Shown here: in pieces, positions 1 to 64,000 of the stretch
Layout: the number at the start of each line of letters is the position of its first letter
Position numbering within the stretch: the stretch's first letter is position 1
From: Candidatus Thiodiazotropha sp. 'RUGA'
GTDB lineage: Bacteria > Pseudomonadota > Gammaproteobacteria > Chromatiales > Chromatiaceae
NCBI GenBank assembly: GCA_016842065.1
Contig: JAEPDS010000015.1
Span: forward strand, 1-64,000
DNA length: 64,000 nt
Direction: 5' to 3'
The notes under the pieces: generated by a model
Database searches by the model: none
Seen by the model: only the letters and a program-made list of their open reading frames with translations
What the model was told of the DNA's origin: nothing
Translations under genes and position numbers: made by a program

Positions 1-2
1 TG

Positions 3-659
3 TTAGTCCTCACCTTGGTGCTGGCAAGCATCATTCAGCGTTATAACGACTTTGTTGAAGAGCGTAATCAGAAGGTACAGCGTATTCTCAACCGGGTAAC
101 TGAAATCGAGGCGCTGATCGGGCGCATGCCCGGATTGCCCATACCTGCTGAGGCGGAAACCCTGCTGCGCCGGGACATTCATGCCCGTTTACTGGCTCTG
201 CAGAAGATGCATCCAAAATATGAAGGCATCGGGCAGATGATCCAGACTGCGGAGCAGGCAATCGGTCAGGTCAAGCCTGAGAGTGAGGAGCGACTGCTCG
301 AAACAGCGCGACTGGAGCAGTTCTCCCGGCTGTCAAACGAGATCAGCTGGCTGTTGAAAGAGGACCGGCTGTTGACTCCGGTGAGCGACAGTGTGCGGGA
401 ACAGCTGACGACGAAACTGGAGTTCAGGCGGGTCGAAACCGCCTATCACCACCACATCCGACAGACTGAACGCTTGATAAAAGGCCAGCAGCTGCACCAG
501 GCTCAATGGTACTGCAGCCAGATGAAAACCCTGATTGAACCCTGGTCCCATGCCAATAAACAGGCGGCAGGCTGGTATCAGGAAGTGCTCAAGGTCTGTA
601 AAAAAGTCTCAAGCGGATTGAAAGGTGAGGCTCAGTCGAAGGGTTCTTCTTCGAGTTGA
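3..659 (+). CDS. Hypothetical membrane-anchored coiled-coil protein, 5' partial
   Basis: The reading frame is open to the left edge of the window, so the true start lies outside; an internal TTG at 15 is the first visible start-like codon. The first visible residues (LVLTLVLASII) look like the end of a membrane helix. The rest is a polar, mostly helical region of about 200 residues rich in Glu, Gln, Arg and Leu, suggesting a single-pass protein with a soluble coiled-coil domain. It ends in a Ser-rich tail (KGSSSS). Its 3' end overlaps the convergent yacG gene by 28 bp. No family is recognised, and no catalytic motif or cysteine cluster is visible. Confidence 0.6.
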   Translation, partial: LVLTLVLASIIQRYNDFVEERNQKVQRILNRVTEIEALIGRMPGLPIPAEAETLLRRDIHARLLALQKMHPKYEGIGQMIQTAEQAIGQVKPESEERLLETARLEQFSRLSNEISWLLKEDRLLTPVSDSVREQLTTKLEFRRVETAYHHHIRQTERLIKGQQLHQAQWYCSQMKTLIEPWSHANKQAAGWYQEVLKVCKKVSSGLKGEAQSKGSSSS

Positions 660-823
660 CCGTTAAGGGGCTCTGAGATTCGGTGGTTCTCATCCAGCCA
701 GTCCCCCAGATCAATCAGCCGGCAGCGTTCACTGCAGAAGGGTTTCCACTTCGAGTTCTGTTGCCAGAGAACCGACTTTCCGCAGTTCGGGCAGGGGACT
801 GTAGTCGGGGCGGTTTTTTCCAT
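632..823 (-). CDS. yacG: DNA gyrase inhibitor YacG
   Basis: A 63-residue protein with the YacG zinc ribbon: CPNCGK near residues 11-16 and CSERCRLIDLGDW near residues 30-42, giving the four Cys ligands (C-x2-C, C-x3-C). YacG binds the GyrB C-terminal domain and inhibits DNA gyrase in E. coli. The length is normal for the family and the tail is acidic, as usual. It directly follows zapD on the same strand (the start shares a base with the zapD stop), which is the conserved zapD-yacG order of gammaproteobacteria. The usual upstream partners coaE and pilD are absent here. Confidence 0.93.
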   Translation of the reverse strand: MEKTAPTTVPCPNCGKSVLWQQNSKWKPFCSERCRLIDLGDWLDENHRISEPLNGQLEEEPFD

Positions 824-1590
824 CAGAAGATACAGGTGGTCAGTTGAAAAGGGATGTCCTGTTTGGATTGGGTCGGTTTTCCCGTGTCTATGGACTCCAG
901 AAAGCGGATGCTGAAGCGGTGCTTGTTGCCGCTGATCTCGGTGAAGACATTGGTGTGTCGTGGCAGGCTGACCCGTACCAGCTGGGCCGGTGACGAGGGC
1001 TCCAGGGTTTTCTGGAAGAAGCCCTGATGGGCCATCTCCTCGCTGGGCAGGTTGCTGCCGCGAACCAGATTGAGCAGCAGAACAACCGCCTCCCGCACCG
1101 GATGCAGTTCATGCATCCATTCACTCATTTGATCCTGACGTACTTCATGGGGCTGGTTGAGCCAGCGATGATATTGGGGCAGATCAAAATTACAGCCTCC
1201 TCCGGGGATGCTGCTGCGTTGCATGATGGAGGTCAGAAACTCATTGTTGCGCAGATTGCGGGCGATCTGTCCATCCATGCGGTAGACCTGATGGATCGCC
1301 TGCTCCAGATCGTCCAGCACCAGCCCCAGGGCCTCCATGTTGACACCGGGCTGTTGACGCACCCTCTCAAGATTGCTGACATGACGCTCCAGCTCCTTGA
1401 GGATCTCAGTTTTGAGGTCGGAGCGACCGAATACGCTCATGATGCTCAGCAAGCCCTCAATCGCAGCCCGGTTGCTCCAGATGTCGGCCAGCGGACGAAA
1501 GTGGTCGACCTGCATGAACAGGTGCTCCAATCGAAGAAAGGTACGGATCCTTTCATTCAGAGGATGTTCGTAGTGAATCTGATCTGTCAC
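823..1590 (-). CDS. zapD: Cell division protein ZapD
   Basis: A 255-residue protein of the ZapD (YacF, DUF1342) family. The N-terminus (YEHPLNERIRTFLRLEHLF) and the internal stretch with GGGCNFDLPQYHRWL are typical of the family. ZapD cross-links FtsZ protofilaments and stabilises the Z-ring in the cytoplasm. The length is normal. It is translationally coupled to yacG (one-base overlap). No gene lies upstream on the same strand for several hundred bases, so the promoter should fall within about 1600-1700. Confidence 0.93.
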   Translation of the reverse strand: MTDQIHYEHPLNERIRTFLRLEHLFMQVDHFRPLADIWSNRAAIEGLLSIMSVFGRSDLKTEILKELERHVSNLERVRQQPGVNMEALGLVLDDLEQAIHQVYRMDGQIARNLRNNEFLTSIMQRSSIPGGGCNFDLPQYHRWLNQPHEVRQDQMSEWMHELHPVREAVVLLLNLVRGSNLPSEEMAHQGFFQKTLEPSSPAQLVRVSLPRHTNVFTEISGNKHRFSIRFLESIDTGKPTQSKQDIPFQLTTCIF

Positions 1591-1774
1591 GAGATTTAGT
1601 TCAACCCGTCAGGCGGAGTAGATAGCGGCCTATTATGTCAGGGCTCGGACCTGACTGCTAACACGATGGTTGTGGTAATGGGTGCAGCGGTTATCATTTT
1701 GTCAAAATCTCCCCAGCTCCAGATGTTGAACACCCCAGATTGTATGAGACGGCGCACTCGTCTATCAAAGGTTT

Positions 1775-1799
1775 TTTGGTGGGGCAGGGCCCCACCAAA
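1775..1799. repeat. REP-like palindrome, GGGGC/GCCCC type
   Basis: Perfect inverted repeat: TTTGGTGGGGC at 1775-1785, loop AGG, and GCCCCACCAAA at 1789-1799. The same core recurs at 7934-7992 and 24418-24436, and a related GCGGC/GCCGC form occurs three times at 48515-48610. It has no T-tract on either strand, so a simple intrinsic terminator is unlikely. Confidence 0.75.
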
Positions 1800-1836
1800 T
1801 AGTCTGCACCATTCGGGACGGGCTCTTTTTTTTGTG

Positions 1837-1950
1837 CCCAGCGGCGTTATCACTCGCTCACGGTGACTGGCTACACCACACTTACCCTGCCTTGCTGAGG
1901 ACAAAAACAGTCCCAGCAGGGCGTATTGGTTTCGTGTTGACAGCTCTTAG
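1837..1950 (+). repeat. Dispersed non-coding repeat ending in GTGTTGACAG
   Basis: The left part (GCCCAGCGGCGTTATC, 1837-1852) reappears inverted at about 21455-21472. The right part (GCGTATTGG..GTGTTGACAG, 1921-1945) reappears at 4600, 7875, 21613 and 28487. The region between these matches is only loosely similar to the 21527-21642 copy. There is no open reading frame of note. It looks like a degenerate miniature repeat. Confidence 0.55.
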
Positions 1951-2271
1951 TATGCGGCAATCGTCTAGCTTCGTACACCCGGGCCGAAACTGAGACTGTC
2001 CAGAAAGTGTTTCTCATACCGAACAGATAACCGGCAGCTGCTGAGGTTTGTTATCGCCATTCTGTTGCTGCTTCCGCTTGTTGATTCCATCCATGCTTTT
2101 AGTTTTAGCCGTTTTTTTGTTGATCGCCAGATCAACGTCATGGGTTGGCCAAATTGGTGTTTTCAGACCGGCGGTTTTCGCTTGTTACACTGTGTTACAG
2201 TCGAATACCCAGCGTAACACCCTTTCTGCTGTGGGCATGCTATGGTCAGGAGTGTCAATGGGAGAGGATTG

Positions 2272-3003
2272 ATGAATGATGGGAACATGACTGCCGGACC
2301 TCCCAGGGTGCTGCTGGTGGAAGATGATATACAGCTTGCCGGATTGGTACAGGAGTATCTGCAGCGTTATGAGTTCGAAGTGCATCTGGAGCATCGCGGT
2401 GACCGGGCGAATGAACGGGTAAGTTCACTCAAGCCGGATATCCTGGTGCTGGATCTGAACCTGCCCGGTAAGGATGGTTTGGAGATCTGTCGTGAGATCC
2501 GATCCGACTTCGGCGGCCCGATCGCGATGTTTACCGCACGGGATGAGGATGTGGATGAGGTTGTGGGTCTCGAGCTGGGGGCGGACGACTATCTCACCAA
2601 ACCGGTGGAACCCCGGGTTCTGCTGGCTCGTCTGCGTTCCCTGTTACGACGCTATCGTGCGATTGGTTCCACTGCGCCGGATGCCCAGGGGGATCAGCTC
2701 GCTTTCGGCAAGTTGCAGATCGATGCACGAGGCAGAACCCTGTCGCTGAATGGCGAGACCATCGAGCTATCCACCGGTGAGTTCGATCTGCTCTGGCTGC
2801 TGGCCTCTACGGCGGGTCAGGTGGTGGATCGGGACAAAGCCTTGAAGACACTGCGTGGCTTTGCCTATGACGGCCTCGACCGGTCGGTGGATATCGGTAT
2901 CTCGAGGTTGAGAAGAAAGCTCAACGACAACGCCCATCGGCCCTTTCGCATCAAGACGGTGCGTGGGCGGGGTTATCTGTTTGTGCCGGACGCCTGGGAC
3001 TGA
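2272..3003 (+). CDS. rstA: Response regulator, OmpR/PhoB family, RstA-like
   Basis: 243 residues from ATG 2272, chosen because GGAGAGG lies 5 bases upstream; an in-frame ATG at 2242 is possible but has a poorer ribosome site. The N-terminal receiver domain carries the acidic pair in LLVEDD and the phosphoacceptor Asp61 in VLDLNLPGKDG. The stretch GADDYLTKPVEPRVLLARL is typical of RstA. The C-terminal winged helix (about 140-240) ends in KTVRGRGYLFVP. It would bind DNA after phosphorylation by the adjacent kinase, whose gene starts 2 bp after this stop. The symbol reflects closest resemblance; the signal is unknown. Confidence 0.85.
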   Translation: MNDGNMTAGPPRVLLVEDDIQLAGLVQEYLQRYEFEVHLEHRGDRANERVSSLKPDILVLDLNLPGKDGLEICREIRSDFGGPIAMFTARDEDVDEVVGLELGADDYLTKPVEPRVLLARLRSLLRRYRAIGSTAPDAQGDQLAFGKLQIDARGRTLSLNGETIELSTGEFDLLWLLASTAGQVVDRDKALKTLRGFAYDGLDRSVDIGISRLRRKLNDNAHRPFRIKTVRGRGYLFVPDAWD

Positions 3004-3005
3004 GC

Positions 3006-4592
3006 ATGGCGCGCCTGTTCATTACACTCTACGGCATTCTGTTCATTACCGGCGCACTGTTTGTGCTGGGCATCGTCTGGTTACCGGAAATGGCGCTGAA
3101 AGGCACCATTCGGGACTATTACGAGCGCTCGATGTTCGGTGTGTTCGGTCTGGTCGAGGATCGCCTGTTGAGCCAGCCGCAGAGTGAGTGGCCGCAGACC
3201 GTGAAAGAGTTGAAAGCCAATTTCAAAAGCGGTCTGGCGTTGATGGAGCATGATCAGTTACCACTCAACGATGATGAGCTCTCCTCGCTGGCGCTGGGAA
3301 AGTTCGTTTTTACCGACGATGACAATCTGACCCGCTTCTACAAACAGATACCCGGCTCGGATCGCTATCTGATGCTGGCCCTGGGCAAGAGCCGGGAACA
3401 GCGGGAGGTTGAGGAGGTTGAAGGCATTGTTCAGCTGATCGGTGAACTGTTTCTGGATCGGCAGAGGGAGGAGTGGCCGCAGATACTGCAGACCCTGGGG
3501 AAGCGATTCAAAATGCCCTTGAAACTGCTGCCCCTGGATGACCCCTCGCTGCCGGCGGATCGCCTCGCTGATATCGAGGCGGGGAAAGTTGTGGTACTTG
3601 GCTATGAGGAGAGCCGGGATACCTATTATGCAAGAGTGCATGACTCCGATCTGGTGTTCCGTGCTGGTCCTTATGAAGCACCGTTTGTGTTGCGCAACTT
3701 CAATACCATTCTGTTGATCCTGTTTGCCCTGCTGGTTGCCCTGGCGGTCTATCTCTGGGTTCGTCCCGTATGGCGGGAGTTGAGTCGATTCGACCAGGGT
3801 GTGACGCGACTGGGGGCCGGCGATCTGAACACCCGCCTGATCGTCAGTAACGGCGCTGCATTGAAACCGCTGGCAGAGACGTTCAATGGCATGGCCCGGC
3901 GGATTCAGAAGTTGATTCAATCCCATCGGGATTTGACCGGTGCCGTCTCCCACGAGCTGCGTACGCCGATTGCCCGGCTGCGCTTTCGCATCGATATGCT
4001 GGAAGATCCGCTGGGTGAAGAGGACAGAGAACGGCACATCACGGCGATGCGCAAAGATATCCTGGAACTGGAAGAGTTGGTCAGTGAATCCCTGAGTTAT
4101 TCACGGCTCGACCGGGAGCGCCCGGAACTGGTGATGGATACCGTCTATTTGCAGGATTGGTTGGAGGCGCTACTGATCGAGACCGAGGATGACTATGACG
4201 GGATCAAACCTGAACTGGTCACTGATGCGATCAACACGCATTTACAGGTCAGTGTTGATTCCAAGTTGATGGGTCGGGCCGTCAAGAATCTTCTCAGAAA
4301 CGGACAGCGTCATGCCCGACAGCGTCTGATTGTATCAGCCGACTGTCAACAGGGGCAGGCGATCATTGTAGTTGAGGATGATGGCAGTGGTGTGCCTGAA
4401 AAAGAGCGCCAGCGTATCTTTGAGCCCTTTGCACGACTCGATACGGCGCGTGATCGGGAGTCAGGTGGTGTGGGATTGGGATTGGCCATCGTGCAGCAGA
4501 TTGCCCGCTGGCATGGTGGACAGGCCTGGGTCGAAGACGCGGCCGCCGGTGGTGCCCGTTTTATGATCAGCTGGCCGCTATCCCAGGATTGA
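3006..4592 (+). CDS. rstB: Sensor histidine kinase, RstB-like
   Basis: 528 residues. An N-terminal membrane helix (about 4-24) and a second helix (about 236-256) enclose a periplasmic domain of roughly 200 residues. A HAMP domain follows, then the H-box SHELRTPIARLRFR with His316. The ATPase domain has the N-box (NLLRNGQRHA), the G1 box (EDDGSGVP), FEPFARLD and GGVGLGLAIV. It would autophosphorylate His316 and transfer the phosphate to Asp61 of the upstream regulator. The periplasmic part is longer than in E. coli RstB by my recollection, so the stimulus need not be the same. Confidence 0.85.
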   Translation: MARLFITLYGILFITGALFVLGIVWLPEMALKGTIRDYYERSMFGVFGLVEDRLLSQPQSEWPQTVKELKANFKSGLALMEHDQLPLNDDELSSLALGKFVFTDDDNLTRFYKQIPGSDRYLMLALGKSREQREVEEVEGIVQLIGELFLDRQREEWPQILQTLGKRFKMPLKLLPLDDPSLPADRLADIEAGKVVVLGYEESRDTYYARVHDSDLVFRAGPYEAPFVLRNFNTILLILFALLVALAVYLWVRPVWRELSRFDQGVTRLGAGDLNTRLIVSNGAALKPLAETFNGMARRIQKLIQSHRDLTGAVSHELRTPIARLRFRIDMLEDPLGEEDRERHITAMRKDILELEELVSESLSYSRLDRERPELVMDTVYLQDWLEALLIETEDDYDGIKPELVTDAINTHLQVSVDSKLMGRAVKNLLRNGQRHARQRLIVSADCQQGQAIIVVEDDGSGVPEKERQRIFEPFARLDTARDRESGGVGLGLAIVQQIARWHGGQAWVEDAAAGGARFMISWPLSQD

Positions 4593-4599
4593 GCCTGGG

Positions 4600-4629
4600 G
4601 CCGATTGGATTCGTGTTAACAGGCCCTGG
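4600..4629 (+). repeat. Dispersed repeat copy (ATTGGATTCGTGTTAACAGG)
   Basis: A copy of the short repeat family with the pattern GATTGGATT-N-GTGTTAACAGGCCCT. It lies immediately after the rstB-like stop codon. Other copies are at 1921, 7875, 21613 and 28487. The GTTAAC core is itself palindromic. Confidence 0.55.
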
Positions 4630-4716
4630 AACCTGAAAACACAGACCCGACTCGCGCCGGGCCTGCGTGTGGTGGTTGACGTTGAGCAGAGAGGTCGTCG
4701 ATGTGATCAGTCTCCG

Positions 4717-6648
4717 TCAGTACTGCCCCAGCCCCATCTCGATGTAACCGGTGGGACAGACCTCTTTACAGATATGGCAACCGACACACTTGGCATAGTC
4801 GGTCTCCACATAGCGTCCCATGACGCGCTGATCCTTTTTCACCCGGGTGACCGCATCCTGAGGACAGTAGATGACGCAGTTGTCACACTCGAAGCAGAAA
4901 CCGCAGCTCATGCAGCGTTTGGCTTCGCTGATCGCTGACTCCTGGGTAAGGCCATTAAAGCGCTCGATCATACTGCCCAACACGTTGGAGACGTTGATAT
5001 CCATCTCATCCCGGGCATTGACCGTCTCATAGTCGAAGTGACCGGTGTAGAGGGATTTGCTATTGATCACGTCTGCTTCGGCCCGGTTCTCAAAATTGTG
5101 TACAGACCATTTGGCACTGCTGGTGCCCCAGGTCGAGCCATGCCTGTACTCATCCGGCGACAGGGATTTTTCATCCAGCTCCTGCAGCAGGTTGAAGTGA
5201 TGACCTTCCACTTTGGGGCGGTCATCAAGCGACTGACCGCTGAGATATTTGTCGATTCCCTGGACGGCCACCGAGGCCTGCCCAATCGCGGTGGTCAGCA
5301 GGTGGGGATCGATGGCGTCACCGGCGACGAAGTGACCCTGTTGGCCTTTCACCTGCATGCTTCGATCCGCATCGATCTGATTCCACTGGTTGGCGATCCC
5401 GTCGATGCCGTCGTAGTCACCGGTCTGTCCGGTGGCGGCGACGATCAGGGCGCACTCGATCTCGAAGGGTTCTCCATTGGCTGCCATTTTGCCGCTCGAC
5501 CAATCCACCGGTTGGACCTTCAGAGCAGAGGCACGGCCCTGCTCATCCAGCACCACCTCAAGGGGAGCCAGACTGTCGTGGATCTCCACACCTTCAGTGA
5601 TACAGGCCTCCAGTTCATGCTTGGTACAGGGAGCCTTTTCGATCGGGCGACGGTAGACCAGCCAGCAGTCGGAGTCGGTGCGCAACGCTGCCCGATCTTC
5701 CCGCTGGGAACCCGATCCATCAAACACCGCCTCCGGGCGTTCGGGTTGGTCGAGTTCGGCCACCTCTCCAATGCGTTTCGCAACCGCCGCCACGTCCATG
5801 GCGGTATCACCACCGCCGATCACCAGGATGCGACCATCGAGGTATTTCAGAGAACCATCGTTGAAGGACCTGAGGAAGGTCATGCCATCGACGCAGTTGG
5901 GGGCCTCGCCACCTTCGACACGCAGTGGTTTGCCGATGATCGTGCCAACGCTCCAGAAGATGGCGTCGTAGTCGCGCTCCAGGGTTTCGACTCTTACGTT
6001 GTCACCTACCCGTGTGTTGAGTTGCACATCGATGCCACCCAGGTCGAGGATGCGCTGGATCTCATATTCCAGTACATCTCGCGGAATACGGTAGCCGGGA
6101 ATGCCGAATACCATCTGTCCTCCCAGCGCATCATGAGCTTCATAGATGGTTGAGTTGTGGCCCAGACGGCGTAGGAAAAGAGCGGCGGCCAATCCGGCAG
6201 GGCCTCCTCCGATGATGGCCACCCGCTTACCCGAATCCGTCTCCGGTTTGTCGAAAGCGAGATTGTTTTCCCGTGCCCAGTCGCCTATGTACTGCTCGAT
6301 GGAGTTGATGCCGACAAAGCCGTCAAGCGTGTTGCGGTTACAGCCACTCTGGCAGGGGGCGGGGCATACCCGACCCATGATTGAGGGAAAGGGGTTGGCC
6401 AGGGTCATGCGCTCGAAAGCGTATTGCTGCCAGGGCTTGTCTGTCTGTGGCTTGTCCAGGCCGCGTACGATCGACAGCCAGCCACGAATGTCATGACCGG
6501 ACGGGCAGGCGTTCTGACAGGGTGGGGTGCGCTGGATATAGGTCGGGCAGAGGTAGGACTCGCCTTGATTGATCACATCGCTGTTCCAGTCGTAGTGTTC
6601 GTTGTCGCCGTCGTTATAACGTCGATAAGTTGGATCGGTGTCACTCAT
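4717..6648 (-). CDS. DsrL/GltD-like NAD(P)H iron-sulfur flavoprotein
   Basis: 643 residues. The N-terminal part has the cysteine-rich helical domain of the GltD family (CPTYIQRTPPCQNACPSG, then CPAPCQSGCNR). Next come an FAD-binding Rossmann motif (IIGGGPAGLAAA, about 145) and an NAD(P)-binding motif (VIGGGDTAMDVA). A C-terminal ferredoxin domain carries two [4Fe-4S] motifs (CMSCGFCFECDNC..CP and CVGCHICKEVCPTG). This layout matches DsrL, the electron-transfer flavoprotein of the Dsr sulfur-oxidation pathway, and related GltD-like enzymes. It stands alone here: no dsrAB or gltB is adjacent, so partner and direction are unknown. It is convergent with the rstAB-like operon. Confidence 0.75.
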   Translation of the reverse strand: MSDTDPTYRRYNDGDNEHYDWNSDVINQGESYLCPTYIQRTPPCQNACPSGHDIRGWLSIVRGLDKPQTDKPWQQYAFERMTLANPFPSIMGRVCPAPCQSGCNRNTLDGFVGINSIEQYIGDWARENNLAFDKPETDSGKRVAIIGGGPAGLAAALFLRRLGHNSTIYEAHDALGGQMVFGIPGYRIPRDVLEYEIQRILDLGGIDVQLNTRVGDNVRVETLERDYDAIFWSVGTIIGKPLRVEGGEAPNCVDGMTFLRSFNDGSLKYLDGRILVIGGGDTAMDVAAVAKRIGEVAELDQPERPEAVFDGSGSQREDRAALRTDSDCWLVYRRPIEKAPCTKHELEACITEGVEIHDSLAPLEVVLDEQGRASALKVQPVDWSSGKMAANGEPFEIECALIVAATGQTGDYDGIDGIANQWNQIDADRSMQVKGQQGHFVAGDAIDPHLLTTAIGQASVAVQGIDKYLSGQSLDDRPKVEGHHFNLLQELDEKSLSPDEYRHGSTWGTSSAKWSVHNFENRAEADVINSKSLYTGHFDYETVNARDEMDINVSNVLGSMIERFNGLTQESAISEAKRCMSCGFCFECDNCVIYCPQDAVTRVKKDQRVMGRYVETDYAKCVGCHICKEVCPTGYIEMGLGQY

Positions 6649-7099
6649 TCGTTTATCACTCCATTACAAAGCAGTGTGACGCTCTGTTAGCACACTGAAG
6701 ATTTATAGACATGCCACTGGTTGGTCGTGCTTGGGTTCGGTGTTTTATGGATCTGATTCCGAACTGTTATTTTTGTTTTTGGTTCTAATTTGTATGTAAT
6801 AAATCTATCGGGTTTTCGCTGTTATGGGTTAGTGAACCAGTTGCCCTCTTCCAAGTAGATCAAAGCATTTTTAAGAGAGGCTTAAGTTTGATGTGGATTG
6901 GGTCACTATTGAGTCAATACAAGCTGAAAAATCGAACTCCGTCACAGCTTCATCGGTCATGATGCGGCTGAAAAATATCCGTGTTAAAAACATCAGGCAA
7001 GATGTTACCAGCGATGCGGGGATTTTGCCTGATGTTTTTTAGCTGGGATTGTCAGCTTCTCCGTGCACTCAATTTGAGATGATAGCTCAGTAGTGAGTA
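6649..7099. other. AT-rich intergenic region
   Basis: No coding sequence recognised. The left part should hold the promoter of the leftward flavoprotein gene. The right part holds a perfect 15-bp hairpin at 6986-7039. Confidence 0.55.
6986..7039 (-). terminator. Intrinsic terminator-like hairpin, possibly bidirectional
   Basis: Perfect 15-bp inverted repeat: AAAAACATCAGGCAA at 6986-7000 and TTGCCTGATGTTTTT at 7025-7039, with a 24-base loop. The A/T flanks give a T-tract on either strand. It lies 60 bp after the stop of the leftward acetyltransferase gene, which it most likely terminates. No gene ends into it on the plus strand. Confidence 0.7.
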
Positions 7100-7552
7100 T
7101 TATTTAAGTGACTTAAGGAAGCAGACAATCCTTTCGGTTTCGATGAAACCGAGCTTTTTATGCAGGGTGATGCTTGTCTGGTTGTGGCTCTCCGTATCGC
7201 TGGCGATCTCCTTGAAGCCTTGCCTGGCGGCCCAGGATTCCGCTTGCTGCATCAGCGCTTTGCCGTAGCCTTCGCCGCGATGTCCGGATTTGACGAACCA
7301 GCCTTCGATATAGGGTACCTGGGATGACCGGCTGCCTTCGGCAAAGTTACGGATGTTAAGCTCGATAAATCCAGCCAGCTCCCGGTCGGCGATCTCAACC
7401 ACAAAGGTCTCAACAATATCGATCGATTTGCCGGCAAAGTATTCAGCAAGCTCTATTGGGTGTTGATCCTGATCCTTAGGCCAGAGTTGGCTTCGCATAC
7501 TGATCCAGTCTGCTAAATCAGATGCTTCGACGGGGCGGATAATCATAAGCAT
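7100..7552 (-). CDS. GNAT acetyltransferase, aminoglycoside 6'-N-acetyltransferase-like
   Basis: 150 residues with one GNAT fold. The acetyl-CoA motif is HRGEGYGKALM (about 93-103). The flanking pattern EGWFV near residue 85, WAARQGFKEIASDTE and LHKKLGFIETERIVCFLK closely resembles the chromosomal AAC(6') family, in which EGxxV, ELASDT and LGFxETERVVxxxK are conserved. The length matches that family. Such enzymes acetylate the 6'-amino group of aminoglycosides, but many chromosomal members have unknown natural substrates. It is monocistronic, with a strong terminator downstream. The general GNAT call is secure; the drug substrate is an inference. Confidence 0.75.
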   Translation of the reverse strand: MLMIIRPVEASDLADWISMRSQLWPKDQDQHPIELAEYFAGKSIDIVETFVVEIADRELAGFIELNIRNFAEGSRSSQVPYIEGWFVKSGHRGEGYGKALMQQAESWAARQGFKEIASDTESHNQTSITLHKKLGFIETERIVCFLKSLK

Positions 7553-7874
7553 TGCTCGTTGTTTGCGTTTTCAAATCTAAAGAACATTCGACAAGAAATT
7601 TATTCTTAAGTCACTGCTGTTGCGTTGACTCAATATTAGCCAAGGAGAGGAGAAAAAGCCCCTCTCCCTTGATGGGAGAGGGGTTGGGGAGAGGGTGAAC
7701 GCGAAGCGTTCTATCTACCTGAATAAAGAAACTCATCGATCCTATATTTTTATCGCCTTGATTTCTTATAAAGACTGAGATGCTTTTTATCTCCCCCTCT
7801 CCCCCTCTCCCCCAGCCCCTCTCCCGCAAGGGGCGAGGGGAGCTACTCTTTTAGGCTGTTTTTGTGCCCAGCAG

Positions 7875-7904
7875 GCGTATTGGATTAGTTGTTAACAGTC
7901 CCTA
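7875..7904 (+). repeat. Dispersed repeat copy (GTATTGGATTAG..GTTAAC)
   Basis: Reads GCGTATTGGATTAG, then TTGTTAACAGTCCCTAG. It is preceded by TGTTTTTGTGCCCAGCAG, as in the 1837-1950 copy (CCCAGC before the repeat), which supports a longer shared unit. Confidence 0.55.
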
Positions 7905-7933
7905 GAGAAAGCATCTGAAATTAACCTGTCTAT

Positions 7934-7992
7934 GGGGCATGGCCCCGCCCTACTATTGATGTCAGAGCGTAGGGTGGGGCCATGCCCCACCA
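7934..7992. repeat. REP-like doublet with CCCTACTATTG..GTAGGG linker
   Basis: Two small palindromes (GGGGC-ATG-GCCCC at 7934-7946 and GGTGGGGC-CAT-GCCCCACC at 7973-7991) are joined by CCCTACTATTG...CGTAGGG. The two halves are themselves inverted copies, so the whole can fold into one long stem. The same linker occurs in the GCGGC-type doublet at 48555-48610. Confidence 0.75.
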
Positions 7993-8092
7993 AATGCGTT
8001 GAAATCAACTCGCTCGCATCATAAGCGATCAAAGTTGATGGTAAAGCAGTGTCTTAAGATAACTCCAAGTAGAGCTTGTACCCTCAGTCAAC

Positions 8093-8941
8093 TCAAAGCG
8101 TCACACGGCAGAACAGGGTGTCGCTATTAAGTTCGATCATTCCATTATCTGAGATCGCTGTCACTTCGGCGGTATGTTCTCTTTTAAACGCCTCCAGCTG
8201 TTCAGGCTTGAGTCGATCAAGCAGTGATTTATAGGCAGCGCTGTTGAGCAGCCCCCACCACTCATCGACCGTCACCGGATAGCGAATCGGCTCTTCTATG
8301 ATCTCCAGATCGGTGTAATCAGCACGCTCCACGAGTGTCTGCCAACTTTTAGCGGTTTTCAGTCGATCTATTAACTCTCCAGGGGGTGACACGTCATACT
8401 CTGTTTTGAGGCGATGCAAAAACAGTTCAGCGTGGGGATTGAAGGCCGCGTCTGTAAAGGAGGAGCAGATTAACTGGCCACCCGGCTTGACGGTTTTGCA
8501 AATTGCCCTGTATGAGGCTTCCATGTCCGGGTAGAAGAACATGGCATAGCCACAGGTGACCACATCGAATCTGCCTGCCGGGTAGCTCAGCTCATCCACA
8601 TCGGATTGAATGAAACGAATATTGGTGAGCGCCATCTGCTGGGCTTTTCTAGTTGCAATATCGAGCATCTCCCGGGATAGATCGATGGCTTCGATCTGCG
8701 CGTCCGGATAGTTGATAGCGATTTCAATTGCCACGCTGCCGGTGCCTGTCGATATATCCAGTACATTCAGTCCCTCAGCCGCAGGTAAGAGTTCTGCCAA
8801 TCTTTTTGCGGAGATGCCAAAGAAGCTGTTTTGGTCATATCGGCTTGAGACGTTGTCAAAGGTGGTCTGCAGGGTCTGTTTGTATTCTATGGTATCCATT
8901 GATCTGCCGCTGTTGAGAGCGTTGTGATTTGTTGGCATCAA
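8093..8941 (-). CDS. Class I SAM-dependent methyltransferase, UbiE-like
   Basis: 282 residues, or 268 if the internal ATG at 8899 (MDTIEYK) is the true start. The SAM-binding motif I reads VLDISTGTGSVAIEIA, followed by the acidic motif II (IEAIDLSREML), the D-V-D of motif III and the post-motif KPGGQLICSSF. This is the Methyltransf_11/UbiE type, which methylates small molecules. The C-terminal 100 residues are not those of UbiE itself, so the substrate is unknown. It is monocistronic and leftward, with AT-rich upstream DNA. Confidence 0.8.
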   Translation of the reverse strand: MMPTNHNALNSGRSMDTIEYKQTLQTTFDNVSSRYDQNSFFGISAKRLAELLPAAEGLNVLDISTGTGSVAIEIAINYPDAQIEAIDLSREMLDIATRKAQQMALTNIRFIQSDVDELSYPAGRFDVVTCGYAMFFYPDMEASYRAICKTVKPGGQLICSSFTDAAFNPHAELFLHRLKTEYDVSPPGELIDRLKTAKSWQTLVERADYTDLEIIEEPIRYPVTVDEWWGLLNSAAYKSLLDRLKPEQLEAFKREHTAEVTAISDNGMIELNSDTLFCRVTL

Positions 8942-9119
8942 TCCGTTTCAAGTGGAATGAGTAAACAATGTTTAAGTCGATTTCGGGTTGTTGTTACCAG
9001 ATGCAGTGGTGTTGTGACGATTGTTACAGAAGGATACATATCCAAACAATATCATCACAGACATTAACACGCCTGTTTCTTAACCTGATGATGTCAACAA
9101 AATAACAGGGAGCATCATC

Positions 9120-9926
9120 ATGTCAAACGAAGAGTCGGCGGTTAATGGATCCAGACTGGCAGCACCATGGATGCTTGTCTTTGGTTGCATACTGCTACCC
9201 GGCCTCGCTGCAGCGGGTGAGTGGACAGCCGGTATCAACCTCGGAGCAGGGCGAAATCCACTCATCGGTGAAGACAACTATCTTGCCGCCATACCGGTGA
9301 TTGCCTATCGGGGGGAGCGTTTCCATGCCAATCTGGGTAATCCCGGTCTCTCTTACTTCAATGGCAGCTCAAATTTCGGCGGTTTGGGCTACAGCCTGAT
9401 TAAACAGGATGATTTTAAACTCGATCTGGTCGGGCGGATTCGCGCCATGGGGATTGATCCGGACGATAACGACGAGTTGCAAGGATTGGATCAACGTAAG
9501 CCGGGTTTCGATGTTGGTATCGATGTTCTGTGGGGCAGTGATCTGGGTGAGCTCAACGGCCAACTGCTTAGCGATGTCAGCAGCCGTTCGAAAGGCCAGG
9601 AGCTGGTGGTCAGTTACGCCTATCCCATGAAACATGGGGATTGGTCGTTCAGACCCGAGGTGGGTGTCAGTTGGCAGAGCAGTAAATTGAGCGACTACTA
9701 CTTCGGGGTGGATGACGATGAGACCGGGGCCGGGCTGGAAAGCTATGCAGCCAAGTCCACCGTGACACCCTTCCTGGGTATTCAGGCGGAGTATGCCTGG
9801 TCCAAACAGATACGCTTGGTCGGTGGTGCCGGTATCGGTCGTCTGGGAGATGGTATCAGTGACAGTCCGATCGTCGATGGGCGCAATCTGGCCGGTGGTT
9901 TTGTGGGGGCGGTTTACCGTTTTTAG
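9120..9926 (+). CDS. MipA/OmpV family outer-membrane protein
   Basis: 268 residues. A hydrophobic segment (about 17-32) ending LAAAGEW is a probable signal peptide, with a polar leader of about 16 residues before it that is unusually long. The mature part shows alternating beta-strand patterning, Gly- and Asp-rich turns, and a C-terminal aromatic residue (AVYRF), typical of outer-membrane barrels. The family includes MipA, a murein-scaffolding protein, and OmpV. The stop is 11 bp before the adaptor gene of a MacAB-like exporter, so it is probably its first operon partner and could be the outer-membrane component. Confidence 0.8.
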   Translation: MSNEESAVNGSRLAAPWMLVFGCILLPGLAAAGEWTAGINLGAGRNPLIGEDNYLAAIPVIAYRGERFHANLGNPGLSYFNGSSNFGGLGYSLIKQDDFKLDLVGRIRAMGIDPDDNDELQGLDQRKPGFDVGIDVLWGSDLGELNGQLLSDVSSRSKGQELVVSYAYPMKHGDWSFRPEVGVSWQSSKLSDYYFGVDDDETGAGLESYAAKSTVTPFLGIQAEYAWSKQIRLVGGAGIGRLGDGISDSPIVDGRNLAGGFVGAVYRF

Positions 9927-9937
9927 GCGGACTTTTC

Positions 9938-11014
9938 ATGCGACTGAAATCCATCGCAACCGGGTTGTTGATGCTGCTGCTCCCGCTCGGTCTGTTTCTG
10001 GCCGGGTTCTGGGATCAACCCAGGCAGGTCGAAACCGTTCAGGTCGAGCGGGGTGATCTGTCACTGCTGATCCGGGTAACCGGTGAGGTGATCAACGATC
10101 GCCGGGTGGAATTGACTGCGTTGGTGGATGGTCAGCTGATCGGCGTCGAAGCGGGTGTCGGCGATCGGGTCAGTGCCGGTCAGATACTGGCGAAGATGGA
10201 CAATCGTGCTGCGGCCGCCAATCGTCAACGGGCAGAGGCGTTTGTGCAGCAGCATGCGGTTTTACGTAAAGAGGCAGACCTGCGCTACCAGCGACTGAGC
10301 AAGCTGGTTGCCAAGGGTGCTGTAACCGAGGAGCAACTGGAGGATGCAGAGCTGGAGTGGCAGGCCGCTACTGCGGTTTGGCAAGTGGCCAAGGCAGAGC
10401 TGCTGCTGACGGAGGTGGCCCAGGAGTGGCAGGTGATCCGTGCGCCGTTCGATGCGGTGGTAGTGAAGAAATCCACTGAGAAGGGGCAGTGGGTTGAGGC
10501 GGGCACCCCGCTTTTCTCCCTGGTGGCTCTGGATGGTTGGCAGATCGAGGCCCATGTGGATGCGGTGGACAGTGGGCGTATCAAGCTTGGTCAGACGGTT
10601 GACTTGAAATCCGATGCCTTCCCCGGAAAAAACTGGCACTCGGAAGTGAGTTGGATCGGACCCAACGTGGAACAGGAGCAGGAGCGTCGACTCAACACCT
10701 TCAAAGTGCGGTTGGATCCGGGTGAGGCTGCGCCGGCACTGCTGTTGGGTCAACAGGTGGACCTGGAGATTCTGGTGGCGCAGCGTCAGGGTGTACTGAA
10801 ACTGCCCCTTACCGCACTCAAAGAGGATCAGGAGCGGTTCCAGGTCGGGATGATCGAAGCGGGTCTTTTAAGTTACCGGGAGGTGGCGCTGGGTCTGCAG
10901 GGGGATAGTCATGTGGAGTTGCTGTCCGGTATCCAGGAAGGTGACAAAGTGGTGCTGTTGGAGTCCGCCAAACTGGAGTCCGGAATTGTTGTGCAGGAGA
11001 GAACAGAGCAATGA
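9938..11014 (+). CDS. Periplasmic adaptor subunit, MacA/HlyD family
   Basis: 358 residues. One N-terminal membrane anchor or signal segment (about 6-23). The biotinyl-lipoyl half motif is GVEAGVGDRVSAGQILAKMD, followed by an alpha-helical hairpin (about 85-155) and the second lipoyl half (IRAPFDAVVVKK..GQWVEAGTPLFSL). A beta-barrel domain and a membrane-proximal domain come after. It would bridge the inner-membrane transporter encoded downstream to an outer-membrane channel. It overlaps the ATPase gene by 4 bp (ATGA), so the two are co-translated. Substrate unknown. Confidence 0.85.
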   Translation: MRLKSIATGLLMLLLPLGLFLAGFWDQPRQVETVQVERGDLSLLIRVTGEVINDRRVELTALVDGQLIGVEAGVGDRVSAGQILAKMDNRAAAANRQRAEAFVQQHAVLRKEADLRYQRLSKLVAKGAVTEEQLEDAELEWQAATAVWQVAKAELLLTEVAQEWQVIRAPFDAVVVKKSTEKGQWVEAGTPLFSLVALDGWQIEAHVDAVDSGRIKLGQTVDLKSDAFPGKNWHSEVSWIGPNVEQEQERRLNTFKVRLDPGEAAPALLLGQQVDLEILVAQRQGVLKLPLTALKEDQERFQVGMIEAGLLSYREVALGLQGDSHVELLSGIQEGDKVVLLESAKLESGIVVQERTEQ

Positions 11015-11670
11015 TCCAGATGCAGGCGTTGCATAAATCCTATTGGCGGGGCGGCAGCGAGCTGCCCGTGATCCGCGGCATCGACTTGAACATTTCAGCG
11101 GGTGAATTTGTCGCCATCATGGGGCCCTCCGGATCGGGTAAAAGCACTCTGATGAATATCATCGGTTGTCTCGATCTGGCGGACCGTGGTGAGTACCGGC
11201 TGAACGGGGAGAGAGTGTCGGGTGCGCCGTCTTCCCGCTTGGCCGAGCTGCGGGGCCAGGCCATCGGTTTTATATTTCAGTCCTTCAATCTGATTGCCAA
11301 TCGGAGTGCGTTGGAGAATGTGGCACTGCCGTTGCTCTATCAGGGCATTGCCCGGGATGAGCGTATCAGTCTTGCCACACAGGCGCTGCAACGAGTCGCT
11401 ATGTTGGATCGGGCCTCGCATCAGCCAAACCAGCTCTCAGGCGGTCAGCAGCAGCGGGTCGCCATTGCCCGGGCACTGGTCAATCGCCCCAGCTTGCTGA
11501 TCGCGGATGAGCCGACCGGTGCGTTGGACAGCCGCAATGGAGATCAGGTTATGCAACTCTTCAACGAGCTGCATAACGAAGGACATACACTGGTGATGGT
11601 GACCCATGATCCATTGATCGGTGAGCGGGCGGATCGGGTGATCATGTTGCACGATGGTATGGTGATATGA
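11011..11670 (+). CDS. ABC transporter ATP-binding protein, MacB/LolD type
   Basis: 219 residues, a complete single ATPase domain. Walker A is GPSGSGKST (about 37-45), the signature is LSGGQQQRVAIARAL, Walker B is LLIADEPTGALD, and the switch His is in VTHD. The sequence IGCLDLADRGEY after Walker A is typical of the MacB/LolD/FtsE group, which power mechanotransmission rather than transport through the membrane. It overlaps both neighbours by 4 bp, consistent with a tight adaptor-ATPase-permease operon. Confidence 0.9.
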   Translation: MIQMQALHKSYWRGGSELPVIRGIDLNISAGEFVAIMGPSGSGKSTLMNIIGCLDLADRGEYRLNGERVSGAPSSRLAELRGQAIGFIFQSFNLIANRSALENVALPLLYQGIARDERISLATQALQRVAMLDRASHQPNQLSGGQQQRVAIARALVNRPSLLIADEPTGALDSRNGDQVMQLFNELHNEGHTLVMVTHDPLIGERADRVIMLHDGMVI

Positions 11671-12911
11671 ACCGGCTGCGGGTGTTTATCGAGCTGACCG
11701 GCGAGGCGGTGATTGCATTGTGGCAGAACCGCTTGAGATCACTGCTGAGTGTTTTGGGTATTGCCATTGGCATCGCCGCGGTGATGACGGTCAGCGCGGT
11801 GAGCAGCGGTGGTAAACAGTTTGTACTGAAAGAGCTGGAGACGTTTGGGTTACGATCGCTGTGGGTGTTTCGGGACTACAAGGAAAAAGATCCCCAGTCG
11901 CGGGTCAGAGACAGCTCCGGAATCGATAGCCGCGACCTGAAACTGTTGAAAGGGGCGTGTTGCCCCGCAGTGAAGCGCTTGAGCCCGGTGTTGCTCGCTG
12001 CCAATCGACCGATTGTGCAAAACGGCAATCGTTACAGCAGTGCCCAGTTGAAAGGTGTGGATGCCAACTATACCGGGATCAACAATGACCGGTTGACCAT
12101 GGGGCGCGGTTTTCAACCAGGGGATATCAAGGGCCGTCGTCCGGTGGCTCTGATCGGTGAAACGGTGAGTCAGGATCTCTATCCTCAATCGGAAAACCCA
12201 ATCGGTCGGGATCTGCGTATCGGGGGACGTCGATATCAGGTGATCGGGGTGTTGGAATACAAGAGCCGGGATCTGCTCGCAAGCATTGGATCGGATGGGG
12301 GCGAGGATGCGAATAACAGAATCCTGCTGCCCTATACCCAGGTGCAACAGATGAATGGCAATCAACAGGTCAGTTATCTGCAAGCGGAAGCGGTCTCCAT
12401 CGCCAAGGCCGAACAGGCGGCCGATCAACTGAGGTTGGCGCTGCAGAGGCGCTACCGGGGCAGCTACCAATACACCAAGATCACACTCGCCTCCTATCTG
12501 AAAACCGTCGACCGGATATTGGGTGGAATTACCGCGATGGGGGTGGTGGCCGCTTCCACCGCGCTGCTGGTCGGCGGTATTGGTGTGGCGGGCATCATGA
12601 GTACGGCGGTGGTGGAACGAATCCGTGAGATTGGTGTACGCATGGCGATCGGTGCAAATCGTCGCCACATTCTGTTTCAGTTTCTCGCCGAGGCGGTATT
12701 GATCAGTCTGGCCGGTGGTATGGCGGGTCTACTGTTTGGTTTATTGCTTGGTGGAACCCTCGATCTGTTAACCGGGTTTCCATTGATGCCGACATTGGGC
12801 GGCGTACTGACCGGATTGATCGTATCGGTTCTGGTGGGGTTGGCTTCCGGTTACTATCCCGCTCGTCGTGCGGCAGATTTTCTACCGGTTGAAGCGCTGC
12901 GGCGGGAGTGA
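11667..12911 (+). CDS. ABC transporter permease, MacB-like with FtsX domain
   Basis: 414 residues with the MacB permease architecture. A first membrane helix lies near 20-45 (LLSVLGIAIGIAAVMTVSAV), a large periplasmic MacB_PCD domain covers about 50-275, and three C-terminal helices form the FtsX domain (about 285-405) with the motif REIGVRMAIGANRRHI. The ATPase is a separate upstream gene, unlike E. coli MacB where the two are fused. It is the last gene of the 9.1-12.9 kb operon. Substrates of this family include antibiotics, peptides and toxins; none can be assigned here. Confidence 0.88.
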   Translation: MNRLRVFIELTGEAVIALWQNRLRSLLSVLGIAIGIAAVMTVSAVSSGGKQFVLKELETFGLRSLWVFRDYKEKDPQSRVRDSSGIDSRDLKLLKGACCPAVKRLSPVLLAANRPIVQNGNRYSSAQLKGVDANYTGINNDRLTMGRGFQPGDIKGRRPVALIGETVSQDLYPQSENPIGRDLRIGGRRYQVIGVLEYKSRDLLASIGSDGGEDANNRILLPYTQVQQMNGNQQVSYLQAEAVSIAKAEQAADQLRLALQRRYRGSYQYTKITLASYLKTVDRILGGITAMGVVAASTALLVGGIGVAGIMSTAVVERIREIGVRMAIGANRRHILFQFLAEAVLISLAGGMAGLLFGLLLGGTLDLLTGFPLMPTLGGVLTGLIVSVLVGLASGYYPARRAADFLPVEALRRE

Positions 12912-13706
12912 TTTGTGGCTGCATGCAGGTCTACAGGGCTGCGTGGATGGCCCCCGCAGTACGGGCCTCGTTGCCATCGATGGTAAGCCTCTCGTGGCAC
13001 CGATCCTTGCTTCCCTGGTCATCTTGTCAGTTGGCCTGTTTAAGGTGGAAATTCCCAAACATGCCATCAGCCATATCCGAATAATCATCTCACTGTTGAA
13101 TCATTAATACACTGATCAATTGCAGCTACAGGAGATTCGCTGTGTGGATTGAGAAACCTCATTATGAGATGGCATGTCGAGCTTTTTCATGTGGCTGTTC
13201 AGTTACAGATTATGGATAAAAATCGATGCTTTTGTACAACAAAAGCCGTAGTTAATTTAGGGTTATGCTGTGGAACAAAGCACAATTGAAATATGCCTTT
13301 GAGGAAGTGTAAAAAAACTCGCTTCGATGCCTATTGTCCGCTTGGTTTTATGCTAGTTTTTTATATAGCGACATTCGCTTTTTGAGGGTATGACGACTGG
13401 CCTGATTCCACATGCTCCTCAAATCAATCGCCTGAGTGTACTGGGATCTACCCTGATCCTTTACTGTTAATGCAGCTGGATAGGGATTGAGGCTATGTGT
13501 GGATAGGGTGATCTCTGAAGGTATGGATGACCACAGTGAGGCAGAGGAGTTATAAGGCACTCACTGTCGTTTATAAGGGGCTGATCTTTATCGCGGGAAG
13601 CGTTTCTTAATGGCCTTGAAAGATAATCTGTCAATCAGAGGTTACCAGGCGCCGAACAATAAACAGCGGTCTGAGTGATCAGCACCGCGAATGTGAGGCT
13701 GTTAAA
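12912..13706. other. Intergenic region upstream of the hydrogenase operon
   Basis: About 795 bp without a convincing gene; short frames on both strands show no family resemblance. It should hold the terminator of the exporter operon and the promoter of the hydrogenase operon. I found no FNR-type box and no clear sigma-54 (GG-N10-GC) promoter in it by eye. Confidence 0.5.
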
Positions 13707-14831
13707 GTGCAACAGAGCGCTAAGATTGAACGACAACCGGGCTTTCTGCCCCGCGCCGACTTTCAGCGGTTGCTGGATGGGGTTGTGAAATCCGGTTATC
13801 AGCTGTTGGGACCGGTTGTGAAGGATGGGGCGATCCAGTTGATGGAGGTCTCCGACGCCAGGCAATTGGTAAAAGGGCTGACCAACGAACAGCAGCCCGG
13901 TCACTATCGGCTGCAACAGACAGCCGGTGAACGGTTGTTTGACTGGAATCATGGACCGCAAGGGTTAAAACCACTCTGTTTTGCCCCCCATGAAGTGTTA
14001 TGGGTTGAACAGAAGGATCCTTTGAGTTTTACAACCCGTCTACCGGATCTGAAACCGACCGCTGTGCTGGGGGTGAGGGGCTGTGACCTGGCCGCACTGG
14101 CGATCCAGGACCGGCACTTTCTGCATGCCGCTGGTGCCGACCCCCACTATCGACAGCGACGTGAACAGTTATTGTTGATCGGCATCGATTGCGCCCACTC
14201 GGCGGAGAGCTGCTTCTGTGCCTCAACCGGTGATGGGCCGAGTGTCAATCAGGGCGTCGATATTGGATTATCAGAACTTGATGATGGGTTTCTGGTCTGG
14301 TCCGGAAGTGACCAGGGAGAGGCTGTTCTACAGCAGATCGATTTGGCCGCAGCGCAAACTCAACAGCTGGAGCAGATGGCGCGTCAGTCAGAACAGGCGG
14401 CGCAGGAGCAGCAGCGCAAACTGCCATCAGCTGAAGAGCTGATGCGTCTCTATCAACGGCTTGAACATGCCCATTGGCAGCAGATTGCCGAGCGCTGCCT
14501 GGGGTGTGGTAACTGCACGGCTGTCTGTCCCACCTGTTTCTGTTACGACACTCACCACGAAGTCTCATTGGATGGCCTGTCGGCACAAAATGTTCGTCAG
14601 TGGGACTCCTGCTTCAGTGCCAGTCACAGCAGTATGGGCGGTTTCAAGGTGCGTGGAGATATCCTCAGCCGTTACCGTCAGTGGCTGACCCATAAGCTGG
14701 CGGGGTGGCAGGAGCAGCAGGGGCGGATTGGATGCACCGGTTGCGGTCGCTGTATCACCTGGTGTCCGGTGGGCATCGATCTCACCAAAGAGTCCGACGC
14801 TATTCTGTGGGAGGGGAGTCTCGATGAGTGA
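13707..14831 (+). CDS. hydB: Group 3b-type hydrogenase beta subunit, 4Fe-4S dicluster protein
   Basis: 374 residues from GTG 13707. The N-terminal 200 residues resemble the AsrA/HydB family (V-RGCDLAAL near 125). Two C-terminal ferredoxin motifs are CLGCGNCTAVCPTCFCYD and CTGCGRCITWCPVGIDLT. In four-subunit group 3b hydrogenases this subunit passes electrons between the hydrogenase dimer and the flavoprotein. It is the first gene of a tight operon and overlaps the next gene by 8 bp. The same family includes anaerobic sulfite reductase subunit A, but the adjacent hydrogenase genes decide the call. Confidence 0.87.
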   Translation: MQQSAKIERQPGFLPRADFQRLLDGVVKSGYQLLGPVVKDGAIQLMEVSDARQLVKGLTNEQQPGHYRLQQTAGERLFDWNHGPQGLKPLCFAPHEVLWVEQKDPLSFTTRLPDLKPTAVLGVRGCDLAALAIQDRHFLHAAGADPHYRQRREQLLLIGIDCAHSAESCFCASTGDGPSVNQGVDIGLSELDDGFLVWSGSDQGEAVLQQIDLAAAQTQQLEQMARQSEQAAQEQQRKLPSAEELMRLYQRLEHAHWQQIAERCLGCGNCTAVCPTCFCYDTHHEVSLDGLSAQNVRQWDSCFSASHSSMGGFKVRGDILSRYRQWLTHKLAGWQEQQGRIGCTGCGRCITWCPVGIDLTKESDAILWEGSLDE

Positions 14832-15657
14832 TCTGCATCTGCCCCGTACAGCAGTTATCGATGAGCGTATTCAGGAATCGCCGACCATCTTTACACTCAG
14901 ATTGAGGTTTGAGGATGCGGCCGCCCAGGAGGTGTTTGAGTTCGCGCCCGGGCAGTTCAACATGGTGACCCATTTCGCCGCCGGAGAGATCCCGATCTCG
15001 ATCGTCAATGATCCCAAGGACAGCCACTATTTCGACCATACGATACGGGTGGTTGGCCGGGTCTCTGAAGCGATGTCGAATCTGCAGCCGGGCGATCGGG
15101 TGGGGATACGCGGGCCGTTCGGCAGAGGCTGGCCGGTAGCGGATGCGGCGGGACGCGATGTGTTGCTGGTTACCGGCGGTCTGGGTTGTGCGCCATTGGT
15201 TTCGGTGATCCGCTTTCTGATGAAGCGACGCAATCAGTTCGGTCATCTGCATATCCTGCAAGGGGTCAAGCATTCGAATGATCTGATTTGGCGTGAGCAA
15301 TACGACACCTGGGCCAGGGAACCGGATGTCAATGTGCTGCTGGCCGCCGATGTGGTAACCCGTGAGTGGCATGGTCAGCAGGGAATGGTTACCGAACTGA
15401 TCGGGCAGCTCAATCTGCGTCATGGTCGCACCATTGCGATGTTGTGTGGACCGGAAATGATGATGTTGGCCGCCATCGCCAATCTGAGGGATCTTGGGAT
15501 TGCCGATCACCAGATCTGGTTCAGTATGGAGCGCAATATGCAGTGCGGTATCGGACAGTGTGGCCACTGCCAGATCGGGGCCAAATATGTCTGTCGGGAT
15601 GGGCCGGTATTCTGTTACTCCGAACTGGCAGATTTAATGGGAGCGAAAGGCTTTTGA
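14824..15657 (+). CDS. hydG: Group 3b-type hydrogenase gamma subunit, FAD/NAD(P)-binding
   Basis: 277 residues from ATG 14824, which overlaps the hydB stop; an earlier in-frame start would run deep into hydB. The FAD-binding domain (about 1-105) belongs to the ferredoxin-NADP reductase type. It is followed by an NAD(P)-binding motif (LLVTGGLGCAPL) and MLCGPEMMM. The C-terminal [2Fe-2S] motif has Cys residues in CGIGQCGHCQIG and a later CYSEL. It takes or delivers electrons at NAD(P)H. The order beta-gamma-delta-alpha is that of archaeal sulfhydrogenase and bacterial group 3b enzymes. Confidence 0.87.
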   Translation: MSDLHLPRTAVIDERIQESPTIFTLRLRFEDAAAQEVFEFAPGQFNMVTHFAAGEIPISIVNDPKDSHYFDHTIRVVGRVSEAMSNLQPGDRVGIRGPFGRGWPVADAAGRDVLLVTGGLGCAPLVSVIRFLMKRRNQFGHLHILQGVKHSNDLIWREQYDTWAREPDVNVLLAADVVTREWHGQQGMVTELIGQLNLRHGRTIAMLCGPEMMMLAAIANLRDLGIADHQIWFSMERNMQCGIGQCGHCQIGAKYVCRDGPVFCYSELADLMGAKGF

Positions 15658-15708
15658 TCTCTCCATGGCTTAAACCCTATGAGCAACCCATAGAGCTGGG
15701 CAACGATT

Positions 15709-16497
15709 ATGGCCACAGATAAACCGAAACTCGCTGTACACAAATTCAGTTCCTGCGATGGCTGCCAGCTGGCGCTACTGAATCTTGGGGAACCACTGCT
15801 GGCGCTGCCTGGACTGGTGGATATCGTCCATTTCGCTGAAGCAGGACCGAATTCGCCGGACCAAGCGGTGGATATCTCACTGGTTGAGGGAAGTGTCTCT
15901 ACCCCGGAGGATATTCAACGGATTCAACAGGTCAGACAGAACAGCAAGCTGCTGGTGAGTATCGGGGCCTGCGCCACCAGTGGCGGTTTGCAGGCGCTGG
16001 GCAACTTTGCCAACCGTCACGAGTGGATGGCATCGGTCTATAGCAATCCTGAAAACATCGAAGTTCTGAACAGTTCCGATCCCATCTCGAAACATGTCAA
16101 AGTCGATCTGCAGATTCAGGGGTGTCCGGTCAACTCCACTCAGGTGATCGGCGCTTTGAGGAATCTGCTCTCAGGGGTAGCCCCAAGAGCCGAAGTCCAC
16201 TCGGTCTGCATGGAGTGCAAGCGTCAAGGTCTGATCTGCACGATGGTGACGCAAGGGGAGCCGTGTATGGGGCCGGTCACTTTGGCCGGTTGCGGTGCCC
16301 TGTGTCCGGCAACCGGTCGGGGTTGCTACGGCTGTTACGGGCCGGCAGAGCAGCTCAATGATCGTTCCATCTCCGATCGATTTGAACAACTTGGTCTGGA
16401 TGCACAAGCCGTACTGAGACGTTTCCGTTTTATTGCCAACAGTGCAGCCGGCTTCAAAGCAGCCAGTGAAGGGCTGCGAGGTGATACCGATGGCTGA
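15709..16497 (+). CDS. hydD: Group 3b-type [NiFe] hydrogenase small (delta) subunit
   Basis: 262 residues. It has the NADH-dehydrogenase-20K/hydrogenase-small-subunit fold with the proximal-cluster Cys residues in SSCDGCQLALLN (about 14-21), IGACATSGG and IQGCPVNS. A C-terminal Cys-rich part (CMECKRQGLIC..CMGP..CGALCP..CYGCYGP) provides further Fe-S clusters. There is no Tat signal peptide, so the enzyme is cytoplasmic, as for group 3. It starts 51 bp after hydG and overlaps the large-subunit gene by 8 bp. Confidence 0.88.
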   Translation: MATDKPKLAVHKFSSCDGCQLALLNLGEPLLALPGLVDIVHFAEAGPNSPDQAVDISLVEGSVSTPEDIQRIQQVRQNSKLLVSIGACATSGGLQALGNFANRHEWMASVYSNPENIEVLNSSDPISKHVKVDLQIQGCPVNSTQVIGALRNLLSGVAPRAEVHSVCMECKRQGLICTMVTQGEPCMGPVTLAGCGALCPATGRGCYGCYGPAEQLNDRSISDRFEQLGLDAQAVLRRFRFIANSAAGFKAASEGLRGDTDG

Positions 16498-17788
16498 GCA
16501 TCGCGATATCCATATCAATGTACCGGTATTGACCCGTGTCGAGGGAGAGGGTGCCCTGGAACTGGACATTGTCGGTGGTGAGATCGAGCGGCTCAATCTG
16601 CGTATCTTCGAGCCCCCCAGACTGTTTGAGAAATTTGTCGAAGGCTATGAACGCAACCAGGTCATCGACATGGTGGCAAGGATCTGCGGGATCTGCCCGG
16701 TTGCCTACCAGATGAGTGCCGTGCAGGCATTCGAGCGTCTCTCGGGTTTTACCCCGGATCCCTGGGTTCAGAGGATGCGCAGGGTGATGTATTGCGGTGA
16801 ATGGCTGCAGAGTCATGCCCTGCATGTGCATCTGCTGGCGGCACCGGATTTTCTCGGTTTCGAATCCGCTATCGCCATGGCGGCAGACTACCCGGACGCG
16901 GTGCGCCGCGGTCTGCAGCTGCAAACCCTGGGCAATGATCTGATCGCCATGTTTGGTGGCCGCTCGGTACATCCGGTTGGGATCAGGCTGGGTGGCTTCT
17001 ATCGGGCGCCCGATGGCTCTGCGGTGGAGATGATGCTGCAACGGCTGCGGGCGGCTCTGCCGGAAGCCGAGGCGCTGATCGGCTGGACAGCCGGGTTGAG
17101 TTTTCCCGATGACGATCAATCCTTCATCAGCGTGGCGTTGAGTGACCCCGATGAGTATGCGATTGGTCAGGGAAGGCTGATTTCCGGGCAGGGGCTGGAT
17201 ATCGATATCTGCTATTTCGACAGCCACTTCAAGGAGGTTCAGTCGCCCCATTCGACCGCCCTGCATTGCGAACTGGAAGAGCGGGCCTATCTGACAGGCC
17301 CACTGGCGAGGTTGAATCTGAATTTCCATCAGCTGCCGCCCGAGGTGCGCCGGTTGATGGAAGGCTGCGGTATCAGTTTCCCCAGTCACAATATGTTCCA
17401 TAGTATCGTGGCCCGTGCAATCGAACTCTACTTTGCCATCTTCGAGGCGATCCGTTTGTTGCAGGATTATCAGACTCCGACACAGCCTTACCGGGAGGTG
17501 GAAGCGGTGGAGGGGAATGCCTTTGGCTGTACCGAGGCGCCGAGAGGGATCCTCTGGCATCGTTATGACGTGGATGATGCGGGTATTGTGCGTTACGCGC
17601 GAATCGTACCGCCGACCAGTCAGAATCAGGGCCGCATAGAAGAGGATATTGCCCTGTCGCTGCAGAAATTCGGCCTGGATCAAACCGATGAAAAGCTGCG
17701 GCTGCGAGCCGAGCAGGTGATACGCAACTATGACCCCTGCATCTCCTGTGCGACCCATTTCCTCAAGCTGAACGTCAACCGCGGATGA
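16490..17788 (+). CDS. hydA: [NiFe] hydrogenase large (alpha) subunit, group 3b type
   Basis: 432 residues from ATG 16490; this start overlaps hydD slightly and gives the normal N-terminus (INVPVLTRVEGEGAL). The L1 motif RICGICPVAYQ (near 63) and the L2 motif DPCISCATH near the C-terminus supply the four Cys ligands of the Ni-Fe site. A 9-residue tail after the L2 His would be removed by the maturation protease encoded next. The enzyme would catalyse H2 oxidation or evolution coupled to NAD(P); group 3b members can also reduce polysulfide. No hyp accessory genes lie in the window, so they must be elsewhere. Confidence 0.9.
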   Translation: MAEHRDIHINVPVLTRVEGEGALELDIVGGEIERLNLRIFEPPRLFEKFVEGYERNQVIDMVARICGICPVAYQMSAVQAFERLSGFTPDPWVQRMRRVMYCGEWLQSHALHVHLLAAPDFLGFESAIAMAADYPDAVRRGLQLQTLGNDLIAMFGGRSVHPVGIRLGGFYRAPDGSAVEMMLQRLRAALPEAEALIGWTAGLSFPDDDQSFISVALSDPDEYAIGQGRLISGQGLDIDICYFDSHFKEVQSPHSTALHCELEERAYLTGPLARLNLNFHQLPPEVRRLMEGCGISFPSHNMFHSIVARAIELYFAIFEAIRLLQDYQTPTQPYREVEAVEGNAFGCTEAPRGILWHRYDVDDAGIVRYARIVPPTSQNQGRIEEDIALSLQKFGLDQTDEKLRLRAEQVIRNYDPCISCATHFLKLNVNRG

Positions 17789-18210
17789 ACAGAATCATTG
17801 GTGTGGGTTCCCCTTTTGGTGCGGATCAGGCTGGCTGGCTGGCGATCGATCACCTGCAGCGCTGTCAGCTGGCAGATTGGGAATTGATCAAGCTGGATCG
17901 TCCAGGCAGTGGATTGTTGAGCTACCTGCGGGATGCGGATCAGGTGGTGCTCATCGATGCTTTGAAATCGACCGGCAGGGCCGGTGAGGTGTCACTGATC
18001 AGTCGGCAAGCGTTGGCCCAGTGTCAGGAACTCACATCCTCCCATGGCTTCGGCGTATCGGAAGCCCTGGCGCTGGCCGAACAGTTAGGGGAGTTGCCGC
18101 AACAGGTCTCGTTGCTCGGTATTCATGTCGGTGGTGATCTGAATGGACCGCCTTCACTGGATGTGGCCTCACTCGAGCAGCAACTGCAAACCCTGCTGGT
18201 GGGTGGCTGA
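17785..18210 (+). CDS. Hydrogenase maturation protease
   Basis: 141 residues of the HyaD/HycI/HoxW family. The N-terminus (IIGVGSPFGADQAGW) carries the first conserved acidic metal ligand, and DQVVLIDAL carries the second region. A conserved His-containing stretch (SSHGFGVSEALALAEQL) follows. It would bind Ni in the immature large subunit and cut the C-terminal peptide after DPCxxCxxH. It overlaps hydA by 4 bp and is the last gene of the operon. The length is typical of group 3 proteases. Confidence 0.85.
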   Translation: MNRIIGVGSPFGADQAGWLAIDHLQRCQLADWELIKLDRPGSGLLSYLRDADQVVLIDALKSTGRAGEVSLISRQALAQCQELTSSHGFGVSEALALAEQLGELPQQVSLLGIHVGGDLNGPPSLDVASLEQQLQTLLVGG

Positions 18211-18445
18211 GCATGGCCTGTTCAGGTGTCGGGTTGGTAATCCGCTTTGACTAGAGTTTTTCGATCTGGCAGGAAATGGCAACTCTCCGTTGCTGCTCCA
18301 ATCAACCATTTCGCGGATATTGGCGGAGATTCGTTTCATTTGCGGCGAGATGCTCTGAATGCCCCATAAGAAATTCCGGCGAGTGCCGCTATGATCTCCA
18401 GAGGTTAAAGAGTTTGGTTGGATCATTTGATTCCGGGATTGGTGC

Positions 18446-20818
18446 ATGAGGCTGAAACAGATCGGGCGTTTTCAGGTGGGCAAAGAGCTGGGCTCGGGTA
18501 ATCAGGGTACCGTCTATCTCTGTCACGACAGTCAGCTGGAGCGCCAGGTAGCGATTAAGCTGCTCGATAAGGTATTGCAGGACGCTTCGTTCCGCGATGA
18601 AGCGCGCACCATGAGTAAGCTGCAGCATCCCAATATCGTCTCGATCTATGAAGCGGGTGAGCACCAGGGTACACCATTTCTGGTCTTCGAATACGCTCAG
18701 GGTAAACTGCTCTCGGACCATATTCAGGGTGAGCCACTGGAGCTCCCTTTGGCGTTGAAGATCTTCGAAGGTCTGCTGGATGGGATGAGCCAGGCTCACC
18801 AGGCAGGGATCGTCCATCGGGATCTGAAACCGTCGAACATCATCATTGTAGAAGATAAACAGCCGAAGATCATGGACTTCGGTATTGCCAGATTGCTCTC
18901 TGAGGCGAAAGGTCCTGACAAACAGCTGATTGGCACACCCAGGTATCTGGCTCCCGAGTATATTCAGGTGGGAGAAGTGGGCCCACAGGCGGATGTCTTT
19001 GCCTTGGGATTGATTCTGGACGAGATGTTGACCGGTATGCCGGTATTCAGTGGCCAGAGTCAACAGATCGTCATCGACGCCATTCTCAAGCTGGAACCCA
19101 AGCCGCCCTCCCAGTTCAACTCCGCAGTGGATGAAAAACTCGACCGTTTCATCCTCAAATCCCTGGAGAAGGATCCGGCGCTGCGCTACAGCGATGCCCA
19201 GGAGATGCGGGATGCCTTCAAACAGATCTTCAAGTCGCCTGAAGCGGAGCCGGCATCCGATGTGGAGGCGAGCGGTACCGTCGATTTTCTGCTGCGGCGG
19301 ATGAAACGCAAGAGTGACTTTCCCGCTTTGTCCCAATCGGTTCGCAGCATCAATGCCATGTCGGATGTGAGCGATCGCAGTGTCAATCAGATGGCTGGTG
19401 TGATCGTTAAGGATTTTGCTTTAACCAATAAGATACTCAAGGTGGTCAACTCCGCCTACTACGGTCGGTTCTCCGGCCATATTGGAACCGTCTCCAGAGC
19501 GGTTGTGGTACTTGGTACGCAGGCAATCCGCTCTCTGGCGGCTTCGTTGATATTTTTTGAACATATTGAGAATAAACAGCAGGCCGACTATCTCCGGGAG
19601 TTGGTCTCATCGGCACTGTTTCGCGCCACCCTGGCACAAAATGTGGCGGATGAGATCGATCATCAGGAGGCTGAGGAGTACTTTCTCACCGGCCTGCTCA
19701 GTGATCTTGGTAAAGTACTGGTTGCCTTCTATCTACCGGAAGAGTCAAAAGAGATTGAGCGGTTGATCGAAGTTGAGAAGAAGGAACCGGTATCGGTGCA
19801 GCACACCGTGCTTGGGGTCAGTTTTGAAACCATCGGTATTGAAATTGCCAAGCAGTGGAATTTTCCCAAACCGTTAACCGACAGTCTGAAATCCTGGCAG
19901 GGGGATCATTCGCCGGTCAATCGGACTGAGAAGCGTCGATTGGTTTCCCTGTTTGCCGATGAGGCGATGCAGGTGATTGTCGAGAACGGCTCTGACGATA
20001 AGGCCGCTTTGGATAGCCTGACTAAAAAATACTCCAAGAGCCTGAAGCTTGGCAGTAAGAAAGTGGCAAAGTTGACAAAGCAATCGGTTGAGGATTTTCA
20101 GGAGTTGGCCGAGGCCATTGCCACCGATGTGTCGAGCAGTTTTGTCAAAAAACTCAAGGACGGTCAGGAAACGCCAGCCAAGGGTAGTACAAAAAAGCGG
20201 GAAAAAACCGGCGCAATCACTCAGGATGGTTTGGACAATACGCAGATACTCGATGAGTCTACCCAGACACTTGATGAAAAGAGTATAGAGCAGGCCGCGC
20301 ATAGTGAAGAGGATACGGAAGCGCTGCTGATGGATGGTCTGCAGGAGGTGACCGGGATGCTGGTGGGAGACCATAGCGTCTCGGAAATTTTCAATGTTGT
20401 ATTGGAGACCATGTATCGGGCCGTCGGTTTCAAACGGGTAATCCTGGCGTTGCTGAATCCAAAGCAGGGCGAGATGGTGGGGCGGCTCGGATTCGGCGAC
20501 TCGGCTGATGATTTTACCAAGGCATTTCATTTCTCCACCAAGTACCGGGTCGATGTGTTTCATGGCGCCATGAAAAACGCGGTTGATGTCTATATTGCAG
20601 ATGCCACGGATAAGAAGATTCAGGGTGACATTCCGGACTGGTATAAAAAGATCTCAAAGGCGGGTTCCTTTTTGATCTTTCCCATTGTGGTCAATAAACG
20701 CGCTGTTGGTTTGATCTACGCGGACCACACCAAACCGCACGGGTTAGCGATTGATAAAAAGCGATTGAATCTGTTGAAGTCTTTGCGCAATCAGATTGTG
20801 TTGGCGGTTAAGTCTTGA
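18446..20818 (+). CDS. Ser/Thr protein kinase-HDOD-GAF fusion signalling protein
   Basis: 790 residues with three domains. The N-terminal PknB-type kinase (about 8-265) is intact by motif: Gly loop GSGNQGTVY, Lys38 in VAIKLL, HRDLKPSN with Asp126, and DFG with Asp144. The middle HDOD domain (about 290-490; FPALSQSV..VNSAYYGR..SRAVVVLG) is related to HD hydrolases but lacks a clear HD metal site. A charged linker rich in Lys and Thr (about 560-630) leads to a C-terminal GAF domain (about 640-788). No transmembrane segment is seen, so it is cytoplasmic. It is monocistronic and starts 235 bp after the hydrogenase operon. The ligand and targets are unknown. Confidence 0.85.
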   Translation: MRLKQIGRFQVGKELGSGNQGTVYLCHDSQLERQVAIKLLDKVLQDASFRDEARTMSKLQHPNIVSIYEAGEHQGTPFLVFEYAQGKLLSDHIQGEPLELPLALKIFEGLLDGMSQAHQAGIVHRDLKPSNIIIVEDKQPKIMDFGIARLLSEAKGPDKQLIGTPRYLAPEYIQVGEVGPQADVFALGLILDEMLTGMPVFSGQSQQIVIDAILKLEPKPPSQFNSAVDEKLDRFILKSLEKDPALRYSDAQEMRDAFKQIFKSPEAEPASDVEASGTVDFLLRRMKRKSDFPALSQSVRSINAMSDVSDRSVNQMAGVIVKDFALTNKILKVVNSAYYGRFSGHIGTVSRAVVVLGTQAIRSLAASLIFFEHIENKQQADYLRELVSSALFRATLAQNVADEIDHQEAEEYFLTGLLSDLGKVLVAFYLPEESKEIERLIEVEKKEPVSVQHTVLGVSFETIGIEIAKQWNFPKPLTDSLKSWQGDHSPVNRTEKRRLVSLFADEAMQVIVENGSDDKAALDSLTKKYSKSLKLGSKKVAKLTKQSVEDFQELAEAIATDVSSSFVKKLKDGQETPAKGSTKKREKTGAITQDGLDNTQILDESTQTLDEKSIEQAAHSEEDTEALLMDGLQEVTGMLVGDHSVSEIFNVVLETMYRAVGFKRVILALLNPKQGEMVGRLGFGDSADDFTKAFHFSTKYRVDVFHGAMKNAVDVYIADATDKKIQGDIPDWYKKISKAGSFLIFPIVVNKRAVGLIYADHTKPHGLAIDKKRLNLLKSLRNQIVLAVKS

Positions 20819-21445
20819 GTTTTTAATAGTCTGCAAATTAACGTTAATGAATTCAAATAAGAGTCGCTAAATGTATTGGTGTTCGGGTTGGATTGAACCC
20901 ATGCAGTGGCATAGCCTGTCACTGTTGTCCCGTTAAGAAAATAGCGTAGCGGCTCATTGATGTCTACATTACCTTTTTCGTCTGATTAGGAGATTAATCA
21001 ATATCCTCCGCTGCCTGTCCTGTCTGGGTATGGCAAAGACCTCGATGTGGATTTGCAGGGTGCCTATTATTGCTGGTAATTAGTAGCTATCTCTGGAATT
21101 GATAAACACTAATACGTAGTTCGGCAGCAGAGTAATAGAATAAAACGACCATTGATTGTTGCGTTGCTACAGGCGGCTATCGGCCAATAGGGGAAATTGA
21201 GTTAGATCAGTAATTTGGTCCGCTGTGTGCCGGTTGCTGCCATTAATCCCAATTCACTGACCGTCCGCAATGGTCGCAAGGTACTAAAGGCTTCAGACAA
21301 ATGGCGGCAAAAAGTGGACAATAGAGAAAACGAATCTGTTCTCCATTATTCTAATCTCGCCTGCCACTACGATCTTTAGTTACTCTATTGGGTCCGACAC
21401 GGACCGTGCTTCCATTGAGGTCGCTGTTGTTTAGCCAGGCTACAT

Positions 21446-21642
21446 GAGCGAATGATAACGCCGCTGGGCGCGAAAACAGCCCCAGCACCCTCTTTTTTAT
21501 TTATAGGTGGGGTTGCGCCTGAAAAAGCGCCACTCGGCGTTGCTCGTCGCTCATTTGGAACAACCAAACTACACTTCTCGCGCCTTGGTAGGCGCTTTTT
21601 CATGCGCAACAGGGCGCATAGGATTAGTGTTAACAGGCCCTA
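21446..21642. repeat. Imperfect inverted-repeat element of about 200 bp
   Basis: The left arm GAGCGAATGATAACGCCG (from 21446) pairs imperfectly with ACTCGGCGTTGCTCGTCGCTC (about 21532-21552). The right side continues to a GCGC-containing hairpin (TAGGCGCTTTTTCATGCGC) and ends in a copy of GGATTAGTGTTAACAGGCCC (21621-21640). The left arm in inverse orientation also matches 1837-1860. This looks like a non-autonomous miniature element, or a degraded pair of dispersed repeats. Confidence 0.55.
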
Positions 21643-21819
21643 GCTTGAGGGAACGAACAGTTCCGTATTCTGAAAAGAGGGAGGCCAGAAATTCTTCAGT
21701 AGTCGATCTTGGTCGCCCGCAAACTGAGAGAGTTATCAATCTGATTTGCCTTTTGTCTTAGTATGAACATTGATCAATATGCGGCAGCACAGATTCTAGC
21801 CATTGTAAATTAGGAATAG

Positions 21820-21845
21820 AACTCTGCCACTGATAAGGCAGAGTT
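21820..21845 (-). terminator. Terminator-like hairpin after the cold-shock pseudogene
   Basis: Perfect 9-bp stem AACTCTGCC / GGCAGAGTT with loop ACTGATAA. It lies 17 bp beyond the leftward stop codon of the csp pseudogene. On the plus strand it is followed by CGTTTTAAT, so it may work in both directions. Confidence 0.6.
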
Positions 21846-21862
21846 CGTTTTAATACAACAGG

Positions 21863-22072
21863 CTACATGGGTACGACATTTTCCGCTTGAGGGCCTTTCT
21901 GGCCCGCGGTTTCGGTAAATTCAAACTTTTGGCCGTCTGCCAGGTCGCGATGACCTTCACCAACGATTGAACAGAAATGAACAAACAGGTCTCTTCCTGC
22001 TTCACGTTAGATAATACCATAACCTATTGAACTGTCGAGCCACTTGACGGTTCCGGTTTGCCTTTCAGATAC
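21863..22072 (-). pseudogene. Cold-shock protein (CspA family) pseudogene
   Basis: The minus strand encodes a nearly complete CspA-type protein of about 69 residues: SERQTGTVKWLDSS, then IGYGII, then after the break REAGRDLFVHF, SIVGEGHRDLADGQKFEF and KGPQAENVVPM. Two defects are visible: an in-frame TAA at 22007-22009, where the family has Ser or Thr after GxI, and GTA where the start Met is expected (22070-22072). A GAGG sequence about 9 bases upstream of that position remains, and the rest of the frame is undamaged. CspA proteins bind RNA and single-stranded DNA. The rest of the frame being intact suggests recent loss; an assembly error is the alternative. Confidence 0.85.
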
Positions 22073-22598
22073 CTGTAAATACCTCAAACAAAATAAAATA
22101 TATCCGCCTTTGAGGGCGGTGATTCACCACTATTCATTGAAAAACACTATGAAGCTCGATTTGGGTGTAACTGTTGAGGAAACCGCGTATATAAGACGAT
22201 ACAGGCAGGACTAGGATCTTACAGGGTGTTCACCATTATACAGCTTAATACTGAATTTCAAATCGGATATTTTATACAGCCACTGGATTGTTATTTGACC
22301 AAATTATGTATAAATAAGGAATGAGACTGGGGTTTGACGGTTAACTTCCCGATAAGCCAAGGCGTATTTCCAGAGAAAATAAAAAGCTATTCGGCATGAT
22401 TTCAACTATAATCATTGCATTGCGATGTTTATGGCGAAGGATTAAGCCATATTTCACTGTATAGACACACACAAATTCGGAATACAAAAGTTGAAAGCAA
22501 ATATACTGCTTTATCCTATTGCAACCCGGTGCAACATTTTTTCTCATAGGTGCTTTAGCCGCAATTGGATGATGCGGTATCAGTAAACAGGCCACGTC
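22073..22598. other. Intergenic region between csp remnant and DUF1488 gene
   Basis: AT-rich, with no gene supported. A leftward frame at 22341-22649 overlaps the DUF1488 start and has no family resemblance. The left end corresponds to the long 5' leader position of the csp pseudogene; cspA-type genes often have long leaders. Confidence 0.45.
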
Positions 22599-22898
22599 AT
22601 GCAGTTTAGCCGCAAAAAAATAACCATTACAGACGATACAGTAATTCATTTTCCAGGGTACGAGTCATGGAATAGTATGGCAGAAATGGCGACTGTTGCA
22701 GCGGATGTCAACAAAGAGCGTGTGCTCTGTAGAGTATCGTTGAATATATTGGAAGATAAATTTGGTGTTATGGATGAAGCACCGATCAGATGTGTCGCTC
22801 ATCACCGAGCAGTTATACAAGATGCAGCGAGAAGGTTGATTCAGAGCGAGTCTTTTGAGGAGGATGGGTCAATACTGATTCGTTCAGGCGATATATGA
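22599..22898 (+). CDS. DUF1488 family protein
   Basis: 99 residues. The pattern matches the DUF1488 family: an N-terminal strand with ITDDTVIHFPGYESWN, then a V-x-RVLCRVSLNILEDKFG core, a conserved HHRAVIQDAARRLI helix and an acidic end SILIRSGDI. The function of the family is not established. It is a small soluble protein with no signal peptide or membrane segment. It stands alone, convergent with the NYN gene (54 bp between stops). The surrounding DNA is AT-rich. Confidence 0.7.
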   Translation: MQFSRKKITITDDTVIHFPGYESWNSMAEMATVAADVNKERVLCRVSLNILEDKFGVMDEAPIRCVAHHRAVIQDAARRLIQSESFEEDGSILIRSGDI

Positions 22899-22951
22899 CA
22901 GAAATATCCGGTACTCCTCAGTAGATCAATTTTCACTGCTTTGTGTTCAGA

Positions 22952-23770
22952 CTACGTGACGCTCTTGATCATGTAGCCACCGGATTTTTCATCAGCTTCC
23001 AAGATTACTAAATTCCTTTCCTGTGCCTCTTCAAGCAGCGCATTGAAGGTGCTGAAGCCATGGTATCGTTCACTGAAGCCGGGTTTACGACGCTTCAAGG
23101 TTTGCTTGACCATAGAGCCCCATACTTTCCCTCTTTCTCCGCGTTCCTGAATCAGATCTTCTACCGTGGCGACAACCAAGTCCAGTGCTTCCTGCTTTCT
23201 CTGCTCCTCTTCACTAGGTTGCTTCTTTGAGACTTTCTTTTTAAAGGTTTTTTTGCTGGTACTTTTACGCCGGTTTTGGCTGGGCTTCTTGCTATCTCTC
23301 ACCAGATCGTCATAGAAGATAAACTCATCGCAGTTGGCAGTAAGTAGGTCTGAAGTGGAGTTCTTGACGCCGACACCAATTACAACCTTGTTGTTTTCGC
23401 GTAACTTACTGACGAGTGGGGAGAAGTCAGAATCTCCACTGATAATGACGAAAGTGTCGAGATGAAGCTTGGTGTAGCATAGGTCCAGGGCGTCAACCAC
23501 CATCCGGATGTCGGCCGAGTTCTTGCCTGACTGGCGCACGTGGGGAATCTCTATCAATTCGAATGCCGCTTCGTGCATGGTTGCTTTGAACTCTTTGTAG
23601 CGATCCCAATCACAGTAGGCTTTTTTTACAACGATGTTGCCTTTCAGCAATAAACGCTCAAGAACTTTCTGAATATTAAAGGCTGCATAGTTGGCATCAC
23701 GCACCCCCAATGCAACATTCTCAAAGTCACAGAAGATAGCCATATTTTGGGTTGGGTTCAATTCGGGCAT
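22952..23770 (-). CDS. NYN-domain ribonuclease-like protein with C-terminal LOTUS domain
   Basis: 272 residues. The N-terminal NYN (PIN-like) domain, about 8-155, has the expected acidic residues in MAIFCDFENVALG, SADIRMVVDAL and IISGDSDFSPLV, which would bind a metal ion for RNA cleavage. A Lys-rich linker (about 160-195, KKTFKKKVSKKQ) follows. The C-terminal 75 residues (GKVWGSMVKQTLKRRKPGFSE..YHGFSTFNALLEEA) form an OST-HTH/LOTUS winged helix, an RNA-binding module. This NYN-LOTUS combination is widespread in bacteria, but the targets are mostly unknown. It is monocistronic. Confidence 0.85.
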   Translation of the reverse strand: MPELNPTQNMAIFCDFENVALGVRDANYAAFNIQKVLERLLLKGNIVVKKAYCDWDRYKEFKATMHEAAFELIEIPHVRQSGKNSADIRMVVDALDLCYTKLHLDTFVIISGDSDFSPLVSKLRENNKVVIGVGVKNSTSDLLTANCDEFIFYDDLVRDSKKPSQNRRKSTSKKTFKKKVSKKQPSEEEQRKQEALDLVVATVEDLIQERGERGKVWGSMVKQTLKRRKPGFSERYHGFSTFNALLEEAQERNLVILEADEKSGGYMIKSVT

Positions 23771-24417
23771 TGGTCACTGTCCTGGTATAGGTCTTCCGAC
23801 CTGTAGAATAGCCAACTTAACCGTTGTTTGTCTGTATCACAAGAAAAATAGTATCCTCATGTAACGGTTGATACTGTTGAATCGTTAACCTTGTGCATAG
23901 ATCTGATTTTTTCGGATACGATTTTTTGAATCCAGTTTTGGCATCAAAGATCATGTGTGGGCGTCTGCTCAGGTCGCTTAGCAGAAGTTGTTTATCTCAG
24001 TTAGTGGTCTGTATTCGGCAAGAGACGAAGCCAATCAGAGCAATCTATCCCGTCCGAGGTTAATCATATCCTCACTTATCTATAAAGTTGTTGAATGTAG
24101 CGAGTACAGCATTCTACGCTAAATTTAGAAATCTCTTTTGGATTGTCGAAAAAATATGAATTGTAATATTGAGTACGGCTGTAACTCATTGATATCCCTA
24201 ATTAGGGGTGCCCCTATGATTTGCCAATGAGATGCATGAAAGGCCTCTCCCTCTAGGGACACTACTGACGGAATAAATACGTTTAATCTTGCTGGTAACT
24301 ACGGATCACTTGATTTTGGAGGGTAAAAGCGATGGCAAAGGCTCACAATCTAAGATTGATAATCTGCGCAAGGGAATGCCAGAATAGATCTGGCTGGTGC
24401 TTACTTTGAGCCTGTTT

Positions 24418-24436
24418 GGTGGGGCATGGCCCCACC
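24418..24436. repeat. REP-like palindrome, GGGGC/GCCCC type
   Basis: GGTGGGGC-ATG-GCCCCACC, followed by CTAC, the same core and flank as at 7973-7991 read on the other strand. It lies in a gene-free region. Confidence 0.7.
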
Positions 24437-24725
24437 CTACATCCTGTTTTGGTGGTACTTTTTCTAACCTTTATCTTCTGCTCGGTTGTCTCTTTGTATC
24501 TCATATTTCTAGATAGACTGGAGAGCGTCAACTGACGTTAATCCCCTTAGTATCACATCGATATAAGTTAGTGGGTCAATAGTATTAATTCCGGCCATTT
24601 GCGGCTTGAATAAAGCTTTCCTACCAATACGAATATCTGGCAACCATTAGCGTTCATTTGCGGACTTTTAAGGTTCTTAAAGGGGGCGATTCGGGGAGTG
24701 CCAGTTTTTACAGGCCTGAAATGAA

Positions 24726-24762
24726 GCACCGGGTTACAGATGGTGTCTCTGTAACCCGGTGC
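24726..24762 (-). terminator. Stem-loop after the Ig-repeat protein gene
   Basis: Perfect 15-bp stem GCACCGGGTTACAGA (24726-24740) and TCTGTAACCCGGTGC (24748-24762) with a 7-base loop. It is 52 bp downstream of the leftward stop at 24814. There is no clear T-tract after it, so it may act as a 3'-end stabiliser or a weak terminator. Confidence 0.6.
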
Positions 24763-24813
24763 TGAGTGCCAACCAATCGGTTGTCGGTGCAAATCCTTTT
24801 GCGCTGGTCTTTA

Positions 24814-27480
24814 CTACATGGTGTCTTTCGCTACGACATTGGAGAGGTCACTTTCATTCCCTGAGAGGTCGTACGCTGTGATTGCGAAGTAGTAAGTACC
24901 GGTTTCCAGATTTTCAAATACATGGTTACTGATTGTGCAGTCATCCACATCCATTACTGGTGAGAGATTGCTGTTGCTGGTTCCCATGTAGAGTCTGTAG
25001 CCGGAGATTTCACTCAGATCCAGTGAGCTACCATCGGTTCTGGTGGCAGGTGCTACCCAGTTGAGTGAGACACTACCAGTGGTAGGTGTGGTCTGGGAGG
25101 CTTCCACGACCAGGGTCAGTGGGCTCAGGGATGCGCTATCAGTTCCGTCGGATACGCTGATCACGATGTTGTTGTAGCTGCCTTCGTCCGCTTCTGCCGG
25201 TGTGCCGCTCAGGGTGCCGTTGCTGCTGTTGAAGTTGGCCCAGCTTGGCAGGTTGCTGACGCTGAAGGTCAAGCTATCGTTGTCTGCATCGGATGCGGTT
25301 GGTGTGAAGACGTATCCGTCACCGACCACCACACTCTGATCCGGTGTGCCACTGATAACTGGAGCATTGTTCGGTGCTTCCACATCATGGATGGTGACAA
25401 CACTGACGGATGGGTTGTTCAGGGTGTAACCGGTGCTTGGCTCGTTGAGGTGAACTTCGAAGGTCTCCGCACCCTCGTCTGCTGTGTCAGACATGGTGTT
25501 GATGTTGATGGTCTTGCTGGTTTCGCCATCAAGGAAGTTCAGGGCTGTCCAGACATATCCGGTATAGTCCTGGGAATGTCTGGCTTCGACGCCGTAGGTA
25601 CCGTAGTTGACGGTTGCTGCGCCACTACCGTTGTTACGGGTAACGGTCAGGGTTACGCTGCTGCCTTCTTCCACATCGTAGCCGTTGCTGGCGAACTGGA
25701 AGGTGCCGCCTTCTTCAGCTACATCGGCAACTGTGATGGCGAAAGGTGACAGACTTGCCTGCTCAGTGCCGTCAGAGACGCTGATCACGATGTTTGAGTA
25801 GCTGCCGGCTGAGTTGGAGTCAGGGGTGCCGCTCAGTTGGCCGGTGCTTGAGTTGAAGCTGGCCCAGCTTGGCAGATTACTGACACTGAAGCTCAGGGCG
25901 TCGCCATCGGGATCGCTGGCTGTCGGCGTGAAGCTGTAGGCGCTGCCTTCATCCAGACTGGTCGCCGGTGTGCCACTGATGGTCGGTGCACGATTGGTGT
26001 TGGAGACCGTGATGCTGAATGCGCTCAATGAAGCGCTGTCGGAACCGTCAGAGACACTGATGCGAATGTTGCTGGTGGTGCCGGCATCGTCCATACCCGG
26101 TGTGCCGCTGAGGACGCCGGTGGAGGTGTTGAAGCTGGCCCAGGAGGGACGATTCGCGATAGAGAAGCTGAGGCTGTCGCCATCCGCGTCATTGGCGGAA
26201 GGTGCAAACCGGTAGCTGCCACCTTCGGCAACGGAGGTTGCAGGTGAACCACTGATGGTGGGTGCCTGGTTGGTGCCGGTTACGGTGATGCTGAAGGCGC
26301 TCAGTGAAGCAGAGGCAGAGCCGTCTGAGACACTGATCTGGATGTTGCTGGTGGTGCCTTCGTCATCCATGCCGGGTGTGCCGCTCAATACACCGGTGGA
26401 GGTGTTGAAGCTGGCCCAGGATGGGCGGTTGGCGATGGAGAAGCTGAGGCTGTCGCCATCCGCGTCATTGGCGGAAGGTGCAAACCGGTAGCTGCCACCT
26501 TCGGCAACGGAGGTTGCAGGCGAACCACTGATGGTGGGTGCCTGGTTGGTGCCGGTTACGCTAATGCTGAAGGGACTCAGTGACGCAGAAGCAGAGCCGT
26601 CAGAGACACTGATCTGGATGTTGCTGGTGGTGCCTTCGTCATTCATGCCTGGCGCGCCGCTCAATACACCGGTGGAGGTGTTGAAGCTGGCCCAGGAGGG
26701 ACGATTCGCGATGGAGAAGCTGAGGCTGTCGCCATCCGCATCATTGGCGGAAGGTGCAAACCGGTAGCTGCCACCTTCGGCAACGGAGGTTGCAGGCGAA
26801 CCGCTGATGGTGGGCGCCCGGTTGGTATCGGTCACAGTGATGCTGAAAGCACTCAGTGAGGCTGTGTCAGTACCGTCAGAGACGCTGATGCGGATATTAC
26901 TGGTGGTGCCGGCGTCGTCCATGTCCGGAGTGCCGCTGAGCTGACCGGTGGCGCTGTTGAAGCTGGCCCATGCTGGTCTATTGGCAATCGAGAAACTCAG
27001 GCTGTCGTTATCGGCGTCGCTGGCGCTTGGACGGAAGCTGTAGGCCTGGCCTTCGGCTACCTGTGTATTGGGGGTACCACTGATTACAGGTGGTGTGTTT
27101 TCCGGAGTTGGATCTGGATCGGGATTGGGATCTTCACCGGCAACGAAGCAGTCGCTTGGTGCCCGGGCGACGAGCAAATTGGCTGCATCCACGCCGGATA
27201 CCACATCGACTTCACAAGGTACGAACGGAGGAGCAACCTGTCTGATGCGCCAGATGCCTTTCTTGTTAACGGTCGCTGAGCCAACCGGAAGGATTGAATT
27301 TGCTACGAACGCGTTGACTCGTGCACCGGGCTCTCCCAGACCTTTGATTACCAGTTTGTCCTTTGCATCTCTCCAAATCGCTTTGGAGATGGAGAAATCA
27401 GCGGCTTGGGCGAGGTTGATATCTGCAGAAAACAGGGCCGGGAATAAAATCAACGGAAGGAGTTTGCGTGTTGCGTTCAT
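24814..27480 (-). CDS. Large secreted Ig-like repeat protein with Calx-beta and Fn3 domains
   Basis: 888 residues. The N-terminal signal peptide (about 1-27) ends in NLAQAADF. A beta-rich domain (about 28-115) and a Pro/Asp linker (DPNPDPDPTPENTPP) follow. Then come five tandem 92-residue Ig-like (He_PIG/cadherin-like) units at about 128-587, a Calx-beta domain at about 595-690 (NGYDVEEGSSVTLTVTR), one more Ig-like unit, and a C-terminal Fn3-like domain (YRLYMGTSNSNLSP..YYFAITAYD). The many Asp residues in DADGDSLSF suggest calcium binding. It is probably an exported adhesin or matrix protein; no sortase motif or autotransporter barrel is visible, so the export route is unclear. It is monocistronic. 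Confidence 0.85.
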   Translation of the reverse strand: MNATRKLLPLILFPALFSADINLAQAADFSISKAIWRDAKDKLVIKGLGEPGARVNAFVANSILPVGSATVNKKGIWRIRQVAPPFVPCEVDVVSGVDAANLLVARAPSDCFVAGEDPNPDPDPTPENTPPVISGTPNTQVAEGQAYSFRPSASDADNDSLSFSIANRPAWASFNSATGQLSGTPDMDDAGTTSNIRISVSDGTDTASLSAFSITVTDTNRAPTISGSPATSVAEGGSYRFAPSANDADGDSLSFSIANRPSWASFNTSTGVLSGAPGMNDEGTTSNIQISVSDGSASASLSPFSISVTGTNQAPTISGSPATSVAEGGSYRFAPSANDADGDSLSFSIANRPSWASFNTSTGVLSGTPGMDDEGTTSNIQISVSDGSASASLSAFSITVTGTNQAPTISGSPATSVAEGGSYRFAPSANDADGDSLSFSIANRPSWASFNTSTGVLSGTPGMDDAGTTSNIRISVSDGSDSASLSAFSITVSNTNRAPTISGTPATSLDEGSAYSFTPTASDPDGDALSFSVSNLPSWASFNSSTGQLSGTPDSNSAGSYSNIVISVSDGTEQASLSPFAITVADVAEEGGTFQFASNGYDVEEGSSVTLTVTRNNGSGAATVNYGTYGVEARHSQDYTGYVWTALNFLDGETSKTININTMSDTADEGAETFEVHLNEPSTGYTLNNPSVSVVTIHDVEAPNNAPVISGTPDQSVVVGDGYVFTPTASDADNDSLTFSVSNLPSWANFNSSNGTLSGTPAEADEGSYNNIVISVSDGTDSASLSPLTLVVEASQTTPTTGSVSLNWVAPATRTDGSSLDLSEISGYRLYMGTSNSNLSPVMDVDDCTISNHVFENLETGTYYFAITAYDLSGNESDLSNVVAKDTM
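25720..27099 (-). repeat. Five tandem 276-bp repeats inside the Ig-repeat gene
   Basis: The units start at 27099, 26823, 26547, 26271 and 25995 (minus strand), each exactly 276 bp (92 codons). Units 2 to 4 are nearly identical in DNA, including silent positions; units 1 and 5 have diverged. Each begins with N-x-x-P-x-ISG and contains WASFN-STG-LSG-P. Confidence 0.85.
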
Positions 27481-27856
27481 GACCTTTGTGACCTCGAAAA
27501 AAGATTTTCCCTAAAAAGTTGTTGCTCACTATGGCGGTCAATCGGACTTTTTATGCAGACACGAGGTCACAGTTTTAGTGGACGGAATTCACACTATTTG
27601 CGCTTCCTCGCGGCAGTGTGAATTGGCTCGAAAATAGAGTAGAAGGAGTTCACAATTTATCTCTCAAGTTGTTCAGACTTGAGGGGGGTGAATCCGGCTT
27701 CTTATCGGCGCACAGATCAATTGTTGACTGCTAAGCTATGTTTTAAAAAGCCCCTTGTTTTAAACAATTAAGCGTCGTTGGTTTAGATTCGGCACGAACA
27801 AACAGGCGGCCATGTTCCAGCGCAGGAAAAAAAGTGAAGCTTCGTGTGAGGATGAT
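27481..27856. promoter_or_regulatory. Divergent regulatory region with two inverted repeats
   Basis: This region separates the leftward Ig-repeat gene and the rightward yceI-like gene. It has a perfect 10-bp inverted repeat AATTCACACT (27586-27595) / AGTGTGAATT (27615-27624), and a smaller one CTCAAGT/ACTTGAG (27663-27683). Either could be an operator or an mRNA hairpin. No assignment to a known regulator is possible. Confidence 0.45.
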
Positions 27857-28468
27857 ATGAAAAGAAATTCCAGACTGTTTATCTCGGTATTGTCCATTTT
27901 GTTTTTCTACGCCCAGCAGAGCGCCGCCTCGTCCTATGTCATCGATACAGAGGGTGGGCACGCCTTTATCCAGTTCAGAATCAGCCATCTGGGCTACAGT
28001 GTGTTGGCCGGACGTTTCAATAAGTTCTCGGGGGACTTTGTCTACGATACGGGTGATCCCTCGGCGGCTTCCGTCAACGTGCTGGTGGAGACGGCGAGTA
28101 TCGATTCGAACCATGCCGAGCGGGACAAACATCTGCGGGATGAGGATTTTCTCGCGGTGAAGCAGTTCCCCCAGGCCCGCTTTGTCAGCACTTCCTATCT
28201 TGAACGTGAGGATGGCAGCGGGCTGTTAAAGGGAAACCTGACCCTCAGGGGGGTCACCCGGCCGATCGAGATCGAAGTGGAGCATGTGGGGGCAGGTAGC
28301 GATCCCTGGGGCGGCTATCGGCGTGGTTTCACCGGCAAGACCCGATTGGTGCTGGCGGATTTCGGCATTACCAAGTATCTCGGTGACGCAGCCAAAGAGA
28401 TGGAGCTGATCCTGGGAATCGAAGGGATTCGCAACAAGTCGCAAGGCGGGTCGAGAAAGCCGCGCTAA
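27857..28468 (+). CDS. YceI family periplasmic protein
   Basis: 203 residues from ATG 27857; a longer in-frame version would put a charged stretch before the signal peptide. The signal peptide (about 1-25) ends in QQSAAS. The lipocalin-like YceI domain shows the usual YVIDTEGGHAFIQFRISHLGYS opening, GRFNKFSGDFVYD, AERDKHLRDEDFL and RGVTRPIEIEVE. YceI proteins bind long isoprenoid molecules such as polyprenyl quinones; in many bacteria the exact role is unknown. It is monocistronic and followed by a dispersed-repeat copy. Confidence 0.9.
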   Translation: MKRNSRLFISVLSILFFYAQQSAASSYVIDTEGGHAFIQFRISHLGYSVLAGRFNKFSGDFVYDTGDPSAASVNVLVETASIDSNHAERDKHLRDEDFLAVKQFPQARFVSTSYLEREDGSGLLKGNLTLRGVTRPIEIEVEHVGAGSDPWGGYRRGFTGKTRLVLADFGITKYLGDAAKEMELILGIEGIRNKSQGGSRKPR

Positions 28469-28486
28469 TACCCCTCTCGTTGTGAC

Positions 28487-28515
28487 GCAGTATGATTGGT
28501 GTTGACAGGCCCTAG
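28487..28515 (+). repeat. Dispersed repeat copy (GATTGGTGTTGACAGGCCC)
   Basis: Reads GCAGTATGATTGGTGTTGAC, then AGGCCCTAG. It lies between the convergent yceI and HIRAN gene ends, the last bases overlapping the HIRAN stop region. Same family as at 4600, 7875 and 21613. Confidence 0.55.
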
Positions 28516-28937
28516 GAGACCCATTCAGAGGTGCGCTCGCCGACCCAGGTGACCTGAAAGCGGATCCGGCGCCAGGGGTTGTCATCATCCAGCAGGCGTA
28601 TGATGGTGGCTTCCAGGCGTTCACCCTGGTCGAGCAGACGGGCCAGGGTACGGTTTTCCCGCTTTGGGATATAGCCCAGGTGCTCGTTTTTGAACCATAC
28701 GGCGATGGCGAAACGGTCGTGGGGGTTGCTTGTTTCGCGTCTCAGGTGGAGCGTCTCTCCGACTTGGAGAAACGGCCAGATGGCCGGTCCGCGATGGTAT
28801 TGGAAGCCAGCCAGCGGGGACTCCTGCAGGATAACTTTTTTCCGGCTCGGGATGGTTGTTGTTCTGCTGTGAATTTTTCTCGCCAGATGTCGGGCGGGAA
28901 AGCGGAATAGGGCAGCAAGCATTTGGCTCTGTTTCAT
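28512..28937 (-). CDS. HIRAN-domain protein
   Basis: 141 residues. After a basic N-terminus (about 1-35) the HIRAN domain runs from about 36 to 130: SPLAGFQYHRG, GETLHLRRETSNPHDRFAIAVWF and LGYIPKRENRTLARLLDQG are the typical blocks (RE-NPxDxxAV, GYxP). HIRAN domains in eukaryotic HLTF bind 3' single-stranded DNA ends. Stand-alone bacterial forms are common but poorly studied. It is divergent from the next gene with about 90 bp between starts. Confidence 0.8.
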   Translation of the reverse strand: MKQSQMLAALFRFPARHLARKIHSRTTTIPSRKKVILQESPLAGFQYHRGPAIWPFLQVGETLHLRRETSNPHDRFAIAVWFKNEHLGYIPKRENRTLARLLDQGERLEATIIRLLDDDNPWRRIRFQVTWVGERTSEWVS

Positions 28938-29029
28938 GGTTCGTGCTCCAGGTCGGTGGAGGCTATGAGACTAACATTCGAACAGGCTCATTCTGTGAGT
29001 CCACCAAAAAATTATCTGTTGGAGAGCGC

Positions 29030-29431
29030 ATGTTGGAGTATGTTTTTTTCGATCAACGTCCGTGGCAGGAGTTTGTCGATTATCTGAAACAGCTGGGGCT
29101 GGTGATTGAGACAGCCCGGGATGATGAGGAGTGGCTGGTCTATGTTCCGGAGGAGCTGGACGATGAGACGGATGAGAAGATCGAAGCGCGTTACGAAACC
29201 CTGCTGGAGATGAATGAGCAGTTGGTTGCCGAGCAGCAGGGAGTCGCCCATGTGGATAAGGCTGGGATCAATGTAAGCCTGATGGACGGCCGGGTTGTGC
29301 AGGCGGAGGTGGATCCACAGTTGATCAATCGCCTGTTGCAGGTGGTTTCGGCGGAAGAACTGGGTGAGTTTGTCAGTGCCATTGCCCTGGCGGTTGAGCA
29401 GGGGGATGAGCGGTCACTCTGTCAGCGTTGA
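29030..29431 (+). CDS. Conserved hypothetical acidic protein
   Basis: 133 residues from ATG 29030, chosen because GGAGAG lies about 5 bases upstream; the longer frame upstream runs over the HIRAN promoter region. The protein is acidic (DDEEWLVYVPEELDDETDEKIEAR) with an alternating beta/helix pattern, and no signal peptide or membrane segment. No family is recognised, although small proteins of this kind are seen in several gammaproteobacteria. Its end overlaps the convergent small membrane protein gene by 10 bp. Confidence 0.6.
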   Translation: MLEYVFFDQRPWQEFVDYLKQLGLVIETARDDEEWLVYVPEELDDETDEKIEARYETLLEMNEQLVAEQQGVAHVDKAGINVSLMDGRVVQAEVDPQLINRLLQVVSAEELGEFVSAIALAVEQGDERSLCQR

Positions 29432-29655
29432 CTCTTTTCCGTGGATGCTTCAAGTGCCTCATCGGTACGTTGCTTACCCGCTTTGAGGGCCTTTTCTGTG
29501 GCAATCCTTGCCGCTTTTCTCTGCTCTACCAGCTCGATGTACTCTTTTGGTGTCTGATTGATGCTGGTCTGGGGCGGATTGTCGCTGCTCTTCATGACAT
29601 AGATGATGCCAAGGACCAAGACAATGAATACCGCAAAAAATGCTCTGCTGGACAT
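29422..29655 (-). CDS. Small single-pass membrane protein
   Basis: 77 residues: an N-terminal hydrophobic helix (about 4-22, FFAVFIVLVLGIIYVM) followed by a charged, mostly helical tail rich in Lys, Ala and Glu. It is probably anchored in the inner membrane with a periplasmic or cytoplasmic tail. No family is recognised. It starts with ATG preceded by a weak purine stretch. Confidence 0.5.
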   Translation of the reverse strand: MSSRAFFAVFIVLVLGIIYVMKSSDNPPQTSINQTPKEYIELVEQRKAARIATEKALKAGKQRTDEALEASTEKSQR

Positions 29656-29797
29656 AATTCCTTATCTCCCGGCGGCCAGGGCCGATTGGATTTGCGATAC
29701 CAGGCCCCAGGTGGATCGTCGCTCAGCGTACTTCAGGTTGAATGCAGTAGGCGCGTTGCAACCTTATATCAGGCATTATAACAGGCCCGGGGCCGGG

Positions 29798-30457
29798 TCA
29801 TCGGCTGTGCAGTTGGAGAATCGGCCAGTTGCGCTGTTTCGCCACTTCCGCCAGGGTCTGGTCCGGATCGACCGCGACCGGATGCTCTACCTGTTCCAGT
29901 AGCGGCAGATCATTATGGGAGTCACTGTAGAACCAGCTGCCCTGCATGGTCTGTTCAAACTCATCCAACCAGTCGTTCAACCGGCTGACCTTACCTTCGC
30001 GGAAGCTGGGGGTGCCGGCAACCTCTCCGGTGTAGTGACCGTCGATCTGCTCCGGCTCCGTTGCGATCAGGTGATCGATGCCGAAGCGCTGGGCGATGGG
30101 GGAGGTGACAAAGGCATTGGTGGCGGTGATGATCAGCAGTAGGTCCCCGGCCTGGCGGTGTTTTTCAACCAGTTGCTGTGCCTCCTCACTGATGATCGGG
30201 ATGATCTTCTCTTCAATGAAGAGCGCGCGCCATTGGTTGAGTTTCTCCGGAGGGTTCGTTCGCAGCGGCTTGAGTGAAAAGCGCATGAACTCATGGATGT
30301 CCAGTCTGCCGGCTTTGTAGTCCTCATAGAAGCGTTCGTTTTCACGCTCATACTGCGCTCCGTCCACAATGCCCTGTTCCACCAGGAAACGGCCCCATAG
30401 GTAGTCGGAGTCACCGGCCAACAGGGTGTTGTCCAGGTCGAAGATTGCCAATGCCAT
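29798..30457 (-). CDS. HAD-IB family phosphatase, SerB-like
   Basis: 219 residues. HAD motif I is FDLDNTLLAGDSD with the nucleophile Asp7 and Asp9. A Thr in LLIITATN serves as motif II, and YSDSHNDLPLL provides motif IV. The helical cap (about 20-90) is of the subfamily IB type shared by SerB and related phosphatases. Members act on phosphoserine, phosphatidylglycerophosphate or other small phosphates; the substrate here is unknown. It is divergent from rppH, as often found in gammaproteobacteria. Confidence 0.85.
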   Translation of the reverse strand: MALAIFDLDNTLLAGDSDYLWGRFLVEQGIVDGAQYERENERFYEDYKAGRLDIHEFMRFSLKPLRTNPPEKLNQWRALFIEEKIIPIISEEAQQLVEKHRQAGDLLLIITATNAFVTSPIAQRFGIDHLIATEPEQIDGHYTGEVAGTPSFREGKVSRLNDWLDEFEQTMQGSWFYSDSHNDLPLLEQVEHPVAVDPDQTLAEVAKQRNWPILQLHSR

Positions 30458-30762
30458 GATTTTGTCCTGCTTGTTTACTCTATGAGTTATCGATGGTTTG
30501 TCCGGCTATCTTACCTGGTTAAACGGTAAATGTTGTTAACGGATTCTTGCCTGTATTGTCGCCTGCTTAATTAAACATCATCCAGAAGTTTACCTGTGCA
30601 CTCCGGGTGTTGTGAGATGAGATGTTTACTGGCAATCGACGATGAAAATTATATGATTCGTGTACAATTTTGGAATTTCCATGATTTGCAAAGGCTTAAG
30701 TTTGCTGCCTTGCTGCACTACATGGATTATGGAAGAATCATAACCTAAGAATTTGACTAATT
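30458..30762. promoter_or_regulatory. Divergent promoter region of HAD gene and rppH
   Basis: 305 bp of AT-rich DNA without a gene. It must carry both promoters; no specific operator stands out. Confidence 0.4.
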
Positions 30763-31299
30763 TTGGCGGATCAATTGATTGACTCAGACGGCTTTAGACC
30801 GAATGTCGGTATCATCCTGTGTAATGACGATCGTCTCCTGTTTTGGGGGCGCCGTACCGGACAGGATGCCTGGCAGTTCCCCCAGGGCGGTATAAAGCGG
30901 GACGAAACCCCTGAAGAGGCGATGTACCGGGAGTTGAATGAGGAGGTGGGCCTGAATGCCGACCAGGTCTCGATCATCGGCTCCACGCGCAGCTGGCTGC
31001 GATACCGACTGCCGGAGCGCTATATCCGCCGTCACAGCGAACCGCTCTGTATCGGTCAGAAGCAGATCTGGTATCTGCTGAAGACCAACTGTGGCGAAGA
31101 TGCCTTCTGCCTGGACCACACCGAAACCCCGGAGTTCGAGGAGTGGCGCTGGGTAAAGTATTGGCATCCTGTTCGCGAAGTGATCTATTTCAAACGCAAT
31201 GTGTATACCAAGGCTCTGGAAGAGCTGGCGCCACTGCTCTATCCCGAGGGGGTTCCCGGGCGCTCCCTGACAAGCTATCTTCGGCAGAATCGTCGTTGA
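30763..31299 (+). CDS. rppH: RNA pyrophosphohydrolase RppH
   Basis: 178 residues from TTG 30763. A second TTG at 30775 would give the N-terminus [12 protein letters not shown], which matches E. coli RppH (MIDDDGYRPNVG) and may be the real start. The Nudix box is complete ([23 protein letters not shown]). The enzyme removes pyrophosphate from 5'-triphosphorylated mRNA and so starts RNase E-dependent decay. The rppH-ptsP order is that of E. coli and other gammaproteobacteria. The start is TTG in either case, which would lower translation. Confidence 0.93.
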
Positions 31300-31484
31300 G
31301 GCTAAGCCATCTCTCCGTCGGACTGACTGAAAAAATTGCAAATGGACGTGAATCACCGCTAAGTTCCGCGAAAACCTTTGATGTTGCGGTCTTAGTTTGA
31401 GTGGATTCGAGTTGATTGGCGATTGTTTGCGACTAACCAAAGATAGGCATTCTCCAGCTTTGCCGGGGGATTGTTACCAGGACC

Positions 31485-33746
31485 ATGCTTGAGACCCTTC
31501 ACCGCATCGTAAAAGAGGTTAATGCCGCTTCCGACCTGGAACAGGCCCTGGCGATCATTGTCCAGGATGTGAAGCAGGCCATACAGGCGGATGTCTGTTC
31601 TGTCTATCTCACCGATTTCGAGCGGCGGGATCATGTGTTGAAGGCGACGGACGGATTGCATCCTGAAGCCGTCGACAAGGTCAGGTTGCCCTACCATCGG
31701 GGGCTCATCGGCCTGGTTTGCGAAAGGGCGGAACCGGTCAATCTGGCGGATGCACCGAATCACAAGCGCTACCTGTTTGCCCATGAGACCGGCGAAACCT
31801 CCTACAAAGGGTTTTTAGGCGTACCGATCATTCAGAACCGTAAGGTGCTGGGGGTGCTGGTGGCGCGTCAGATCGATCAGCGCAGCTTCGAGGATAACGA
31901 GGTTACCTTTCTGTTCACCCTGGCGGCACAGCTTGCGGGTGCGATTACCCACGCCCAGGCCTATGGCAACCTGGATACCGAGAGCGATCTGGCGCCGCCG
32001 AAGCGGTTTCTTCAGGGCCAGCCCGGATCTCCTGGCGTCGCCCTGGGTACTGCGGTTGTAGTCTATCCACCCGCGGATCTGGAAGCGGTGCCCGACCGGC
32101 CGGCGAAGGACCGGGATGAGGAGGAGGATGCGTTCAGAACGGCGGTAGCGGCGGTGGTGCAGGATCTGATGGCGATTGAAGACCGCTTTGAGGACAGCCT
32201 GCCTGCAGAGGACCGGGCGCTGTTCGATGCCTGGCTGATGATGCTGGGCAGTGATTCCCTGATCGGCAATACCGTGCGTCGCATTCAAAAGGGGAGTTGG
32301 GCGCCAGGCGCGTTGCGCGAGACCTTTCAGGAGCATGCCCGGGTATTCGAGAACATGGAGGATGTCTACCTTCGGGAGCGGGCCTCCGATGTGCTCGATC
32401 TGGGGCGACGTATCCTGATGCATCTGCAGCAGAAGGTCTCCACCCTGGATGAGTATCCGGAGAACACCATTCTGGTCGGCGAGGAGGTCAGTGCCATGCA
32501 GCTTGCCGAGGTGCCGCGAGAGCGCCTGGCCGGTGTGGTATCGGCCAGTGGCGCCAGCTTCTCCCATGTGGCGATACTGGCCAGAGCCCTGGAAGTGCCG
32601 GCAGTGATGGGAATGAGTAATCTGCCGGTAAGCCGCATGGAGGGTCATTTCCTGATTCTCGAGGGCTATCTGGGGCGGATCTACGTCTCGCCTGCGCCGT
32701 CGGTCATCCAAGAGTATCGACGACTTGCCAGTGAGGATCGGGCGCTCTATCAGGAGTTGCAGGCGGACAAGGATCTGCCTTGCGAAACCACCGATGGTAC
32801 CCGCATACCCCTCTACCTGAATACCGGCCTGCTCTCAGAGCTGAGCAATCAGGGCGTGGCCGATTCGGAAGGTGTGGGGCTCTATCGCACCGAACTGCCG
32901 TTCATGGTCAGAGACAGCTTTCCCGGAGAGTCGGTACAGGTTGCCAACTATCGAAAGGTGCTGAAGATGTTTCACCCGCGCCCGGTGATCATCCGTACCC
33001 TGGATATCGGTGGAGACAAACCGCTGCCCTATTTTCCCGTCGAGGAGTCGAACCCGTTTCTGGGCTGGCGGGGGATTCGAATCTCTCTCGACCATCCGGA
33101 GATCTTCATCACTCAGGTGCGCGCCATTCTGCGTGCCGCTATCGATCTGAACAACTTGCGCCTGCTGTTGCCGATGATCAGCCATGTGCAGGAGGTCGAT
33201 GATGCTATGCTGCTGATCCAGCGGGCGCATGACGAGCTGTTGGAAGAGGGCTATCAGGTGGAGATGCCCCAGGTCGGTGTGATGATTGAGGTGCCGGCTG
33301 CGGTTTATCAGGTCGAAGCCCTGGCCCAGCGGATCGATTTTCTCTCCGTGGGTACCAACGATCTGACCCAGTACCTGCTCGCCGTCGATCGAAACAATGC
33401 CCATGTGGCGGAGATCTATAACGATCTGCATCCGGCCGTGTTGCGGGCCCTGATCCAGATCGTCAATGGGGCCGCTCAGTATGGCAAAGAGGTGAGTGTC
33501 TGTGGTGAGCTGGCGGGAAATCCGGCCGCTGCGGTGCTGCTGCTGGGTATGGGAGTCAACAGTCTGAGTATGAACGGTGGCAGCCTGCTGCGGGTGAAGT
33601 GGGTGCTTCGCTCATTTTCCCACATTCGTGCAAAGCAGTTGCTGCAGACAGCCCTGCGGTGTGAACAGGCGGGAGAGATTACCAATCTGTTGTCGAATGC
33701 CCTGGAGGAGATGGGGCTGGGTGGACTGATGCGTGCCGGCCGTTAG
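31485..33746 (+). CDS. ptsP: Phosphoenolpyruvate-protein phosphotransferase PtsP (EI-Ntr)
   Basis: 753 residues. An N-terminal GAF domain (about 15-160, VCSVYLTDFERRDHVL) is followed by enzyme I: the phosphohistidine site GASFSHVAILARAL with His361, and the PEP-binding barrel with GLYRTELPFM, RTLDIGGDKPLPYF and SVGTNDLTQYLLAVDRNN. It starts the nitrogen phosphotransferase relay (PtsP-PtsO-PtsN), passing phosphate from PEP to NPr. The length is close to that of E. coli PtsP. The rppH-ptsP pair is syntenic with E. coli. Confidence 0.95.
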   Translation: MLETLHRIVKEVNAASDLEQALAIIVQDVKQAIQADVCSVYLTDFERRDHVLKATDGLHPEAVDKVRLPYHRGLIGLVCERAEPVNLADAPNHKRYLFAHETGETSYKGFLGVPIIQNRKVLGVLVARQIDQRSFEDNEVTFLFTLAAQLAGAITHAQAYGNLDTESDLAPPKRFLQGQPGSPGVALGTAVVVYPPADLEAVPDRPAKDRDEEEDAFRTAVAAVVQDLMAIEDRFEDSLPAEDRALFDAWLMMLGSDSLIGNTVRRIQKGSWAPGALRETFQEHARVFENMEDVYLRERASDVLDLGRRILMHLQQKVSTLDEYPENTILVGEEVSAMQLAEVPRERLAGVVSASGASFSHVAILARALEVPAVMGMSNLPVSRMEGHFLILEGYLGRIYVSPAPSVIQEYRRLASEDRALYQELQADKDLPCETTDGTRIPLYLNTGLLSELSNQGVADSEGVGLYRTELPFMVRDSFPGESVQVANYRKVLKMFHPRPVIIRTLDIGGDKPLPYFPVEESNPFLGWRGIRISLDHPEIFITQVRAILRAAIDLNNLRLLLPMISHVQEVDDAMLLIQRAHDELLEEGYQVEMPQVGVMIEVPAAVYQVEALAQRIDFLSVGTNDLTQYLLAVDRNNAHVAEIYNDLHPAVLRALIQIVNGAAQYGKEVSVCGELAGNPAAAVLLLGMGVNSLSMNGGSLLRVKWVLRSFSHIRAKQLLQTALRCEQAGEITNLLSNALEEMGLGGLMRAGR

Positions 33747-33950
33747 GGATTGTCATGCCGATAGGTCTCTAGCTGGTCGTTAAACCGGCTGAAGATTTTT
33801 AAGAATGCTGTCCGCTAATGAACGCGAATAAACGCAAATATTCGGAGCAAGAAAAATATATAAATCTAAGTATGAGACACTACACTAGTCTGGTGTCTCG
33901 CTGCAGCCAGCCCCGCTGCGGTTGAAAACAAACGAATTGGTCGCCTGGTC

Positions 33951-36524
33951 ATGATGAAACCGCAATCCGCATTCTCCAGCATTGAGTGGTCGAAGCAGTT
34001 TTTATTTATCCTGCTACCGTTTGCGGCGATCTTTGCGCTGGGTGCCTATGTCCACTACTACACCAATTCGGAAACCGATCGGGTTACCCTCAGAACCAAT
34101 GAGTTGCTGAATGTGGGGTTGGCGCGAAGTGTTCTCAACCGCGACCTCTCGAATGTCATCTCGGATCTGATCTTTCTCGCCAGCTATATCGATAAGCAGA
34201 GCTTTGAAGCCTCCGGTGAGTTAAGAAAAAAACAGGTCGAAGAGTTGTTCTTCACCTTCATAAAAGAGAAACGACTCTACGATCAGGTTCGCTATATCGA
34301 CCGTCAGGGCCTGGAGAAAATTCGTGTCAACTTTGGTGCTGGAAATCCAACGCTTGTTGCCGATCGGGAGTTGCAGGACAAATCTGCACGCTACTATTTT
34401 GTCGAGACCGTGTCGATGGCTCCCGGGGAGATCTATATCTCACCCTTGGATCTGAATATCGAAGAGGGGGTTATCGAACAACCGATAAAGCCGGTGATGC
34501 GGTTTGCCGTGCCGATCTTTGCCCAGCGGGATCAGATCCAGGGCATTCTGGTGCTCAACTATCTCGGTGAGCGTCTGTTGAGTGACTTTGCCCGAGCCGG
34601 TGCCAATATTGCCGATCATATCCATCTTTTGAATAAGGATGGGTACTGGTTGAGCAGTCCCCAGAACAGCCATGAATGGGGCTTTATGCTGCCGCATAAA
34701 AAACACATCACTGAACTCTATCCAGCCGCCTGGGAGCTGGTCAGTCAATCGGTTTCCGGTCAGTTGGAGACCAGTGATGGTCTGATTACTTATGAAACGG
34801 TTACTCCGAGAACCGTTGCCTCTCAAACGATCCGGGGATACGAACAGCAGCAGATGAGCATGTCCCCGCTGGATGAACTGCGTTGGAAGGTGGTATCCCG
34901 GGTCCCCCTGGATCGCTATGCACCAGGTTTTTTAGGTTTTATCCGACAGCATACCCCGCTCTATTTTGTGATCATGGTGGTTTTGCTGTTCGGCTCCTGG
35001 CTGTTGGCAACCGCCAATCTGCGTCATCGCAACGCACAGCGTCAGAGTGAATATGAGCGACGCTTCCGGCGCACCCTGGAGGATATGCAGCTGGCCGCGA
35101 TTACCCTTGATCGTGAGTATCGTCTGGTGTTTTGCAATGACTACTTTTTGAAACTGACCGGTTGGGCCCGTGAGGAGGTGCTGCACGACGAGTGGATCGA
35201 ACGCTTTGTCAGAGCCGAGCACAAACAGCTGTTTCGCAATACTTTGGAAAAACTGCACAACGAAGGTGTTGAATCACGGGATGTGGAAGTGGATGTGGTG
35301 ATGAAGCTCGGTGGCTACCGGCGGATTGCCTGGCACCATACGCCTTCAACCGATACCCACGGTAATGTTGTGCGGGTGACGGCGATCGGTGAGGACGTGA
35401 CCGAACGTCGTAAAGCGGAAGATAAGGTGCGCAAGTTGTCTCATGCGGTTGAGCAGAGTCCCACCATCGTGCTGCTGACGGATCGGCATGGGCAGATCGA
35501 GTATGTGAATCCCAAGTTCACCCAGGTGACCGGTTACGATGCGGATGAGGTGATCGGTAAAAAGACCAATATCCTGAAATCGGGTGAAACCTCGGGAGAG
35601 GAATACAAGCAGCTCTGGCAGACCGTGTTGAACGGTGATGAGTGGCGCGGTGTCTTCCATAATCGCAGAAAGAATGGTGAGCTCTACTGGGAGTCCGCCT
35701 CCATCTCCGCGTTGAAGGATGAGGCGGGTGAGATCACCAACTTCGTTGCAGTGAAAGAGGATATCACTGAGCATAAGCGTCTTGAACGGGAGGTTGAGAT
35801 GCAGCAACAGGAGCTGGTGCGTACCCAGGCGCTTACCGTGATGGGGCAGATGGCCAGCATGATTGCCCACGATCTGAGAAACCCGCTCTCGTCGGTGAAA
35901 ATGAGTATGCAGATTCTGGGTAAGCATGCGGCCAACGAAGAGAAGGAGTTGTCTGCGATCGGTCTGGATCAGATTCGTTACATGGAGAACATCCTCACTG
36001 ACATGTTGACCTATGCCCGACCTGAAGCGGTTCATGTCGATTGGGTGAATATCGAAAAGCTGATGGATGCAACCGTATTGAGTCTGCACAAACGGATTGA
36101 AGAGGTACAGTCGACGGTCGATGTGGAGTACCAGTCCGGATTGCCCGCGTTACCGGGAGATGCGAATAAGCTGCGGCAGCTGTTCTCGAATCTGATCGTC
36201 AATGCGCTGCAGGCCAGTGAGAAAAATGAACACGGCTCCAGTAAAATCAATATCAAGGTGATTCAGGTGATGGATGAGACGGGTAGTGGTGTCGAGATAT
36301 CGGTTTGCGACAACGGCATCGGTATTGAAAATGACGATAATCAGAAACTCTTCGAACCATTCTATACGACCAGAACCAAAGGTACCGGCCTTGGTCTGGC
36401 GATCGTCAAACAGATTATCGATCAGCACCAGGGGCGGGTTGAACTGGTACCTCGCGAGGCCGGCGGTACCTGTGCCATTGTCACGCTGCCAACCGTGCCG
36501 AGGGAGGTAGAATCGCTGTCGTGA
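33951..36524 (+). CDS. Membrane sensor histidine kinase with two PAS domains
   Basis: 857 residues. A membrane helix near 15-35 and another near 328-348 flank a periplasmic Cache-like sensor domain of about 290 residues. Two PAS domains follow (about 370-490 and 500-625; the second with NPKFTQVTGYDADEVIGK). The H-box is MIAHDLRNPLSSV with His640, and the ATPase domain has NLIVNALQAS, CDNGIGIEN, LFEPFYTT and GTGLGLAIVKQI. The class resembles NtrB/ZraS-type kinases that pair with sigma-54 regulators, and the next gene encodes one. It is probably an operon; the signal is unknown. Confidence 0.88.
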   Translation: MMKPQSAFSSIEWSKQFLFILLPFAAIFALGAYVHYYTNSETDRVTLRTNELLNVGLARSVLNRDLSNVISDLIFLASYIDKQSFEASGELRKKQVEELFFTFIKEKRLYDQVRYIDRQGLEKIRVNFGAGNPTLVADRELQDKSARYYFVETVSMAPGEIYISPLDLNIEEGVIEQPIKPVMRFAVPIFAQRDQIQGILVLNYLGERLLSDFARAGANIADHIHLLNKDGYWLSSPQNSHEWGFMLPHKKHITELYPAAWELVSQSVSGQLETSDGLITYETVTPRTVASQTIRGYEQQQMSMSPLDELRWKVVSRVPLDRYAPGFLGFIRQHTPLYFVIMVVLLFGSWLLATANLRHRNAQRQSEYERRFRRTLEDMQLAAITLDREYRLVFCNDYFLKLTGWAREEVLHDEWIERFVRAEHKQLFRNTLEKLHNEGVESRDVEVDVVMKLGGYRRIAWHHTPSTDTHGNVVRVTAIGEDVTERRKAEDKVRKLSHAVEQSPTIVLLTDRHGQIEYVNPKFTQVTGYDADEVIGKKTNILKSGETSGEEYKQLWQTVLNGDEWRGVFHNRRKNGELYWESASISALKDEAGEITNFVAVKEDITEHKRLEREVEMQQQELVRTQALTVMGQMASMIAHDLRNPLSSVKMSMQILGKHAANEEKELSAIGLDQIRYMENILTDMLTYARPEAVHVDWVNIEKLMDATVLSLHKRIEEVQSTVDVEYQSGLPALPGDANKLRQLFSNLIVNALQASEKNEHGSSKINIKVIQVMDETGSGVEISVCDNGIGIENDDNQKLFEPFYTTRTKGTGLGLAIVKQIIDQHQGRVELVPREAGGTCAIVTLPTVPREVESLS

Positions 36525-36653
36525 ATAACAATCAACCGAAGCAAGCCAATGTCTGTACTGCCATTGTGCTGTGGAGAGCTCACCGCTTACAGTTTGCCGT
36601 CTATGCTTGTGGCTACGACGCTACAGATAATCGAGCAGATCCGGGTTTACAAC

Positions 36654-38030
36654 ATGACTAGAATTCTCCTTGTTGATGATGACATTGCCAGTTGCCGTAC
36701 CCTGCAACTGCATCTCTCCGGTCTCGGTCATGAGGTCAGCATGGCCCATAGCGTGGATGAGGGATTGCAACTGCTGGATGAGTTCAAACCCGGTCTGGTG
36801 GTGCTCGATATTCGCATGCCGGGAAAATCGGGTCTGCAGGGATTGCCGGAATTCAAATCAGCACTCCCCGGGGTGCGCATCATCATGATCACCGCCTTTC
36901 ACGATATGGAGAGCACCATCGAGGCGATGCAGAAGGGGGCGGACGACTATATCCACAAGCCGATCGATATCGATGAGTTTGACGGTGCAGTGGAAAAGCT
37001 CCTTAGCCATGGGGAGGGTGAGTTGGTGGAGACCGACAGCCAAAACTTCTCCTCACTCACCATGGTCGGCAACTCCCGCGCAATGAAGGAGATCTTCAAG
37101 ACCATCGGTCTGGTGGCAAAGAGTCCGGCCACGGTGCTGATCACGGGCGAGTCGGGTACCGGCAAGGAGTTGGTGGCGAGAGCGATACATCGAAGCGGTG
37201 ACAACCCCGATGGGCCGTTTGTGGTGGTGAACTGTGCGGCCATTGTCGAGACGCTGCTCGAATCCGACATGTTCGGTCATGAGAAAGGCGCGTTTACCGG
37301 TGCCGTGGCGAAACAGGTCGGTAAATTCACTCTGGCGGAGAATGGCGCCATATTTCTCGATGAGGTGGGTGAGCTCTCGCCGGTGATGCAGGCCAAGCTG
37401 CTGCGGGTGATTCAACATAAAGAGTTCACCCCGCTGGGGGCCAAGGAGAGCAAGATCACCAACGCACGGATCATTGCGGCGACCAACGTCAATCTGGCCC
37501 AGCAGGTCTCACACGGGGCGTTTCGGGAAGATCTCTTCTATCGGCTGCAGGTGGTGAATATTCATATTCCCCCGTTGCGGGAGCGTAAAGAGGATATCAT
37601 GGGGCTGGTGCAGGCACTGCTCGCCCGAATCAATGGTGAGTTGAATCGTAAGGTGGTGCGTATCACTTCCGATGCCTTGCGCTGTCTTCAGGACTACCAC
37701 TGGCCGGGCAACGTCAGAGAGTTGGAGAATGCGTTGATGAAGGCGGTGGCGCTGTGTCCTACGGATACCCTCTCCTGCGACCTGTTACCGATGGAGATTA
37801 CCGGCGTGAGCCTGGAGGAAGTGGACAATCAGCCGCTGGTCGGCAGACCGGTAAGCCTGCAGGCGATGGAGAAAGCCCATGTCAAACAGGTGTTGCAGAT
37901 GGTCGATTGGCATAAGGGGCGGGCCTGTGAAATCCTCGAGATCTCAAGACCGAGACTGCGCCGGATGATCCAGCAGTACGAGCTGCAGCCGCCGCCCGGC
38001 TTTGTGGCGGATAAGGACAACGGCGACTGA
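36654..38030 (+). CDS. Sigma-54-dependent response regulator, NtrC family
   Basis: 458 residues from ATG 36654; the longer in-frame start at 36549 would add an unrelated tail before the receiver domain. The receiver domain (1-120) has DDD at 8-10 and the phosphoacceptor Asp52 (VVLDIRMPGKSG). The AAA+ domain has Walker A GESGTGKE, the sigma-54 contact loop GAFTGA and Walker B AIFLDEVGELS. A C-terminal Fis-type helix-turn-helix (KGRACEILEISRPRLRRMIQ) binds DNA. It would activate sigma-54 promoters after phosphorylation by the upstream kinase. Target genes cannot be inferred from the window. Confidence 0.9.
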   Translation: MTRILLVDDDIASCRTLQLHLSGLGHEVSMAHSVDEGLQLLDEFKPGLVVLDIRMPGKSGLQGLPEFKSALPGVRIIMITAFHDMESTIEAMQKGADDYIHKPIDIDEFDGAVEKLLSHGEGELVETDSQNFSSLTMVGNSRAMKEIFKTIGLVAKSPATVLITGESGTGKELVARAIHRSGDNPDGPFVVVNCAAIVETLLESDMFGHEKGAFTGAVAKQVGKFTLAENGAIFLDEVGELSPVMQAKLLRVIQHKEFTPLGAKESKITNARIIAATNVNLAQQVSHGAFREDLFYRLQVVNIHIPPLRERKEDIMGLVQALLARINGELNRKVVRITSDALRCLQDYHWPGNVRELENALMKAVALCPTDTLSCDLLPMEITGVSLEEVDNQPLVGRPVSLQAMEKAHVKQVLQMVDWHKGRACEILEISRPRLRRMIQQYELQPPPGFVADKDNGD

Positions 38031-38068
38031 AACAACGGCTATCGCCCCCATTTCCTGTTAGGCCCTAA

Positions 38069-38127
38069 GCATCCGGCATCAGGGCATGCAGGTTGCCCTG
38101 AAGGTGGATGATCAGATCAGCGGATGC
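38069..38127. terminator. Nested hairpin between convergent genes
   Basis: Outer arms GCATCCG (38069-38075) and CGGATGC (38121-38127) enclose a perfect inner stem CAGGGCA/TGCCCTG (38080-38100). It lies between the convergent stops of the sigma-54 regulator and the SH3 protein gene, so it probably ends both transcripts. A sequence similar to the dispersed repeat (GTTAGGCCCTAA) lies just to the left. Confidence 0.5.
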
Positions 38128-38140
38128 CGGCTGGTAGGGA

Positions 38141-38809
38141 TCAGAGGGTGCCCCAGGAGTTGCGACGGCGCTGAAATCTCAGATGAGGCAGGATCAGTCC
38201 GATCAGGATGCCGGCAATGATCACTCCGGCACCGATCAGAAACCAGTCGCGGGTCGCTTCATTACTCAGATCCCGGTTGTCCTGTTTCAGCTCTTCCACT
38301 TCCCGGGTCAACGCGGCGACCTGCTTGACCAGTTCATTGCGTTCATTGGAGATGCGGATCGCATTCGAGGCGGTTCGCTGAATGCTCTGCAGCTCCTGCT
38401 CCTGTTTATCCTTTACCTTTTGCAGGTTTTTGTGGTTGCTCGTGAGTTCACGGTGGTTTTTCTGCAGATCGATCAGTTTACTGCGTAATTCCCCTGGTGC
38501 CGCCTTCAGTTCATCAATCTCTTTGCGCAGCGTGCCCAGTTGCGCCCGTGCACTGGGTTCATTCATCAACTGCCGGGTAAGCACGAACCCCTGACTGCCG
38601 CCGACCCGGACTTTGGTGTAACCCGATTCCGGATTGGTGGAGAGGACATCCAGCGCCGCGCCGCTGTTGAGCATGCGCATGATACGGTGTGATGTGCTCT
38701 CGCCACTACGCATGGTGATTTGAAAGGTATCGGTCACATAGAGGGTTTTAGCCTGGACCAGCAGCGGTAACAGGAGTAACAGGGCGAGCAGCAATAAGGA
38801 TTTCTTCAT
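38141..38809 (-). CDS. SH3-domain and coiled-coil membrane protein, YgiM type
   Basis: 222 residues of the TIGR04211/YgiM type. A signal peptide (about 1-20, ending VQAK) is followed by a bacterial SH3 domain (about 22-88; YVTDTFQITMRSGESTSHRIM, GYTKVRVGGSQGFVLTRQL). A long coiled coil (about 95-185) and a C-terminal membrane helix (about 192-213) follow, with a basic tail (RFQRRRNSW). The protein would be periplasmic and anchored to the inner membrane by its C-terminus. It may take part in cell-envelope maintenance; the exact role is unknown. Confidence 0.88.
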   Translation of the reverse strand: MKKSLLLLALLLLLPLLVQAKTLYVTDTFQITMRSGESTSHRIMRMLNSGAALDVLSTNPESGYTKVRVGGSQGFVLTRQLMNEPSARAQLGTLRKEIDELKAAPGELRSKLIDLQKNHRELTSNHKNLQKVKDKQEQELQSIQRTASNAIRISNERNELVKQVAALTREVEELKQDNRDLSNEATRDWFLIGAGVIIAGILIGLILPHLRFQRRRNSWGTL

Positions 38810-38983
38810 GACTGTATCTGGTATCTATCCGGAGCAATGGGGCCATTGTACAACTGAAATCTTCCATTGTTGCCAAGCAGGCCGCAGAATGTCGCATTTT
38901 TGTGGATCATGCACCCCTTGGAGGCATCTGTAAACCGCTTATCCGGCGTGCATTTATCGATGGAGTTGCCGGGATGATCGCCA

Positions 38984-39889
38984 TCAGCGGCCGAGCAGCA
39001 GAAACTCCATCAAGGCTTTTTGCGAGTGCAGGCGGTTTTCAGCCTCATCCCAGACCACGCTGTCCGGGGTGTCGATCACCGATGCGGTAACCTCTTCGCC
39101 CCGGTGGGCGGGCAGGCAGTGAAAGAACAGGGCGTCTTTTTCCGCTTGGGCCATCAATTCGTCATTCACCTGGTATTTGGAGAAGGCTTTCTCGCGCAAT
39201 GCCTGCTCCTCTTCCTGACCCATGCTGGCCCAGACATCGGTTACCACCAGGTCCGCGCCACTGGCTGCCTCAAGGGGGTCACGGATGATGTTGGCCCGGT
39301 CACCGGCCGCTTCGAGGATCTCCGGCTCCGGATCATAGCCTTCCGGGCAGGCGATACTGAGGCGAAAATCGAACTGTCTGGCGGCATTGATATAGGAGTG
39401 GCACATATTGTTGCCGTCACCGACCCAGGTTACGGTCTTGCCCTGGATGTCCCCCCGATGCTCCGCGTAGGTCTGCATATCCGCCAGCAGCTGGCAGGGA
39501 TGGTATCGGTCGGTCAGGGCGTTGATTACCGGTACCTGGGAGTGGGCGGCAAACAGCTCCAGTTTCTCCTGCTCGAAGGTGCGGATCATGATGATGTCGA
39601 GCATCCGTGAAAGCACCTTGGCACTGTCCTCGATCGGTTCGCCCCGGCCGAGCTGGGTGTCCCGTGGGGAGAGAAAGAGCGCATGACCGCCCAATTGGGA
39701 CATGCCGACCTCAAACGAGACTCGGGTGCGGGTGGAGGATTTTTCGAATACCATACCCAGATTCTTGCCTTTCAAAGGGGTATGTATTTCACCCCGGTGC
39801 TGCATCCGTTTCAATTCGGAAGCGCGGCGAATCAATGATTGCAACTCATCATGGGTGAGATCGAGAAGGGAGAGAAAGTGCCTGGTCAT
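38984..39889 (-). CDS. argF: Ornithine carbamoyltransferase
   Basis: 301 residues from ATG 39889 ([12 protein letters not shown]), which has AAAGG about 9 bases upstream; a slightly longer start at 39907 is possible. Carbamoyl-phosphate site [10 protein letters not shown], the HPCQ motif (YHPCQLLAD) and the ornithine-loop region [12 protein letters not shown] are all present. The enzyme forms citrulline from ornithine and carbamoyl phosphate in arginine biosynthesis. It follows argD by a short gap and is co-transcribed with it. Confidence 0.95.
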
Positions 39890-39913
39890 AGTGTTATGCC
39901 TTTGCATTGGCTA

Positions 39914-41083
39914 TCAAAGAAAGTCGGCAACCAGGGCGCTGACTTTGTCGATAATCTCTTTGCACTCATCATCGTTGAGGATCATCGGCGGCAACAGACG
40001 AATCACATTGCCTGCGGTCACATTGATGAGTAGGTTCTGTTGAAGTGCTTTGCCGACCAGCTCCGGGCATGGGCGTTCGAGTTCGATGCCGACCATCAAT
40101 CCCTTGCTGCGAATCGATGTGACGCCGGGCAGTTCGGCCAGTTTCGCTTCAAACTCGGACTGGAAACGTTGCCCCAGCTTGTCGGCTCTGTCAGCCAGGT
40201 GCTGAGACTCCACCACATCCAGCACACTCATCGCCACCCGGCAGGCGAGTGGATTGCCGCCAAATGTGGAGCCGTGATTACCGGGAGCGAGCAGATTCGC
40301 CGCTGCACCGCGTGCCAGGCAGGCACCGATCGGCATACCATTACCCAAGCCTTTGGCCAGGGTCATGACGTCGGGCAGTATGCCGTTGTGTTGATGGGCG
40401 AAAAGTTTACCGGTGCGACCTACACCGGTCTGGATCTCATCCAGCATCATCAGCCACTGGTGCTGATCACAGATCTCACGGATCCGGTTGAGGTAGTCGG
40501 TTGACGGGATATTCACACCACCTTCACCCTGAATCGGCTCAACCAGTACCGCAACCACGCTATTCTGGTGTTGCGCAATCTCTTCGATCGCCCCGATGTC
40601 ATCGAAGGGTACTCTGATGAAACCCTGTACCAGAGGCTCGAAACCGGCCTGAACCTTGCGATTACCCGTCGCGGAAAGGGTGGCCAGGGTTCTGCCATGA
40701 AAACTCTGTTCCATGACGATAATGGATGGATTCTTGATCTCCCGCTTGTTGCCGTAGAGCCGGGCGATCTTGATTGCCGCTTCGTTCGCTTCGGCACCGG
40801 AGTTGGCAAAAAACGCCTTCTCCATGGAGGCCAGGGAGCAGAGTCTCTCGCCGAGCGCCTCTTGCAGTGGGATGCGATAGAGATTTGACGTATGCAGCAG
40901 GCTGGAAGCTTGATCACACAACGCCTTGGCGATCTCCGGGTGGGCATGGCCGAGTCCGCATACCGCAACACCGGTCACCGCATCCAGGTAGCGGTTACCC
41001 TCTGTATCCCACAGCCAGGCACCTTCACCCCGCTCGAAAGCGACGGGCAGTCGTTGATAGGTTGTCATCAATGAGTCGGCCAT
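39914..41083 (-). CDS. argD: Acetylornithine aminotransferase
   Basis: 389 residues from ATG 41083 (MADSLMTTYQRLPV); ATG 41068 (MTTYQRLPV) is an alternative. A longer frame from TTG 41137 would run through a terminator-like hairpin and is rejected. The PLP-binding features of class III aminotransferases are clear: NSGAEANEAAIKIAR, LDEIQTGVGRTG and the catalytic Lys in TLAKGLGNGMPIG. It converts N-acetylglutamate semialdehyde to N-acetylornithine, and may also act in lysine synthesis. argF follows in the same direction, 24 bp later. Confidence 0.95.
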   Translation of the reverse strand: MADSLMTTYQRLPVAFERGEGAWLWDTEGNRYLDAVTGVAVCGLGHAHPEIAKALCDQASSLLHTSNLYRIPLQEALGERLCSLASMEKAFFANSGAEANEAAIKIARLYGNKREIKNPSIIVMEQSFHGRTLATLSATGNRKVQAGFEPLVQGFIRVPFDDIGAIEEIAQHQNSVVAVLVEPIQGEGGVNIPSTDYLNRIREICDQHQWLMMLDEIQTGVGRTGKLFAHQHNGILPDVMTLAKGLGNGMPIGACLARGAAANLLAPGNHGSTFGGNPLACRVAMSVLDVVESQHLADRADKLGQRFQSEFEAKLAELPGVTSIRSKGLMVGIELERPCPELVGKALQQNLLINVTAGNVIRLLPPMILNDDECKEIIDKVSALVADFL

Positions 41084-41101
41084 TCTCAAGCCCCATAAAA
41101 C

Positions 41102-41126
41102 AAAAAAGCATCCTAAAAAGGACGCT
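41102..41126 (-). terminator. Intrinsic terminator-like hairpin in the argD leader
   Basis: Read leftward: AGCGTCCTTTTTAGGATGCT (8-bp stem with one G-T pair and a 4-base loop), followed at once by TTTTTTG and TTTT. It ends 18 bases before the argD start codon at 41083. No leftward gene lies upstream within several hundred bases, so it is placed to attenuate argDF rather than to end another transcript. Confidence 0.65.
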
Positions 41127-41405
41127 GGTTTAATCAAGCCCCTATGATCGGCGAATGGGATCGATTGTTAGCGACCCAATCGTCGGGGAATCGACTAGTC
41201 TACCATTCAGTAAGAGTTTTTCAAATTGTCTTGTGCGGCGCCTGAGCGAAGAGGATTCACAATTGGCAGCATGCTGGATTATCTTTGTGCAATCCTTCTC
41301 TGCGAGTCACGCCTTGATCAAGGGTGTTCTTGAAGCCCTCTACATAACCTATTAAGGTGCCAGGTTAGGAGTGGTAGAGATATTCATCGATTGGGAGTCT
41401 GCTCA

Positions 41406-41861
41406 ATGTCCATTGCCCTGACACTGCATCTGTTGGCCGTTATCGTCTGGGTTGGCGGTATGTTTTTCGCGCATGTGATTCTGCGCCCGGTGTTGAATGA
41501 GCAATTGGAGCCGCATCAGCGACTGCCACTGCTGCTCAAGGTGTTCGATGGCTTCTTTCCCTGGGTATGGGCTTCGGTTATCACGATTCTGGCCAGCGGT
41601 TACTGGATGCTGTCTACCCAGTATGGGGGTGAGTCCGGTTGGTGGCTCAGTTTCATGACGATGGTGGGCACGCTGATGGCGGCCATTTTCATCTTCATCT
41701 ACTACATTCCCTATCATCAATTTGGTACTGCCTTGAAAGGCGACGATATGCCCAGGGCGGTTGCGGCGATTTCGTTGATCCGCCAACTGATCCTGGTGAA
41801 TCTGATACTCGGCATGCTGGTGTCGCTGCTGGCAACCCTGGGTAAGTACGGTTTCGCCTGA
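41406..41861 (+). CDS. CopD-like four-helix membrane protein
   Basis: 151 residues from ATG 41406. Four membrane helices: about 4-24 (LTLHLLAVIVWVGGMFFAHV), 49-69, 78-100 and 125-147. The pattern with His in the first helix (LHLLAVIVWVGGMFFAH) is that of the CopD superfamily, in which conserved His residues may bind copper or heme. It is far shorter than full CopD. It is monocistronic; the function is uncertain. Confidence 0.7.
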   Translation: MSIALTLHLLAVIVWVGGMFFAHVILRPVLNEQLEPHQRLPLLLKVFDGFFPWVWASVITILASGYWMLSTQYGGESGWWLSFMTMVGTLMAAIFIFIYYIPYHQFGTALKGDDMPRAVAAISLIRQLILVNLILGMLVSLLATLGKYGFA

Positions 41862-42194
41862 TTGGATGATGCTGAATCTGCACAGGCTATCGATCGGTGG
41901 GATTCGCTGCTTATGGCCTTAAGAACCTTGTGATAAGCCAGTTTTTTGGCTGTTGGCTCAGGGATTTTAGCATCAATGTTGCTGAGTGAGTGTCAGGGTT
42001 CTGTTTGGTCAGGACAACTCGCAGTGACTCTCTGCGGATTTCTCATTGCGGTCTTCTTCAAGAGCTTGGAAGCCTGAATCGATGCAAAACATAATGCTTC
42101 TCTCAGTAATGATTGATTCTTGATCTGCAAAGATTGGGCTACTAGTCTTGGTGGCAAGTAAAAATAATCAGTGTTTAGTTCTTTGATCAACAAA
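41862..42194. other. Intergenic region, no feature seen
   Basis: 333 bp without a supported gene, repeat or operator; short frames show no family resemblance. Confidence 0.4.
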
Positions 42195-42686
42195 ATGCCG
42201 AATCGAGACTCCAGAATTGGAATGCTGATTGCGTTTGCACTCTGCTCACTGTTACTGGGTCTGTTTTACTACTGGTTGCTGCGTGCACCGGAAAGCGCTC
42301 TGCTGTTATCCGTAATTCCCGAGAATCGCTCCATTGCGGTTGACCCAAGCTTGGCCGCGTCCATCGGATGGTTGCCCACGTTGCTGCATGTTTTCACCTT
42401 TTCTATCCTGACCGTTCTGGTATTGGGCGATCAAACGATCAATTTCTCATGCGCTTTATGGGCCATAGTCAATGCAGGTTTTGAGATAGGTCAGGCACTA
42501 CCCGGCGATCTGATTGTTCGGTTGCCAGAGTTTCTGAATCTGCACCAATACCTTGTCAGCGGGACATTCAGCTATCTCGATCTTATGGCCTGCCTATTGG
42601 GTGCTGTCGCGGCCTGGCTGCTGCTCAGCCCTATCTCTACAGGCTCAAGCCAAAAACAGTCTGCTCATGAAACGGCTATACCGTAG
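42195..42686 (+). CDS. Small polytopic membrane protein
   Basis: 163 residues from ATG 42195; GTG 42171 is an alternative. Helices are visible near 10-27, 55-75, 84-99 and 132-150. The layout weakly recalls VanZ-like proteins, but I see no decisive motif. The stop is 25 bp before a surface protein gene, so the two probably form an operon. A role in export or anchoring of that partner is possible but only inferred. Confidence 0.55.
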   Translation: MPNRDSRIGMLIAFALCSLLLGLFYYWLLRAPESALLLSVIPENRSIAVDPSLAASIGWLPTLLHVFTFSILTVLVLGDQTINFSCALWAIVNAGFEIGQALPGDLIVRLPEFLNLHQYLVSGTFSYLDLMACLLGAVAAWLLLSPISTGSSQKQSAHETAIP

Positions 42687-42711
42687 GTCATCAATCCGAG
42701 AGATTCGAACT

Positions 42712-44421
42712 ATGCTTAGCAATCGACATAACGCACCTGAAAACCGCGCTCGAAACTCACCGTTGCTGTTGATCAGGCTGCTTTTGTTCAGCATTGTGTT
42801 GATGCTTGGAATCGTCAGCATTATGGCCTCAGGCGGCGGTGGTAAGGATACCTATCCGGTGGGTGGAATTGAGGTGTTTATCAGTGGTCAGGGGAAGGTG
42901 ACTGGCGATGGCATCGATTGTCCCAGTGATTGCCGTGAAAACTATGATTTTGAATTGGGTGATGAGGTTGATTCACTTGAAAAACCAATGTCCGCCAATC
43001 CTTATATTGATTACAAACTTGACGAGGATGCATCATCCCCGTCATTCAGTGGTGAAGGTCAGGTCATCAGTGTTGATTCCGGAGATGCCATCTCGCTAAC
43101 CGTTGTATTTGTCGAGCTCAATAACGATGAGGGTATGCCTTTGGCGCTAAGCATCTCTGTTGGGGGACAGGTTGTGGCTGATCCGGGGGGGCGAGTTTGT
43201 GACGCTGAAACAACTGCATCATCCTGTGACCATCGGGTTGCCGATGCCATCTACAGTAGTGTAACTGGCCAAATTCAAAAACGCCGAAGGATCAACCTGC
43301 AGGCGATCCCCTATTCAGGCTATGCATTTGCCGGCTGGCAAGGCGACTGCAGCGGTAGCGAAGCAGAGCAAGAGCATATCCTGGGTGGACCCGGCGATCC
43401 AATGGCACTCAGTTGCAGCGCACTGTTCGAGGCTGTGCCTGTGGCTGACTATACGCTCAGCGTGCCTGAGCCTGCCGAGGGTGGTTCCATCGCCAGTATC
43501 TCCGGTGCGATCAACTGTCCGGGCACCTGCTCAGCCAGCATTCCCGCCGACACGGAGGTTGAGCTTTTCTACACCCTTGATGGTGGTTTTCAGTTTGGCG
43601 GTTGGAGCGGTGATACGGAAGATTGCAGTGGTAGCGGTAGCTCCGTGACATTCACCATGACCAGCGATACCAGCTGTGGTGGCAGTTTTATCGCGGATAA
43701 CGAAACCCAATACACGGTCAGTCTCACTGCCCCGGAAAACGGCACGGTGACCAGTGCTGGAAACGAGTTGAATTGTGGTGCTACCTGCAGTCACGATTTT
43801 CCGCAGAGCGCCAGTCCGGTAACGCTGACTGCCACACCCGACACGGGCTATAAGTTTACGAGTTGGGGAGGAGACTGCGCTTCGGCTAGCACCAATATGG
43901 CTGAACTGGTATTGGATGGAAACAAGAGCTGCACGGTGAGTTTTACCGTCCTGGACAGCGATGGTGACGGTGTGGCCGAGAACGTTGATAATTGCCCGGT
44001 GGTGGCAAATGCGGACCAGCTGGATAGCGATGGGGATGGGGCCGGGGATCTCTGTGAGCTGACAGGGACTTGGGATTTTCGTACGGAAGTGACTGTAGCC
44101 ACTGGTGGCTGCAGTGGTGAGGTAGGTATCTCCGATAACTATACCATCGACATTGATCAGAACGGGCAAAACGTCACCCTGAGCGGTTTTATCGGTGTCG
44201 CGACGAATGTGCTTCAGGGGAGCGTGGATGGAAGCACGCTGACTTACTCAGGCAGTTATCCCGAAGATGGTGGCACCACAACCCAGGAGCGTACCGAACT
44301 CACCATCGATTGGAATCCGCCCATCTCCATGACTGGTGTTGAAGAATGGAGTTGGACCGATGGGAAGTCGACTTGCCCATCGGGTAACGAATCTGAAATC
44401 AATGCCACATTTCGCAATTGA
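42712..44421 (+). CDS. Surface protein with InlB-like and thrombospondin type 3 repeats
   Basis: 569 residues from ATG 42712. An N-terminal hydrophobic segment (about 20-39) ends in IMASGGGG; there is no lipobox Cys. Then come several Cys-containing beta repeats with the pattern CPSDC or CPGTC followed by G-W-x-GDC (AGWQGDC, GGWSGDTEDC, TSWGGDC), like divergent InlB B-repeats. A thrombospondin type 3 calcium-binding repeat (DSDGDGVAENVDNCP, DSDGDGAGDLCE) follows near 420-450, and a beta-rich C-terminal domain ends the protein. The many paired Cys suggest disulfides after export. It is probably an extracellular binding protein; the ligand is unknown. Confidence 0.75.
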   Translation: MLSNRHNAPENRARNSPLLLIRLLLFSIVLMLGIVSIMASGGGGKDTYPVGGIEVFISGQGKVTGDGIDCPSDCRENYDFELGDEVDSLEKPMSANPYIDYKLDEDASSPSFSGEGQVISVDSGDAISLTVVFVELNNDEGMPLALSISVGGQVVADPGGRVCDAETTASSCDHRVADAIYSSVTGQIQKRRRINLQAIPYSGYAFAGWQGDCSGSEAEQEHILGGPGDPMALSCSALFEAVPVADYTLSVPEPAEGGSIASISGAINCPGTCSASIPADTEVELFYTLDGGFQFGGWSGDTEDCSGSGSSVTFTMTSDTSCGGSFIADNETQYTVSLTAPENGTVTSAGNELNCGATCSHDFPQSASPVTLTATPDTGYKFTSWGGDCASASTNMAELVLDGNKSCTVSFTVLDSDGDGVAENVDNCPVVANADQLDSDGDGAGDLCELTGTWDFRTEVTVATGGCSGEVGISDNYTIDIDQNGQNVTLSGFIGVATNVLQGSVDGSTLTYSGSYPEDGGTTTQERTELTIDWNPPISMTGVEEWSWTDGKSTCPSGNESEINATFRN

Positions 44422-44499
44422 TCAGATCGATTTCAGCGGTGGAGCCTGTGAGCGGGAAACAGCCTTCAGCCGTTGCCCGCTTGTTTAAAGCTCAAAGGA

Positions 44500-45474
44500 T
44501 CAGCCGCCCAAGGCTGACATGGGTCGAATGATGGCCGTTGGGGTTTCGTTGAAATGGTGTCGTTCCGGCTTGCGGGCGATGGCGGATCGGATCGCCTGTT
44601 GCAAAGTTTCATCCGAAGCTCCCTGACGAAGCAGGGGGCGTAACGCCAACTTATCCTCCTGGCCGAGACAGAGGTGGAGGTCGCCGCTCACGGATACCCT
44701 GACCCGGTTGCAGGTTTCGCAAAAGTGTTGTGACTGAGGGGTAATGAAGCCGACCACCAGACCGCTGTCGTCAACCTGGAAGTAGCGCGCAGGTCCGCTG
44801 CCCTGCATGGCGGCGGGTTGCAGTTTGTAGCGCCGGCGCAGACGGGCTTCCACCTCAGTGAGTGGGATGTAACGCTCAATTGCCGCCTGTCCGCCTTCTC
44901 CCACCGGCATGGTTTCGATAAAGCGCAGGGTCAGGTTATGGGCCAGACAGTAGTCAACCATCTTCTCGACTTCATCGTCGTTGAGTCCGCGCATTACCAC
45001 CATGTTGATTTTGATCGGTGAGAGGCCAGAGGCCCCGGCGGCTTCGATCCCTGCTAAAACCGGTTGCAGTCGACTGCCGGTGATCTGCTTGAATTTGTTT
45101 TCATCGAGGGAGTCGAGACTGATATTGAGTCGTGTTACACCGGCCTGACTCAAGGGCTCGGCGTATTGATCCAGGCGCGATGCATTGGTGCTGAGGGAGA
45201 GCTCTTCAATGCCCGGTACATTGGCGATACGCGAGGCGATATCGGTCAGCTCCTTGCGTACCAGGGGTTCTCCGCCGGTGAGCCTCACATGCCTGACACC
45301 CAGCGCAGCGAATTGTGCGACCAGGCGTTCTGTCTCAGCAGGTGTCAGCCAGTCATCGGGCGTTTCAAAGCCACGATGACTCTTGGGCAGACAATAGAAA
45401 CAGCGGAAATCACAGCGATCCGTAACGGACAGACGCAGATAGTCGATCTTCCTTCCGAATGGGTCGTTTAGCAT
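44500..45474 (-). CDS. moaA: GTP 3',8-cyclase MoaA (molybdopterin synthesis)
   Basis: 324 residues. The radical-SAM cluster motif is CDFRCFYCLP (C-x3-C-x2-C, near 18-25), and the C-terminal second cluster is in CETCNRVRVS..LCLG. The protein ends in the Gly-Gly tail (SALGG) needed for activity in MoaA. It turns GTP into 3',8-cyclo-GTP, the first step to molybdopterin. It lies 74 bp after napC on the same strand, so it is probably co-transcribed with the nap operon and helps to load NapA. Confidence 0.95.
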   Translation of the reverse strand: MLNDPFGRKIDYLRLSVTDRCDFRCFYCLPKSHRGFETPDDWLTPAETERLVAQFAALGVRHVRLTGGEPLVRKELTDIASRIANVPGIEELSLSTNASRLDQYAEPLSQAGVTRLNISLDSLDENKFKQITGSRLQPVLAGIEAAGASGLSPIKINMVVMRGLNDDEVEKMVDYCLAHNLTLRFIETMPVGEGGQAAIERYIPLTEVEARLRRRYKLQPAAMQGSGPARYFQVDDSGLVVGFITPQSQHFCETCNRVRVSVSGDLHLCLGQEDKLALRPLLRQGASDETLQQAIRSAIARKPERHHFNETPTAIIRPMSALGG

Positions 45475-45548
45475 GCTTGCCTCTTGGCTGGTGGTTTTAT
45501 AGTTACCTGCAAGTCATCCGCGTATCATTCAAAAACAGACCTTCAATG

Positions 45549-46121
45549 TCAATATTCAGCATTCGGGTCAAAACCCTCGGGCAGTGAATGGGCAATGCCT
45601 TTATGGCAGTCGATACAGGTCTGTTGCGGCTCGTTGCCATCCACCGCATCCCAGTAGTGGGGGTCGTGCTGTTCCGAGCTGCGCGGTGCCTGTTTGTCCA
45701 GATCCATGGAGATGAACTTGTGACAGTTGCGACACTCCCGTGAGTCTGTCTTTTTCATTGAGCGCCAGACGTTCTGTGCCAGTTCCAGGCGTTTGGCTTC
45801 ATACTTCTCCGGCGTATCGATGGTGCCTAACACTTTGTGATAGAGCTCATTGGTCGCCTGAATCTTGCGTACGAACTTATGTACCCACTCTTTGGGCACA
45901 TGGCAATCCGGACAGGTGGCGCGTACCCCGGTCCGGTTGGTGAAATGGACCGTCTCCTGAAGCTCCTGATAGACAGTATTTTCCATCTCGTGGCAGGAGA
46001 TGCAGAACTCCTCCGTGTTGGTCATCTCCATGGCCGTGTTGAATCCACCCCAGAGCAGGATGCCGGCAATGATGCCAACTCCCACCAGGACCAGTCCGCT
46101 ACGCTTTTTACTCTCACTCAT
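45549..46121 (-). CDS. napC: Tetraheme c-type cytochrome NapC
   Basis: 190 residues of the NapC/NirT family. One N-terminal membrane anchor (about 10-30) is followed by four CxxCH heme motifs: CISCH, CPDCH, CRNCH and CIDCH. It oxidises quinol in the membrane and passes electrons to NapB. It is the last nap gene in the order napF-D-A-G-H-B-C. Confidence 0.95.
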   Translation of the reverse strand: MSESKKRSGLVLVGVGIIAGILLWGGFNTAMEMTNTEEFCISCHEMENTVYQELQETVHFTNRTGVRATCPDCHVPKEWVHKFVRKIQATNELYHKVLGTIDTPEKYEAKRLELAQNVWRSMKKTDSRECRNCHKFISMDLDKQAPRSSEQHDPHYWDAVDGNEPQQTCIDCHKGIAHSLPEGFDPNAEY

Positions 46122-46197
46122 TGTTACACCAGATTATTGATCGACTACTCATCAAAATGGTTGGGTCTCCGCTCGATGAGCGGTACCCGACCAACCC

Positions 46198-46623
46198 CTA
46201 TTTGGCACCTTGGAAGTTGTTTTGCACCAGCGGGTCTGCGCCCATTTGAGCGGCATGGCACTGGGTGCAAAAGTAGCGCCGGCTGGAGAGGCTCTTCAGC
46301 ATCTTGCCATCCCGGTCCATGTAGTGGCTTTCGCCGACTTTGGGAGCTTTCTCCTTCTCATAGGTGGCTTCGCTGTGACACTTCATGCAGCCATTGTTTT
46401 TCAGATTGATGACATACTTATCCACTTCATGGGGAACCATCGGTGGCTGTAGTTTAAAACTGCGCTCAATACCTCCCTTGATGTTGACAATCTTCATGTT
46501 GGCGGGTTTTTTCGCCATGCTGTCCAACTTGTCGCCCCGCAGGGATTGCACCTCGGCCAGGACAGCTGTGGACAGGAATATGGCTGCGAGTGCCGCAATG
46601 GTTTTTAATGCGATCTTTTTCAT
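46198..46623 (-). CDS. napB: Diheme cytochrome NapB
   Basis: 141 residues from ATG 46623. The signal peptide (about 1-23) ends in VLAEV. Two heme motifs are CMKCH and CTQCH. NapB is the small electron-transfer subunit of the periplasmic nitrate reductase NapAB. Its start is preceded by GAGAAAGG. The short stretch between napB and napC is 76 bp. Confidence 0.94.
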   Translation of the reverse strand: MKKIALKTIAALAAIFLSTAVLAEVQSLRGDKLDSMAKKPANMKIVNIKGGIERSFKLQPPMVPHEVDKYVINLKNNGCMKCHSEATYEKEKAPKVGESHYMDRDGKMLKSLSSRRYFCTQCHAAQMGADPLVQNNFQGAK

Positions 46624-46674
46624 ACCTTTCTCCATCATCTCTCTCTAAATTCAGAAATTGTTTGGAACTGCCAG

Positions 46675-47583
46675 TCAGGCTTGAGCGCCCTGACTGATTT
46701 CACCTTCGCGTTTCAAGCCGTCATTTTTTTTGGCGTGACGACCGCCATAACTGAAAACATCTTTGGCGCAGATATCGATACAGCGCCCGCAATTGGTACA
46801 GTCGGATGAGAGGATCACCGGGGTTGCCCCCTGCTTCTCACCTTTCAGCGCCGGTTTGATCACCTGGGGTTCCGGGCAGACCACATAACACTCCATGCAG
46901 TCATTGCAGGCCTGGCGCTCAAGCGCATTCACCCTGAGCAGACTTTTGCTGCCCACCAGATTGTAGAAAGCGCCGACCGGACAGATGTGTCCGCACCAGC
47001 CATCTTTGGCAACGATCAGATCGAACAGAAAGATGCCCAGCACCATCACCCAGGCAGCCCCCATGCCGAAGACGATTCCCCGGAACATCATGGAGACCGG
47101 GTTGACCAGTTCCCAGATGATGCCCCCGGTAACCAGCAATGGCAGAATCAGGGTCAGGGCCAACATCCAATAGCGAGTGCTGCGGGAGAACTGGGAGTTG
47201 CTTCTGATACCCAGTTTGCGGCGCAGCCAGGCGGCCAGGTCGGTCACCATGTTGACCGGGCAGACCCAGGAGCAGTAGACCCGGCCACCCACCAGAAGAT
47301 AGAACGCCAGCACGATCACCACCCCGATGATGGCCGCTGTCTCCGGCACCACACCGGATAGGCTTGCCTGCAATAACACATAGGGATCGGTAAGCGGCAG
47401 TACATCCAAGGTCAGACTGGAAGCCAGATTACCTTTGACGATCCAGAGTCCGAACCAGGGGCCCGTGAGAAACAGGGCAAGAATGCCGAGCTGACTGATT
47501 CGCCTGAGGATCAGGTATTTATGGGACTTCACCCAGCCTTTGGCCGCGATAGCGTCGTCACCCAATGTCGTCATATCCACCAT
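46675..47583 (-). CDS. napH: Membrane ferredoxin-type protein NapH
   Basis: 302 residues from ATG 47583, one base after the napG stop; the longer in-frame start would lie inside napG. Four or more membrane helices are visible, with two Cys-rich cytoplasmic [4Fe-4S] motifs near the C-terminus (CNDCMECYVVCP and CTNCGRCIDICAK) and a CSWVCP motif in the helical part. NapH and NapG form a quinol dehydrogenase module that feeds NapC and NapB. Confidence 0.94.
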   Translation of the reverse strand: MVDMTTLGDDAIAAKGWVKSHKYLILRRISQLGILALFLTGPWFGLWIVKGNLASSLTLDVLPLTDPYVLLQASLSGVVPETAAIIGVVIVLAFYLLVGGRVYCSWVCPVNMVTDLAAWLRRKLGIRSNSQFSRSTRYWMLALTLILPLLVTGGIIWELVNPVSMMFRGIVFGMGAAWVMVLGIFLFDLIVAKDGWCGHICPVGAFYNLVGSKSLLRVNALERQACNDCMECYVVCPEPQVIKPALKGEKQGATPVILSSDCTNCGRCIDICAKDVFSYGGRHAKKNDGLKREGEISQGAQA

Positions 47584-47584
47584 G

Positions 47585-48442
47585 CTACTTGTCCATGAAA
47601 CCGCTATTGAGTGTATCCAGAGGATTGGAAGAGAAAGGTGTCTCTTCAGCCTCGCCATCGATGATCAAACCCTCACCCTGCAGGTCGTAACGTACTCCAT
47701 CGGGCAGGTTGTAACGGTGCTCAGTATCGGGTGTGACCAGTGCTTCCCCGGCCTTCTCCTTCTCTTTCCAGCCGAGGCGGTAGTGGCTGCCCAATTGCCC
47801 TTTTGCCAGGTGCATGGGAAAGACCTTGATCGCCGCCTCTTCCAGGATGCAGGCCCGCTCGCAAAGACCGCAGCCGGTACAGGCATCGGAGTGAACGACC
47901 GGTATGAACAGGGCATGTTTGCCGGAACGGGGATTGTGCTGCATGTCCAGAGTGATCGCCCGGTTACGGATCGGGCAGACGTTGAAGCAGACTTCACAGC
48001 GCAATCCATGAAAGGCAATACAGGTCTCCTGGTCGATCAGCACCGCCAGTCCCATACGGGACTCTTCGATATCTTTCAGGTCGTGGTCCAGTGCATTGGT
48101 GGGACAGGCAACCACACAGGGAATCTCCTCGCACATTTCACAGGGACCGGTGCGGGCGATGAAATAGGGTGTGCCGGTGGCCACTTCATCACCCACTTCG
48201 CCAAGAAAAAGAATGTCATAAGGACAGTCGCGCACGCACAGGCCGCAGCGTATGCAGGCGCCGAGAAAATCCTCTTCCGGCAGAGCGCCGGGGGGGCGGA
48301 TATAGTTGGCCGGCATGGTAGAGGCACGCTTTGAATAGGCAGCCAATCCCAGTCCGACCAATCCCACCCCACAGGCTGTCTTGAGCATGTTGCCCAGGAA
48401 CTGTCTGCGGTTGAGCTCGTTTTTGTCCTTACTATCTGACAT
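47585..48442 (-). CDS. napG: Periplasmic ferredoxin-type protein NapG
   Basis: 285 residues from ATG 48442. The Tat-type N-terminus has NRRQFLGNMLKTACGVGLVGLGLAA. Four [4Fe-4S] motifs follow (CIRCGLCVRDCP, CEMCEEIPCVVACP, CEVCFNVCP and CTGCGLCERAC). It works with NapH in quinol oxidation. The gap to napA is 192 bp and contains three REP-type hairpins, which is unusual in this operon. Confidence 0.94.
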   Translation of the reverse strand: MSDSKDKNELNRRQFLGNMLKTACGVGLVGLGLAAYSKRASTMPANYIRPPGALPEEDFLGACIRCGLCVRDCPYDILFLGEVGDEVATGTPYFIARTGPCEMCEEIPCVVACPTNALDHDLKDIEESRMGLAVLIDQETCIAFHGLRCEVCFNVCPIRNRAITLDMQHNPRSGKHALFIPVVHSDACTGCGLCERACILEEAAIKVFPMHLAKGQLGSHYRLGWKEKEKAGEALVTPDTEHRYNLPDGVRYDLQGEGLIIDGEAEETPFSSNPLDTLNSGFMDK

Positions 48443-48514
48443 CTGTAATAAAAACGTTTTCAGTTTAGTTGCATTCAGCAGTGGTAGCACCACAACCCGT
48501 CCGGGTAGTGGCGG

Positions 48515-48610
48515 GGGGTGCGGCAGTGCCGCACCCCTCTGCTGGTTTCAGTTCGGTGCGGTGAACCGCACCCTACTATTGCATCGGTGTAGGGTGCGGC
48601 TAGCCGCACC
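48515..48610. repeat. Triple GCGGC/GCCGC hairpin module between napA and napG
   Basis: Three palindromes in tandem: GGGGTGCGGCA/TGCCGCACCCC (48515-48537), GGTGCGG/CCGCACC (48555-48572) and GGTGCGGC-TA-GCCGCACC (48593-48610). The last two are joined by CCCTACTATTG..GTAGGG, the same linker as in the doublet at 7934-7992. In the leftward transcript the module lies just after the napA stop, where it could protect napA mRNA or reduce downstream expression. Confidence 0.75.
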
Positions 48611-48634
48611 GTTTCACCAGATGCATCCTCTAAT

Positions 48635-51205
48635 TTAAGCGCGCGTTATCTTTACACCGCACTTTTTATAGTCCGTCTCTTTCGAGAGCGGATCGGTCTG
48701 GTCGAGGGTCAGCTTGTTCACCAAGCGTCCAGCATCGAACCAGGGAACGAAAACAAGCCCTTCAGGACACTTGTTGCGGCCCTTGGTGTCGACCTTACAG
48801 ACGATCTCACCACGACGGGTGGTAAGCTTGGCGTTTGCACCGTTACGCAGACGCCGTTTCTTGGCATCTTTCGGATGCATGTAGACCACCGCATCCGGGA
48901 CGGCACGATAGAGCTCGGGTACGCGACGGGTCATGGAACCGGAGTGCCAGTGCTCCAATACGCGTCCGGTGCAGAGCCACAGATCGTACTCTTTGTCCGG
49001 TGGCTCAGCAGCCGGCTCATAGGGGGCGGTAATGATGTTGGCTCTGCCATCAGGCTTGCCATAGAATTTGACCCCTTCACCCTTGGCGACATGGGGATCG
49101 TAGCCTTCGCGGAAGCGCCACAGGGTCTCCTTGCCATCGATCACCGGCCAACGTAGGCCACGCACCTTGTGGTAGGCGTCGAAGTCAGCCATTTCGTGGC
49201 CCTTCTTCGGGATCCCCTCGGCAGAGTTGAACAGGCGATACTCTTCGAACAGCCCTTTCTGCACATAGAAACCGAAGTCCTTGGACTCATCGTTTTCGTA
49301 CTTGTTGCCACGGCTGTCGGTGACCTGCTCTACCGGGAACTTGTCGACCTGGCCGTTGGCATAGAGCACATCGAACAGGGTCTTGTCGGCATACTCAGGC
49401 ATCTTGGCGATCAGATCTTCCGGCCAGACGTCTTTCACCTTGACATATTTGGCGAACTCCATGACCTGCCAGACGTCGGACTTCGACTCGCCAGGTGCGG
49501 CAACCTGCTGACGCCAGAACTGGGTACGACGCTCGGCGTTACCATAGGCACCCTCCTTTTCGATCCACATCGCGGTGGGCAGGATCAGATCCGCTGCCTG
49601 GGCCGATACGGTCGGATAGGGGTCGGATACGGTGATGAAGTTGTCCGGATTACGCCAACCGGGATAACTCTCATCATTCATGTTGGCGGCGGCCTGCATG
49701 TTGTTGTTACACATGACCCAGAAGGTATTCATCTTGCCGTCATTCAGTGCGCGATGCATGGCTACGGCGTGGATCAGGGTCTTACCCATGGGCTTGCCGC
49801 TGATGTCGGTCTGGTCGGCGCCGTCGGTTTTACCGTTGGCCCGGGGAATGGTGCCGGCAGGCAGCTTCCAGGTCTTCTCGGCAAACTTACAGTGGGCATC
49901 CTTCTTGGTCACCAGGTCGGCGGGTAGCCTGTGGGTAAAGGTACCAACCTCACGGGCGGTGCCGCAGGCGGATGGCTGACCGGTGAGGGAGAAGGGGCTG
50001 TTGCCCGGCTCGGCGATCTTGCCCATCAGCAGATGCACGTTGTAGCAGAGGCCGTTGACCCAGACGCCACGGGTGTGCTGGTTGAAGCCCATGGTCCAGT
50101 AGGAGGCAACCTTCTTATTCGGATCGGCATAGGCCTTGGCCAGTTTCAGCAACTGATCTTTCGGAACCTTGGAGAGCTTGGAAGTGTACTCCAGGGTGTA
50201 GGGCTCAACCGATTTGGCATACTCTTCGAAACTGATCTTGGAGAGCTTGCCCTTATTGCGATTTTTGGCCGCCTTCTCGCGTGGATCAGTGGCACGCAGA
50301 CCATAACCGATATCAGTTGGTGTCTTGGTGAAATTGACGTGCTTGTCGATGAACTCCTTGTTATAGGCCTTGTTCTGGATGATGTAGTTGGCAATGTAGT
50401 TGAGGATCGCCAGATCGGTCTGGGGCTCAAAGATCATGCCGTTGTCTGCCAGCTCGTAGCAGCGATGCTCGAAGGTTGAGAGCACATGGACTTCACAGCC
50501 GGGCTTGGTCAGACGGGTATCGGTGAGACGGGACCAGAGAATCGGATGCATCTCCGCCATGTTGGCGCCCCAGAGCACGAATACATCGGCGTGTTCCAGA
50601 TCGTCGTAACAACCCATTGGCTCGTCGATGCCGAAGGCGCGCATGAAAGCACCTACCGCCGAGGCCATACAGTGGCGTGCATTGGGTTCCAGACTGTTGG
50701 AGCGGAAACCTGCCTTCAGCAGTTTCTGCGCGGCATAGCCTTCCCATACGGTCCACTGACCTGAGCCGAACATGCCAACGCCCTTGGGTCCTTTGGCCTT
50801 ACGTGCCGCAACCCACTTCTCCGCCATGGTCTGGAAAGCCTCTTCCCAGCTGACGGCCTCGAACTTGCCGTTCTTGTCGTATTTGCCGTTGGTCTTTCTC
50901 AGCAACGGTTTGGTCAGACGATCCTCTCCATAGAGGATCTTCGGCAGAAAGTAACCCTTGATACAGTTCAGGCCCTTGTTGACCGGTGCATCCGGATCGC
51001 CCTGACTGGCGACGACCTTGCCGTCTCTGACACCCATCAAGACACTGCAACCGGTACCGCAGTAGCGGCAGGCCGCTTTATCCCAACGGATCCCATCATC
51101 TGCATCGGCCGCAACGGCGCTGGACACAGGCAGGGTGACGCCGGCCACGGATGCGGCGGCTGCTACAGCATTGCTTTTTATAAAATCTCTTCTAGTTAAT
51201 TTCAC
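48635..51205 (-). CDS. napA: Periplasmic nitrate reductase catalytic subunit NapA
   Basis: 856 residues. The Tat signal is TRRDFIKS, with a cleavage site near AVAAD. The [4Fe-4S] motif is [13 protein letters not shown], followed by the distal Cys in NCIKG. The molybdopterin-binding family features are complete, including CMASAVGAF with the Cys that ligates molybdenum (about 175-180). The enzyme reduces nitrate to nitrite in the periplasm with electrons from NapB. The start is 14 bp inside the end of napD. The length is close to that of other NapA proteins. Confidence 0.96.
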
Positions 51206-51461
51206 GGTTCATTTCCTCCATCGACTCTTCACCGCCATAGTGATAAATCAAAGTTGTGCTCACCACGCCATCCACATTGCGCAGTTCATTCATGGTGTCT
51301 GAAACCGGTGACATGGATTCACCCTCGTCTTCCACGGTAACAATCAGTTTGTCTTCTATCATTCCACCGTGGACTTCCACGCCTTGGTATTGCTCTAGGC
51401 GCTTGGTCACCTGTGGGCCGTGGTCAGGTTTCGTATAGACGATCAGGCTGCATATATTCAT
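51192..51461 (-). CDS. napD: NapA-specific chaperone NapD
   Basis: 89 residues. NapD binds the Tat signal peptide of NapA and controls its export. Features seen are the [16 protein letters not shown] start, the [16 protein letters not shown] strand and the [17 protein letters not shown] end. It overlaps the napA start by 14 bp, so translation is coupled. Confidence 0.93.
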
Positions 51462-51488
51462 ATATGGCTTATTCCTCGCATTGGTCTG

Positions 51489-52001
51489 TCAGGCCGCTTG
51501 GGTCTGTGTGCCTGGCAAAATGGAAATGGAATGACTGGGGCAAACGGAAATACAGGCTCCACAGCTATTGCACTTTTGCTGATCAACCTGTGGCAGGGAA
51601 CGCCCCCTGGTAGCAAGCTTGAAGCAGATGGCAGCCTCTTCGCAGATATCGCCGCAGCTTCTGCAGACCACGCCATTTTGCGACAGGCAGCTCTTTTCGA
51701 TACTCAGTTCGAGGTGCCAGGGTGCCATGTTCGGATCGCCGTCAAAGCCCAGTGCCTGATGTTTACAGGCCTTTACGCAATCACCGCAAAATGTGCATTG
51801 GGCAACAGAGAAATCGATTTTGGGGAAACCGGCAGAACCCAGCGTAATGATCTTCTGGGGGCAGGCTTCAATGCAGTCGTTGCAGCGTTCACAAAGTTCA
51901 GTAAAGCGGCTTTCAGAGAGCGACCAGGGTGGTCGTATCTCGCTTTGTCGACCGCGCAGGTCACCACGTAAAAACTGTGATCTGTCGATGTTTCTTGACA
52001 A
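51489..52001 (-). CDS. napF: Ferredoxin-type protein NapF
   Basis: 170 residues with four [4Fe-4S]-type Cys clusters: CERCNDCIEACP, CTFCGDCVKAC, CRSCGDICEEAAIC and CNSCGACISVCP. NapF is a cytoplasmic protein that assists NapA maturation. It is the first gene of the nap operon. The upstream 100-230 bp carry an FNR-type box and NarL-type sites. Confidence 0.93.
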   Translation of the reverse strand: MSRNIDRSQFLRGDLRGRQSEIRPPWSLSESRFTELCERCNDCIEACPQKIITLGSAGFPKIDFSVAQCTFCGDCVKACKHQALGFDGDPNMAPWHLELSIEKSCLSQNGVVCRSCGDICEEAAICFKLATRGRSLPQVDQQKCNSCGACISVCPSHSISILPGTQTQAA

Positions 52002-52104
52002 CAGTCGCGACCTCGGTTGAAAGAGTTCAGTCGAATTTGATTGGCCTTTTTGAGGCGCAATATTTTTGCTTATGAAAGTGTTTCACCAGGCGCTTAATAC
52101 TGCT

Positions 52105-52118
52105 TTGATTCTGATCAA
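52105..52118 (-). promoter_or_regulatory. FNR-type box upstream of napF
   Basis: TTGAT-TCTG-ATCAA, a perfect match to the FNR consensus TTGAT-N4-ATCAA. Its centre is about 110 bp before the napF start codon. If it acts from the -41.5 position, transcription would start near 52070. Confidence 0.75.
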
Positions 52119-52164
52119 GAAACAATGGGAAATCTTAAGAAAAATATAAGAAAAAACAGTAACT

Positions 52165-52225
52165 TACCAATATTTTGGTAGAGCTGAATACCTCAATGTG
52201 AGTAGGCTCTAATTCGTTATGGGTA
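52165..52225 (-). promoter_or_regulatory. NarL-type binding sites upstream of napF
   Basis: TACCAAT-AT-TTTGGTA (52165-52180) is a near-palindrome with the 7-2-7 layout of NarL/NarP sites, although each half deviates from TACYYMT. A perfect heptamer on the minus strand, TACCCAT, is at 52219-52225 (ATGGGTA on the plus strand), and TACCTCA at 52189 is a weaker candidate. The encoded NarL is the likely ligand. Confidence 0.55.
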
Positions 52226-52296
52226 AGAACTGGCGGTAGGGATGGAATGTTGCTTGCGATGATCGGAACTGGCCTGACGCGGCCCTGGAGAGAGGT

Positions 52297-52956
52297 TCAG
52301 CGGGAAGCTTTTTTCCCCTGGTTGAGGGCCCAGACGGCAGCTTCGGTTCTGGAGTGGAGATTGAGCTTTTTCAGCAGATGTTTGACATGCACTTTGACCG
52401 TGCCTTCCGAGATATCAAGGTTGCTGGCGATCTGTTTGTTGCTCAGTCCCTGGGCGATGTGCTGAAGAATCTCTTTCTCCCTTGAGGTGAGATCCGGCAG
52501 GCTGGATTGAGCCTCCAGTCTGTCGTCCTCGCGCAGCGCTTTTGCCAGCAGTTGGGTCAAATGGTCGCTGATGACCACGGTGCCCTCGACCGCTTTGCGG
52601 ATCGATTTGAGGATATCTTCCGGCTCCATATCCTTCAGCAGATAGCCGTCGGCGCCATTTTTCAGTGCCGCCAGAACATCCTCTTCGTTATCCGAGACGG
52701 TGAGCATCAGGATTCTTGAATCGAGCTCAAAACTCTTGATGGCTTTCAGGGTATCCAGGCCGTTGGTACCCTTCATATTGATATCGAGCAGGATCAGATC
52801 CGGATTGAACTCCCGCGCCAGTACCAGGCCATCCTCGCCGTTGGCCGCTTCGCCGATCAGTTCAAGGGCTGGATCCATATCGATCAGATCGGAGACGCCT
52901 TTTCTGAAAAGTGGATGGTCGTCTATCGCCAGCAGTGTGTAGTGTTGTTCAGGCAT
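52297..52956 (-). CDS. narL: Nitrate/nitrite response regulator NarL
   Basis: 219 residues. The receiver domain has DDHPLFRKG and the phosphoacceptor Asp58 (DLILLDINMKG). The C-terminal LuxR-type helix-turn-helix (LTSREKEILQHIAQGLSNKQIASNLDISEGTVKVHVKHLLKKL) matches the NarL family. It overlaps the narX stop by 8 bp, so kinase and regulator are co-translated. The nap operon lies just downstream on the same strand, which makes napF the obvious target. Confidence 0.93.
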   Translation of the reverse strand: MPEQHYTLLAIDDHPLFRKGVSDLIDMDPALELIGEAANGEDGLVLAREFNPDLILLDINMKGTNGLDTLKAIKSFELDSRILMLTVSDNEEDVLAALKNGADGYLLKDMEPEDILKSIRKAVEGTVVISDHLTQLLAKALREDDRLEAQSSLPDLTSREKEILQHIAQGLSNKQIASNLDISEGTVKVHVKHLLKKLNLHSRTEAAVWALNQGKKASR

Positions 52957-54880
52957 CTTTCAATTGCTCGGTGAAAATTCGTTGCGATTCCCGGTTCGAG
53001 ATATCAGCAATCGTGAAAACCAGATTGATCTGTATTCCGCCTGTCGGTGACTCATTGATGCGTAGCTCGCCACCCAGATGTTCTGCCCGCTCTTTCATGA
53101 TTGGCAGCCCATAGTGTTGCATCATATCACCTTCGTCATCCATGCCAATGCCGTTATCCTCGATCAGTACCGTCACCAGACCCTGGTGGTCGCAGCTCAT
53201 GCTGACGCTTGCCTTTGTCGCATTCGCATGGCGTATCACATTGGATAGTGCCTCTCTGATGATCTGAATGATATGTATCTCCGCATTCGGTGTAAATTGG
53301 CAGTTGCCCAGGTTGTTGATGAATTCAATCGGAATGCCGGAGCGATTGGTAAATTCATCCACGGTCTGGCTGACCACCCGGCCGAGATTGGCATCGGTGA
53401 CCCTGAGGCGAAAGGTGGTGAGCAGCTCTCTCAACTGTCGATAGGCACCATTCAATGCTGATCTCAGCACATTGCTGATCTGCAGTACGTCCTCTTTCTG
53501 CAGATCATCGTTGAGACCTTTTTCCAGGCGTGCCACCTGAATTTTCAGATAGGAGAGTGACTGGGCTATCGAGTCATGCAGCTCTCTGGCGATGACACTG
53601 CGCTCTTCCATCAAGGACATTTTTCGGTTCTGAATATCCTGCTGGGTGACCGTTATCGCTAAACCGATATGGCTGGCAACGGTTTCCAGCAGGCGTGCCT
53701 GCCAATCCTCAAGCTCTTGTGAGGGCTGCAGTTCGACCATCAGGATACCGTAGTGCTGGGCCTTATCCCGGATCGGTGTTGAAAAGATATTGATCTGCTT
53801 GCCGCTGGCCGGATCGCAGGTCTGGAAACTGTGGGTTTCACCATCACCAAGACACATCGCACATTGCCCATCATTCTGGTCTTTCAGCAGAATATCCTTG
53901 CTTCGGGTCGAGGCGTAGCGATAGGCCTGGTGGTCTCCCGGCTGACCCAGGCAGATGGTGCCGTTGCTGACTCCGAGCAGGGCCTCGATATCGTGAATCA
54001 CGGCAATCAGAACCTGCTCGTTGAGGGATGAGTCACTCAATCGTTTGGTGGTGGAGTAGAGCAGTTCGAGCGTGCGGTTACTCTGTTCCAGATCCTGGGT
54101 CTTCTCTTCCACGCGGTGTTCCAGATCTGCATAGATGACAGACAGGTTGTCCGCCATCAGATTGAAAGCATGACCCAGCTGACCCAGTTCGTCTTCGCTG
54201 AAAAACCGACTCCTGACTGAAAAATCTCCGTGACGTGCCGCCTTGGCGCAGGCGAGCAGATTGCGTAGAGGGTTCAGGACGGAGATTTTTGTCAGGTAGA
54301 GGCTGACCAGGGCAACCAGAAAAGTGAAGCTCAGCAGAATGATCTGGATCAGACGCAGCTGCTCGTTTTTCTGTTCCGCTTCAATCTCCAGCGCTTCAAC
54401 AAAATTGTGTATGTCATCCACGAAACCATCCACCAGTGAGAGATAGGTCTGTCGACTGGTGCGGATTTTTTCGCTCACCAGGGCCGTGGAATCCGCTGTT
54501 TCAGTCATCGCCAGATAGTTGCTGAGGTTGGGCTGCATCAGCTCTCGCCACTGGCTCTCAACCCGTTGGTAGGTGTTGTTGACCTCTTCGCCTGCTCCTT
54601 TGTCCAGGACATCGTGAATGCGCGGACTGTGAAGACGCTGATTGTATTCATCCACCAGCAGTCTGGATCGGTTGTCCGGACGATCGTTTTGTGGATTGCC
54701 ATGTACCAGACTGCTGGCAATGCGGTACGACTGCATGCGCAGGGTTCCGGCCTGATTGATCGCAGCGGCGTACCCTTCTGCTGTCTCTGCAATAATCACC
54801 GAACTGATCATCCCGGAGAGCGCCAGGATGAACAGTATCGTGATGACAGTGCCAAAGCGGAGTAGCAATGAGTGTTTCAC
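52949..54880 (-). CDS. narX: Nitrate/nitrite sensor histidine kinase NarX/NarQ type
   Basis: 643 residues. The first membrane helix is near 10-30. The periplasmic part starts with a clear P-box, AAAINQAGTLRMQSYRIASS (about 38-57), the ligand-binding region of NarX and NarQ. A second membrane helix lies near 177-197 and a HAMP domain follows. A GAF-like Cys-containing domain (CAMCLGDGETHSFQTC) comes next, then the HisKA_3 H-box RELHDSIAQSLSYLK with His435, and the ATPase motifs REALSNVIRHA, DNGIGMDDE and GLPIMKER. It would phosphorylate NarL in response to nitrate. Confidence 0.92.
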   Translation of the reverse strand: MKHSLLLRFGTVITILFILALSGMISSVIIAETAEGYAAAINQAGTLRMQSYRIASSLVHGNPQNDRPDNRSRLLVDEYNQRLHSPRIHDVLDKGAGEEVNNTYQRVESQWRELMQPNLSNYLAMTETADSTALVSEKIRTSRQTYLSLVDGFVDDIHNFVEALEIEAEQKNEQLRLIQIILLSFTFLVALVSLYLTKISVLNPLRNLLACAKAARHGDFSVRSRFFSEDELGQLGHAFNLMADNLSVIYADLEHRVEEKTQDLEQSNRTLELLYSTTKRLSDSSLNEQVLIAVIHDIEALLGVSNGTICLGQPGDHQAYRYASTRSKDILLKDQNDGQCAMCLGDGETHSFQTCDPASGKQINIFSTPIRDKAQHYGILMVELQPSQELEDWQARLLETVASHIGLAITVTQQDIQNRKMSLMEERSVIARELHDSIAQSLSYLKIQVARLEKGLNDDLQKEDVLQISNVLRSALNGAYRQLRELLTTFRLRVTDANLGRVVSQTVDEFTNRSGIPIEFINNLGNCQFTPNAEIHIIQIIREALSNVIRHANATKASVSMSCDHQGLVTVLIEDNGIGMDDEGDMMQHYGLPIMKERAEHLGGELRINESPTGGIQINLVFTIADISNRESQRIFTEQLKDA

Positions 54881-54928
54881 TTCATGGTCTCCTGCCGGGT
54901 GTGTTGTTCGCCTTCCCGGTCACAATAT

Positions 54929-55004
54929 CTATCGTTCGATAGAGTAATTCTAAACGCTGATGAAAAATCTGTTAGGGCCTGAAGATGCGAATTCGATAGG
55001 CCCT
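54929..55004. promoter_or_regulatory. Palindromes upstream of narX
   Basis: CTATCG-TT-CGATAG (54929-54942) is a perfect short palindrome about 50 bp before narX. AGGGCCT (54974-54980) and AGGCCCT (54998-55004) flank a GAATTCGATAGG sequence that resembles the end of the dispersed repeat. Function unknown. Confidence 0.4.
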
Positions 55005-55079
55005 GTTGTGCCTGCAATAGCAGGGTATCAGAGTTCGAAGGCGTGCGAATTGATCTGGAATTGGTGCCGGGTTAATGGG

Positions 55080-55520
55080 CTACTGAATGGTCAACTTCAA
55101 TGGCTGCATCTCTTTGTACATGATGATCAGCGGTTTCTGAGTGGAAAATGTCAGGATGCGGGTCTTGGAAGGATAGATCAGGTGATTGCACAGGAACATA
55201 TGCATCTCTTCCCCTTCCAGCAGAAACTCCTTGAACCTCTGGATGTTCTGCAGATCGATCTTGTCCTGCAGGGAGAAATCGTAGCGGTTGAAGGCAACCG
55301 ATTGGTCGCTTAGTAATAGTTCGGGAATCGACTGGTGACCGAGGAGTTCGTGTTGTGCACGCTTGAGTAGATTGGTGGAGAGAATCAGTCCCATCCGCTG
55401 TTCACCGAACAGCCAGCTGATATCCCGCTCATCATCGTAATCCGCAGTATGCTCGCCAAACGCCAGGCACCAGCCTTTGTAGTAGGCGTTATAGCGTTTG
55501 ATGACTCGAGTATCTGACAT
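55080..55520 (-). CDS. Hypothetical protein
   Basis: 146 residues from ATG 55520 (MSDTRVIKRYNAYYKGW); a longer start at 55559 is possible. It is soluble, without signal peptide or membrane helix. The N-terminal basic part (RVIKRYNAYYKG) and a hydrophobic C-terminal strand pattern (MFLCNHLIYPSKTRILTF) are the only visible traits. No family is recognised. It is the gene before narX in the same direction, with about 200 bp between, so it is probably separate. Confidence 0.5.
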   Translation of the reverse strand: MSDTRVIKRYNAYYKGWCLAFGEHTADYDDERDISWLFGEQRMGLILSTNLLKRAQHELLGHQSIPELLLSDQSVAFNRYDFSLQDKIDLQNIQRFKEFLLEGEEMHMFLCNHLIYPSKTRILTFSTQKPLIIMYKEMQPLKLTIQ

Positions 55521-55802
55521 ATGCCGATTTGCTGCTCTGCAAAAAACAAACCTTCTCACGTGGTTTCTACCATCTCCGGCAGAAATCTATCGTCTGGGTT
55601 TGTGGGAAACAGGTGATCGTATGGTTCTATTTATATGTTTGCTTGTAATAATACTGTAATACTTTTGTGCCAACAAATTTGATGTCTGATTATGAATCCG
55701 CAGAGCGCGGCAGGCGGGAAGTCCGAATACGGTGGGTTGTATCAGAGTGTGCCGCAGTAGGCCGGCTCACGCGGGCAGAACGTGGCAGGTGCAATCGTTG
55801 AC

Positions 55803-57803
55803 TTAGAACACCAGGTTCATCACCAACATCATGACCGTCAGAAAGAGTACGGTCATGACGCCGCCGGCTCGCATGAAATCCGCGACCCGATAACCTGCCG
55901 GTCCCATGATCAGGGCATTTACCTGATGGGTGGGAATGAGAAATGAGTTGGAGGTGGCAATCGCAACGGTAAGTGCAAAAACTGCCGGATTGGCGCCTGC
56001 TCCGATGGCGATGTTAACCGCCAGGGGAACCAGCAGTACGGTTGCTCCCACATTGGACATGACCAGGGTGAAGAATGTCGCCAGAATGGCAACAGCGAGC
56101 TGTATCACCCAGATCGGCATATCCCCGACCACAAACAGCACCTGCTCAGCGATCCATTTGGCGGTTCCTGTGGTTTCCACCGCCAGACCCAGCGGAATCA
56201 GCGAAGCGAGCAGGAAAACGGTTTTCCAGCTGACCGCTTCATAGGCCTCCTCGATATTCAGTACGCCGGAGAGCACCATGCCCATGGCGCCGGTCAGCAG
56301 CGCGACGGAGAGACGGATGTCGGTGAACAGTACCATCGACAGGGCAATACCGAAAAACAACATCGCCCATCCGATCTTGTGTGGACGCAACTCCTCATGG
56401 GGATATTCAGTCGTTACCACGACAAAGTTCTTATCTTTTTCGATTCTTGGCAGTACATCCCATGGGGTATGCACCACCAGGGTGTCACCTGCCATGAAAG
56501 GCATGTTGCGGATATCCTCGCCTTCCCGCATGGTTTCGCCATTACGGTGCAGACCGATCATCGCCAAGCCGTAGGTTTTACGCATCCAGACATCCCGGGC
56601 GCTCTTACCGATCAGCGAGGAGCTGGGAGGAATAACCACTTCGGCGATACCGGCCTTGTTGGCGGAGAGATCGCCGGAAAAAGTACGCAGGGTGTCGCGC
56701 TTCTTCAGGTTGAAGGTAGTGACAAAGTTGTTCAGCGATTCCGGATCGGCAACCACACCCAGTACCATGCCCGCCTGGATTGCCACATCACGGGCCAGGG
56801 CGCCCGGGCCGATACGATTGGCTTCACCGGAGATCTTGGTGGCGATGATCCGCACACGGTAGCGGGTCTCCACTTCATCGAGCTCTTTGCCAATCAGGCT
56901 GCTGTCATCGGTGACCACCATCTCGGAGAGGTGGTAGGAGAGTCCATAGACATCCTGAAAGTACTGCATTGGATCCGTACCGCTGGTACTGCTCTCACTC
57001 TTGGTTTTAGGCAGCACGAAACGACCGGCAATGACGAAATAGAGGATGCCGGTGAGGATCAGGGCGACGCCGATCGGGGTCACGGAGAAGAGACCCCAGG
57101 TCTCCATCTGTTGAGATTCCGGTAGCGCCTTGTTGGAAGTCAGGATCAGATCGTTCAACAGAATCAGTGGGCTGGAGCCAACCATGGTCATGGTGCCACC
57201 CAGAATGGCGGTAAAACCCATCGGCATCAGCAGGCGTGACATGGGCAGTCCGGAACGGGCAGAGATTCGCGAGACAACCGGCAGAAACAGGGCGGCTGCA
57301 CCGACGTTCTGCATGAACGAGGAGATAAATCCTACGGTAGCCGAGATGATCGGAATGATGCGGCTCTCGGTTGTGCCGCCGATCTTCAGGATGAAGGCGG
57401 CGACGCTGCCCATGATGCCGGTCTTGTCCAGTCCGGCGCCAATGATCATGACAGCGATGATCGAGATTACCGCATTCGAGGAGAAACCGTCGAACAGGTG
57501 CTGATTGTTCACCAGTCCCTGTTCAAGCCCCATGAAGGGTGCCAGCAGGCTGGTCAGGCCGAGCACTACCATGATGCTGGCAGCCGCCACATCCACGGCG
57601 ACAACTTCAAACGCAAACAGGTAGATGGTGAGCAGCAGAATCACGCTGACCCAGGCGATTTCGATGGTCGGTACCAGGTTGGCCAGCACCAGGGCGACAG
57701 CCAGGAAGATGCCTCCGGCAATCATCTGCTTGATCGACAGGCGATTCCTTTCCGGGGTCAGTTGCAGGGTAGTCGGCAACGCGTTCACTTGATAATACTC
57801 CAT
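55803..57803 (-). CDS. SLC13-family anion permease with two RCK-C domains
   Basis: 666 residues. Ten or more membrane helices are split by a central soluble part with two TrkA-C (RCK-C) domains (about 290-370 and 385-460; SLIGKELDEVETRYRVRIIA and SLIGKSARDVWMRKTYGLAMIG). The helices around SSFMQNVGAAALFLPV and FFTLVMSNVGATVLLVP are typical of the SLC13/DASS family, in which SNVGA-type loops bind sodium and the anion. Such YfbS/SdcS-type proteins carry sulfate, di-carboxylates or other anions; the substrate cannot be set from sequence. It is divergent from the LysR gene. Confidence 0.85.
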   Translation of the reverse strand: MEYYQVNALPTTLQLTPERNRLSIKQMIAGGIFLAVALVLANLVPTIEIAWVSVILLLTIYLFAFEVVAVDVAAASIMVVLGLTSLLAPFMGLEQGLVNNQHLFDGFSSNAVISIIAVMIIGAGLDKTGIMGSVAAFILKIGGTTESRIIPIISATVGFISSFMQNVGAAALFLPVVSRISARSGLPMSRLLMPMGFTAILGGTMTMVGSSPLILLNDLILTSNKALPESQQMETWGLFSVTPIGVALILTGILYFVIAGRFVLPKTKSESSTSGTDPMQYFQDVYGLSYHLSEMVVTDDSSLIGKELDEVETRYRVRIIATKISGEANRIGPGALARDVAIQAGMVLGVVADPESLNNFVTTFNLKKRDTLRTFSGDLSANKAGIAEVVIPPSSSLIGKSARDVWMRKTYGLAMIGLHRNGETMREGEDIRNMPFMAGDTLVVHTPWDVLPRIEKDKNFVVVTTEYPHEELRPHKIGWAMLFFGIALSMVLFTDIRLSVALLTGAMGMVLSGVLNIEEAYEAVSWKTVFLLASLIPLGLAVETTGTAKWIAEQVLFVVGDMPIWVIQLAVAILATFFTLVMSNVGATVLLVPLAVNIAIGAGANPAVFALTVAIATSNSFLIPTHQVNALIMGPAGYRVADFMRAGGVMTVLFLTVMMLVMNLVF

Positions 57804-58017
57804 GAGATTGGTCGTTTGTCAGCCGGCTGAAATAGCGACGCAACAGACAGCACGTCGCCGTTCTGTCGGTTCGGTTCATTCCTGATTGGAAAAGTTACTG
57901 CAAAGACAAAGAAGTCCTGGGGCAGGTCTATTCGCTATGCCAGCCAGCGAAAGTGGGGGAATAGTGCCTTTTTCGGGCTATCTATACAAATAAATAAAAA
58001 TGTTTTAATATTCCTAA

Positions 58018-58914
58018 ATGGAATATAGAAGCCTGCCGGATATGAACAGCCTGGCGACCTTGAAAGAGGTGGTTGAGCGGGGTGGTGTATCACCCGCCGC
58101 TCAAGTGCTGCATGTTGGGCAACCTGCGGTGACCAAACGGCTGCGCAGTTTGGATACCTGTTACGGGGTCGATCTGATGCATCGGGAGGGGAGACGCCTG
58201 GAGCTCACCCCGGCGGGTGAAAAAGTCTATGAGTATGCCTGTCTGGTACTCGATCATCAGCTCAGCCTGCTGGACGATATCGACTCCCTCTCCAGCGGGC
58301 AGAACCGGCTGCGCCTCGAGGTGAACTTTGCCATCGGTGAGCATATGCTGCCCGATCTTCTGTTCAGGTTCGCCGAACTCTATCCGCAGTACAACATCGA
58401 GAGCCGCATGGGTTATTCGCGACACATACAGCGACGTCTGGCAACCGGGTTGTCCGATCTGGCGCTGTTGGAACAGGCCCCGGATCATCCCGATATTCTG
58501 GTGCAGAAGTGGCTTGATGATGAACTGGTGCTGGTGTGCGGCCCCGACCATCCCCTCTGGGGCTGTGGATTGCTGCCGGTGACCGACCTGGAAAAACTGC
58601 ACTATGTGCTGCGGGAAGCCCGCTCTTCAATGCGTCTGACCCTGGACAAGGCGCTGAAGGATATTGGTGTCGGCAGTCTGCCGGTGACCATGGAGGTGGG
58701 TTCTACCGATACCATCGTGGAGATGCTGCAGCACGGTCGGCATGTCAGTTTCCTGCCACGCTTCACCGTTGATGACGGATTGCAGAACGGCTCGCTCTAC
58801 CACATCAAGATCCAGGGTCTCAGGATCAAACGAATACTCTGGATTGCGCGTACCCGATCCAATCTGAACAACGATGTGGCCGAAGCCTTCATCTCACTGT
58901 TGCGCGGCACTTGA
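58018..58914 (+). CDS. LysR-family transcriptional regulator
   Basis: 298 residues. The N-terminal winged helix (about 8-67) has the LysR pattern (LATLKEVVERGGVSPAAQVLHVGQPAVTKRLRSLD, LELTPAGEKV). The C-terminal effector-binding domain covers about 95-295. It is divergent from the SLC13 permease gene (about 215 bp between) and lies 506 bp before the AOR operon, so either may be its target. The effector is unknown. Confidence 0.9.
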   Translation: MEYRSLPDMNSLATLKEVVERGGVSPAAQVLHVGQPAVTKRLRSLDTCYGVDLMHREGRRLELTPAGEKVYEYACLVLDHQLSLLDDIDSLSSGQNRLRLEVNFAIGEHMLPDLLFRFAELYPQYNIESRMGYSRHIQRRLATGLSDLALLEQAPDHPDILVQKWLDDELVLVCGPDHPLWGCGLLPVTDLEKLHYVLREARSSMRLTLDKALKDIGVGSLPVTMEVGSTDTIVEMLQHGRHVSFLPRFTVDDGLQNGSLYHIKIQGLRIKRILWIARTRSNLNNDVAEAFISLLRGT

Positions 58915-59420
58915 AGCATCGCTCAAGGCAACAGAATTCTCTCCCTATATTTGCGCTGAAGTTGAAGCCTGGATCGCGGTCTGTGATTTGCCTCGCTTGC
59001 CGATTCAAGCGGTAGGCTGCGATCCCGGACTGGCCCATTATCTGCTCTGATCCGTTTTCCCTATACGTGACATTTTGTCATTCCGATATCCATTGTTGTC
59101 ATTATTTGTCGTTATTTTCCCGGCCGTTTTTTGAATGCGATTCTCGCTCAGAAATTAGTTGTAGAAAAAATATTTCCCAACTACTCTAGGAAAAAACCAA
59201 CGGTTAAATACACAGATACATAATATTTCAAAACTACTGTGTATGTACTTTATTCATAGTCAATCCATATTCGGCTGTCGGCATATTTGTGCCTGGCCAG
59301 TCAATATTATCTTCGCTAAAACAATCGGCGCTGCCGGCTGTTTTGTATCAATTCGAGACTCAACCTGAAATGCTGTGCCTGTGGTATGCGGGTATGCCAT
59401 GAAGGAAGGAGAATAAAAGC
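58915..59420. promoter_or_regulatory. Upstream region of the AOR operon
   Basis: 506 bp without a supported gene. An 8-bp inverted repeat ATACACAG (59208-59215) / CTGTGTAT (59237-59244) sits about 180-210 bp before the first AOR gene, in AT-rich DNA. It could be an operator, possibly for the LysR protein. A leftward frame across 59316-59552 is not supported. Confidence 0.4.
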
Positions 59421-59900
59421 ATGCAGAGATCCCTGCTTATTGATCCGGATAAGTGCACAGGATGTGTCCAGTGTGAAATGGCCTGTTCCTATGAAAATGA
59501 GGGAATCTTCAATCCCTCGAAATCGAGGATACGGGTCTTTACCTTTCATCATGAAGGTCGTTTTGTACCTTACACCTGTACACAGTGTGCTGAAGCCTGG
59601 TGTATGCAGGCCTGCCCGGTCGATGCTATCTCACTGGATGTGAATAGCGGTGCCAAAGTGGTCAGTGACTCGCTGTGTGTTGGCTGCAAGGTCTGCACCA
59701 TTGCCTGTCCGTTCGGTACGGTCAACTACAGCACCTCTTCCGGCAAGGTAACCAAATGCGATCTGTGCGGAGGCGATCCGGCTTGTGCCAAGGCCTGCCC
59801 GACAGGGGCCATCACCTATGTGGATTCGGATCAGACCGGATTTGACAAAATGCGCCAATGGGCAGGTAAAACTGACGCTGGCTCGACAGCTACAGCGTAA
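59421..59900 (+). CDS. AOR-associated polyferredoxin subunit (AorA-like)
   Basis: 159 residues with four [4Fe-4S]-type Cys sets: CTGCVQCEMACSY, CTQCAEAWCMQACP, CVGCKVCTIACP and CDLCGGDPACAKACP. The layout is that of ferredoxin subunits that accompany AOR and DMSO-reductase-type enzymes. It directly precedes the AOR gene (16 bp) and would carry electrons between the AOR and its FAD subunit. The N-terminus is preceded by GAAGGAGAA, a good ribosome site. Confidence 0.85.
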   Translation: MQRSLLIDPDKCTGCVQCEMACSYENEGIFNPSKSRIRVFTFHHEGRFVPYTCTQCAEAWCMQACPVDAISLDVNSGAKVVSDSLCVGCKVCTIACPFGTVNYSTSSGKVTKCDLCGGDPACAKACPTGAITYVDSDQTGFDKMRQWAGKTDAGSTATA

Positions 59901-59916
59901 TCGGAGGGTACTCAAT

Positions 59917-61770
59917 ATGTCTTGGTCTGGAAAATTACTTCGGGTAAACCTCACAAACGGCACCTGCACTTCGGAAGCGTTGAACATGGCATGGGCGCAG
60001 GAGTATCTGGGTCAGCGCGGCCTGGCGAGCAAATATCTTGTTGAAGAGATCGATCCACAGGTCGATCCACTGAGTCCTGATAACAAGATGATCATGACCA
60101 CCGGTCCATTGACAGGCACCATGGCGGCGACCGGAGGTCGCTACTCAGTGGTCACCAAAGGTCCTTTGACCAACTGCATCGCCTGTTCCAACTCCGGTGG
60201 ATTCATTGGTGCTGAGATGCACAACGCTGGCTGGGATATGATCATTTTCGAAGGCCGCTCAGCCAATCCTGTCTATCTCTATCTGATCAACGATAGAGCG
60301 GAACTGCGTTCAGCGGATGAGATCTGGGGCAAAAGTGTCTGGGAGACTGACGAGTGGCTGCATGCGACGCATCAGGATCCGATGCTGCGAATCGCAGCGG
60401 TAGGTCGTTCTGCTGAGGAGGGCTGCCTCTACGCGGCAATCGTCAATGATCTGCATCGTGCCGCCGGACGTTCCGGTGTCGGTACAGTGATGGCATCGAA
60501 AAACCTCAAAGCGGTTGCCATACGCGGTACCCAGGGTGTTGGCAATATCAAAGACCCGGCGAAGTTCATGCAGGCGGTCAATGCAGGCAAGCAGGTGCTG
60601 GCAGACAATGCGGTCACCGGACAGGGTTTGCCTACCTACGGCACCCAGGTACTGATGAATGTAATCAATGAGATTGGCGCCCTGCCTACCCGCAACATGA
60701 AAGAGGTACAGTTCGAAGGGGCGCAGAACGTTTCCGGTGAGGCAATGCATGAAAATCGGCCCACCGACGGTAAACCGAATCTGACAACCAACGCAGGTTG
60801 TTTCGGCTGCACCATCGCCTGCGGGCGTATTTCAACGGTCGACAAAGGGCATTTCTCGGTTGAGAACAAGCCTCAGTATTGGGGCAATTCCGGTGGTCTC
60901 GAGTATGAAGCCGCCTGGGCACTGGGCCCGGATACCGGCGTCGATGATCTGGATGCGCTGACCTATGTGAACTTCATCTGCAACGAGGATGGTTTCGATC
61001 CCATCTCGTTCGGCTCGACCGTCGCTGCGGCTATGGAGCTGTATAAAATCGGCGCCATCAGTAGCGCGGAGACCGGTGGACATGAGCTTAAGTTCGGTTC
61101 TGCTGAGAGTCTGGTATGGGCCGTGGAGACGCTGGTCAGCGGTGAAGGGTTTGGTAAGGATCTCGGTCTCGGATCGAAGCGGCTTTGTGAAAAGTATGGT
61201 CATCCCGAACTCTCCATGACCGTCAAAGGTCAGGAGTTCCCGGCTTACGATCCACGGGGTATCCAGGGTATGGGATTGGCTTACGCCACATCCAACCGCG
61301 GGGCCTGTCATCTGAGAGGCTATACCGTTGCTTCCGAGGTACTGGGTATTCCTGAGAAAACCGATCCCCTGGCGACCGAAGGCAAGGCCGGTCTGGTTAA
61401 GGCGTTTCAGGATGCCACGGCGGCGGTGGACTCCAGTGGCCTCTGTCTGTTTACCACCTTTGCCTGGTCCCTGGAGGATATCGCACCCCAGGTGGATGGC
61501 GCCTGTGAGGGTGAGTGGACCGCCGAGCGGATGGCAGAACTGGGTGAGCGGGTCTGGAACATGGAGCGGGAGTTCAATCTGAGGGCGGGATTGACCGCTG
61601 CAGACGACACCCTGCCGAAACGTCTGCTCAAGGAAGCCGCCAATGTGGGGCCTGCCCAGGGTCGGGTCAACGACCTGGATCAGATGCTGCCCGAGTACTA
61701 TGAGCTGCGCGGCTGGAACGCAGATGGTGTACCCACAGACGAGACTCGAAAACGTCTCGGTCTGGGTTAA
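59917..61770 (+). CDS. Aldehyde:ferredoxin oxidoreductase family, catalytic subunit
   Basis: 617 residues from ATG 59917, which has CGGAGGG about 9 bases upstream; a longer frame runs back into the ferredoxin gene. The N-terminal domain (MSWSGKLLRVNLTNGTC..) and the pterin-binding GRSGVGTVMASKNLKAVAIRG are typical. The [4Fe-4S] motif CFGCTIAC (about 291-298) has its fourth Cys in SSGLCLF. AOR enzymes hold a tungsten or molybdenum bis-pterin and interconvert aldehydes and carboxylic acids. The gene set resembles the AorABC-type enzymes rather than the single-subunit archaeal form. The substrate is unknown. Confidence 0.88.
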   Translation: MSWSGKLLRVNLTNGTCTSEALNMAWAQEYLGQRGLASKYLVEEIDPQVDPLSPDNKMIMTTGPLTGTMAATGGRYSVVTKGPLTNCIACSNSGGFIGAEMHNAGWDMIIFEGRSANPVYLYLINDRAELRSADEIWGKSVWETDEWLHATHQDPMLRIAAVGRSAEEGCLYAAIVNDLHRAAGRSGVGTVMASKNLKAVAIRGTQGVGNIKDPAKFMQAVNAGKQVLADNAVTGQGLPTYGTQVLMNVINEIGALPTRNMKEVQFEGAQNVSGEAMHENRPTDGKPNLTTNAGCFGCTIACGRISTVDKGHFSVENKPQYWGNSGGLEYEAAWALGPDTGVDDLDALTYVNFICNEDGFDPISFGSTVAAAMELYKIGAISSAETGGHELKFGSAESLVWAVETLVSGEGFGKDLGLGSKRLCEKYGHPELSMTVKGQEFPAYDPRGIQGMGLAYATSNRGACHLRGYTVASEVLGIPEKTDPLATEGKAGLVKAFQDATAAVDSSGLCLFTTFAWSLEDIAPQVDGACEGEWTAERMAELGERVWNMEREFNLRAGLTAADDTLPKRLLKEAANVGPAQGRVNDLDQMLPEYYELRGWNADGVPTDETRKRLGLG

Positions 61771-61795
61771 ACAATCACTCAAGAGAGCTCATGGT

Positions 61796-61818
61796 CGTGC
61801 CCCCTCCAAGGGGGCACG
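61796..61818 (+). terminator. Intercistronic GC-rich hairpin in the AOR operon
   Basis: Perfect 9-bp stem CGTGCCCCC/GGGGGCACG with loop TCCAA, followed by GTTTTA. It lies between the catalytic-subunit stop and the FAD-subunit start. It may be a partial terminator or a stabilising 3' end for the two upstream genes. Confidence 0.65.
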
Positions 61819-61836
61819 GTTTTAGGAGGTTAGTGA

Positions 61837-63081
61837 ATGCATTATGTCGTCATTGGCGCAGGTCCGGCAGGCGTTACCGCCTGTGATACCTTGCGCGAAC
61901 AAGATCCCCAATGCCGTATTACGCTGATTGGTGGCGAACCGGAGCCACCCTATTCGCGAATGGCGATCCCCTATGTGATGGTTGAGAAGATCGAAGAGCA
62001 TGGTACCTATCTGAGGCAGAACGACAGCCACTATGCCGAACAGCAGATCGAGATGGTGGATGGACCGGTGAAGCGGGTCGATCCACAGAGCCGACGGGTC
62101 GTGTTGGAGAGCGGTTCCGAGCTGGAGTATGACCGTTTGCTGATTGCCACCGGAGCAACCCCATTGAAGCCACCGATACCGGGTATCGATCTGCCCGGGG
62201 TGCACAACTGCTGGACCATGGCGGATACCCGGGCAATCGTGGAGCGGGCCAAGCCCGGCAGTTCTGTGGTGCTGATTGGCGCCGGTTTCATCGGTTGCAT
62301 CATTTTGGAAGCCCTGGTGATGCGACAGGTCAAACTGACAGTGGTGGAAAAGGCACCGCGGATGGTGGCCAGAATGATGGACCAAGTGGCGAGTGAACTG
62401 CTGCAGGGCTGGTGTGAAAGCAAAGGGGTGGATGTGCATACCAATGCCGGGGTAACCAGCATCTCTCAGCAGGGTGATGGCTTACAGCTCTCGGTGGATA
62501 ACGGCGAGAATCTGACTGCCGATCTGGTGATCACGGCGATGGGGGTACGGGCCAATACCGAGTTTCTCGAAGGTTCCGGCATCGAGATCAATGATGGTAT
62601 CGTGGTCAATTCCCACTTCCAGAGCAACTTCCCGGATATCTATGCGGCCGGTGACGTGGCCCAGGGGTTGGACTTCTCAACTGGGCAGAACCAGGTGCAG
62701 GCGATTCAACCCACTTCGGTTGAGCATGGCCGGATGGCGGCGATCAACATGGTCAGTGATGCTGCCGTCGAGCATCGCGGCAGTCTGAACATGAATGTGC
62801 TCGACACCCTGGGGCTGATCTCATCCTCCTTCGGACAGTGGATGGGGGTGGATAATGGTGAACAGGCTGTGTTGCTCGATCGGGAGAACTACCGCTATCT
62901 GCGGCTTGAGTTCGACGGAGATTATCTGGTCGGTGCCAGCAGCCTGGGGCACACCCAGCATATCGGTGTGCTACGCGGGCTGATCCGTAGCCGGGTTCCA
63001 CTGGGGGAGTGGAAAGCACGCTTGATGAAGGATCCAACCCGGTTGATGGAGGCCTATCTTGGTTGTGTGGTGTCAGCGTGA
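61837..63081 (+). CDS. AOR-associated FAD/NAD(P)-dependent oxidoreductase (AorC-like)
   Basis: 414 residues. The FAD motif is VIGAGPAGVTACDTL at the N-terminus, a second Rossmann motif is VLIGAGFIGCIILEAL (about 144), and the late FAD motif is DIYAAGDVAQG. The family is the pyridine nucleotide-disulfide oxidoreductase class I without a redox Cys pair, like rubredoxin or ferredoxin reductases. It would exchange electrons between NAD(P) and the ferredoxin subunit. AGGAGG about 9 bases before the start marks the site. It overlaps the MoaD-like gene by 4 bp. Confidence 0.82.
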   Translation: MHYVVIGAGPAGVTACDTLREQDPQCRITLIGGEPEPPYSRMAIPYVMVEKIEEHGTYLRQNDSHYAEQQIEMVDGPVKRVDPQSRRVVLESGSELEYDRLLIATGATPLKPPIPGIDLPGVHNCWTMADTRAIVERAKPGSSVVLIGAGFIGCIILEALVMRQVKLTVVEKAPRMVARMMDQVASELLQGWCESKGVDVHTNAGVTSISQQGDGLQLSVDNGENLTADLVITAMGVRANTEFLEGSGIEINDGIVVNSHFQSNFPDIYAAGDVAQGLDFSTGQNQVQAIQPTSVEHGRMAAINMVSDAAVEHRGSLNMNVLDTLGLISSSFGQWMGVDNGEQAVLLDRENYRYLRLEFDGDYLVGASSLGHTQHIGVLRGLIRSRVPLGEWKARLMKDPTRLMEAYLGCVVSA

Positions 63082-63332
63082 TTCAGGTGGAGTTTAAGCT
63101 GTTTGCAAGCTTGATGAGCTATCTGCCGGCGGGCGCCAGCGAGCATGCCGTGCTGGTTGAGATGCCTGAAGGATCCACGGTCTTCGATTTGATGGACAAG
63201 TATCAGGTACCCAGGGAGCAGGCCCATCTGGTGGTATGCAACGGTCTTTTCATACCGCCTTCCCAAAGAGATACCCATAGCCTCAAGGATGGGGACAGCA
63301 TTGCCCTTTGGCCCCCGGTTGCGGGGGGCTGA
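63078..63332 (+). CDS. MoaD/ThiS-family small sulfur-carrier protein
   Basis: 84 residues from GTG 63078, which overlaps the previous stop (GTGA). The beta-grasp fold is indicated by VEFKLFASLMSYLP, MPEGSTVFDLMDKY and LKDGDSIALWPPVAGG. The C-terminal Gly-Gly would be thiocarboxylated to give sulfur to molybdopterin. A dedicated MoaD-like protein is a known feature of AOR operons and suggests cofactor supply for this enzyme. Confidence 0.85.
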   Translation: MIQVEFKLFASLMSYLPAGASEHAVLVEMPEGSTVFDLMDKYQVPREQAHLVVCNGLFIPPSQRDTHSLKDGDSIALWPPVAGG

Positions 63333-63364
63333 GCAGGGCGGTGGAGCATCAGGAAACCCGCTTG

Positions 63365-63634
63365 ATGGCGATCAGCCATCGTGACTTTCTGCGCAGTCTT
63401 CAGCCCATGAAGCGTGACTATCCAATAAGGGTGGAGGAACAGGGAACGAGGTTTGTGATCACCAGGGACGGTTTGCACTTGGAGATATCGCTTGGCCAGG
63501 AGCAAGTGGTCAGAATGGGCTCTCTGACGATGCCCCGGACCCAGGTCGATTTTACCTTTCATAGCGCCTCGCCACAGCAGGTGGCCGATTTTTTCATCAG
63601 ATTTGAGCTAAGCTTCAGACGGGGTGGCGGCTGA
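63365..63634 (+). CDS. Unknown small protein, last gene of the AOR operon
   Basis: 89 residues from ATG 63365; a longer frame from 63308 overlaps the MoaD-like gene. It has a basic N-terminus (MAISHRDFLRSLQPMKRDYP), strands with RFVITRDGLHLEISL and RMGSLTMPRTQVDFTF, and a helix FFIRFELSFRRGGG at the end. It shows no signal peptide, Cys or membrane helix. I do not recognise the family. Its tight placement after the MoaD-like gene suggests a role in AOR maturation or assembly, but this is only context. Confidence 0.6.
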   Translation: MAISHRDFLRSLQPMKRDYPIRVEEQGTRFVITRDGLHLEISLGQEQVVRMGSLTMPRTQVDFTFHSASPQQVADFFIRFELSFRRGGG

Positions 63635-63787
63635 ATCATCCACACCCAGGGAACATCAGCAGTTTGTTGCCATCAAACTCTCTTTAGTCGTGATGGCGGC
63701 TTGCCGTTGAAAGGTCGACCCGGTTGCGCAACAGGCCATATTCAGCCGCAGCGTACCGGGATGATAAAAAAAGGGGAGTTCATTTTG

Positions 63788-64000
63788 ATGAGGCGGAATT
63801 CAGCACTGGTTCTGGTATATCTGTTTGTCGTCCTATTGGTCGCCCCAGGGTTGGCGACGGCCGATAAACATTTTGAACGTCTGGTAGTGTTTGGTGACAG
63901 TCTCTCCGATCCGGGGAATGCCTTCCATCTGACCGGTAATGCTCTGAAACCTCCATACAGCTCACTCGATCAGTTTCTGGTGCCGGATGCACCCTATGCC
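63788..64000 (+). CDS. GDSL-type esterase/lipase, 3' partial
   Basis: The first 71 residues are visible; the gene continues past the window edge. A signal peptide (about 1-26, LVLVYLFVVLLVAPGLATA) is followed by the block I motif VVFGDSLSDPGN with the catalytic Ser of SGNH/GDSL hydrolases. It is probably secreted or periplasmic. An AAAAGGGGAG ribosome site lies about 9 bases upstream. The end of the protein and any autotransporter domain cannot be seen. Confidence 0.85.
   Translation, partial: MRRNSALVLVYLFVVLLVAPGLATADKHFERLVVFGDSLSDPGNAFHLTGNALKPPYSSLDQFLVPDAPYA

Follow-up and report, generated by a model that had tools for sequence, protein, structure and literature searches.

A complete aorABCDE operon in a Candidatus Thiodiazotropha-type genome and a likely role of the glycine-tailed protein AorE in tungsten cofactor maturation

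Positions 59421-63634 of the analysed stretch of DNA (64,000 nucleotides, hereafter the window) are a complete aorABCDE operon of five genes on the forward strand in a Candidatus Thiodiazotropha-type genome. We consider it likely that AorE, the product of the last gene, works together with the carrier protein AorD in maturation of the tungstopterin of the encoded aldehyde oxidoreductase (AOR). The five-gene set is already known as aorABCDE of Aromatoleum aromaticum, and the excerpts of PMC6365974 and PMC9295118 considered here name aorD and aorE as putative tungsten-cofactor maturation factors, which were co-expressed in 2022. Hence, the first-pass annotation of the window, in which the fifth protein was called unrecognised, has to be corrected in this point. 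New here are its lack of a Pfam family, a fold that does not look MoaD-like, a fixed [R/K]GGG end, a likeness to the Thermus protein 1v8c and links to moaA, moeB and tup-like genes. How a tungsten instead of a molybdenum cofactor is built is, according to the available part of PMC13197769, still an open question.

Results and discussion

The operon and a regulator gene upstream of it are composed as follows.

58018-58914, forward strand: LysR-type regulator, upstream of the operon (Pfam HTH_1 and LysR_substrate)
59421-59900, forward strand: aorA, 159 aa, polyferredoxin-like subunit with four predicted 4Fe-4S sites (8c0z_C match, Fer4 families)
59917-61770, forward strand: aorB, 617 aa, predicted tungstopterin catalytic subunit (8c0z_A match, AFOR_N/AFOR_C)
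61793-61821, forward strand: stem-loop between aorB and aorC, 13-bp stem and 3-nt loop running into TTTT (computed fold)
61837-63081, forward strand: aorC, 414 aa, predicted FAD subunit for NAD(H) (8c0z_E match, Pyr_redox_2)
63078-63332, forward strand: aorD, 84 aa, predicted MoaD/ThiS-fold carrier ending Ala-Gly-Gly (ThiS match)
63365-63634, forward strand: aorE, 89 aa, predicted alpha-4beta-alpha domain with C-terminal RRGGG (conservation, models, Foldseek, profile comparison)
63620-63631, forward strand: codons of the RGGG tail of AorE (read from the sequence)

The five genes in tight order at 59421-63634 that the first-pass annotation had proposed were all found as open reading frames, on the forward strand and in the order given above. 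The aorD gene has a GTG start and overlaps the stop codon of aorC. Strong folding (z <= -2) of the gap between aorB and aorC was seen in 40/47 and 31/51 scored loci; in the portions of the A. aromaticum literature covered, we found no mention of the stem-loop. Homologues of the LysR-type protein, a possible regulator of the aor operon, occur in 11 of 80 AorE loci, every one from the Thiodiazotropha group.

All three enzyme subunits have their closest PDB match in 8c0z, the AorABC structure of A. aromaticum. AorA aligns with chain C over residues 1-156 (E 1.5e-76), matches several Fer4 families in Pfam and contains 16 cysteines in four groups, as expected for four 4Fe-4S sites; the alignment spans most of the C-terminal stretch, where a filament helix would be expected. 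AorC matches chain E (E 1.1e-120) and Pyr_redox_2 (E 3e-61). AorB, the sole AFOR_C match in its own genome, matches chain A with an E of 9.9e-297, AFOR_N with 7e-73 and AFOR_C with 2e-139. The loss of pterin and Fe-S residues that the first-pass annotation had considered is not seen: AorB aligns with the AOR of P. furiosus (1aor) over C295/C298/C302 and C510, which we take to be the Fe-S cysteines, as well as over E331 and H465. The latter two correspond in the alignment to Glu313 and His448 of 1aor, cofactor residues according to the available text of PMC13328260. Judged by homology, AorABC would be an NAD-linked oxidoreductase that depends on tungsten and converts aldehydes to acids and back, in agreement with the AorABC-type enzyme first proposed for this operon, and by likeness to A. 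aromaticum its AorAB protomers would be capped by one AorC. Gene order, the three enzyme subunits, AorD and AorE are all as in A. aromaticum EbN1 (AORAa, 8c0z). AorE of this organism (locus L237 of G537, the genome whose AorB is identical to 8c0z_A) belongs to the same family and ends QRGGG, but is divergent from that of the window (E 2.6e-11 against the AorE profile).

AorD matches the ThiS family with 42.4 bits (Pfam cut-off 22.5). Its residues A82, G83 and G84 are invariant in a 36-row alignment, and the AGG end was found in 59/59 matches in slices from the Aromatoleum family, while AorD of other genomes extends beyond GG in 3/42 cases. Three ThiS-family proteins and one MoaE are encoded in the own genome, and a separate MoaD adjoins this sole MoaE on contig C1, so that the carrier in the operon is indeed an extra one, as the first-pass annotation had suggested. 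AorD would thus be an additional MoaD-type sulfur carrier, dedicated to the tungstopterin of the AorABC enzyme. Similar arrangements have been described: the AOR-linked MoaD genes (Iyer et al. 2006, PMC1779556), often found with MoeB and a pyridine disulfide oxidoreductase, and WorX (PMC13328260) are MoaD/ThiS-like genes beside AOR, proposed for the pterin/tungsten cofactor, and the MoaD-type ubiquitin-like sulfur carriers of T. kodakarensis serve the tungsten cofactor, with TK1065 encoded beside AOR (PMC11323500). In contrast to the window, the excerpts of the first two papers name the MoaD/ThiS-like gene alone, with no second small glycine-tailed protein, and that of the third describes no AorE partner.

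Occurrence of AorE is closely tied to AOR. In a protein search, AorE lay directly behind AorD in 26 of 27 AorE matches, the exception being a short locus without any aor gene (L028). Among 80 named loci found via AorE, AorD was present in 76, AorB in 67, and AorB or AorC in 71; for the remaining nine, an AorB match was found elsewhere in eight genomes (six above 900 bits, one of 795, one partial of 384) and none in one. A class-wide sample of 369 genomes contained AorE in 40, AorB above 900 bits in 48 and both in 36 (Fisher p 5e-35, kinship ignored), with weaker AOR homologues left out of the AorB count; at most 14 candidates per genome were scored for AorE, whose count may therefore miss some. 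The contig ends too early in seven of the 12 AorB genomes without AorE (L177, L178, L179, L183, L184, L185, L187), three have intact AOR loci without AorE nearby (L176, L181, L186), and two could not be classed (L180, L182). Conversely, among the four of 40 AorE genomes without AorB above the limit, two carry AorE with stops, one match is marginal (E 9e-4) and one genome is 78% complete. In the Aromatoleum family, 60 AorB loci chosen by hand from 168 genomes with a match (the 20 best first, then mostly long contigs, hence a non-random set) contained AorD in 59 and AorE in 58, 54 of these at most 250 bases behind AorD. AorE was missing in L255, where 1150 bases remain to the contig end, and in L238, with none nearby.

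The doubt raised in the first-pass annotation, that the 89-residue gene might not be conserved beside AOR, is therefore dispelled by 58/60 Aromatoleum-family loci and 36/48 AorB genomes of the class-wide sample. Its proposal of an AOR-specific maturation factor holds in part: AorE is AOR-associated in nearly all loci, and maturation is supported by gene context and by co-expression that did not separate AorD from AorE; yet some intact AOR loci have no AorE nearby (L176, L181, L186, L238), and AorE is not strictly required for AOR. One might argue from the few AOR loci without AorE, and the few genomes with AorE but without AorB, that AorE is a hitchhiker without any role for AOR; with AorB present in 36/40 AorE genomes, and in 8/9 genomes where the two genes were not seen together, we regard this as very unlikely. 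Its position in the operon could also speak for a minor structural or regulatory AOR subunit. This, too, is hardly credible, since the excerpt of PMC6365974 describes the purified A. aromaticum enzyme as free of AorD and AorE, and a phmmer search with AorE matched no PDB chain and hence no 8c0z chain visible to that search.

Genes of the cofactor pathway are found nearby. Counting open reading frames of at least 80 aa, the 80 AorE loci contain moaA in 21, moeB in 18 and tup-like genes in eight, with any of these in 31. Of five representatives compared with protein families, those of MoaA and MoeB exceed a curated cut-off. The TupB-like one scores 186.5 bits where the curated NCBIfam cut-off is 320, the TupA-like one 233.2 where it is 400, and the best matches of the TupC-like one mark it as a generic ABC ATPase. 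A TupB-like permease is present in 38/60 Aromatoleum-family loci. The own genome encodes a TupA-like protein (E 2.9e-73, below the curated cut-off), consistent with the predicted tungsten content of the AOR.

Published co-expression points in the same direction. According to Table 1 of PMC9295118, from which only parts were available, AOR activity rose from 4.5 U/mg to 16 U/mg when aorDE were added and reached 85 U/mg once tungstate was supplied as well; tungsten per enzyme fell from 1.06 to 0.39 on addition of aorDE without extra tungsten. AorD and AorE were not separated in this test, which in the available part has no row for aorABC plus tungstate, and AorABC without aorDE was still active; the expression host may supply factors of its own. 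Together, gene context and the published aorDE co-expression support a maturation role, and we infer a function of AorE in the cofactor pathway.

How AorE would do so can be approached from its sequence. No Pfam family exceeded the cut-off for AorE; the glycine end RRGGG was missing from the first-pass annotation, which gave Gly-Gly for the MoaD-like protein. In the Aromatoleum family, [R/K]GGG is the exact C-terminus in 58/58 AorE (38 R, 20 K; 56 distinct ends), and in loci from the genome search in 53/56 distinct ends (45 RGGG, 8 KGGG, 1 RGGS, 1 TGGG, 1 SGGG). The RGGG ends of the 80 named AorE loci (80/80) were not counted as evidence because the search peptide pattern contains RGG. AlphaFold models of two divergent AorE, which share most alignment rows and are thus not fully independent, predict an alpha-4beta-alpha domain with a tail of low confidence in both. 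The published suggestion of AorE as a second MoaD was rejected: ThiS was matched by 0/61 AorE members at E <= 0.1, the AorE profile aligned with AorD at an hhalign probability of 0.2, and the models differ. AorE thus does not look MoaD-like in its predicted fold, against the published resemblance to MoaD; in the portions of the open-licence literature searched, this resemblance was the only statement found on fold, motif or mechanism of AorE. DUF2016/PRTRC_A was likewise dismissed as a chance match (E 0.013 and 0.075), as DUF2016 was found in just 1/61 members.

A probable relative of known structure is 1v8c, a 'MoaD related protein' of T. thermophilus HB8, in which a MoaD part ending PPVAGG is followed by DUF1952 (PF09189) and the chain ends RGGG. 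Foldseek with both AorE models placed 1v8c first in the PDB; its chains took ranks 1 and 2 with one model and 1 and 3 with the other, at probabilities of 0.90-1.00, TM-scores (by query) of 0.40-0.61 and E-values of 0.02-0.23 (aligned domain not given in the output). Other MoaD, ThiS or ubiquitin entries were absent from the best 50 of 861 and of 361 matches. In profile comparisons (hhalign), which included a control with tails removed, AorE matched the C-terminal part of 1v8c with probabilities of 92 and 96, and the RGGG chain end and the AorE tail align end to end. Taken as a single sequence, AorE of the window did not clearly beat shuffles (score reached by 2/500), an hmmsearch started from AorE alone had an E of 1.0, and the PF09189 model matched 0/61 AorE members at E <= 0.1; its one sub-cut-off match in the own genome lies on contig C3 and is not AorE. 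In a plasmid collection with AorB matches in 59 records (best 51.4% identity), neither Azospirillum AorE nor a 1v8c fragment as query gave anything credible. From profiles and models, kinship of AorE to DUF1952, in Thermus part of the same chain as MoaD, is probable. AorD and AorE are two genes where Thermus has a single chain, and same-frame fusions of the two were absent from the genome-search loci examined.

But, why should a putative maturation protein end in glycines? AorE could be a second carrier with a non-ubiquitin fold, whose C-terminal glycine is adenylated by MoeB and turned into a thiocarboxylate; the bis-pterin tungsten cofactor would then receive its dithiolene sulfurs, or a sulfido ligand, from AorD and AorE. 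The fixed end and low-confidence tail would fit, as would moeB immediately behind aorE in L062. In 1v8c, moreover, the Gly-Gly of MoaD is internal, and as long as the chain is not cleaved, only the AorE-like domain offers a free glycine end. We nevertheless hold this to be somewhat unlikely: to our knowledge, all E1-activated carriers have a beta-grasp fold, and glycine tails may have other uses. The Thermus fusion could also be cleaved by a JAMM protease, like the MoaD-MoaE fusion of Deinococcus (PMC8832034, excerpt). Rather unlikely is the wider claim of a new class of glycine-tailed sulfur carriers (or E1 substrates) without ubiquitin/beta-grasp fold, in which a TBP/KA1-like domain with a free RGGG charged by MoeB acts in tandem with AorD, a pair that Thermus would carry as one protein, its MoaD Gly-Gly buried and RGGG the sole free end.

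A real possibility, short of an even chance, is an insertion chaperone that binds apo-AorB, perhaps with cofactor, and delivers W-bis-MPT like FdhD or NarJ-type chaperones, with a tail that only docks. AorE pairs with AorB and is absent from the purified enzyme (PMC6365974, excerpt), and activity per tungsten rises approximately tenfold with aorDE (4.5/1.06 versus 16/0.39, computed from the available part of PMC9295118), as though the enzyme made without aorDE held mostly non-functional metal. However, AorE is as closely linked to AorD (76/80) as to AorB (67/80), and the fusion partner of the related Thermus domain is MoaD and not AOR. We favour AorE as partner of AorD, a small alpha-beta domain with a flexible [R/K]GGG C-terminus, and suggest that both would jointly make or finish the tungsten cofactor for AorB. 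By analogy to the MoaD tail, our guess is that the AorE tail may be inserted into, or activated by, MoeB, MoaE, MoeA or apo-AorB.

Conclusion

Recombinant AOR, which is of interest to biotechnology, is known to benefit from aorDE. With a strongly conserved glycine tail and a probable relative of solved structure, the function of AorE is accessible to simple experiments.

The aldehyde oxidoreductase operon

Five closely spaced genes, aorA to aorE, form an aldehyde oxidoreductase (AOR) operon on the + strand at 59421-63634, which confirms the tight gene order claimed in the first-pass annotation.

Features of the operon region
58018-58914: LysR-type regulator, upstream of the operon
59421-59900, + strand: aorA, open reading frame
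59917-61770, + strand: aorB, open reading frame
61793-61821: stem-loop with a 13-bp hairpin in the aorB-aorC gap, from folding of the window sequence
61837-63081, + strand: aorC, open reading frame
63078-63332, + strand: aorD, open reading frame with GTG start, overlapping the aorC stop
63365-63634, + strand: aorE, open reading frame

The best PDB match of all three enzyme subunits was 8c0z, the AorABC structure of Aromatoleum aromaticum (AorB, E 9.9e-297; AorA, 1.5e-76; AorC, 1.1e-120). In AorB, the only AFOR_C match in its own genome, residues C295, C298, C302, C510, E331 and H465 are present and align with the same stretches of the Pyrococcus furiosus AOR (1aor), hence the catalytic subunit does carry the pterin and Fe-S residues. 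The A. aromaticum enzyme is described as Aor(AB)nC, in which AorAB protomers build a filament with a single AorC cap, and uses NAD (PMC10413684); judging by homology, the enzyme of the window would share this build and NAD use.

The aorB-aorC gap folded strongly (z ≤ −2 relative to 40 dinucleotide shuffles) in 40/47 scored loci of the 80 named loci found through AorE (L029-L108) and in 31/51 of the 60 Aromatoleum-family loci chosen by AorB (L237-L296), while the other gaps reached this threshold in 8/91 cases (A-B 0/9, C-D 4/23, D-E 4/59). Scoring was limited to gaps of 30-200 bases, which left 19 and 9 aorB-aorC gaps outside the range. Stem sequences are unlike between lineages and strong folding recurs in distant ones; in L032, L034, L035 and L037-L040, from the own genus of the window, the gap measures about 20 bases and the stem-loop is missing. 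Since an Aor(AB)nC enzyme needs more AorAB than AorC, it would make sense for the candidate hairpin to lower aorC expression or to protect aorAB mRNA.

With names assigned by eye, a large permease-like gene (55803-57803, − strand) lies upstream of the operon and a gene for a GDSL-like secreted protein (63788 onward, + strand) downstream; their homologues occur at 10/80 and 11/80 named loci, all in the Thiodiazotropha group.

AorE as a conserved companion of AOR

The 89-residue AorE had initially been taken for an unrecognised protein, but the aorABCDE operon is already published for A. aromaticum, where AorD and AorE are said to resemble MoaD, are considered putative maturation factors and were not part of the purified enzyme (PMC6365974). 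The host of the window is a gammaproteobacterium of Candidatus Thiodiazotropha type: the closest named AorE loci are those of the Stewartia floridana symbiont (99%) and Ca. Thiodiazotropha endoloripes (94%), and 20/22 searched genomes of the own genus, own included, encode AorE. A protein search yielded 27 matches in 26/93 genomes, with AorD just before AorE in 26/27. The suggested co-occurrence with the FAD-subunit and MoaD-like genes was likewise found: among the 80 named loci, selected through AorE itself, AorD is present in 76 and AorB or AorC in 71, and eight of the other nine genomes have an AorB match elsewhere (six above 900 bits, one at 795, one partial).

Starting from A. aromaticum AorB, a search of 395 genomes of the Aromatoleum family gave matches in 168; at the 60 loci whose surroundings were examined, 59 carried AorD and 58 carried AorE, which in 54/58 lay no more than 250 bases downstream of AorD in the same orientation, so that conservation of the small gene beside AOR is borne out. 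In genome G537, whose AorB is 100% identical to 8c0z_A, AorE belongs to the same family and ends in QRGGG; the published co-expression therefore, in all likelihood, used a member of this protein family. A class-wide sample of 369 genomes contained AorE in 40, AorB above 900 bits in 48 and both in 36. Among the 12 genomes with AorB only, contig ends truncate the locus in seven, two are unclear and three truly lack AorE. A maturation role is supported by co-occurrence and by the increased activity with aorDE jointly; the description as AOR-specific holds for nearly all loci, but the true absences show that AorE is not strictly required.

Several loci deviate from the common arrangement. L238 (G746:C2, 4127-5067), from a close A. 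aromaticum relative (AorB 97%), has aorABCD with a TupB-like permease after aorD and no aorE nearby. L177 and L179 carry two tandem AorD copies after aorC, and the contig ends before any aorE; L190 (G410:C11) has two tandem AorE copies after aorD, the second ending in KGGG. Genomes G151, G274 and G377 (family f86) have AorE and no AorB match; two of these genes contain stop codons and the third ends in RGGS, which looks like decay after AOR loss. L108, from a MAG without any AorB match, carries an RGGG-tailed AorE with a dapA-like gene nearby (name by eye).

Glycine tail and fold of AorE

All 58 AorE proteins from loci chosen by AorB end exactly in [R/K]GGG (38 R, 20 K; 56 distinct ends). Whole-protein or profile searches gave another set of 56 distinct ends, comprising 45 RGGG, 8 KGGG and one each of RGGS, TGGG and SGGG, the last from a gene with an internal stop. 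The 80 named loci were left out of these counts as they had been chosen with a pattern containing RGG. Alignment columns are most constant in the tail and at a few positions preceding it.

Among 61 AorE members, neither ThiS nor DUF1952 matched at E ≤ 0.1, and no Pfam family matched more than one member. AlphaFold2 predicts an alpha-4beta-alpha domain for the AorE of the window (pLDDT 86.9) and an Azospirillum homologue (85.1), with lowest confidence at the C-terminal end. For both models, Foldseek ranked 1v8c first in the PDB, the Thermus thermophilus 'MoaD related protein' (prob 0.90-1.00, TM by query 0.40-0.61, E 0.02-0.23; aligned domain not given). The best 50 matches of either model (of 861 and 361) contained no other MoaD, ThiS or ubiquitin entry and included the SOS2 kinase C-terminal domain and AMPK entries, presumably KA1-like. 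The C-terminal part of 1v8c is Pfam DUF1952 (E 1e-43), which we take to have a TBP-like fold in SCOP; no paper on DUF1952, TTHA0341 or PF09189 was found in the open-licence literature.

The AorE profile aligned with the last 45 residues of 1v8c, RGGG end on end, at an E-value of 1.0, which is not significant alone and was similar for five other chains. A joined AorD+AorE profile covered 1v8c 70-168 at E 0.0039, to which its own MoaD part contributes. Using hhalign against the C-terminal part, the AorE profile reached prob 92 and 96, a score attained by 0/150 RGGG-keeping shuffles (best prob 66) and 0/150 full shuffles; with tails removed from both sides, the real pair scored prob 69, and none of 200 shuffles exceeded 7. 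In single-pair comparisons, the AorE of the window was not clearly above shuffles (2/500 reached its score), whereas the Azospirillum protein was (0/500).

In 1v8c, the MoaD Gly-Gly lies inside the chain, and the AorE-like domain provides the sole free glycine end unless the fusion is cleaved, as happens to the Deinococcus MoaD-MoaE fusion through a JAMM protease (PMC8832034). This arrangement bears on the role of the tail: it may be charged, making AorE a second carrier, it may dock, making AorE a chaperone, or it may be cut from a fusion.

Proposed link to cofactor maturation

At the 80 named loci, AorE has moaA (21; in 19 directly behind aorE in the same orientation), moeB (18) or tup-like genes (8) as neighbours, with any of these at 31/80; many loci are related and the counts are not independent. 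One representative per type was tested: MoaA and MoeB passed the NCBIfam cut-off, TupA and TupB were the named best or second match below it, and TupC was a generic ABC ATPase. A TupB-like permease occurs in 38/60 Aromatoleum-family slices. No such gene was seen by eye among the open reading frames beside the operon in the window; the own genome encodes a TupA-like protein, below cut-off, on another contig. It also has one MoaE, with MoaD just before it, preceded by a MoeA-like frame (by eye). Besides this MoaD there are two ThiS-family proteins, one being AorD. AorD is thus an extra carrier; with only one MoaE encoded, it has to share this protein unless AorE or some other factor takes over from MoaE.

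AOR-linked MoaD genes were proposed to serve the tungsten cofactor by Iyer et al. 2006 (PMC1779556), and a ThiS-like neighbour of some AORs was named WorX in a 2026 classification (PMC13328260). According to the table in PMC9295118, aorABC with aorDE yielded 16 U/mg versus 4.5 U/mg without, and 85 U/mg with added tungstate; the table tests aorD and aorE jointly and has no row for aorABC plus tungstate. As the tungsten content per enzyme dropped from 1.06 to 0.39 when aorDE was added without extra tungsten, activity per tungsten rose about tenfold by our arithmetic.

Co-occurrence, tail, model similarity and pathway linkage of AorE were directly observed, and jointly increased activity with aorDE is published (PMC9295118); we infer that AorE acts in cofactor maturation. 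Most likely, AorD would supply the sulfur for tungstopterin and AorE would act beside it, its glycine tail entering the active site of a partner, so that AorB would receive a functional cofactor.
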